Shown here piece by piece: positions 1-64,000 of a stretch of 64,000 nucleotides of DNA. The translations under genes were made by a program, and so were the position numbers. Position 1 is the first letter of the stretch. Each line of letters opens with the position of its first letter. The stretch lies in NCBI RefSeq assembly GCF_018812025.1, contig NC_063054.1, forward strand, positions 38,007,396 through 38,071,395, read 5' to 3'. The notes below the pieces were generated by a model, which saw nothing but the letters and a program-made list of their open reading frames with translations, was not told the DNA's origin and made no database searches. This DNA comes from Megalobrama amblycephala. Lineage: Eukaryota; Chordata; Actinopteri; Cypriniformes; Xenocyprididae.

Positions 1-1299
1 ACACACACATCTCTCACACTGTATACTGTAAATGTTAATGTTTGACATCCACAGGGCGTTCAGAGCTCTTTTGCTAGTTAAATGACTTCTGGAGTTATTC
101 ATTGTTGACCAGAGTAACAAACCTGCTAAGATCAGCTGCTGGGTAAGTGGCTTGTGTTACTGTGTTAAGACTGTGACTATATGTTCTAATGCTTTTTTGG
201 GAGTTGTCGATGGACCCTGCTTACCGGTCAAACCTTGACCTCCCAAAATGTAACGCGCTGCTTTACTTTCATTTTCCATTGTGCTGAGTTTTGACTTCAC
301 CTGTGTGTTTCGAACCACCAACCAGATTTAGTAGGTTTACTTTCATGTCTGGTAATGAACTAGTGAACAAGCCATTCGTTTAGCTGTAAACAAGTGCTCT
401 GGTTCACTTTAGAACCTGCATCATCATCAGCTGCGTGTCGGTGCAGATCTTCAGCTGACACGTTTACACATCAAGGGCGTGTCGCAAATTCTTCAGTGGT
501 CCTGAAATGTTTCTTCTTCCTGAGTCAACTTCCTTTATTTGTCTGGAATAGTTTGGAAAAAAAAGGATTCAGACTGATGAAATAATCCAAACACGATCCT
601 GTCTGTTCATTTATTGAGGTTATTCAAAAAGCTTCAGTCAAATCAAGAAATGAAGGCAAATGCCGAATCAGTTAGAATGATGATTATGAAAATGTGTTTT
701 GATTGCATATTACTTTTAAATATTCCTGATTTGTTGCAAAATTAAATGCATCACATGTCTTTCTGCTGTCAAATCTGCACTGATTTTTAGCAAGTAAACG
801 TAAAAATAACTTTGATATTGTTAGTAATATTTCAACTGGACTGAAGCAGGTTTAACTTGATTATCCAGACATCAATTATTACAAATATGATCATCATCTT
901 TTGAGGAAGTTTTATTTGTTCATCCCTCAATCATCATTGTATTGCATTGCATTGTTTTTTTTTTTTTTTTTAAATTTGTTTCACTTAATTTTAATACATT
1001 GATTTTTTTTTTCAGTCATTTCGCTTCTCAAGTAAATGTATCTTGATTTAAGAATGTTTATATATTCGTACTGGAAAACAAGACAAAGATACAAAGTCAG
1101 AAAATAACTTTCCAGTGCAGGATCAAAAATCGCTAAAGGCTTCAGTCTCTGTTTGCTCAACAATTAATGTCACTGGTGCGTAGAAACAAACGAGGCGTTA
1201 TGTGAGCTTTAAGGGAACATTCCGTTTTATCATTCGTCAAATACTCTGGGATCATTACTTTTGAATGTTCTCTGAACTTTTTGAAACAAGTAGTAACAT
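1..1299. other. Intergenic, no gene recognised
   Basis: AT-rich sequence with short chance frames. A (T)17 run lies near 955-971. About 1010-1060 is the inverted counterpart of a segment at about 4010-4085 (core: tcaagatgcatttacttgag), so both are probably fragments of one dispersed repeat. Confidence 0.5.
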
Positions 1300-1303
1300 T
1301 TAA

Positions 1304-1865
1304 AGGGGACCTATAATGCACAAGATGCAATATCAGTCTCTGGTGTCTCCAGAATGTGTGTGTGAAGTTTCAGCTCAAAATCCCCCACAGATCATTTATT
1401 ATAGCTTGTAAAATTCGCCCCTATTTGGGTGTGAACAAAAACACGCCGTTTTTGTGTGTGTCCCTTTAAATGCAAATGAGCTGCTGCTCCCATGTTCATC
1501 TTTTGTGTTGAATTGACCCTCGTTTGTGAAGCAGTCCGGTGTAAAATGACGGCATGACAACAACACTCTACTACAACAACTCTTCCTCTTCTCTAAAGCA
1601 GCCCAACATGGCCCCGCCCCCTTTGTTGTGTGTTCTCGGGGGCGGGGTTTATGCAAATTTTAGGGTTTGTGATGTCACTAACCCAGGAAGAAGCTCGTTG
1701 TAGTCCCTACCAGCTGTTTAGTCCTTAAAGCAATTTCTGTAAAAGAAAATATCTCTCTTTGCATTTAACTTTGAATGTCGTAACTTTGCAGATGTTGTTT
1801 ATGATCAAACAGCAACATTACACACTAACTAAAGTTAAAAAAGTCAAATCATAATCAAGGACCCC
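1304..1865. mobile_element. Non-autonomous DNA transposon flanked by TTAA
   Basis: Starts AGGGGACCTATAATGC after TTAA (1300-1303) and ends AAGGACCCC before TTAA (1866-1869). The ends are short inverted repeats (GGGGACC / GGACCCC). TTAA duplication is the mark of piggyBac and Kolobok-type elements. Internal sequence has no coding frame of note. GC-rich patch near 1605-1650. Confidence 0.65.
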
Positions 1866-1959
1866 TTAAAAAAACAAACGTCCAACTAAAAAAAAAAGTT
1901 CCATGAACGATGTATAAATAATGTTTTTGTGCTAAGACAACATTATTAAAAACTAGATA

Positions 1960-2060
1960 GCTTTGAAGGATTGCTCTATTAATGTTACTGGAAGAATGTT
2001 TGTTCATAACTTTGAGAGAACCTTGCCAGAACATTCAGAAAACGTTCCCTGTTAGCTTGG
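1960..2060. repeat. Fragment of an AACGTTC-rich dispersed repeat
   Basis: Contains 'gaatgtttgttcataactttgagagaacc' type sequence and aacgttccctgttagc. The same family is seen at 17800-17850 plus 19780-19990 and, inverted, at about 25085-25290. Confidence 0.5.
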
Positions 2061-2194
2061 TAATTACATTTTTTCTAACGATGTGTTTACGAGCTGTTTA
2101 ATTAATAAAAACTAAATAGGCCTACATAAAATGATCCCAAAAGTTGAAATCCTGACAGAACCCTTTAAGGTACTATATAGAATTTTCTTCTATA

Positions 2195-2711
2195 TAGTAC
2201 CAAGAATGATAACTATAACGATATAGCAATATTAGCGTCAGGAGTTTGTTTATTTTTTGCAATTCCGAGTTTATATCACGCAATTCCCACTTTTTCTCAC
2301 AATTCCGAAATTATTTCTCGAAATTATGACTTCCAAGAAACTCAATATAATATAAACTCAAAATTCCAAGTTTATATCTATATATATATAGATATCTCAC
2401 AATTCTGATTTTTTTTTTTTGCGATTCTGAGTTTATATCTTTTTCGCAGTTCTTTTTTTTTTTTTTTTTTTGCAATAATGAGCATATCACGCAATTCCCA
2501 CTTTTTCTTGTAATTCCGAGTTTATATCTCACAATTCTGAGTTTATTTCTTGCGATTCTGACTTTCTTTCTGGCAATTCTGACTTTCTTTCTCACAATTA
2601 CGGCATTATTTCTCAAAATTATGACTTTATAACTCACAATTCCAAGTTTATATCTATATATATATATCTCACAATTCAGATTTTTTTTTTTTTGAGTTTA
2701 TATTTTTTTCG

Positions 2712-2748
<37 letters not shown>

Positions 2749-2944
2749 AATAATGAGCATATCATGCAATTCCCACTTTTTCTTGTAATTCCGAGTTTAT
2801 GTCTCACAATTCTGAGTTTATTTCTTGCGATTCTGACTTTCTTTCTGGCAACTCTGACTTTATTTCTCACAATTCCGTCATTATTTCTCAAAATTATGAC
2901 TTTATAACTCACAATTCCAAGTTTATATCTTGCAATTCCAAATA

Positions 2945-2976
<32 letters not shown>

Positions 2977-3530
2977 TTTATTTATTTATTTATTTATTTT
3001 TTTGCGATTCTGAGTTTATCTTTTTCGCAATTGTTATTCTTCTTATTATTATTTAGTTTATCTCATGCAATTCCAACTTTTTCTTGCAATTCCGAGTTTA
3101 TATCTCACAATTCTGAGTTTATTTCTTGCAATTCTGAGTTTATTTTTCACAATTCAGTGTTTATATCCGGTAGCTTTAACTAGTTTTTTTGTAATTTGAT
3201 GCAAAGGGTAATATAATACTAAGTATAATGTTATAAATATACACACATCTTTTAAAAAATAAAAATATGAAAAACTTTGCAGGATTTACGATATTGATGA
3301 CCGTTAAAACTCGTCATCACATGACGTCTATTGGCTGTCAATGTTTAACGGTCATCAGCTGGAAAACAAAATAGTTTTACCAAAGCATCGTTGTCCAACA
3401 AAGGTCGCAAAAATTGTGTTGAATTGTGTTGTTAACGACGGAACTCGTAGTTGGCTTGCTGATAGGGATTCTAACGATATCGTTTCGCGGTGTTGTTATC
3501 GTTATAGTTGAGGTGTGAACGGGCCTTTAG
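2195..3530. mobile_element. Decayed DNA transposon with ATAACGATA-type ends, holding a tandem array
   Basis: The left part has gataactataacgatata (about 2208-2226); the right part has cgttatagttgaggtgtgaa and ends gggccttta near 3529, its inverted counterpart. A 'ggcccgttcacacc' end is common in teleost repeats. The middle is occupied by the array at 2240-3170. Exact limits and duplication were not resolved. Confidence 0.4.
2240..3170. repeat. Degenerate ~21-bp tandem array (gactttatttctcgcaatt type)
   Basis: Dozens of imperfect units such as gcaattccgagtttatatctc and acaattctgactttatttct, interspersed with T runs and TA runs (2380-2392, 2655-2668, 2940-2967). The same unit makes up the arrays at 8400-9689 and 14250-14990. 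A longer period is also visible: 2440-2680 and 2740-2960 are near copies of each other. Confidence 0.8.
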
Positions 3531-3599
3531 AGTGACTCCTTATGGAAGTGACTAAGTTAGTGGTGTACTTCTGACCTACATGAAGAGCACACTAGAAGT

Positions 3600-3725
3600 C
3601 TGTCATGACTCAGATCGGATAGAGACGCTCCCAAAGCCTCAGAACATGCAGCGGCACGCAGATCATGCTGAGGAGAAACTGCCCGTGTGTTTGTGTGAGA
3701 GGAGAGACCTTCACGAGCGTTACAG
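3600..3725 (+). other. Candidate first (non-coding) exon of pak6
   Basis: Relatively GC-rich, non-repetitive segment ending ...gcgttacag|gtaagaaac with a strong donor at 3726. The left limit is arbitrary; no TATA box was recognised. It lies between repeat blocks on the pak6 strand, about 19 kb before the start codon. Exon identity is inference from the splice signal and sequence character only. Confidence 0.3.
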
Positions 3726-4499
3726 GTAAGAAACATTCAACTCTCTCTCGGTCTTTTCTAACTAAAGGTGTCTGGATGGTGTTGGTGTTTGTTACAGTGA
3801 CAGAAGAAAGGCAGGGCGAGGTTATGAGAGGTGAAGTGTTGTGGAGGACGAGCTCTTGAAGATCATGTGGTTATAATAGATAGCGGTGAGCGGCTTTGTC
3901 CTCGTCTTTCCGGTTCTTTCGCGCGGCTTTCTCTCACCTGAGCCGTTTATATTCACTCTCATCCTGGAGGATCACACTTCCTCAGTGTTTTTGTCTTGTT
4001 TTTCAGTACAAATATCTTGAAATTCTTAAATCAAGATGCATTTACTTGAGAAGCAAAATGACCAGATATTAAATTTTGTTTACTGAAAAAATTATCAAAG
4101 TTTATGCTTAAAACAAGAACAAATAGCCTATCTGCTGGTGGAGTAAGAAAAACAAACTTAATTTAAAGGGAGAACAATACTATTTTTCTTACCTCACTGG
4201 CATATATTTGTTGTTCTAGTTATTTTTGCAGTACAACAACAGTGATTGAATTTCCCTGGGTCAAATTTCACCTCAAAAACAAACAAAATAACTTTACAAT
4301 AAAATAAGTGGCCAGTTGCATCAATGGTTTAGACTACTTACAAGTTAGGATATAAAATGAACCATATATTTTTAAAGCATTTATTATCTTTGTTAATGTT
4401 AGTTAGTAAAAATACAGTTGTTCATTGTTTGTACAGTACCTTAACTAATGCTAACAAATACAACTTTTGATTTCAAAAATGTACATTAACTTAGATTAA

Positions 4500-5994
4500 A
4501 GGCAGGGTAGGTAAAAATGTATAAAAAACTTTTTTTTCAAAATTTGTTTAAACTTTATTTATATATCAATACATATTTAAAATGTAAGTACTCTGAAAAA
4601 GAAAGTATAAAAATCGAGTGTCTGTAGACCTCTCACGACTGTTTTAAAGACAGCTCATTATTTCCATTCACTCCACCCCCTCCCTTCTGGGCTCCTTCCA
4701 AAGCCACGCCCCCAAAACGCATGAACGTGCGACTCCGACCACTGAGCTGGAAGACGCATTATTTACCTGAGACGAGCGGAGAGGAAGGAGCACAATGCAT
4801 GTAGTGACATCATGTCAGAATCACATGTAATAAAAATAACTTTATAATTATAAAGATAAACATAATTTAATTCGCTAACGAGTTAGTTATCTATAAGGCA
4901 AAGCTAAAAACAGGTTGCATGATACACGTTTTTCCATTACCATCATTTACACTGCAATGAAGATGAATTTCGTGTAAGATTCATAACATATACGTTGTTC
5001 TACAGATAAACAGAGTAACATACACTCAAATATCAACTCACAACTGCATTGCAGACACAAAATAATAACACACACATATACAAGATAAAGACATCAGTAA
5101 ACATAGGTAGAGAATATAAAAACAAAACAAAGGCGAAAAAAAACGTGCAGGTAAGCTTACAGGTGAACATGGTAAAAGAGTTAGACAGAGGGTAAATATA
5201 GTTCTAAGAAAAGTTCCTAGATGCGGAGTAACGTTAGGCCTACTATCTGTTAAACATGTATTTAGTTATCTAAAGCAAAATTATGCACAATTCAACACTA
5301 TAGCTATCATCTTGAGCTAGGCCTATAGATTATTTATCGTCTCTACTACGGCTCGCTAAGTAATGTTATGTTAGCTATATTACGCAGCTACGTGTGCTAA
5401 TGACACATGCTTCATGAAAAAATAAACAAAAAAATATGTATGATCAAAATACAAAAAGAAAGATTTACCTGTCCAGCAGAAATAAAGCCATCAAGGAGTC
5501 ACTTTTCAGCCCCTTGAGTTCCCTCAGTTCTCGCCATCGCTGGAGAGCCACGCCGATATTAACTCGCGTTTTATTTCTTTGTTTATCCAAAGACTTTTTG
5601 TTCATTGCCTTTTCTTGTGCTGTTACTGTCTTCCTTTTTTGCCTGGTTTGCCTTCACGTACTGTGAATTTTGCTTGCTGTTTCTCTGCCATTGTTTTGGT
5701 ATTCCTAGGATCCGTGCCTCTTGAATTCCCCAAATCAAACGTGCGCGCGCAAGTGGGCAGGTCATGTGTGGCAAAAGGGTGGTTGCCATGGTTGCGAGAG
5801 AGTGACAGCCGCCTAAGCCAATCCTATGTTTCGTCCCGGATGGAAATAATGAGCTGTGTTTAATACAGATTAAACGGTCTAGAGTCACTCGATTTTTATA
5901 CCCTTTTTATCAGAGTTCTTACATTTTAATTATGCATGTATATATATAGAAAGTTTAAACAAATTTGGAACAAAATTTCTTACCTACCCTGCCT
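4500..5994. mobile_element. TTAA-flanked DNA transposon, non-autonomous
   Basis: Ends AGGCAGGGTAGGTAA (4500) and TTACCTACCCTGCCT (to 5994) are perfect inverted repeats of 14-15 bases, flanked by TTAA at 4496-4499 and 5995-5998. Length 1495. The small frames at 5436-5888 have no recognisable domain, so I treat it as non-autonomous, of the piggyBac/Kolobok type by duplication only. Confidence 0.8.
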
Positions 5995-6053
5995 TTAATA
6001 CATGTTGAAGTGTTGTTAGTTCATTGTTAGTTCATGTGAACTAATGTAGTTAA

Positions 6054-6835
6054 AGGGTTAGTTCACCCAAAAATGAAAATAATGTAATTTATCACTCACC
6101 CTCATGTCGTTCCACACCCATAAGACCTTTGTTAATCTTCAGAACACAAATTAAGATATTTTTGATGAAATCCGATGGCTCCGTGAGGCCTGCATAGCCA
6201 GCAATGACATTTCCTCTCTCAAGATCCATTAATATACTAAAAACATATTTAAATCAGTTCATGTGAGTACAGTGGTTCAATATTAATATTATAAAGCCAC
6301 GAGAATATTTTTGGTGCGCCAAAAAAACCCCAAAATAACGACTTATATAGTGATGGACGATTTTAAAACACTGCTTCAGGAAGCTTCGGAGCGTTACGAA
6401 TCAGATCAGCGGTTCGGAGCGCCAAAGTCACGTGATTTCAGCAGTTTGGCGGTTTGATACGTGATCTGAATCACTGAATCGACTCAAAAGATTCATAACG
6501 CTCCGAAGCTTCATGAAGCAGTGTTTTGAAATCGGCCATCACTAATTAAGTCGTTATTTTGTTTTTTTGGCGCACCAAAAATATTCTCGTCACTTTATAA
6601 TATTAATATTGAACCACTGTACTCACATGAACTGATTTAAATATGTTTTTAGTATATTAATGGATCTTGAGAGAGGAAATGTCATTGCTGGCTATGCAGG
6701 CCTCACGGAGCCATCGGATTTCATCAAAAATATCTTAATTTGTGTTCTGAAGATGAACAAAGGTCTTACGGGTGTGGAATGACATGAGGGTGAGGAATTA
6801 ATGACATTATTTTCATTTTTGGGTGAACTAACCCT
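6054..6835. mobile_element. Long-hairpin foldback transposon flanked by TTAA
   Basis: Almost the whole 782 bp is one palindrome: arms of about 350-390 bases, from AGGGTTAGTTCACCC at the left to GGGTGAACTAACCCT at the right, with TTAA at 6050-6053 and 6836-6839. The loop is near 6420-6450. This end sequence is one I know as abundant in cyprinid genomes. Confidence 0.9.
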
Positions 6836-6879
6836 TTAACTAATGAAACCTCATATTAAAGTGTTACCAAATTACTTAA

Positions 6880-6960
6880 AGGATTAGTTCACTTTCAAAT
6901 GAAAATTAGCCCAAGCTTCACTCACCCTCAAGCCATCTTAGGTGTATATTAAGTTAAAGT
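6880..6960. repeat. End fragment of a related 'TTAAAGGATTAGTTCAC' element
   Basis: TTAAAGGATTAGTTCACTTT followed by caaatgaaaattagcccaag and actcaccctcaagccat. It resembles the terminal repeat of the preceding hairpin family but no matching right end was found nearby. Confidence 0.5.
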
Positions 6961-6999
6961 AATGCATTGTCTTGACTGTTTGTGAGTTGAAACAAAGGT

Positions 7000-8349
7000 A
7001 ATCTTCAAATTGAGTTAACACATTATTGGTAACATATATATTGGTAATATATATTTAATGCGGTCTGGCGGAAGCCAGATATTTTACTTTATAACTTAAA
7101 ATATGGATATTTTTTATACAAACGCATCGCTTCGCTTCAGAGGGCCTTTATTAACCCTCCGGAGCCGTGTGGAGTACGTTTGCGATTTTTTGTTCATGTA
7201 ATACAAGACAGTAATTGTATTGTAATAAGAATCATTGAGAATTATAAAGGGACAAAAACTCAAAAGTAAAATGAAAATATTTAAATAATTGTATATGCAT
7301 AAATGGTAATGGTCCTAAAATACTTAATTTTCTTGAAATGTATATATATTTTTTTTAAATTCTGAGTTGACCTGGATGTTTTAATGCGATTAACCCTGTT
7401 AAGAATAAATAAAGTTTAGCTGTAAATTCAAGTATTGAAACATTTCAACTGGAGTTTCTGTCTTCAACACAATCATTTGCATGTTTAATTTTCTCTGTTT
7501 CAATCATGTTTTGATCAGGTTGCTCAAACCCAGTGAAATAATGCATAAAGATGTAGTGGTTTTGTTGAGGCTGATCTTTTACGTGTCCAAACAGAGCGTG
7601 ACATTCCTGGACATGGATTTCGCATCAACTTGGGCTTGATGAAGAGAGAAAAATGTAAGGTGAGTTTTAAACCTTTTCATAACTTTATAACTTCTAACCT
7701 ATATTGGCTGTAACTTGATTAAACACAGATGATCACAACATATGGAGGAATTGAACTGCAATTGCAACTTAAAATCTCTAAATGTAATTCCAACTTCATA
7801 TATTACAAATTCAACTAGTAAATGATGTGAAATTATATCAGATATGGAAAATCCTGTCACAGTTACAATAGTATCACAAAAAATTCAATATTGCATCAAT
7901 ATTTTAAAGTGTAATAGTAAAAAACATCCATCTTATTCTTCTGTTCTTGTGTTTAATTTGTTGTCTGGATGAATACGTTACAAAGCCCAAAGCTTGTGAA
8001 AGTTACAACCCTGGTAATGAATTACTTAACCAGTTTGGTTAGTGTAAATGTATCTCTGAGAAGAGTTAGAGGCAGGGTGTATCTATAGGTAATGTGACAC
8101 GTACAGTATCTTCATTTGTTTGTATGATTTAGTTTCTGCAGCTGCAGAGGATTCAGTCTGAAGTCACTTGATCAGGAACATTATATCTAAGTATCTAAAT
8201 GTGTCGTTTTTAAGAAAATGTTACAGATATTTGCAGTAGGTTTCGGATAGGTTTCTTTTTTAAGTAAATGGTGAATAACGTTGACATAAAAATAGATGTT
8301 TATGAAATTATTTTGCATGCACTTTAAATACATTTCTGCATTTAATCGC
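7000..8349. other. Intergenic or intronic, nothing further recognised
   Basis: Outside the candidate exon at 7595-7659 I see AT-rich sequence without repeats I could name or coding frames. Confidence 0.4.
7595..7659 (+). other. Candidate 5' non-coding exon of pak6
   Basis: A 65-base segment bounded by an acceptor (gtgtccaaacag, ending 7594) and a strong donor (gtgagt from 7660). It contains short ATG frames but no long frame. It lies upstream of pak6 on the same strand; PAK genes commonly have several untranslated leader exons. RNA evidence would decide. Confidence 0.35.
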
Positions 8350-8399
8350 CCTTTAATATGGAAGCTTGTTTCCACCATAGAAAAAAAAAATTAAGTGTG

Positions 8400-9689
8400 A
8401 CCTCACATTTTTTACTTTTTCTCACAATTCCGACTTTATTTCAAGCAATTCCGAGTTCTTTCTTGCAAATCTGACTTTAAATCTCACAAATACGACTTTA
8501 TAACTCACAAATTCTGAGTTTATTTCTTGCAATTATGACTTCATATCTCAGAATTGTGACTTTATATCTCACAATTCCAAGTTTATTTCTTATAATTCTG
8601 AGATTATTTTTCGCAATTATGACTTTATTTTTTCGAAATTATGACTTTTTTTGTAGTTGCAAGAAAAAAGTCATAATTGCGAGAAATAAAGTCGGAATTC
8701 TGAGAAATAAAATCAGAATGGCAATAAAAATAAACTAGGAATTGCAAGAAAAAGTCAGAATTGCAAGTTATAAAGTCATATTTTCGAGAAATAAAATTGT
8801 GAGATAAACTATATCTCACAATTCCAAGTTTATTTCTCACAATTCTGAGTTTATTTTTTGCAATTCCGACTTTATTTCTCTAAATTATGACTTTATAACC
8901 TGCAATTCTAACTTTATTTCTTGCAATTCCAAGTTTACTGTATATCTCTGTTTATTTCTTGCAATTGTTTAATTGTTGCAATATCGCACAATTCCAAGTT
9001 TATACCTCGCAATTCTGACTTTATTTCTCAGAATTCCAACTTTATCGCAATTATGACTTTTTCTTCAATTCTTAGTTTATATCTCGCAATTCCAACTTTA
9101 TTTCTCAGAATTCCGACTTTATAACTCGCAATTAAGACTTTATTTTCGCAATTCTGAGTTTATCTCACAATTTTGACTTTATTTTTTGCAGTTCCGAGTT
9201 TATATCACGCAATTCCGACTTTATTTCTTGTGATTCTGACTTTATTTCTGGCAATTCTGACTTAATTTTTCGCAATTCAGAGTTTATATCTCACAATTCC
9301 GACTTTATATCTTGCAATTCAGACTTTCTTTCTTGCAATTCTGACCTTTTCTTGCAATTCTGACTTTATTTCTGGCAATTCTGACTTACTTTTTCGCAAT
9401 TCAGAGTTTATATCTCACAATTCCGACTTTATATCTTGCAATTCAGACTTTCTTTTTTGCAATTCTGACTTTATTTCTGGCAATTCTGACTTACTTTTTT
9501 TTCGCAATTCTGACTTTATTTCTGGCAATTCTGACTTACTTTTTCGCAATTCAGAGTTTATATCTCACAATTCCGACTTTATATCTTGCAATTCAGACTT
9601 TCTTTCTTGCAATTCTGACTTTTTCTTGCAATTCTGACTTTATTTCTGGCAATTCTGACTTACTTTTTCGCAATTCAGAGTTTATATCT
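8400..9689. repeat. ~21-bp tandem array, left part
   Basis: Units alternate between ttctgactttatttctggca and attcagagtttatatctcac. Higher-order blocks repeat, for example 9240-9360, 9370-9450 and 9535-9690. Around 8640-8800 the orientation flips (gcaagaaaaaagtcataatt), so an internal inverted repeat is present. Confidence 0.85.
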
Positions 9690-11221
9690 GGGCAATTCCA
9701 CGCAAATGTCATCTTTACCATGAAAAAAAAAAGTTTTTACCAAAAGCACAAAACCCTTTTTAAATTATCCATTTAGGTCTGTATTATACTGTATTAATGT
9801 GCTCTAACAGAAATTTTAAGAAAATTGCCATGTTTATCCACAATATATGTGGTAAGCAACAATGCTTAAATTACATTTTCAACCAACCATATTTCATGCT
9901 TTCAAAAAGGGATCAAAGACCACCCTTTTTTAAACTTTATTTTAACAGTAAGCGTTGTGCAGAAAGATGGAGGCATGCCTGAGAAATAAATACACTCATT
10001 TTGTCATAACAGCACTGCCTGATGAATTTATAAGGGCGGGAATAAAGAGGTCAAGACGCTTCAGTGCTCTGTCACGTCCGTAACGTTTTAAAGATTAAGT
10101 TTATGTCATATAACAATTATTTATGCAAATAACTTGAAACTTTATATGCAAAGCTAAATTATGTTTATGCTTATTAGGATAAACAATTCATTTCACTACG
10201 TTGCTCTGAACAACCATAAAAAGCGTTACGGACGTGACCGTTACGGACGCTACATATTAAATCCTTTGACTTTGCTTCTTTATTTTGCCATCATCTGTTT
10301 CAGGCTTACCATATCAGAACATATCCAATAATCGCAATACTCTTTGTGCTTTGTTAGTTTTAATATGAAAAAGGTTTAACTTTCAAATTCAGTCGATTTA
10401 TAACAAAATTTAAACCATAGATGTCGCTCTTTAATAGCTACGGCGCGTGACAGATTAGCTACTGCAGCGCCTCAGATCAAGCGGATCAGGCGCACACGAA
10501 CCGATCTTCTCTTCCTCTTGCAGGTTACAGAACGAAATATGAACATCAAAAGGTAGGCCTATATGATACAGTACAACTTCTAGAAGAGCATTGTGTCTCA
10601 TGGGACACTTCCCTCGGATGTCGCGTTTTTACCTGTTGGTTAAAAAATGAATAGCCTATTGATCACAATCCGCGCGATCAAGCTGATAAAATAAAAATAA
10701 TAGGATTGCAATAATTTTGACTTGAAATAAAGTTTGATCATTTTGACTCAAGGCTCCGCTTTAAACTGTTAAAACTAGCCGAAATCCGTGTGATCATTTA
10801 GACAAAACATGATTGCGATTGACAATAGTGTACGTCAATCGGTTCACCTGACTGTGTGGAAACATGCGATTTTAAACTGCTTTATGATAAACATTAATAT
10901 TTATCAATGTATTTTAGCAAGCAGTTCTGTAAGAACTCATGGTCTCTGAATTGATTCTTAAACAACGCACACGCTTGTCAACGTGAGAAATAGGTCTAAT
11001 CATGGGCGTACGGGACACCCCCGCAGCCCCCGCGGTGCGTGGGGGTCCCCACCCATATAGGCCCCGTCGCAGATTCACCTATTTATATGTAGCCTTTGCT
11101 TTTTTTTTTTTTTTGCTTTTTTTTTTTAGAACTGAACTCAGTTGACTAAATATGAAAATAAAGCATCCAACTGAAGCCCAAAAATGAAAGCAGAATATCA
11201 TAAAAAAAAAGGCTAGTGCTA

Positions 11222-11878
11222 CACTGTAAAAAATATTCCATAGTTTTTACAAAATAAATTTGGCAGCTGTGGTTGCCAGAATAATTTTGTAAAAATACAG
11301 AAAAACGTAAATTTTACAGTATAAAACTGTAATGTACAAACAAGAAAATATGAATGTAAACCAGTAAATTCAATGCACACTACCACTAAAATCTGTTTTG
11401 TACCTTTAACATATACTGACCACCACCATAATAATGCAGGTGGTAAAAGAGAAAGCCACATGAAGAATCAGAGTTCATCACAAGTAGCTTTTCCACGAGC
11501 TGAATACTAATATTTAGAAGGTGCAAAGATAATTCACGCAAACACAATACACCATCATGGTAACCCACAACACTTGCATAATGCAATAAACATTCATTAA
11601 ACAACAGAAGATGTAACATAAAACCCTAATGTACATAACTGATAACAAAAACTAAGAAACATGACTATTTAAACAAAATACTTTCAAATGTGGAGTGTCA
11701 CACAGGGAATTGTGGGAATATCAGTTTACAGTTTTTGACTGTAAATTATATATTGATTTGTTCATTTTTACGTCTAAAAATTTACATTAAATGTCTGGTA
11801 AGAGCTTTTACAGTTTTCCCTGTATTTAGTATGGGAACTTACTGTTAATCTATTTACAGTTTTTTTTTTTCCGTAGTG
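11222..11878. mobile_element. MITE with CACTGTAAAAAA-type ends
   Basis: Left CACTGTAAAAAATATTCCAT and right ending ...tttacagttttttttttttccgtagtg, roughly complementary. Several acagt/ctgta runs near both ends. A second copy is at about 20275-20856. Confidence 0.6.
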
Positions 11879-12059
11879 TTTTTTACAAAATTTCACCGTT
11901 AAAATCACATTCATTTTTTTACATGTAAATTACAAAAGGGGGGAAAATTCACTATTGTTTCCATCGCCAGTTTGTAAGGTAGCCAAGACAACAGAAAGCC
12001 TTGACGCGCTGTGTTACCGTTAGCGGACGTGTGCCGACGAGACAAATAAATATGTTCAT

Positions 12060-12122
12060 TCTTTGCTGAGATATTATTATTATTATTATTATTATTATTA
12101 GGCTATTATTATTATTATTATT
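12060..12122. repeat. (ATT)n microsatellite
   Basis: Two runs of ATT repeats separated by aggct. Similar short runs lie at 12797-12812 (AAT) and 13638-13662. Confidence 0.9.
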
Positions 12123-14249
12123 AGATATTGCCCAAGCATATTTACCCCATCGCCAGCTCTGCTAATGGTCAGCTACCGGGATGGCTGAAGTACTTTTCCA
12201 TGCCTAGCCAATAAGTCTAGAGTTGTTTCTTTATTCTTTTACTATACATGAATTATCATGATGCACCGATCGAAATTACTGAAAATTTGCAGCCGAAACA
12301 GCAATTTACGCGCTTGTCTAGAAGGGAACCTTATATAGCCTACGCAAATTTGTCTAAATTAGAATTTAGACCAGCTAAAATATATTGTTAGACCAAAAAT
12401 ATCTTATCGATTAATTAAGTAATAAAGACATGTAATAAAGTAATAAAGAAATTAAAAAAAAAATAATAATAAAAAATACGTCTATTGCTTCAGCCTTATT
12501 CAAAGGCCGCGGAAACATGAGTTCGTTTCTTACGCAATCCATTCCACACCCGACGTTCATGGTTTTCTTCCCATTTATTAAATATAGGCAATTGGTTGAT
12601 GAAACATTGATTGAAATTAAGATACAATTTCTACAAAACGAAATTCACTTTAAAGAAAGACTTAATATAAAACAAAACTTAATGAAGTGGTCAAACTTAT
12701 GTCTGACCCGCTGCATGTCTCCCAACATTGCGTATCCGTCATGCTATTCAATTATCATAATCAACGAGATGAAATAAAAAAAAAAAAAAAAAAAAATAAT
12801 AATAATAATAATAGGCTATAGCCCACTATAAATATGAAACTAAATTTGCTACATTTTATCCCTCTGGCCGACGAACGCGCCTGCGCTTTCTGATGGATTT
12901 TTTCCTCATGACAGCTGAAACAACTGAAAACAGGCCTTCCCTCATTTTTGGCGATAGCCTATAGACTAGTGCAAGACTACAAATGGTCTACTTGTATTTG
13001 TGTACGCTCACAATAACAACAAACCATTGTACTTTTGTAAAATAAAATAAATAAATTAAAAAAACTGCGTGCGCTTTCAGCTGCCTCTCTACTAGAATCT
13101 TTCTGGAACGTCTCAGAAATTTTACTTAAACTCAGAGAATAATTGTAGCCTACCTAAAGAAAAAAAAACATTTTTCGATAAGAAATTCATAGGTCTGTTT
13201 TAAATAAGAGGCGATCTTTCCGCTGGAACGTGTTGTTTCTGAAATCATGGCCAGTGCTCGTTGCCGCTGTTATCAGTTCTCTTGGCGCTCGTGCACACGC
13301 GCAGTTTTCACACAGACAATCGAGCGTTTCGTTCTGGTAAAAGCACAAAACAAAATGCACACAACGTGTCCTTGCTCTTGATGTACAATCACTGATGAAC
13401 ACCTTTGGTTTTAATGAGTAAATAGCCTATAGTTATTCCTGCCTGCCGGTATTTAGTCTGCGATATCAAAATCACTAAACATTATAGCATATATACTAGC
13501 CTAATATTATTCAATAATAACATCAAATGTTATTAACCTTTATTTTTTCTAATCAAACCAGTTTCAGAACGTTTATAATACAGAAGGAACGCTGGAACAG
13601 AAACGTTAAAATACCGATTCTGCTCGGAGTGGAGTGATTTATTATTATTATTATTATTATTATTTCGTTTTTAAGCCCTGGTATAAAGTTTAGTAAAATG
13701 TTGATAAATTGTGCAGTCTTATACTGGTATCCCAGATTTCAATATTTGGTAGTTTAAATGCCTGCCTGAGGTCTCTGTGAAAGTTTTAAAGCAGTTTTAA
13801 AGCAGTCTCATGTGCCGCTTTCAGACCGGTCACGTCCGTAACGGAAAACTGTCACATCCGTAACGTTGTTTTTTCCTCATTTATGCGGACACGAAAAATG
13901 AAATACAATTATTATTTTATGCTCTGTGGAGAGCCAACCCTTCTTCATTAGGTGGGCAGTATTACTTTTGGTTTGCGCAATATAATTCGCAGAATTCTTA
14001 AAAAATATGTTGTCACCCAAAACTTAGTGACTTTTTTTGTCACGTCCGTAACGCTGTATATTTCCCTCATCTAAAATATAAAACAATTGTATAGACTGAC
14101 ATTTTTCTAATGTCTGGACTCCTTTAGTAAGGGATTATGAATATATAAATAGACGGTTTAATATGTTGCTATTAAATGCATTCTTTGAGCGTTTATATTT
14201 CAAGTTTTGACTCCAAATGTCACGTCCATAACGCTGGAATTGCCCATCT

Positions 14250-14990
14250 CACAATTCTGACTTTATATCTTGCAATTCAGACTTTCTTTCTTGCAATTCT
14301 GACCTTTTCTTGCAATTCTGACTTACTTTTTCGCAATTCAGAGTTTATATCTCACAATTCCGACTTTATATCTTGCAATTCAGACTTTCTTTCTTGCAAT
14401 TCTGACTTTTTCTTGCAATTCTGACTTTATTTCTGGCAATTCTGACTTACTTTTTCACAATTCAGAGTTTATATCTCACAATTCTGACTTTATATCTTGC
14501 AATTCAGACTTTCTTTCTTGCAATTCTGACCTTTTCTTGCAATTCTGACTTACTTTTTCGCAATTCAGAGTTTATATCTCACAATTCCGACTTTATATCT
14601 TGCAATTCAGACTTTCTTTTTTGCAATTCTGACCTTTTCTTGCAATTCTGACTTTATTTCAGGCAATTCTGACTTACTTTTTTCGCAATTCTGACTTTAT
14701 TTCTGGCAATTCTGACTTACTTTTTCGCAATTCAGAGTTTATATCTCACAATTCCGACTTTATATCTTGCAATTCAGACTTTCTTTCTTGCAATTCTGAT
14801 TTTATTTCTCACAATACTGAGTTTATGTCTTGCAATTCTGAGTTTATATCTCATAATTCAGACATTTTTTTCACATTTGCTAGTTTATATCTCAGTTCCG
14901 AGAAAAAATTTGCAAGAAATAAGACATACAAATTCGCAGTTTTGAATTTGAATTGCTAGATATAAACTAATTTTGAGATAAAGTGGAAGT
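14250..14990. repeat. ~21-bp tandem array, right part
   Basis: Continuation of the array at 8400-9689 beyond the nested element, with the same units (attctgactttatatcttgc, attcagactttctttcttgc). It fades towards the right terminal repeat near 14990-15034. Confidence 0.85.
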
Positions 14991-15604
14991 GACCTTTTTT
15001 ATTTTTTTATTCAATGGCAGAAACAAACTTCCATAATTTAATCTAAAGTAGCATTTCAACACAGAAATCTCAATGTCCCATAAATATACATGACTCAAGC
15101 TTTGCACACACTGTTTCTCAACTATGTTATAAAGGATGAGACTTGTTAAATAATATTGACTTCCTGCTTTCTTGCACAATTTGAGTAAACATTGCAAAAA
15201 TGGGCGTTCCCAAGCTGTCTAATGTTGTATATTGACATGAATTTTGTCTGAATATATAGTTCAAATATCTGCACACCCCTTAAAAAGGCCCTAACGATTA
15301 TAACCAGTGGTTTTCTTAAAGGTTTTGCTGCTGGTATCTGATCCATCATGGCATGTTCAGATGTAGGGCTCTTTCTGTGCGATCATGTCACGACGTGTTG
15401 CAGGAAACCAAAGGCAGTGTAGGAGTAGACACATTTCATGAGCGTGTGTAAACGCTCCTCGTCTGTCATGTGTTTCTCTCCACACCCGCTGAATAAACAG
15501 GACAGAGACGCAGGACATTGACTCTGGATGGAGGCGATAATAGGACAGACGCATAAGGCCGTGAACGTTTCCTTTTTCTCACTGATATATTGTGTTTCTA
15601 TCAG

Positions 15605-15664
15605 GGTCCACTGAAAGAGGAGATGAATGAGCTGAACTGAGGGGAATCAAACACAGCTGAACAG
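15605..15664 (+). other. Candidate 5' non-coding exon of pak6
   Basis: A 60-base segment between acceptor gtttctatcag (ending 15604) and donor gtaaga (from 15665), purine-rich with no long frame. The pyrimidine-containing acceptor and good donor make it the best of the three leader-exon candidates. It would splice to the acceptor at 22761, nine bases before the pak6 start codon. Confidence 0.4.
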
Positions 15665-15949
15665 GTAAGATTGTCTGATGTCACGTCTGCTGCTCAGAAT
15701 GACTCTAAAATTCAAGATATTAGGGCAAAAATGAGTCTTTGTCTCATATTTATATCATATAATATAGTTAAGCAATATCACACCAGTAAGGAGTGCATTA
15801 TCAATCGAGTGCTGTTTTTGCGCAAATGCGATATTGATTTACAGCAGTTCAATAAATAAGAAGTTAGTATTGTGATATTTTATCCACAATATTGTCTGTT
15901 TTTGCACACAAAAATATTACCTATAAACCTAGAACTGTTGTGCGTCTCC

Positions 15950-16140
15950 GAGCAACACACAGCTGTTTCGTTTCTGAACGAATCTGCGTTTTGAGCGAAT
16001 CAGTCAGGTGAACCAGTGATTCAATGACTCATTCATGAAGAGAGCCATTTACTTCGTTCCTGAATGAATCAGCCGTTTGAATGAATCAAATTAATGACTT
16101 ACTCATTAAGACATTTACTGCCACCTACTGGCAATTATTT
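15950..16140. repeat. Dispersed repeat with 'gaatgaatcag...gccacctactggca'
   Basis: Shares gaatgaatcagccgtttgaa, tgactcattcat and tgccacctactggc with 19100-19260 and, inverted, with about 34840-34995. Repeat class unknown. A tagttcacccaaaaat fragment of the 6054 hairpin family follows at about 16198. Confidence 0.6.
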
Positions 16141-16379
16141 AGAGTGTCATTTCATAAATAAAAAATCATATTTCCATATTAAAAAAACCCATTACAGGTA
16201 TAGTTCACCCAAAAATTTAAATTTATTTACTCACCCTCATGGCCGCCGAAACCTAAAAGTTTGTGTATTAAATTTGTTTTTTTTTGTCTCTTTAAAGCTT
16301 TTCTCATTTAACACAATAATGACTTTAAATGATCTTTTTGAGGTCATTTCTCAACCAAATTTGATGTGCGATTAATCGC

Positions 16380-17790
16380 CACATCATGTAATTAATTCGA
16401 TTTTTTTAAATATATATTTATTAATTTATTATTTTTATATTTTTAAATGATTATTCTTACTTGAGATTTAATATGGATGCACTATATATAGTGCAAACGT
16501 ATATATAAGTTTCAAAAGTGCTAAAACATTTTACACCTTTTCTATTGTACATTATAATATTTATATTTAAGCCTGTGAATATCTTGAATTAAATATATCT
16601 TTAGTATCTTTAGTGTAAATATTATTTGTTAAACACCAGCAAAACACTTCAGACTTTTATGTTGGCCATCATATCAGCTAGTGGCCATAACATAAAAACA
16701 ATTAGTGGATATCATTATACTTTTTAACTTTTTTTATTGAACTAATGAAAAGAACATATGAATAAATCAGGCATAAATCTTTTTACAAAAATTACATGCT
16801 TCACATTATGTTTGACAATATTTTGAAGATATTTTGTAGAAATATTTACTTTTTGAACACTTACTTTATGGATAACATAATGAATAAAAAAAAAAATGTG
16901 TTCGTAATGTCTTATCTGGTTATTTTGCATGTTTATTGTTCACTGTTTAATGTTCACTAGTGAGAAAATATGCAACCCAGTGTTATTTGCATAAAAATTA
17001 CTTTTCCGTATGTATTCTGTATGTATAATACAATATGGACATATTGAGAGCATATAAAATATTAACATTGTTACATATTTATATAAACATATAATATTTA
17101 CAAATCCTTTACCTAATAAATATATTTATATACTTATTTATGTTTAGAGACATTTTAGATTCCTTAACCCTATGCCCAAACCTAAACATAATAATTTTAG
17201 TTACAATATACTATTTTATAGATATTTATGAGCCTCTAATCCCTCTAAACCTAACTGTTTTAAACTTTTTTAAAAATACATGCAGTATAAAGAAAAATAT
17301 AACAGTCATACTAGTATTATGACTATAATTTATTTCAAAAAGTGAAATGGAGATGGAGAAAGACTTGAAAGACTTTTAATTTGGATTACAGTTCACAAAA
17401 AAATAAAATGGGTTACTTTTTGATAATTTTATGGTGCGTTTGTGTTGTTTTATAGTCTCTTTGGTTATAAATACAATAGAATCAACTGAATGCAGCCATG
17501 AATTCAATATTCACCAACTAAACATTTGTACATTTGTACTTTTTTTAATGAGACTGGGATGTGTAATAAACCCAAATCTGCATTGGAGAAAAAATTATAT
17601 TGCTTATAGCGCCTCCTGTGACCTGGAGAGTGCAGTGACGCTTTTCAGATTTTACATAAATGCAGGCAGACTCAAATATTTCCAAGGGCCTTGGTTGCAA
17701 ATATTGATTGACAGCTCAGTGTGAGTTTACAGACACACTGTGTCATTTATGGAAATCCACTGGCTTGTGTTTGTGCAGTTTTAGTTTATG
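16380..17790. other. AT-rich stretch, nothing recognised
   Basis: Only short chance frames; no repeat family, RNA gene or splice-bounded exon was convincing. Confidence 0.4.
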
Positions 17791-17853
17791 AACTGAGCTG
17801 GAAACGTTCTTCCGGTAACATTAATAGAACGTTTGTTCAGAGTTATCTAATAC

Positions 17854-19772
17854 AGGGTATCCGCGGGGCATTGAAAAGCATTAAAAGTCATTAAATGGAT
17901 TTTGCGAAAATTAAGGCCTTGAATGGCATTGAAAAGCATTAAATTTCGTTTCAACAGGCATTCAATTTTTTAGATAGTTTTTAAGAAAAACTACGAGTTT
18001 ATTTTGAATAAATCCTAAATAATAACTTTGATTTGCTGTCGCAAAATATGTACATTGGTGTGATACGCACACGGAACCAGTTTGGTAATTGTCTCCGGCC
18101 GGCGCAAAATTGCCATAACGCCGGTTTGGACAGCGGCGCACTGGGACCTGCGGAAGGCTGCATCAGTGTTGCCAACTTAACGACTTTTCAGGCCCCTTTT
18201 GCGACTTTTTTCTAAGAAAGCACGTTGTGACGAATAAAGCGACTTGTTAACCTGATCTAGCTTCCGAGACCCACCGGTACTGCCGCAGGAGCGCAAGAGT
18301 GCTTTCCTGCTGCAGGCCATACTGCAGGCTCAGGAAAAGACGGCCCAGAGATGCCGTTCAGCCTCTCTGGTTTAGCGTTGAGGATGTGCGCTTTGTCAGA
18401 GAACAAATAAAATAGATACTATTGCTTCTAACTTGAGTGATCATTTTAAGTGTGTATATAGCCAAAATCACAGCAACTGTCTTTATCTTATGTGTATGGT
18501 GATTTTGTCAGACAATGTCTTGATTATAAATCAGGATTTTAGTGCTGGTGTAACATGTCAGGGCTCGAACTTTACTTTCCCGACCGGACAAGGACCTGAT
18601 TAAAACGTCAATACCAAAAAAAAAAAAAAAAAAAAAAAAAAACAGTAACTTGGGAATCACCAAAACGCAAGTATGACTGATTTTATTACATTTAGCGTTA
18701 GTGGCGATCGATAGTGGATAATAATAGGCTGTATAATGTAGTGACGATAACAAGGTTGCGCTGTTGAGGCTCGCGCACCATCTCGAGGAGAAATGGAAAC
18801 ATGAGCGAAGCACACAAAAATAAACTCTGTTAAACATACTGCGGTAAAAATTCAAAATGTGTAGTTTTTATAACTTTATACTGGTAAGCGAAACCACACA
18901 ACCAAGAATGCTGATTTCCTAAATAGGCTACCTCACGATTAAAAATGTGACACTGATTTCATACAACAGTTCAATTAACAAAACGTTAATATTAAGCCAC
19001 TTACATTTTAGAAGGAACATTGACTGTTTTTGTTCTATTTTAGCAGCAAAAATCGTTTCAAACAAAGATCACAGCAAAGCGCAACACTCAGCCTTGTTTT
19101 CATTACTGAATGATTCAGTGTTTTGAACGAATCGGTTGAATCAAAGATTAAATGACCCATTCATAAACAATTGCCTCATTCTTGAATGAATCAGCCATTG
19201 GAATGAACGAATCAATGACCCACTCAATAAGACGGTTACTTGACGCCACCTACTGGTGATTTAGTTTCATTTTTAAAATATAATATCCCCTCCAACATTT
19301 CATATTTGTATTTTCAAAAAGTATTTAAAACAATCCTATAACATTATTTAATGCAGTTGTAATCAATCAAAAATATGCAGATTTACATATGTCAAAGCTG
19401 CAATATTCTGAAAGGAAATTTTTTTCTACCACAAAAAAAAAAAAAAAAAAAAAACTATTTTTTTCCTGACAAGCTACTGTTTTGCTTGTACAAGGAAAAA
19501 TATATATAGATGAAACAATTTTATTGGGAGTTTGGCTGTGATAAAATATATTATGTGATCAAAAGGGTAGCAGCAGAGAAGCAAACAAATGTAAAGGTCT
19601 GACACTTGGCAGAATGCAAATGCAACAATGACATGTTGTATTTTCTAATTGCCGTATGTCGTCATCTACCGACATTTAGCGGCATATATATGGCATTAAA
19701 AAAATAAAAAATTGGCATTAAAAAGGCATTAAAAAGCATTAAATTAGATTTGATGAAACCCTGTAGAAACCC
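17854..19772. mobile_element. DNA transposon with ACAGGGTATCCGCGG end, inserted into an older repeat
   Basis: Begins ACAGGGTATCCGCGGGGCAT and ends with a doubled AACCCTGTA. Subterminal runs of aaaggcattaaaaagcatta occur at both ends. The flanks 17800-17853 and 19780-19990 belong together as one AACGTTC-type repeat, showing a later insertion. A poly(A) run at 18616-18641 and a tgaatgattcag repeat at 19100-19260 lie inside. No transposase frame seen. Confidence 0.6.
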
Positions 19773-20274
19773 TGTAATAATGTTCTCAAAATTTGTTCAT
19801 GGAAGGTTCTGAAATGTTTGTCTAACATTTTTTTAAATGTAACAAGTTTTTTCAGAATGTTCAGAGAACATTCAAAAGTAACGTTCCCAAATGGAATGTT
19901 CGCTAAATGAAACATTCAAAAATCTAGAATGTTCAGAGAACGTTAAGGGAACGTTAGTTAAACGTTTTTAGAACTTTGTTTGCTGGGAGACTCCTTATCC
20001 TGCATTAAACCACAAGGATGATTTGGCTAAACAAATTAGGAAGTGCAGGTTTTGTAGGCCAACAGTAGCAGTGACTGCATTGAGGGTCTTACAGTTCAAT
20101 GTATATGTTTATCATTTTTAACAAATGAGAGGCGTTTAGTTTTTATTTAGTTCTGTTATGATTAGGGCATTTCATATGACAGGTGACGGACACACATGAT
20201 CCTGAACCAAGGATGACCAGTGGAAATATATTTTTTTTTGTCTTGTGGGAAATATGTAAATGTCTAATGAAGGA

Positions 20275-20856
20275 CACATTGTAAAAAATGTGCTGCTGAA
20301 TGTATATGTATAAAATAAAATAAAATACTAAAATGTAAAATAAAATACTAAAAAAAGAAATAAAGAAAATTAAAAAAAAAAAAAATATATAATAAAAAAA
20401 ATTATAAAATAAAATACTATCACAGTGTTTCCGGATTAACAGAATGTCTGTATATTTTGCAACTCATACCCAAGTGATATAATATTAATATACCTATGTA
20501 CTTGAGCAACCAAAATCTGATTTTTACCTCCAAATATACTAATAATCACCATAAAAATACAGGTTGTAAAACAGAAAACCACATGATGAACACACTTGAC
20601 ACTTAAATAAAGCAATAAACATTAACAGAATAACACTAAACAAACAAATAATAAAATTAGATTCAGCTATTTAAATAAAATATAATCATATGTTATGAGT
20701 CACGCAGGGACTTCTCTTTTTTCACCATAAATTATACAGTAATTCGTAGTTTTTACCTTTTGGCAGTATTTTACAATAAAATTACATGACCATTTACAAT
20801 TTTTTTACTGTATGCAGTATTGTAATTATTATTATTTTTATTTATTTTTTACAGTG
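20275..20856. mobile_element. MITE with CACTGTAAAAA-type ends, second copy
   Basis: Left cattgtaaaaaatgtgctg, right ttattttttacagtg, with internal similarity to 11222-11878 (aaaacagaaaaccacatga compared with aaagagaaagccacatga). Simple-sequence AAAAT runs at 20315-20420. Confidence 0.55.
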
Positions 20857-21479
20857 CAGTACTACAAAAAAATAGCATCTTTTATATCTTATATAATATA
20901 GTCGAATGTCGATCAGATACTAGTCGATCTGTTCATCCACGCAGACAGACGCGGCTGGTGATGTTATTGATCGGGTTAATGCAGAACAGAGCCCGTCTGC
21001 GTTAGAGGACAAACGAAGCGTTTCAAAGCTTTCTTTCTCATTTACACAAATACAGTAAAAGTATGGAGATATAAAATGAATGTGGAGCTGCTCAAATCAT
21101 CAGATCTTGAGAGAATTTGATAGGAAATATTCGGGATTGGCAAATTTGAGCCCAGTTTGATCTCATTAATGTCTTGGAAAATACAACTGAGATATTAACC
21201 TTGTAAAGCCTGACATATGATACAACAGTTAAACAAAAATGTAGCATATGTGTTTCATGTTTTGCATCATGTTTGGTGCTCATATAGTCTGAAATAGTGA
21301 GAATATGGAGGAAAAAACAGTTCAGTTTTATTCAGAGGCCTGAGCAAAAATATGCAATTTAATGCAGATGCTGATATTTGGATAAAAAGTAAGGTAATGT
21401 AAATCAATGAGATCTTTATTACAGATACTGACATAAAATACATATCAATATCTGCCAATAATATGTCTTAGAGATTACC

Positions 21480-22342
21480 AAATACACATGTAATGGAGAT
21501 ATCATTAATTTTGAAGTTTTATTAAGTGTTAACAATGAGATTATGTGGTTTTTATAATCAATTAGCACTGCTTTTGTCATTTTTTACAAGATGGACAAAA
21601 TTTGTCACCAAAAAGTCATTTGGTTTAACCAAAATTTCAGTTTTACCAAATGACACTTTTGGTTACACCGAATGACAATATTTTCAAACAATGCTAACAG
21701 GCTGATATCTAGCAAAAGAACAATCAAACATTTTATATTTAGCACAAGTTTTTAAAATATTACAACATTTTCCATGTTTTATAGCGGTTGCACCGAATGA
21801 CGTATGAATGCGTATGATCAAGTGAAAACATGAATTTATCAAACAGTTAAGAGAGAGTTAGTTACTTTGCTTCACGACCATGTGGTCCTTTGCAGGTGTC
21901 TGAATGATGTCACATCCTGTCACATGATATTGACCACATGACTTGATCCAAAATGGTCGATTTATATTGGTTACTCCGAATGACATCAATGAAATTCATT
22001 TTTCCAGACATTCTTTCTCATAAAGCAACGACTTCTACACATAATTTTAATATCATTTTGCACTATGTTGATATATGATGTTATAAAATCATTCCAGAAT
22101 AAAAAATATATACATTTATTACATTTTAAGATATTTTAATCACAAATGAAATGGCTGTATTGGCCTTTGGACGGTTAAACCGAATGACCTTTACACTTTA
22201 AAATACCTTTATATGTCGCAGCATATAATTAAAACCTTTTGGATTCAATAAAAGAGTTTGAGTTGTACTACCTTACATACATTGGATGTCATATCTTTGT
22301 TTTTTATTTTTATATAGGCCTTTGGACTCACATCATTGACCC
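21480..22342. mobile_element. DNA transposon copy with repeated ACCGAATGAC motif
   Basis: Collinear and closely similar to 45117-45955 from 'ggagatat...ttttgaagttttattaag' onward. Contains four (a)ccgaatgac motifs (about 21668, 21790, 21976 and 22180). The right end catcattgaccc matches the other copy; the left terminal GGGTCATTGAC is missing, so this copy is truncated or diverged at the left. Confidence 0.7.
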
Positions 22343-22770
22343 TAATATCAAATATAGGGCTTTATAGGGTTAAATTGATTCCTACAGGCTTGGGAAATCC
22401 AATGTACCCAGAATCAGGACATTGTTTTTTTTTCTGTGGTCACTTACTGTGTCCTCAATATAACCTGCAGCAGTATTGAGCCGGTTCACTGAATATGCAT
22501 TAGTAAAGACTCGATCTGCAGCTATTATGTAACAGGACGCTCTCGGTGTCAGGTTTGAAAGAGCTTTAGGAAAGGGGTGTGTCCTCAGGTGTTAGATTGA
22601 CAGCACGTGTCACACCTGTCCCCGCCCCCTTTTGAGTCTTGTTTTGTTTTTTGACGGCCTTCTCTTCAGTTGGATATGCATGCTGTGAACGTGACTGCAT
22701 GGCATTACTGGAGAAACTGAGCCTGTCGTTTCACGATGGGACTGACTCTTGTTTTCCGCAGGCCGTCAGG

Positions 22771-43171
<20,401 letters not shown>

Positions 43172-43840
43172 GCACAGCCTCCAGCGCTCCCCGTACTGAC
43201 GGAGCTTCCTGTACGCACTTTTGTGACTGCCAGAGTTCTGTAGCTTTGTGTTTCCCTGAACTGTTTACATTCCCACTGGAGACCAACAGTGTCCCAAAAC
43301 GGAACATTCGGTCAGCATTTATCCAATTCCAAATTGTGCTTCATTCTTTTGCAATGAACCTCAGTCAGGTTAGACGAAAATGAACTTAGACGTCATTTCA
43401 AACTAAATCTAGGAGTTCGAAACAGCTTGCCGAAGTGAACTTTCCAGAAAAGTCCGAACACCTTCGAACTGTCATTGGTCCATGGTGATGATGCAATAGG
43501 TGGGTGTGGCTCTGAGGCTCCGCCCTCTTCAAAATAGTTCATTTTCATGTCAAAACTTAAATATGGTGCCACTTTGATTACGTGCAAGTGCATTAGAATG
43601 AATTTGGAAAACAATTTGTCACAATCTTTTCTAGTTGCAAAACATTGTGCATTTGCTGGTTATTAAATGCATCTGATGAGATCAGAATCATGCAGTCATT
43701 GATTTTAAAATGTAACTTTTATTGCTGTACAGTAAGATAAATGTGCCTATGAAACTGAACCCTTATTTTCAGACACTGAATGTTGTTGTTTTTTTCTTCC
43801 AAGATGTAAAAGGATAATAAATGTTTTTTTATAATTCACC
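43172..43840 (+). other. pak6: pak6 3' untranslated region with poly(A) signal
   Basis: Non-repetitive sequence follows the stop codon, with AATAAA at 43816-43821. Cleavage would be expected some 15-25 bases later, giving a 3' UTR of roughly 670 bases. The end is inferred from this single signal. Confidence 0.6.
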
Positions 43841-43849
43841 ACATCTTGT

Positions 43850-45110
43850 GAATATTTCCTTAATTGCATGTCAAATGTGTTTCTCATCTTCAAGAAGCAT
43901 TTAAGTTACAAAATGCATAAAACTTTGCATGGTGTAAACATGCAGGAAATGGCGTGTGAACTGCTTAACCACATGAAGCTGTTAAAGCATGCCTGATGAT
44001 TGATGGCTGTTTAATAAGAGCGTTGTTATCATAATTATAATACTTTAGATGAAGCTCAGATTAGGAGCTGTTCTTTTCAAAGGGTCCAATAACTTGCACA
44101 AAGGTAGTCACCTTCCAGCTGTTATTATTCTGTAGCCAATCGTTTTGACCACACTCTGATTTAATCAGATGTTGTGCAGCATGAACATGGAGCAGATCTG
44201 TTGCTGCACATGAAGTGTAGGAGCGTGTTCACTTAGGTGGCGGTATGTCAGCTTATCTACCACCTGATAAGCTTGTTATTTACTTATGTAGCACTTAAAT
44301 TCTTGAAGCTCACTACTGGGGATTTTATTTGCTGGACATCTTTGCTTGCTTCATTGTATTAGGAACACTAGTTTTCATTCATGAAATGTGTGTGTATGTC
44401 ATGTTTTTCTGTTGAACTGAAAGCAGAAATAGATTTATAGATGAGTTACACTCGTTTCTTGAGGCTCAGTGAATGCACAAAGAGGCAGATAATAGAAGTG
44501 AAGAGGAACTTCTTTTCATTCTTGTGTTCTATTTCAAGGCTGTTGTTGAGTGGAGATGAGTCGGGACGTCCTTCACGCAGAGGTGTCTGCAGCATCTATC
44601 AGAGGACCTTTGATAAAGTCGCTGCCATGAAGTCAAACAAAGATAAAAACAGATTCCTGACTTTCAACTCCCATTAGAGGACAGCAGCTTGTCCTACTTT
44701 AACATTACATGATCTGTTTTTCTTGTATTTTCTGACCTATATATATATGTATTTCAATCTTTTATGTTTTTGAAAGAAGTCTCTTCTGCTCTCTAAGGCT
44801 GCATTTATTTGATGAAAAATACAGTAAAAATTGTGAAATATTATTACAATGTAAATCAACTGTTTTCTATGTGAATATATAATAAAGTGTAATTTATTCC
44901 TGTGATCAAAGCTGAATTTTCAGCATCATTAATCCAGTCTTCAGTCACATGATCCTTCAGAAATCATTCTCTTTTTTTTTTTAATTTAACAGTCAAAACT
45001 GCCTCATGGGTGCGGTTATCCATATTCTTTCTGGATTTTAGGTAGGAAAAAAAGATACTTGAATAGAAGAAAAACAAATGGGTTGCAATTATGGATACAT
45101 ATTCACATAT
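43850..45110. other. Intergenic between pak6 and myosin; one repeat fragment
   Basis: Mostly unique-looking AT-rich sequence. 44740-44970 is a fragment of the 31718-32629 hairpin family (agtctcttctgctctctaag, tgatcaaagctgaattttca). The frame at 44441-44677 has no recognisable domain. Confidence 0.5.
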
Positions 45111-45116
45111 GTACAT

Positions 45117-45955
45117 GGGTCATTGACAAATAAGGTTTTTAAAAGTGTGAGAAACATAATGGAGATATTAATTTTGAAGTTTTATTAAGTGTTAACAATG
45201 AGATTATGTGGTTTTTATAATCAATTAGCACTGCTTTTGTCACTTTTTACAAGATTTTGTCACCAAAAAGTCATTTGGTTTAACCAAAATTTCGGTTTTA
45301 CCGCATGACACTTTTGGTTACACCGAATGACAATATTTTCAAACAATGCTAACAGACTGATATCTAGCATCTCAAACATTTTATATTTAGTACAAGTTTT
45401 TAAAATATTACAGCATTTTCCATGTTTTATAGCGGTTGCACCGAATGACATATGAATGCGTATGATCAAGTGAAAACGTGAATTTATCAAACAGTTAAGA
45501 GAGAGTTAGTTACTTTGCTTCATGACCATGTGGTCCTTTGCAGGTGTCTGAATGATGTCACATCCTGTCACATGATACTGACCACATGACTCGATCCAAA
45601 ATGGTCCCTTTATATTGGTTACTCCGAATGACATCAATGAAATTCATTTTTCTGGACCTTCTTTCTCATAACAAAACAGCGATTTCTACACATAATTTTA
45701 ATATCATTTTGCACTATGTTGATATATGATGTTATAAAATCATGCCAGAATAAAAAAATATATACATTACATTTTAAGATATTTTAATCACAACTGAAAT
45801 GGCTGTATTGGCCTTTGGACGGTTAAAAATCTTTACAATACCTTTATATGTCGCAAAATATAATTAAAACCTAATATACTTTGGACATAATATCTTTGTT
45901 TTTTATTATTATTAAAGCCTTTGGACAAAAAAAATGACCGTCATGTCATTGACCC
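45117..45955. mobile_element. DNA transposon with GGGTCATTGAC ends and ACCGAATGAC repeats
   Basis: Ends GGGTCATTGAC and GTCATTGACCC are perfect inverted repeats with acat on both sides (45113-45116, 45956-45959). Length 839. Near-identical stretches to 21480-22342. Contains three to four ccgaatgac or close variants. No coding capacity. Confidence 0.8.
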
Positions 45956-46563
45956 ACATACATACATATTTACATATTCAACAAACAAATATCTCTCTTC
46001 TAACTTTGTTTTGAGTTGTACACAGTCCATGTCTTTCAAAAGTCTCTCCTTGTAATCTCAGTCACAATCTGTTCCCATTGTATTTTTGTTGGGGCAATTT
46101 GCTGTTAGTAGAAACCTCAATAAATATTTATCACTGTTATTCACTGAATCCAGTATATCTCCAAGGAATAGAATATCCCATATCCCAGTCTGTAAAATCT
46201 CCTGCATAATTGTATGTATGTATATATAACACTTTTAAATCTAGGCAAGACCAAAAAATATGTACATGATCAGCTGATAATGTCCCAAATTGGCTCCAAC
46301 AAGATCCTTGATTTGTTACTCTTTTTTGTTTGTAGGAATAAGAAACTTATTGTATTTTTTCAACAGAATTCCCTTAAAGTTCTAGAATTTCTGGTCAAAC
46401 ACTGTGTGCTAGAGGTATGACTAATATATTTAAAGGGTGGAAACAACCAAGGAGGTGTTAGTTTTCTATATAAGGATATCAACAACTAAAGGTTGTGTTC
46501 CTGACCCCACACCACTTTTAACTCTTGATAAAATCCCTGTCCCTGTGTTCTTTCCTTTCACAT

Positions 46564-46596
46564 CCTTATTTGGATCTCTGTTACCCTCTATAAAAA
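46564..46596 (+). promoter_or_regulatory. Muscle-type promoter: CArG box and TATA box of the myosin gene
   Basis: CCTTATTTGG at 46564-46573 is a perfect CC(A/T)6GG serum response factor site, and TATAAAAA follows at 46589-46596, about 90 bases before the start codon. A second AT-rich box (CTATATAAGG) lies near 46469. The expected start of transcription is about 46620, leaving a leader of about 65 bases with one in-frame upstream ATG (46642). Sites are read by eye; activity is inferred. Confidence 0.6.
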
Positions 46597-46686
46597 CCAA
46601 GCACTAGTGGTTTGTGTCTCTGAAGTTTCCTCAGCCGAGGAGTGCTCATCAACTCTCACTGTACCTGGAAATATCAAGCAGACACT

Positions 46687-49600
46687 ATGGGTGATGCTAT
46701 GATGGCAGAGTTCGGAAAGGCTGCTCCCTTCCTGAGGAAGTCGGATAAAGAGCGTCTCGAAGCTCAGACAAGAGCCTTTGACATCAAGACCGAATGCTTT
46801 GTTGTGGATGAAAAGGTGGAGTTTGTGAAGGGGCAAATTATCAGCAAGGACGGAGGCAAGGTGACTGTTAAAACTGAGGATGGGAGAACAGTGACCGTCA
46901 AGGACGGGGACGTCCATCCCCAGAACCCGCCTAAATTCGATAAAATCGAAGACATGGCGATGCTCACTTTCCTTCACGAGCCCGCAGTGCTGTTCAACCT
47001 CAAAGAGCGTTACGCAGCCTGGATGATCTACACCTACTCAGGGCTGTTCTGTGTCACGGTCAACCCTTACAAGTGGTTACCCGTGTACGACTCAGATGTA
47101 GTCTCTGCCTACAGAGGTAAGAAAAGAACAGAGGCCCCGCCTCACATCTTTTCCATCTCAGATAATGCTTATCAATACATGTTAACCGATCGGGAGAACC
47201 AATCTGTCCTTATCACTGGAGAATCCGGTGCCGGGAAGACTGTCAACACCAAGAGAGTCATTCAGTATTTTGCAAGCATTGCTGCCTCTGGTGGAGCGGC
47301 TGGAAAGAAAGACTCTAGCAAGGGAACCCTAGAGGATCAGATTATTCAGGCTAACCCTGCACTCGAGGCTTTTGGCAACGCTAAAACGGTCAGAAACGAC
47401 AACTCCTCTCGCTTTGGGAAATTCATCCGCATTCATTTTGCGACAAGCGGTAAACTTGCTTCAGCTGATATCGAAACATACCTGCTGGAGAAGTCTCGGG
47501 TGACCTTTCAGCTAAAATCTGAGAGGAACTACCATATTTTCTTTCAAATACTGTCCAATGAAAAGCCTGAACTGCTGGACATGCTGTTGATAACTAATAA
47601 TCCATATGACTACTCTTACATCTCCCAAGGAGAAGTAACCGTCGCTTCCATCAATGACAACGAGGAGCTGCTTGCTACCGACAAGGCATTTGATGTACTC
47701 GGCTTCACGTCAGAAGAAAAGATGGGAGTCTACAAGCTGACAGGTGCTATCATGCACTATGGCAATATGAAATTCAAACAGAAACAGCGTGAAGAGCAGG
47801 CAGAGCCTGACGGTACTGAAGATGCAGATAAGGCAGCGTATCTAATGGGGTTGAACTCTGCTGACCTGCTCAAAGGACTCTGCCATCCAAGGGTCAAAGT
47901 AGGCAATGAGTATGTAACAAAAGGACAGGGTGTGGACCAAGTGTATTACTCTGTTGGTGCACTGGCAAAGTCAGTGTATGAGAAAATGTTCAACTGGATG
48001 GTGGTAAGAATCAACCACTCCCTTGACACCAAGCAAAATCGTCAGTATTTCATTGGTGTGCTTGACATAGCAGGCTTTGAGATCTTCGATTTCAACACAT
48101 TTGAACAACTCTGCATCAATTTTACAAACGAAAAGCTGCAACAGTTTTTCAATCACCACATGTTTGTCCTGGAACAAGAGGAATATAAAAAAGAGGGAAT
48201 TGATTGGGAGTTTATTGACTTTGGGATGGATCTGCAAGCCTGCATTGATCTGATTGAGAAACCCCTTGGGATCATGTCCATTCTGGAGGAAGAGTGCATG
48301 TTTCCAAAGGCCAGCGATCAGACATTCAAAGCAAAGCTTTATGACAACCACCTGGGCAAGACAAACATTTTCCAGAAGCCACGAGTCGTGAAGGGAAAGG
48401 CAGAAGCACACTTTGCCTTATCCCACTATGCAGGTATTGTTGACTATAATATTGCCGGCTGGCTGGTGAAAAACAAAGACCCACTGAATGAAACAGTAGT
48501 TGGCCTCTATCAGAAGTCTTCTCTGAAGTTGTTGAGTCTTCTATTCTCAAGTTATGCAGGAGATGCTTCTGAAAAGTCAGGTGGGAAAGGGGCCAAGAAA
48601 AAGGGATCATCTTTTCAGACAGTGTCCGCCCTGCACAGGGAAAACCTTAACAAGTTAATGACCAATCTGAAAACCACACACCCACACTTTGTTCGCTGTT
48701 TAATTCCAAATGAGAGCAAGATTCCTGGAATTATGGATAACTGCCTGGTCATGCACCAGCTTCGCTGCAATGGCGTACTAGAGGGCATCAGGATTTGCAG
48801 AAAAGGATTCCCAAACAGAATCCTCTATGGAGATTTCAAACAGAGGTACAGAATCCTAAATGCATCTGCCATCCCAGAGGGCCAGTTCATTGAGAACAAG
48901 AAGAGTGCCGAGAAGCTGTTAGGGTCACTAGACATTGACCACACGCAATACAAATTTGGCCACACAAAAGTCTTTTTTAAAGCTGGCCTGCTTGGTACGT
49001 TAGAGGAGATGAGAGATGACCAACTTGCTCGTATCATCACTGGGATCCAAGCTTATGCTCGTGGATTACTGATGAGGGCCGAATACCAGAAACTGGTGGA
49101 GCGCAGAGATGCCCTCATGGTCATCCAGTGGAACCTTCGTTCCTTCCTCGGTGTGAAAAACTGGCCATGGATGAAATTATTCTTTAAGATAAAACCTTTG
49201 CTAAGGAGTGCTGAGTCTGAAAAGGAGATGGCAAACATGAAAGACGAATTCAGTAAGTTGAAGGAAGCTTTGGAAAAATCCGAGGCCAGGAGGAAAGAGT
49301 TGGAAGAGAAAATGGTCGGTCTGCTTCAAGAGAAGAATGACTTGTTCCTTCAGCTGCAATCAGAGCAAGACACCTTAACTGATGCCGAGGAACGATGTGA
49401 ACAGCTGATAAAAAGCAAGATCCAGCTAGAAGCCAAAGTGAAAGAGCTGTCAGAACGTATAGAGGATGAGGAAGAGATAAACGCAGACCTCACAGCCAAG
49501 AAACGCAAGTTGGAGGATGAATGCTCTGAGCTCAAGAAAGATATAGATGACCTGGAGCTAACACTGGCCAAGGTGGAAAAGGAAAAACACGCCACCGAGA

Positions 49601-52494
49601 ACAAAGTGAAGAATCTGACTGAGGAAATGGCATCCCTCGATGAAAACATAATGAAGCTCACCAAAGAGAAAAAAGCTCTACAAGAGGCTCACCAGCAAAC
49701 ACTGGATGACCTTCAAAGTGAGGAGGACAAAGTGAATACATTGACAAAAGCTAAAGCCAAGCTCGAACAACAGGTGGATGATCTTGAGGGCTCATTGGAA
49801 CAGGAAAAAAAAGTTAGGATGGACTTGGAGCGTAGCAAGAGAAAACTGGAAGGAGATGTAAAACTGACTCAGGAGAATGTAATGGATTTGGAGAATGACA
49901 AACAGCAGCTAGAGGAAAAACTTAAAAAGAAAGACTTTGAAATTAATCAGCTGAATGGAAAGGTTGAGGACGAGCAAATGGCTTCGGCGCAGTTGCAGAA
50001 AAAGCTAAAAGAAAATCAAGCTCGAATTGAAGAACTGGAGGAGGAGCTGGATGCGGAACGTGCAGCTCGTGCAAAGGTGGAGAAACAGCGATCTGATATT
50101 TCTCGAGAACTGGAAGACATCAGCGAGCGCCTGGAGGAGGCAGGTGGGGCAACATCTGCTCAGGTGGAACTCAGTAAAAAAAGGGAGGCTGAGTTTCAGA
50201 AGTTACGTAGGGACCTTGAGGAATCCACCCTTCAGCATGAGACCACTACTGCCTCTCTTCGGAAGAAGCATGCAGACAGTGTTGCTGAACTAGGGGAACA
50301 GATTGACAGTTTGCAAAGAGTCAAACAAAAGTTAGAGAAAGAAAAAGTTGAATTGAAGTTGGAATTGGATGACCTTTGCTCAAACATGGAGAGCATTGTT
50401 AAGGCCAAGGTAAATCTTGAAAAGATGTGCCGCTCCCTGGAAGATCAGATGAATGAGCACAGGTCAAAAGCTGAAGAAGCCCAGAGAGCTCTTAATGATC
50501 TGTCTACACAGAAAGCCAAACTGCTGACTGAAAACGGGGAACTTGGACGACAAATGGAGGAGAAGGAATGTCTGATTTCCCAACTCACTAGAGGAAAGAC
50601 TTCCTACACTCAGCAACTTGAAGATCTGAGGAGGCAGCTTGAGGAAGAGGTAAAAGCAAAAAATGCTCTTGCTCACGCTGTACAATCAGCCCGTCATGAT
50701 TGTGACTTACTGAGAGAGCAATTCGAAGAGGAACAAGAAGCAAAAGCTGAGCTCCAACGAGCCTTATCAAAGGCCAATACGGAGGTAGCAACATGGAGGG
50801 CGAGGTATGAGACTGACGGCATTCAGAGGACAGAGGAACTGGAGGAAGCCAAGAAGAAACTTGTTCAAAAATTGCAAGAAGCAGAGGATGCAGTGGAAGC
50901 AGTGAATGCAAAGTGTTCTTCTCTTGAGAAAACAAAACATAGGCTGCAAAATGAGATTGAAGATCTGATGCTAGACCTTGAACGGTCAAATGCAGCATCT
51001 GCTGCCCTGGACAAAAAACAGAGATCCTTTGACAAAGTCATTGCGGAGTGGAAACAAAAGTACGAAGAGTCACAATGCGAGCTTGAGGGAGCGCAAAAGG
51101 AAGCTCGCAGCTTAAGTACCGAGCTCTTTAAACTTAAGAATTCCTATGAGGAAACTCTAGATCACCTTGAGACCATCAAGAGGGAAAACAAGAACCTACA
51201 GGAGGAGATCTCTGACTTGTCGGATCAAGTGGGTGAAGGACGAAAGAGTGTTCATGAGTTGGAAAAACTAAGGAAACAGTTGGAACAGGAGAAAGCAGAG
51301 TTGCAGTCGGCACTAGAGGAAGCTGATGCTTCAGTTGAGCATGAAGAAGGTAAGATCCTACGAGCTCAGCTGGAGTTCAACCAGTTGAAGGCAGATTTTG
51401 AGCGTAAGATCGCTGAGAAGGATGAGGAAATGGAGCAAGCTAAAAGAAACTACCAACGCATGGTTGAATCCTTGCAGGCTTCTCTTGAGGCAGAGACGAG
51501 AAGTCGTAACGAAGCCTTGAGAGTTAAAAAGAAGATGGAGGGAGACCTTAATGAAATGGAAATTCAATTAAGCCAGGCCAACAGACAGGCATCTGATGCC
51601 CAAAAGCAGCTGAAGATGATCCAGTCATGCTTAAAAGACACTCAACTCCAGTTGGATGACACGCTTCACAGTAATGACGATCTCAAGGAAAACATTGCCC
51701 TGTTGGAGCGGAGAAACAACCTGATTCAAGCAGAGCTAGAGGAACTGAGAGCCGTGCTAGAACAGACGGAAAGGGTTCGCAAACTAGCAGAGCAAGAACT
51801 TACTGAATCAACTGAGAGGATGCAACTCTTGCACTCCCAAAACACTAGCCTTATCAACCAAAAGAAGAAGCAAGAATCAGATCTGCTTCAGCTGCAGAAT
51901 GAAATGGAGGAGCTGGTGCAAGAGAACCGCAATGCAGAAGAAAAGGCAAAGAAAGCCATCACTGATGCCGCCATGATGGCTGAGGAGTTAAAGAAAGAAC
52001 AAGACACTAGTGCACACCTTGAAAGGATGAAAAAGAACATGGAGCAGACCATCAAGGACCTACAGCACCGTCTTGATGAAGCCGAGCAAGTAGCAATGAA
52101 AGGAGGAAAGAAGCAGCTACAGAAAATGGAGGCACGTATCCGTGATCTTGAGAACGAGTTGGATGCAGAGCAAAAGCGAGGTTCGGAGTCCATTAAAGGT
52201 GTGAGGAAGTATGAGCGACGCATAAAGGAGCTGACTTACCAGACGGACGAGGATCGCAAAAACTTGGCAAGACTGCAGGACTTGGTGGACAAGCTACAAC
52301 TGAAAGTAAAATCTTACAAACGCTCTGCCGAGGAAGCCGAGGAACAGGCAAATGCCAACTTGGCTAAATTACGGAAACTTCAGCACGAGCTGGAAGAGGC
52401 AGAAGAACGTGCCGACATTGCAGAATCTCAAGTGAACAAACTGCGTGCTAAAACAAGAGATGGAGTACCTGGGAAGAAATCCCAGGATGAGTAA
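46687..52494 (+). CDS. Sarcomeric myosin heavy chain, cardiac/slow (MYH6/7-like) class, intronless
   Basis: One open frame of 1935 codons, the length of human MYH7. Seen: N-terminal [20 protein letters not shown]-loop GESGAGKT (178-185), switch [11 protein letters not shown] (from 237), switch II DIAGFE (460-465), actin-binding loop 2 with GKGAKKKG (from about 632), reactive-thiol helices [15 protein letters not shown] (Cys694, Cys704), two IQ-type light-chain sites ([25 protein letters not shown]), the head-rod junction WPWMKL, and a rod of about 1100 heptad-repeat residues ending [20 protein letters not shown]. This is a class II muscle motor that hydrolyses ATP and builds thick filaments. 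The MGDA start and the sequence in general favour the cardiac/slow class over fast skeletal MYHs. An in-frame ATG at 46642 would add 15 residues; 46687 is chosen because MGDA is the family start. Introns are wholly absent, pointing to retroposition or complete intron loss; no motif is broken. Specific paralogue not assigned. Confidence 0.96.
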
Positions 52495-52850
52495 TGTTTA
52501 GTCTCGAGTCGTTGTGCAATCACACCTAGATTTGTTTGTTCACTAGTTTTTTAGATTAGCACATCTACAAATATGGAAAATTCTGAAGCATTAAACATTA
52601 GTCAAAACATTACATGGGTCAAAGATGAGAAGTAGTAACCATTTTGGCGTCCCCATCAAATTAAATTGACTAAAGTGATTTTATATACATACAAAAAGAT
52701 TATATGCACTACTTTCATGTTTCAAATAACTTTCATGAAAATAAAATGTCAAAATATGGGTGAAATAAAGTGTAAAATTGTCATTCAGCGTAATGCTCCA
52801 GACTTTTATTTTACCATTAGATCTTTAAATAAACATAAAACACCATTTCT
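52495..52850 (+). other. 3' untranslated region of the intronless myosin gene
   Basis: AT-rich, apparently unique sequence after the stop codon, with AATAAA at 52764-52769 and again at 52828-52833. No long poly(A) tract that would mark a recent retrocopy is seen after either signal. Confidence 0.55.
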
Positions 52851-52869
52851 TGGCATTTTCAAATAAGTG

Positions 52870-53640
52870 TTGGCTGTGTTATATTAAAAGGACTATGTCT
52901 TGCTAGTCTTAGTATTGAAATAATCAGGGGACGTTTGTCCCAAATATGCAGTTTGTCAGAGGTCATTCAGTGTAAAAGGAACAAGAAGCCGTTCTGAAAT
53001 CATAAAAAAACTGATAGTCTATTCGAAAGTCTGTGACATAATCAAAAGTGCATTTTTGTATTGTTTTATTTGTGTTATTGATTTAATTTGAATGCCCATG
53101 AACAGAGAGAGTTGCTAGGCTTTGTAAAAAGCCAAAAAGTTAAAATGTAAATGCAGATCCAGTAGCTTGAGTGGCACAGTATTGAGGATTGCAATGGTTA
53201 GAATAATAACTTACCACTATTTCTCAACAGAGAGTCCTTCCTCACTATGTCACAAGTTCAAAAGAGACCATTGAGGGGATTCTCCACCCAAAATATCCAT
53301 CCTGATAATGTCATCTATGTTGGCAAATAGAAAGTACTCATAAATATAGCTGCAAGGAGCAATTTTTGCAAGTCATAAACAAAGTGACAAGCTATAAACA
53401 AGCATGGCAGGAGTATCCAAACATTAAAATAAAATGCTTATTATTTTTCAACATCTTAACAATCTTATTCTGACCTGTACTTATTAAAATATATAAAAGA
53501 ATATGTGATCATATTATATTTGAAATTCTTATATTTTATATCATATTATATTTGGAGGCTGCACTGTGATCCTTAAATAGAGTCTTTTATTATGTCATTA
53601 AATGATTTTTGATTTAAATATGCCTGACAAGATTATATCG
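52870..53640. other. Intergenic, nothing recognised
   Basis: Apparently unique AT-rich sequence downstream of the myosin gene; no frame or repeat I can name. Confidence 0.4.
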
Positions 53641-54925
53641 TAATAACGTGATGTCACGTATAACGATATAATATCTCCATATAACGGAAAAAAAAATTGT
53701 TTTGTGACATTATGTGAAAAATGTATCGTTTTAATGACATCTCGTTATTACGAAAAAACATTGTTTCAATGACAACATCTCGTTATTATGAGGAAAATAT
53801 ATAGTTTTAATGACAAATTATCTTATTAGGAAAAAAATATATTTTAATGACATCTTGTTATTACAAGGATATCGTTTTAACGACATTATCTCGTTATTGT
53901 GAAAAACAAGTTTTAATCTCGTTATTACGAGGAAAATATATTGTTTTAAAGAATTATCTCGTTATTTCGAAGAAACATCTACGGAAGAGGATTAGGGCCA
54001 AGCAATAATAAAAACAATAAAACCATCTCGAGATTAAAGTTGTTAAATTTCGAGAAAAAAGTCGAAATAAAATGTTGAGAATAAACTCGTTAAATTACGA
54101 GAAAAAAATGTCGTTAAATTTCGAGAAAAATGTCGAGATAAAATGTTGAGAATAAACTCGTTAAATTACGAGAAAAAAATTTGTTAAATTGAGAGAAAAA
54201 AGTTGAGATAAAATGTTGAGAATAAACTCATTAAATTACGAGAAAAAAGTCGTTAAATTACGAGAACAAATTCGTTAAATTATCATAAAAATGTTGTTAA
54301 ATTTCAAGAAAAAAGTCGAGATAAAATGTTGAGAATAAACTCGTTAAATTATGAGAAAAAACTCGTTAAATTTTGAGAAAAAAGTCGAGATAAAATGTTG
54401 AGAATAAACTTGATAAATTACGAGAAAAAAACTCCTTAAATTTCGAGAAAAAAGTTGAGCTAAAATGTTGAGAATAAAGTCATTAAATTACGAGAAAAAA
54501 GTCGTTAAATTACGAGAACAAATTCGTTAAATTATGATAAAAATGTCGTTGAATTTCGAGAAATAAGTCGAGATAAAATGTTGAGAATAAACTCATTAAA
54601 TTACGAGAAAATTAAATTATGAATTTGTTCTCATAATTTAACGACTTTTTTCAAATTTAACAACTTTAATCTCGAAATGGTTTTATTTTTCCGTAAACAT
54701 CTTTTTAAAGACATCTCATTACAAAAAAAACATTGTTTTAATGACAACATCTTGTTATTACAAGGAAAATATATAGTTTGACATCTCGTTATTATGAGGA
54801 AAATATCGTCTTAACATTATCTCATTATTACAAAAAAAACATTTTCAATGACACCTCGTTATTACGAGGAAATGTCATTTTAATGACAAAAATGTTTTAA
54901 CAGCATCTCATGAGAAAATATTTCA
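53640..54925. repeat. ~35-bp minisatellite (taatgacatctcgttattacgagga type), interrupted
   Basis: Units such as aatgacatctcgttattacg with gaggaaaatatatcgtttt run from about 53640 to 53980 and again from 54700 to 54925. The foldback element at 53981-54694 sits between the halves. Confidence 0.75.
53981..54694. mobile_element. Foldback element with tandem repeats, second copy of the 40987 family
   Basis: Left end ACGGAAGAGGATTAGGGCCA; right end ...ataatctcgaaatggttttatttttccgt, its complement with about 25 bases deleted. A perfect 8-bp duplication aaacatct lies at 53973-53980 and 54695-54702. The inside is a tandem of about 50-60 bp: ttaaatttcgagaaaaaagt, cgagataaaatgttgagaat, aaactcgttaaattacgag. 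Confidence 0.85.
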
Positions 54926-54999
54926 TTTAAACAACCTATACATTTACATGTTGAAACCAAAATAAAAGAAAAAAACTTTTAAAATCACAAAGCTCATTC

Positions 55000-56060
55000 T
55001 TGTTTATCACACCACAAGATATGTCAACAAATTATATATGAAGACAAAAAAAAAAAAAGACCAGACACATCAGTTAACCCATTTATTTTCACATTTCATT
55101 TTAGTTGACCAAAAGCAATTTGAAAGTTGGTTCAGGTCAACCACATTTCAAATGGGAGCAGCACAGAATTTCATACAAAAATAGGACAAACATTTGACCA
55201 TCTGTTCAGCAGTAACAGCAGTAACGACAAACTTGAAAAAGAAAAATCTAAAACTACTCAAATTAAAATCACTTCAGTACTTCTGCAACTCCATAAAATA
55301 CAATCTATGTACATTTCTCACAGATAAATCACACATATTCCGTTTTCAATGCATCGGTCTAAACTTCCCTTTTTAATGTAATACTATATATTTACATTTA
55401 ATACAATCCATAACCGTTACAAAAAGAGCAGCATTTCTTTCAAAGCCTTTGAAAGCCCATTCTGTCCGTTCTATACGCTTCTTTTCCAATTGCATGATTT
55501 AGTCAGCACAAACATACACAATTCTATTTACACATCGTTCGATATGCAGAGAAAATTCAAGCCTCGGTATATACAAACATAAAATATATTGATCTTACAG
55601 TATAACTTACAGTCAATCAAAAAACATGAGGGCATTTTTCAGTATAATATGAGTATAGATAGTTACACTGGGCCAGATACGACCTGTATCCCAACAATTT
55701 AATACATTACAGAAAAACATGCAAATATTGCATTAATTTTGTAGGTCATACATCAAACTATAGGCAGGAGATGAGGAAAGTACTCACTGAGGGGACCGAA
55801 TTTTATTTGTAGACAAAAACCTTTGGATTGTCCTCTTGTTTTGTACACCAGTCCTTTTCAAGCCAATATAATTCAAGTAGAGAACAGAAACTTACTGGAA
55901 AGATTAGCAAACATGATTTGGTGTCTACCGTATTCATTGCACAAAATGAGTTGAATTTAACACCAGGCCAAGATATCACAACCTTTCAGGTAATTTCACC
56001 AGCAGCTTCCAGTAAAAGGTGATAAAAACATAATAAAGACTAAATTAGTGCCAGAATCAC
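55000..56060 (-). other. Probable slc25a29 3' untranslated or downstream region
   Basis: Mostly non-repetitive sequence. A TTTATT (AATAAA on the minus strand) at 55082-55087 could end a long slc25a29 transcript, but this is only a candidate. Short frames at 55127-55376 and 55828-56022 have no recognisable domain. Confidence 0.3.
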
Positions 56061-56064
56061 ATTT

Positions 56065-56931
56065 GGGTCATTCTGTGTCAAATCAAGCAATTTTCGGGAA
56101 ACTTCCCCGGCTCAAATTTTTGATTTTGTTAATATTTTCCCTGGAGAAAGACAAACATAAATAGCAATGAAAGCCAAAATATTAAACATCACAGATGTAT
56201 ATTTACTGAGTAATCCACTATTCTGTAGAGGGGGTCAAAATGACAGTTTTCACCAAATTAGAGGAGTGTAAAAATGACTTTAGAAAGATGGCAGCATCAT
56301 TATTTTATTTTTACACAGAGATTGGTAGATCTATTAGTAAAATCTGTTGACTTTATCAATCTTTGTTTCATTATATGCCAACAGTGACCGCTCAAAAATG
56401 GCAGAAAAGCACTTCTGGTGTTCTTTTCCTCAAGTTTGCATGTCTGTAACTCAAGAAGTTTTAAAGATATCTTAATATGCTTCTAGATTCACATTCTTAA
56501 TAAACTTTCCTTTTGAAATCTTCATTTTCGAGGCTCTATATAGTTCAGTCCAACAGATATGAGGATCTCAAAGCAGCTCCATGTTCAAATTGTTGATTTT
56601 TTCCTATTTTCAGTGATCGAAAGGCCATTTTTGAGCGGTCACCGTTGGCATATAATGAAACACAGATTGATAAAGTCAACAGATTTTACTAATAAATCTA
56701 CCAATCTCTGTGTAAAAATAAAATAATGATGCTGCCATCTTTCTAAAGTCATTTTTACACTCCTCTAATTTGCTCCAAATCTCAGGTGAAAATGGTCATT
56801 TTGACCCCCCTCTACAGAATAGTGGATTACTCAGTAAATATACATCTGTGTTGTTTAATATTTTGGATTTTATCGCTATTTATGTTTGTCTCGAGCCGAG
56901 GACCTCTGGTTGAGTTGACACGGAATGACCC
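56065..56931. mobile_element. Hairpin DNA transposon with GGGTCATTC ends
   Basis: Ends GGGTCATTCTGTGTCAAATC and, on the other strand, GGGTCATTCCGTGTCAACTC; attt on both sides (56061-56064, 56932-56935). Arms 56065-56409 and 56617-56931 are complementary over more than 300 bases, for example agattggtagatctattagt against actaataaatctaccaatct. The right arm lacks about 45 bases. No coding frame. Confidence 0.88.
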
Positions 56932-57438
56932 ATTTGTCAATGTCTAGGTGGGGTTGAGAGTACAATGAGATGAAAGTTGACAAAAATACTTTTCAGTGGA
57001 CCAAAATGACCTATAAAGAGTATATGTCTACACATTACAGCCTTGCTTTTAAAGAATGGCCAGAATAAAGTTGATGATTGTAATAAATAGGGTTTGGTAG
57101 GATTTGTTTAGACACTAGTTTCTCTTCAGTGTAGCAACAATTTGCAACTTCAAAGCCAGTTCTGCCAAGTAAAAACCAAGGAAGCCAACAGTAACAGCTG
57201 CTGAATACATCAACATGCAAATTCTTACTTTCATACGTCGGATTCTTACTTTCAGCTGTTCTTGTAAGGCAGAAACAGGGAACGCGCTTGACCATTGAAT
57301 ATAAAAAAATATATTTACAAATGCAAGTCATTGTACAGAAAGAAAAGTTGTGCAATTCCAGATGTGCTCACTGCACAGCAACTGTTTGATTAGTAACATA
57401 ATTCGGGAAGTGCTATACTAAGTCAAAGACGAGGTTAC

Positions 57439-58203
57439 TCACAGGCTGGACGGCTGTGCTTGTTGCTGCAACGGCGCGTGATGAGGAGCCGTTTCGCAAT
57501 CTTTAGGAGCTTCGTCCGAGCGTACGTACAAAAGGAAGAGGGTGACCGTAGCGAACGTGGCGGCGTTGACCGGAAAAGCCCGGAGGAGAGTGGAAGTAAG
57601 TCCGCGCGTGAAAACTCGCCAGCCTTCGCGCTGGATGCTCTTCCTGGTGCAGTCCATGATGCTGCTGTACTGGTACTTTCCGCCCACTCCGTCGGCCTGC
57701 AGCCGAGACTTTATCACGTCCACGGGGTACGTGGAAAGCCAGGAGGCGATTCCCGACATGCCGCCGGCGAACAGCAGCTTGGGAATCATGTACGGGTCCT
57801 CCGGCTCGCAGCCCAGCGAGCGCGTCAGGAGGTCGTACGCGAGGAAGTAAACGCCGAAGCCCGGCGTCTCTCGGATCAGAGTCGTGACCATGCCGCGGTT
57901 GACGCCGCGCACGCCCTCGCGCTGGTAGATGCGCGCCAGGCAGTCCAGCGAGTTTTTGTAGACCTTCCGAGAGGACGACTTCTTCTCGCCCGTTCCCTGC
58001 ATCTGCATGCGGGTCTTGGCCAGCTCCATCGGGCAGCAGATCACACACTGGATGGCGCCGGCCGCCGCTCCGGCCAGGAACTGGTTCAGGGGCGTATCTT
58101 CGCCCAGCATGCGCATGGTGTTGCCCTGAACGCCGAAGACGATGGCGTTGATGAACGTCAGGCCCATCATGGGGGAACCAATGCCTTTATAAAGGCCAAA
58201 CAT
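57439..58203 (-). CDS. slc25a29: slc25a29 last coding exon (mitochondrial basic amino acid carrier)
   Basis: Codes for 254 residues from MFGLYKGIGSPMMGLTFINA to the C terminus QPSSL, stop at 57439-57441. It contains the rest of mitochondrial-carrier repeat 1 and all of repeats 2 and 3, with signatures PMELAKTR and PVDVIKSR. FGVQGNTMR, LNQFLAGAAAGAIQCVICCP and AFPVNAATFATVT are near identical to human SLC25A29 as remembered, including the QPSSL end. The family member imports arginine, lysine and ornithine across the inner mitochondrial membrane. The acceptor is ttttccgcag, complement of 58204-58213. The exon is strikingly GC-rich compared with its surroundings, which creates long spurious frames on both strands. 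The first Met is internal, in place of the Val of human 'ESVLGLYKG', so it is not the protein start. Confidence 0.95.
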   Translation of the reverse strand: MFGLYKGIGSPMMGLTFINAIVFGVQGNTMRMLGEDTPLNQFLAGAAAGAIQCVICCPMELAKTRMQMQGTGEKKSSSRKVYKNSLDCLARIYQREGVRGVNRGMVTTLIRETPGFGVYFLAYDLLTRSLGCEPEDPYMIPKLLFAGGMSGIASWLSTYPVDVIKSRLQADGVGGKYQYSSIMDCTRKSIQREGWRVFTRGLTSTLLRAFPVNAATFATVTLFLLYVRSDEAPKDCETAPHHAPLQQQAQPSSL

Positions 58204-58329
58204 CTGCGGAAAAGGTGGTGCATAAGTTTTGACATTGAACTGAGTCCAGCTATTATTATAGAGCCATTTATAGCTGAATCAAACTTTACACAGTTATTGA
58301 ACTCAATCACTCAACTATTGTCTTTTTAG

Positions 58330-58440
58330 AGCTGCTTTACAGCAGAATTTCGTGAATTTTTAACATCATTGATTCTGTTTATTACTGTGAAGCTGCTTTG
58401 AAACGATCTAAGCGCTGTAGAAATAAAGCTGACTTTACTT
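58330..58440. repeat. L2/SINE-type 3' fragment in the slc25a29 intron
   Basis: actgtgaagctgctttgaaa and aataaagctgacttta match the tail of the family also seen at 25985 and 60430. A poly(A) run of about 27 lies downstream at 58533-58559. Confidence 0.55.
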
Positions 58441-58532
58441 GCATGTCAAAGGATGTGCTGAATGTGGCCTAGATCTGAAGATTTTCTCACATATGTGACA
58501 CAGATTTGGTTTTTGGTGTCAGTGTGAACAGG

Positions 58533-58564
<32 letters not shown>

Positions 58565-58654
58565 ATGGAGATCCTTATTTCACTCAAATATAGTGAATAA
58601 TTCCTTAAAAATGTAACTAAATAATATAATAATATATTTAAATTATATATACAC

Positions 58655-59940
58655 TACTGTTCAAAAGTGGGTTTTTTTCTTCATTTTTTTTCATTTATTT
58701 GATCAAAAATACAGTAAAAATTATGAAATATTTTTACAATTTAAAACAGCTGTTTTTTATGTAAATATATAGTAAAGTATAATTTATTCCTGTGATCAAA
58801 GCTGGATTTATTTGATCAAAAATACAGTAAAAATTATGAAATATTTTTACAATTTAAAACAGCTGTTTTCTATGTGAATATATAGTAAAGTATAATTTAT
58901 TCCTGTGATCAAAGCTGAATTTATTTGATCAAAAATACAGTAAAAATTTGAAATATTATTACAATTTAAAATAATTTATTTCTATGTGAATATATAGTAA
59001 AGTATAATTTATTCCTGTGATCAAAGCTGCATTTATTTGATCAAAAATACAGTAAAAATTATGAAATATTTTTACAATTTAAAACAGCTGTTTTTTATGT
59101 GAATATATAGTAAAGTATAATTTATTCCTGTGATCAAAGCTGAATTTATTTGATCAAAAATACAGTAAAAATTTGAAATATTATTACAATTTTAAAAAAT
59201 CTTATTTCTATGTGAATATATAGTAAAATATAATTTATTCCTGTGATCAAAGCTGAATTTATTTGATCAAAAATACAGTAAAAATTTGAAATATTATTAC
59301 AATTTTAAAAAAATCTTATTTCTATGTGAATATATAGTAAAATATAATTGATTCCTGTAATCAAAGCTGAATTTATTTGATCAAAAATACAGTAAAAATT
59401 ATGAAATATTTTTACAATTTAAAACAGCTGTTTTCTATGTGAATATATAGTAAAGTATAATTTATTCCTGTGATCAAAGCTGAATTTATTTGATCAAAAA
59501 TACAGTAAAAATTTGAAATATTATTACAATTTAAAATAATTTATTTCTATGTGAATATATAGTAAAGTATAATTTATTCCTGTGATCAAAGCTGGATTTA
59601 TTTGATCAAAAATACAGTAAAAATTATGAAATATTTTTACAATTTAAAACAGCTGTTTTCTATGTGAATATATAGTAAAGTATAATTTATTCCTGTGATC
59701 AAAGCTGAATTTATTTGATCAAAAATACAGTAAAAATTTGAAATATTATTACAATTTAAAATAATTTATTTCTATGTGAATATATAGTAAAGTATAATTT
59801 ATTCCTGTGATCAAAGCTGGATTTATTTGATCAAAAATACAGTAAAAATGTGAAATATTATTACAATTTTAAAAAATCTTATTTCTATGTGAATATATAG
59901 TAAAATATAATTTATTCCTGTGATCAAAGCTGAATTTTCA
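58655..59940. repeat. Satellite-like tandem array, ~113-bp unit, about 11 copies
   Basis: The anchor caaagctg recurs at spacings of 112-114 bases (gctg at 58801, 58914, 59026, 59139, 59252, 59366, 59479, 59591, 59704, 59816, 59929). Two unit types alternate in part: one with tttaaaacagctgttttcta, the other with tttaaaataatttatttcta or ttttaaaaaatcttatttct. The unit is part of the arm of the 31718-32629 hairpin family, and the array runs into the rest of such an arm at 59930-60060. Confidence 0.92.
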
Positions 59941-60129
59941 GCATCATTACTCCAGTCTTCAGTGTCACATGATCCTTCAGAAATCATTCTGATATGATGA
60001 TTTACTGCTCAAGAAACATTTATGATTATTATCAATGTTGAAAACAGCCATATTTTTGTGGAAACCATCATACATTTTACTGTCATATTCGATCAATATT
60101 ATATATAGAAATTGCATGATACAAACAAT

Positions 60130-60180
60130 TATTTTTAATTGTTTTATTCCGTGGCAGAAACAAGCTTCAATAGCGTATCC
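60130..60180. repeat. Solo end of the 8358-15034 foldback family
   Basis: attgttttattccgtggcag followed by aaacaagcttcaat is the complement of the ATGGAAGCTTGTTTC-type terminal repeat. No partner end was found nearby. Confidence 0.5.
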
Positions 60181-60429
60181 CTTTTTCACAAAACACTGTT
60201 AAAAAAGCTTTACAGAAAATGATGATATAAATGTGTATATTATCTTAATATCCTTATGCCTTATGGTCGCATTAGTAGATTAGAGGACTTCTAACTACAT
60301 ACTTATATATCCAACTAGCTGGGCAATAATACAGTTAAATTCTGCGACAAAAAGTAATAAAAAAATCAGGTTGTTGAGATTTGCTATATAGTATTTATTA
60401 GTTTTACATGAGTGTACTGTTTTTGTAAG

Positions 60430-60600
60430 TCAAGTCAGCTTTATTTCTATAGCGCTTTTCTACAAAAGCTTCACAGCATTAAACAGGAAAGTAACAGGAT
60501 TAATGATGCAAACATTAAATTATGAGACAGATTCAAACTGTGCTGTGAAGCAGCTGTAGGAAGATAATAGTGTCATTAATCAGTTCAGTGTTGAGCTCCT
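60430..60600. repeat. L2/SINE-type fragment beside the slc25a29 exon
   Basis: caagtcagctttatttctat, agcgcttttctacaaaagct and gctgtgaagcagctgtagga mark the same family as 25985-26330, ending about 50 bases from the 60651 exon. Confidence 0.6.
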
Positions 60601-60650
60601 AAAGATGCATCTAAAGAGAGGAATATAAAAACACTGAAGTTTCCACTCAC

Positions 60651-60734
60651 TGACTCCTGACGGATGATGGACTGGAAACAGTGATAAGTTCCTCGGTAAA
60701 GGGGTTTATCCACACTCTGGACCTGAAGTCGAAC
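60651..60734 (-). CDS. slc25a29: slc25a29 internal coding exon (carrier repeat 1)
   Basis: An 84-base exon too short for an ORF scan. It reads VRLQVQSVDKPLYRGTYHCF then QSIIRQES, matching human SLC25A29 'VRLQVQSVEKPQYRGTLHCF'. Acceptor cctgtag is the complement of 60735 onward; donor GTGAGT is the complement of 60645-60650; phase 0 on both sides. Joined to the 58203 exon it gives ...RQES|MFGLYKG. The roughly 26 residues before it (MALDFLAG...PFDTVK in human) were not found up to 64000, so coding exon 1 should lie beyond the window. The intron 58204-60650 holds a tandem array and other repeats. Confidence 0.92.
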
Positions 60735-61204
60735 CTACAGGAGACACAAACCCAACAGCTCTTACTAGAGTGACAACAGATGAAGCGCTAGTGCTGGTTG
60801 GAAACTGGTTGTAGGAAAAGTTGTACTGTAGTTTTAAACCTTGCAAGAAGAAATCCAACAACAAACTTACTGTAAGGATAGAAACGAATATAAAAATGTG
60901 TATACTTGTAAAAAATGTTACATGCTATACATAATGGCCTATTTAAAAAAAAAAAAAAAAAAAAAAAACTAAGGTTTTTCCAAGCAGGGCATAAATATTC
61001 AAGACAGACAGTAATAAAATAAGAAGCAACAAAACAAATAATAAAATAAACAATTAGAACAAACATACAAATGTGGCAAAAAAATATGGAAATCTCCATA
61101 GCATTAAACTTAATAATAACTTAATTAACATAATAATTTTACATGTTAAATTGTAGTTTTAACTATTGCATTTTAATTTTAGTTAAGTTTTAGTAATTTT
61201 GTTG

Positions 61205-61208
<4 letters not shown>

Positions 61209-61264
<56 letters not shown>
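61209..61264. repeat. (TA)n microsatellite
   Basis: About 28 TA units followed by a T run. Confidence 0.95.
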
Positions 61265-61273
<9 letters not shown>

Positions 61274-61459
61274 TTTTATTGATACATTTTTTTATTAATT
61301 TTTATTTAAGTTTAGTTGTAGTTATTTTAGTACATCAAGTTAAACTAAATTAAAATAAGAAATCTTGCTCTGGCAACCAGCTGAAATAAAATAAGTTTAA
61401 GGTTTTGGATATTTTATTTCGGTACACATTTTATTTCAAGTAGCAAAATTTTTAGTACG

Positions 61460-61665
61460 TCAAAACTTTGGAAACATCACTATTTTTAATGTTTTTGAAA
61501 GAGTCTCTTCTGCTCATCAAGACTGCATTTATTTGATCGAAAATACTGTAAAAATTGTAAAATATTATTGCAATGTAATATAGTTCTTTCCGTGTGAATA
61601 TATTGTAAAATATAATTTATTCCTGTGATCAAAGCTGAATTTTCAGCATCATTACTCTGGTCTGT
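61460..61665. repeat. Fragment of the 31718-32629 hairpin family
   Basis: Contains aatgtttttgaaagagtctc, tgcatttatttgatcgaaaa and tgatcaaagctgaattttca, in the same order as in the hairpin arm. Confidence 0.75.
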
Positions 61666-61749
61666 GGTTATGCAGCCCCATACGCAACAAACTGAGATGC
61701 ACTGTGTATTCTGACACATATACATTATATATAAATATATATTATATAA

Positions 61750-63070
61750 TATCACTGGTGAAAGTTTGAATGTTTTATAGCACAGGCCACAGCTGACAAA
61801 GTTCAATTCAGGGCACACAAAATACAAACCTTAACAAGAAATGTTTTCACACAAACATTTTATCATTGCAGAAACAAAACACCTCGTTTAACATTAAGTC
61901 ACATTTTTTTTTATTTAGCCCAATAATATCACTAATCACAATGCAAACAACATCCATCTGTTTTGGTTGAGCTCTTGAAAATTCTGCTTCATTTTCCTAA
62001 GAATCATTTATAAAGATTATAATATTATGAAAAATAAACTGTGACTGCAATTTCTTAATTTACACAAGAGAAAAACTTACGGATTCACATATGTTTACTT
62101 CAAATTTCTTTAGAGAGGAGTGTTATTTTTCCTATTTTTATTTTACACACATGTACTCACTTCATAACGTCAGTCAAGTGTTTGAAATAACTTCATTTTT
62201 TTATCTGACGTGGCTTCATATAGAATGAGGCAGAAATTATATGATTTTATAGAGTGATAAAGGCTATATTGATAAGCATTGCATTATAAATATACTTTAT
62301 TCTTATAAAAAATCCCCCGAGATGTCTAGAAAAACACAGAGAAACCATATATTGTCACAAACATATGTTTATTGTCTTCATGTTTCATCAGTCAAAATGT
62401 CTCCGTTTTATTCTGCTGGATGTCGTTGTTCATATAAATGATTTCCTGGAATGTCTTATGTTTTATTACTTCTATGAGTGTCACTTGTGGACTTTCTGCG
62501 CAAAGGCGCCCTCCGGCTACGAGTATGAATAAAACAGATGTTATATTATATGCTCACAACAATAGGATAAAAAAGGGGGAAAATAATACTTCTCTCTAAA
62601 GAAATTTGAAGTAAACATATGCGAGTTTTCATCATGAGTTTTTCTCCAGTGTACAGAAGGGGGTTTTTCCCTCCAGTGGATGCATGATTTCCAGACAAAA
62701 ATTAATATATTTTTTTCATAATAATAATAATAATAATATATAATATTTATACTAAAAATGTAGACCTTTCTAATGATTTATAGGAAATTAGTATTTTAAA
62801 GAGCTCAACCAAAACAGATGGATGTTGTTTGGATTATTATTAGTGATATTATTGGGCTATATATATATAAAAAATGGACAATGTTCAGCAAGATGCGTTT
62901 TGTTTCTGCAATAAAAAAAATGTGTGTGTGAAAACATTTCTTGTTAAGGTTTGTGCTTTGAATGGAACTTTATCAGTTTAAGTGATAAACTGCAGACGTT
63001 TTATACTTGTGCTACAATTGTGTGGACTGTGCTTCAAAACTTTCAACCTCCGTAGCACCAGTGCTATGTG
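61750..63070. mobile_element. Large foldback element
   Basis: Left arm about 61750-62130, right arm about 62580-63070. Complementary pairs include aaccttaacaagaaatgttt with aaacatttcttgttaaggtt, catccatctgttttggttga with tcaaccaaaacagatggatg, and tgtttacttcaaatttcttt with aaagaaatttgaagtaaaca. The outer ends read cactggtg and caccagtg. Target duplication not resolved; no coding frame. Confidence 0.75.
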
Positions 63071-63119
63071 CAAAAAACATTTAACGTACAGCTCTGTATG
63101 CATGTGTGTATATTATCTA

Positions 63120-63460
63120 TATCCTATTGAAGAAGCATTTCAGCAGCTGAAGAGGAGACTAAAGGCAGAAACTCCCCAAAACAAGAAACCGTTGAAACTG
63201 GCTTCATTAAAGGCCTGGAAAAGCGTTTCAAAGTGTGAAACCAAGAGTCTGATGATGTCTATGGGTCACAGACTCACTCCTGTGATTGCTTTCAAGGGAT
63301 TTACAATAAAATATGAGCTTTTACACATTTACATTTACTTTAAGTTAAACCGTCCCAATACTTCTGCTCACATTAGACAGAGGGATGAAACTCTAAAAGT
63401 GCTGTTCTTCTTAGTTGATAAAACATTTTGTGTTGAAACAGTCAATAATAAAATGTGACA
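63120..63460 (+). pseudogene. Coding-like remnant, unidentified
   Basis: A frame with biased composition reads AWKSVSKCETKSLMMSMGHR, LTPVIAFKGFTIKYE, then NRPNTSAHIRQRDETLKVLF and ends at 63456-63458. It resembles a phrase (AWKSI..EETQ.LVMSM..RL..VIDCKG) I associate with a sequence widely dispersed in fish genomes, sometimes annotated as catsperb-like. No acceptor or clear gene context was found, so it is most likely a repeat-borne fragment. Confidence 0.3.
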
Positions 63461-63524
63461 TCCTGTACTTCTGCCTCATATTAATCTTTTAATCATGTTT
63501 ATAGATGTCTTGACACCTTGACAT

Positions 63525-64000
63525 ATTTTTTATATGATGTAAAAATACAGAAAAAATTGTGAAATATTTTTATAATGTAAATCAGCTGTTTTCTATGTGA
63601 ATATATAGTAAAGTGTAATTTATTTCTGTGTTCAAAACTGAATTTTCAGCATCATTACTCCAGTCTTCAGTGTCACATGATCCTTCAGAAATCATTCTGA
63701 TATGATGATTTATTATCAATGTTGAAAACAGTTGTGCTGCTTAATATTATTTTATAACCTGTGATAAATTTTTCAGGATTCACTGATGAATAAAAAGTAA
63801 AAAAACAAAAAAAAACAACAGCATTTATGTAAAATAGAAACCTTTTGTAACAATATACACTACCGTTCAAAATTTGGGTCAGTAATTTGTTTTTTCTTTC
63901 TTTTTTGAAAGAAATAATACTTTTATTCAGCACGGATGTGTTAAATTGATAAAAAGTGATAGTAAAGACTTATATTGTTAGAAAAAAATTCTATTTTGAA
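63525..64000. repeat. Fragment of the 31718-32629 hairpin family, runs off the window
   Basis: aaaatacagaaaaaattgtg through tccttcagaaatcattctga, then ctaccgttcaaaatttgggt and aaagtgatagtaaagac match the arm and centre of the hairpin element. Confidence 0.7.

What the first reader, a model, noticed from the sequence alone, without database searches (positions are those of the whole stretch)
46687..52494. Intact full-length sarcomeric myosin heavy chain in a single exon
Seen: 1935 codons, no intron, every motor, neck and rod hallmark present, length equal to MYH7. Known: sarcomeric MYH genes of vertebrates are split into several dozen exons. Inferred: a functional retrogene or total intron loss kept under selection, since 5.8 kb of open frame would not survive neutrally for long. 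An intronless copy also cannot carry the intronic microRNAs (miR-208/499 type) hosted by related MYH genes.
Basis: partly seen in the sequence, partly recalled or inferred. Interest (0 to 1): 0.85.

Follow-up and report, generated by a model that had tools for sequence, protein, structure and literature searches.

The report
Intronless fish atrial myosin gene (myh6)
This is the ordinary atrial heart-muscle myosin gene of bony fishes (myh6), which is written in one uninterrupted piece instead of dozens, most likely because an ancient copy made from messenger RNA took over the job long before modern teleosts arose.

Summary
Window 46687-52494 is an intact 1935-codon sarcomeric myosin heavy chain in a single exon, with motor, neck and rod complete. 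It is not an odd new MYH copy. It is the fish atrial myosin heavy chain myh6 (amhc): about 95% identical to Danionella and Sinocyclocheilus MYH6, and inside a fully supported clade of teleost, bowfin and gar MYH6. Uninterrupted coding is old and partly documented. Li et al. 2007 picked myh6 as a long-exon marker in zebrafish and fugu and amplified it from genomic DNA, bowfin included. All four of their primers land here at exactly the coding positions in their names. One bichir MYH6 model shows signs of introns. In five teleosts myh6 lies on other contigs than MYH7-type genes. I infer one retroposition in an early ray-finned ancestor, whose copy replaced the intron-bearing atrial gene. In-place intron loss is the live rival. 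Nine paper searches did not show the retrogene reading in print. dN/dS, expression and full-length structure in other fish could not be tested. Interest is moderate.

The parts
46687..52494 (+). myh6 (atrial myosin heavy chain) coding sequence, single exon, 1935 codons plus stop
46589..46595 (+). TATA box candidate TATAAAA, 98 bases before the ATG
   Evidence: TATAWAA 2 found (46467, 46589) against 0.12 expected in 300 bases; function not tested
46564..46573 (+). CArG (SRF-type) box CCTTATTTGG just upstream of the TATA box
   Evidence: 0.05 expected in 300 bases; one of ten motifs tried; function inferred
46453..46460 (+). T-box-like site AGGTGTTA
   Evidence: 0.06 expected; motif match only
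46526..46531 (+). GATA-like site TGATAA
   Evidence: 1 found against 0.8 expected, so no more than chance
52740..52769 (+). candidate polyadenylation signals AATAAA (52740, 52764), two of nine AATAAA/ATTAAA words within 1 kb
   Evidence: not tested
36968..37132 (+). upstream neighbour: probable kinase-domain exon of pak6 (exon edges not set)
   Evidence: Pkinase E 2.6e-5, below Pfam's cut-off score
43004..43168 (+). upstream neighbour: last coding exon of pak6
   Evidence: best PDB match PAK6 (2c30) E 5.6e-18; no Pfam match for the 55 residues alone
57442..58197 (-). downstream neighbour: main coding exon of slc25a29
60588..60734 (-). probable earlier coding exon of slc25a29 (VRLQVQSVDKPLYRGTYHCFQSIIRQES...)
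   Evidence: open frame; assignment recalled, not searched

Best explanation
The feature is the cypriniform orthologue of fish myh6/amhc, the main myosin heavy chain of atrial muscle. Shown here: intact single-exon coding, clade membership, neighbours, and agreement with the zebrafish-based marker region. Inferred: an mRNA of an atrial-type MYH was reverse-transcribed and inserted between pak6 and slc25a29 in an ancestor of teleosts plus bowfin and gar, possibly earlier. The copy either came with or acquired a proximal muscle promoter (CArG box plus TATA box close to the ATG). It took over atrial expression, and the intron-bearing parent was lost in that lineage. Today the gene would be transcribed from the TATA promoter, need no splicing in its coding part, and yield the normal two-headed thick-filament motor of atrial myocytes.
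For: Orthology: the nearest full-length relatives are fish MYH6 proteins (96% to 86% for nearly all; lowest listed 84%, Pseudoliparis), against 83-85% for MYH7-type. The ML tree of 48 rows puts the window with 11 other teleost sequences plus Amia and Atractosteus at 100/100; joining that clade with fish MYH7-type genes or with tetrapod MYH6/7 is rejected (AU p 0.005 and 0.0006; groups named after seeing the tree). Old uninterrupted coding: Li et al. 2007 (passages) took myh6 as an exon over 800 bp in zebrafish and fugu; ten of 15 markers gave a single product of predicted size from genomic DNA in 31 of 36 taxa, and Amia is among the 14 taxa sequenced for all ten. Primers F459, F507, R1322, R1325 sit here at coding positions 459, 507, 1322, 1325. 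New place: contig lengths of myh6 and MYH7-type proteins differ in the 5 teleosts where I found both, whereas three Erpetoichthys proteins (myosin-6-like, myosin-6, myosin-7) share the length 350268637. Intron-bearing relative: the Polypterus MYH6 model has a 21-residue insert between LIT and GESGAGKT and a replaced stretch near 1290-1320. Function: amhc is the predominant atrial isoform in zebrafish (PMC8783688, passages). No rod indel against a primate MYH7.
Against: The bichir gene is sister to the fish myh6 clade only at 79/42, so the parent is not firmly identified. A promoter so close to the ATG is easier to explain if the gene never moved. Full-length single-exon structure is seen directly only in this window; elsewhere only coding positions up to 1325 are supported. 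Some relatives' models have gaps that may hide introns or be annotation faults: Amia 8 residues at 1292, gar 10 at 1284 and 3 at 1746, Megalops 58 at 1016, Scleropages 28 at 1091. No transcript or dN/dS data. PMC8783688 itself regards vmhc, not amhc, as the MYH6 homologue, by its tandem position.
Confidence: 0.8

Rival explanations
1. In-place total intron loss: the gene always lay between pak6 and slc25a29 and its introns were removed by recombination with its own cDNA, which keeps the native promoter.
For: A TATA box and a CArG box stand within 125 bases of the ATG, unusual for a copy that lost its promoter; linkage to slc25a29 is seen in several teleosts.
Against: All introns (dozens in MYH genes, recalled) would have to go, those near both ends included. 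Teleost hatching enzyme genes are a case of retrocopies that kept their promoter (PMC6385490, abstract).
Confidence: 0.15
2. A recent, lineage-specific retrocopy of another MYH gene, additional to a normal intron-bearing myh6 in this fish.
For: Intact frame with no decay.
Against: The protein groups with MYH6 of other cypriniforms and not with MYH7-type genes. In Danionella the myh6 and slc25a29 proteins carry locus tags five apart on contigs of equal length. Marker primers match at exact positions. No whole-genome check for a second copy could be made.
Confidence: 0.02
3. Assembly artefact or cDNA contamination.
For: None found.
Against: The flanks run on into pak6, repeats and slc25a29, and a TATA/CArG promoter lies upstream. 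The corresponding uninterrupted region was amplified from genomic DNA of other fishes.
Confidence: 0.01
4. An unexpressed processed pseudogene that happens to be intact.
For: Intronless structure.
Against: No stop in 1935 codons and no rod indel; motor motifs intact; zebrafish amhc is the main atrial myosin.
Confidence: 0.01

Closest known systems
Fish myh6 / amhc (zebrafish weak atrium gene)
   Same: Protein family, clade, length, marker primer sites at exact coding positions, slc25a29 linkage in several species
   Different: Nothing found that sets this copy apart; the species is not identified beyond a probable cypriniform
Mammalian MYH6 and MYH7
   Same: Domain plan, 1934-1935 aligned positions, 83-84% identity
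   Different: Tandem pair on one chromosome (PMC8783688, passage), several dozen exons and intronic miR-208 (recalled); the fish gene here is intronless
Bichir myosin-6-like (P0051 Erpetoichthys, P0122 Polypterus)
   Same: 85-86% identical; weakly sister to the fish myh6 clade
   Different: The Polypterus model shows intron-like remnants (the Erpetoichthys model does not show them); in Erpetoichthys its contig length equals that of MYH7-type proteins
Teleost intronless rhodopsin
   Same: Gene whose visual role is held by an ancient retrocopy in ray-finned fish, dated after the Polypteriformes branched (PMC11461388, abstract)
   Different: There the intron-bearing parent survives as a pineal opsin; here no surviving parent was identified outside bichirs, and none was searched for in genomes
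Teleost intronless hatching enzyme genes
   Same: Intron-less copies that moved and kept their promoter (PMC6385490, abstract)
   Different: A protease gene family that moved several times; not a sarcomere gene

Membership tests
Sarcomeric class II myosin heavy chain | Myosin N-terminal, motor and full tail domains | tested here: met
Sarcomeric class II myosin heavy chain | Rod of fixed length without indels | tested here: met
   against P0138
Fish myh6/amhc | Falls in the fish myh6 clade | tested here: met
   100/100, 14 rows of 48
Fish myh6/amhc | Contains the published myh6 marker region at the published positions | tested here: met
   4 of 4 primers, with 0, 3, 1 and 1 mismatches
Fish myh6/amhc | Atrial expression | not testable with these tools
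   no RNA data held
Fish myh6/amhc | slc25a29 linkage | tested here: met
   met in this window; in relatives 7 of 15 species by equal contig length, 8 not
Functional retrogene | No introns in the coding part while relatives have them | tested here: met
   for the window; for relatives only indirect: intron-like remnants in the Polypterus model and a 13th exon of zebrafish vmhcl
Functional retrogene | Different place from the parent | tested here: inconclusive
   contig lengths only
Functional retrogene | Poly-A tract and target-site duplication | not tested
   not expected to survive at this age
Functional retrogene | dN/dS below 1 | not testable with these tools
   no DNA of any relative could be fetched (genome search did not complete)

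The most novel reading that the evidence does not exclude
In a stem lineage of teleosts plus holosteans, or earlier, the atrial myosin gene was wholly replaced by its own retrocopy, perhaps inserted with its proximal CArG/TATA promoter. The atrial motor of about half of all vertebrate species (share recalled) would then be a 5.8-kb intronless retrogene, free of splicing and of intronic myomiR coupling.
Probability: 0.5. Interest if true: 0.55.

Novelty: new member of a known kind. Interest (0 to 1): 0.38.

Why it matters
If confirmed, a very long intronless gene that serves a vertebrate organ would be a retrogene that displaced its parent, a second case beside rhodopsin in the same fish lineage. 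It would let one ask directly whether a giant, highly expressed sarcomere gene needs introns for expression, export or miRNA coupling, by comparing fish myh6 with the multi-exon vmhc and vmhcl in the same heart. It also warns that MYH6 comparisons between fish and mammals may not be of plain orthologues at the same locus.

Tried and rejected
Recent extra copy, pseudogene and assembly artefact were considered and rejected (see rivals). The ideas that the gene derives from within the fish MYH7-type group, or forms a clade with tetrapod MYH6/7, were tested and rejected by AU tests. A hunt for DNA of relatives to compute dN/dS failed: 7 and 15 pattern matches in viral contigs and genome contigs, none a relative by tblastn, and the genome search on the window's own assembly did not complete. 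Papers were searched nine times for a statement that fish myh6 is intronless or a retrogene; none was seen in the listings or in the passages opened. Absence from this open-licence library is weak evidence. The zebrafish retrogene survey (PMC3091775) and the sea bass single-exon survey (PMC8207432) do not contain 'myosin' or 'myh' in their main text; their supplements were not open to me. Promoter motifs: of ten tried, GATA (1 against 0.8) and nuclear-receptor half sites (1 against 0.47 for the two patterns together) do not stand out, and MEF2, NKX2-5 and M-CAT were not found.
Full report
What is there. The stretch 46687-52494 on the plus strand is one open frame of 1935 codons and a stop. It carries Myosin_N, Myosin_head and Myosin_tail_1 over nearly its whole length, and the motor and neck motifs are intact (their roles are recalled). 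In a global alignment to a primate MYH7 (P0138) the target has one extra residue after 207 and two near the C-terminus and there is no other gap, so the rod of about 1,090 residues has none. The other five frames have 66 to 152 stops, and 200 dinucleotide shuffles never gave an open run above 184 codons. Codon-position GC is 0.56, 0.30 and 0.51, against 0.31 in both flanks, as one would expect of a coding stretch kept by selection.

Which gene it is. By bit score the top rows of the protein search are long, apparently fused models (P0002-P0012). Among models of ordinary length the nearest are fish MYH6: Sinocyclocheilus 96%, Danionella 95%, Colossoma 92%, Denticeps 91%, eel 90%, cichlid 89%, bowfin 88%, gar 87%; a shortened Leuciscus model gives 91%, and the lowest listed fish myosin-6 outside the MYH7-type group is Pseudoliparis at 84%. 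MYH7-type proteins stand at 83-85% (best 120 of 7990 listed). Global alignment gives 95.3% and 95.2% for Danionella and Sinocyclocheilus. A careful ML tree of 48 hand-picked rows (LG+G4, no mixture) puts the window in a clade of 12 teleost (window included), one bowfin and one gar sequence (100/100), apart from 22 ray-finned MYH7-type and slow sequences. Several of those 22 are labelled myosin-6 or MYH6 by their sources (Erpetoichthys P0060, Acipenser P0078, Polyodon P0073, Larimichthys P0079), so names alone mislead. Joining the myh6 clade to the 22, or to six tetrapod MYH6/7 sequences, costs 60.6 and 58.6 log-likelihood units and is rejected (AU p 0.0049 and 0.00064; the groups were named after the tree was seen). 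The two bichir sequences P0051 and P0122 are sister at only 79/42.

Is the single exon known and old? Li et al. 2007 (PMC1838417, passages read) screened zebrafish and fugu for single-copy exons over 800 bp and chose myh6 among them, with zebrafish exon ENSDARE00000025410. Ten of 15 markers tested, myh6 being one of the ten tabulated, gave a single product of predicted size from genomic DNA in 31 of 36 taxa, and 14 taxa including Amia were sequenced for all ten. Their four myh6 primers match this window with 0, 3, 1 and 1 mismatches at coding positions 459, 507, 1325 and 1322, exactly the numbers in their names. This implies that the zebrafish exon starts at the ATG and runs at least to 1325 without an interruption. 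A later study lists myh6 data for 45 of 61 species (PMC3682800, passages and one section). Paddlefish and shortnose gar were newly sequenced there. The 16 species without data include both bichirs and two sturgeons, but also eight teleosts, so absence says little; entries taken from databases include tetrapods and are no proof of a single exon. So uninterrupted coding of myh6 is implicit in print for teleosts and bowfin over that part. Nine paper searches did not show a paper that calls it intronless over its full length or a retrogene.

How it came to be. Two facts point to a move. First, in the five teleosts where I found both kinds in the lists (Colossoma, Anguilla anguilla, Conger, Synaphobranchus, Aldrovandia; the last only in scaffolds) myh6 and MYH7-type proteins carry different contig lengths, while in Erpetoichthys the myosin-6-like, myosin-6 and myosin-7 proteins all carry 350268637. 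Second, the Polypterus MYH6 model contains a 21-residue insert between LIT and GESGAGKT and a replaced stretch near residue 1290-1320, the look of mis-spliced introns; its near twin in Erpetoichthys lacks both. On the neighbourhood, 7 of 15 fishes with both proteins listed have myh6 and SLC25A29 on contigs of equal length (Danionella, Denticeps, Engraulis, Sardina, Syngnathus scovelli, Hypomesus, Megalops). Eight do not (Trichomycterus, Anguilla, Conger, Aldrovandia, Atractosteus, Channa, Gadus, Ameca), perhaps in part because of small scaffolds, different assemblies or a second SLC25A29 copy, as seen in Denticeps. Equal length is a stand-in for the same contig. I prefer retroposition followed by loss of the parent. 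In-place loss of all introns is the rival.

How it works. Zebrafish amhc is the predominant atrial myosin, and amhc, vmhc and vmhcl together make more than 99% of heart myosin heavy chain transcripts; vmhcl and vmhc lie in tandem on chromosome 2, and the paper speaks of a 13th exon of vmhcl (PMC8783688, passages). Its authors take vmhc rather than amhc as the MYH6 homologue because of that tandem. Another paper states that teleost orthologues of MYH6 are atrial (PMC6558913, passages). Rockfish MYH6, 1934 aa, is highest in heart (PMC8228858, passages). Upstream of the ATG here stand a CArG box (46564), a TATA box (46589) and a T-box-like site (46453), each expected less than 0.15 times in 300 bases by chance, out of ten motifs tried. 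Transcription from there would give a short leader and an mRNA that needs no splicing in its coding part. No Rfam family reaches its gathering score in the window, so no miR-208 or miR-499 was found. These steps are inferred from orthology and motifs.

Limits. No DNA of a relative could be fetched (seven unanswered genome-search runs), so dN/dS, a second myh6 copy in this genome and exon structures elsewhere are untested. Models of some relatives have gaps against the window: Amia 8 residues at 1292, gar 10 at 1284 and 3 at 1746, Megalops 58 at 1016, Scleropages 28 at 1091. These may be annotation noise or leftover introns. The parallel with teleost rhodopsin (retroduplication after the Polypteriformes branched; PMC11461388, abstract) is an analogy.

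Verdict. A real, very probably functional, well-known gene with an unusual and little-discussed structure, shared by many fishes at least in its first 1.3 kb.

Noticed in passing
40989-42806 and 53983-54690: A 1.8-kb element with 19-bp perfect inverted ends (GGAAGAGGATTAGGGCCAA) filled with a 269-bp tandem array lies upstream of myh6, and a related array with one such end lies downstream; looks like a non-autonomous DNA transposon.
   Followed up: partly
38310-40355: Open frame with a reverse transcriptase domain (Pfam RVT_1 in 38439-40355), a LINE-like insertion between two pak6 exons.
   Followed up: partly
27578-30129: About 2.5 kb of imperfect GCA/CAG-type trinucleotide repeat, which makes a spurious 777-codon leucine-rich frame on the minus strand.
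   Followed up: no
58693-59937: Eleven tandem copies of a 113-bp unit at 93% match, between two slc25a29 exons.
   Followed up: no
56149-56891: Large imperfect palindrome: inverted arms of 156 and 86 bases at 95-96% complementarity, likely a transposon remnant.
   Followed up: no
8810-9698 and 14246-14863: Two arrays of a very similar 21-bp unit (TATTTCTCGCAATTCTGACTT type) about 4.5 kb apart.
   Followed up: no
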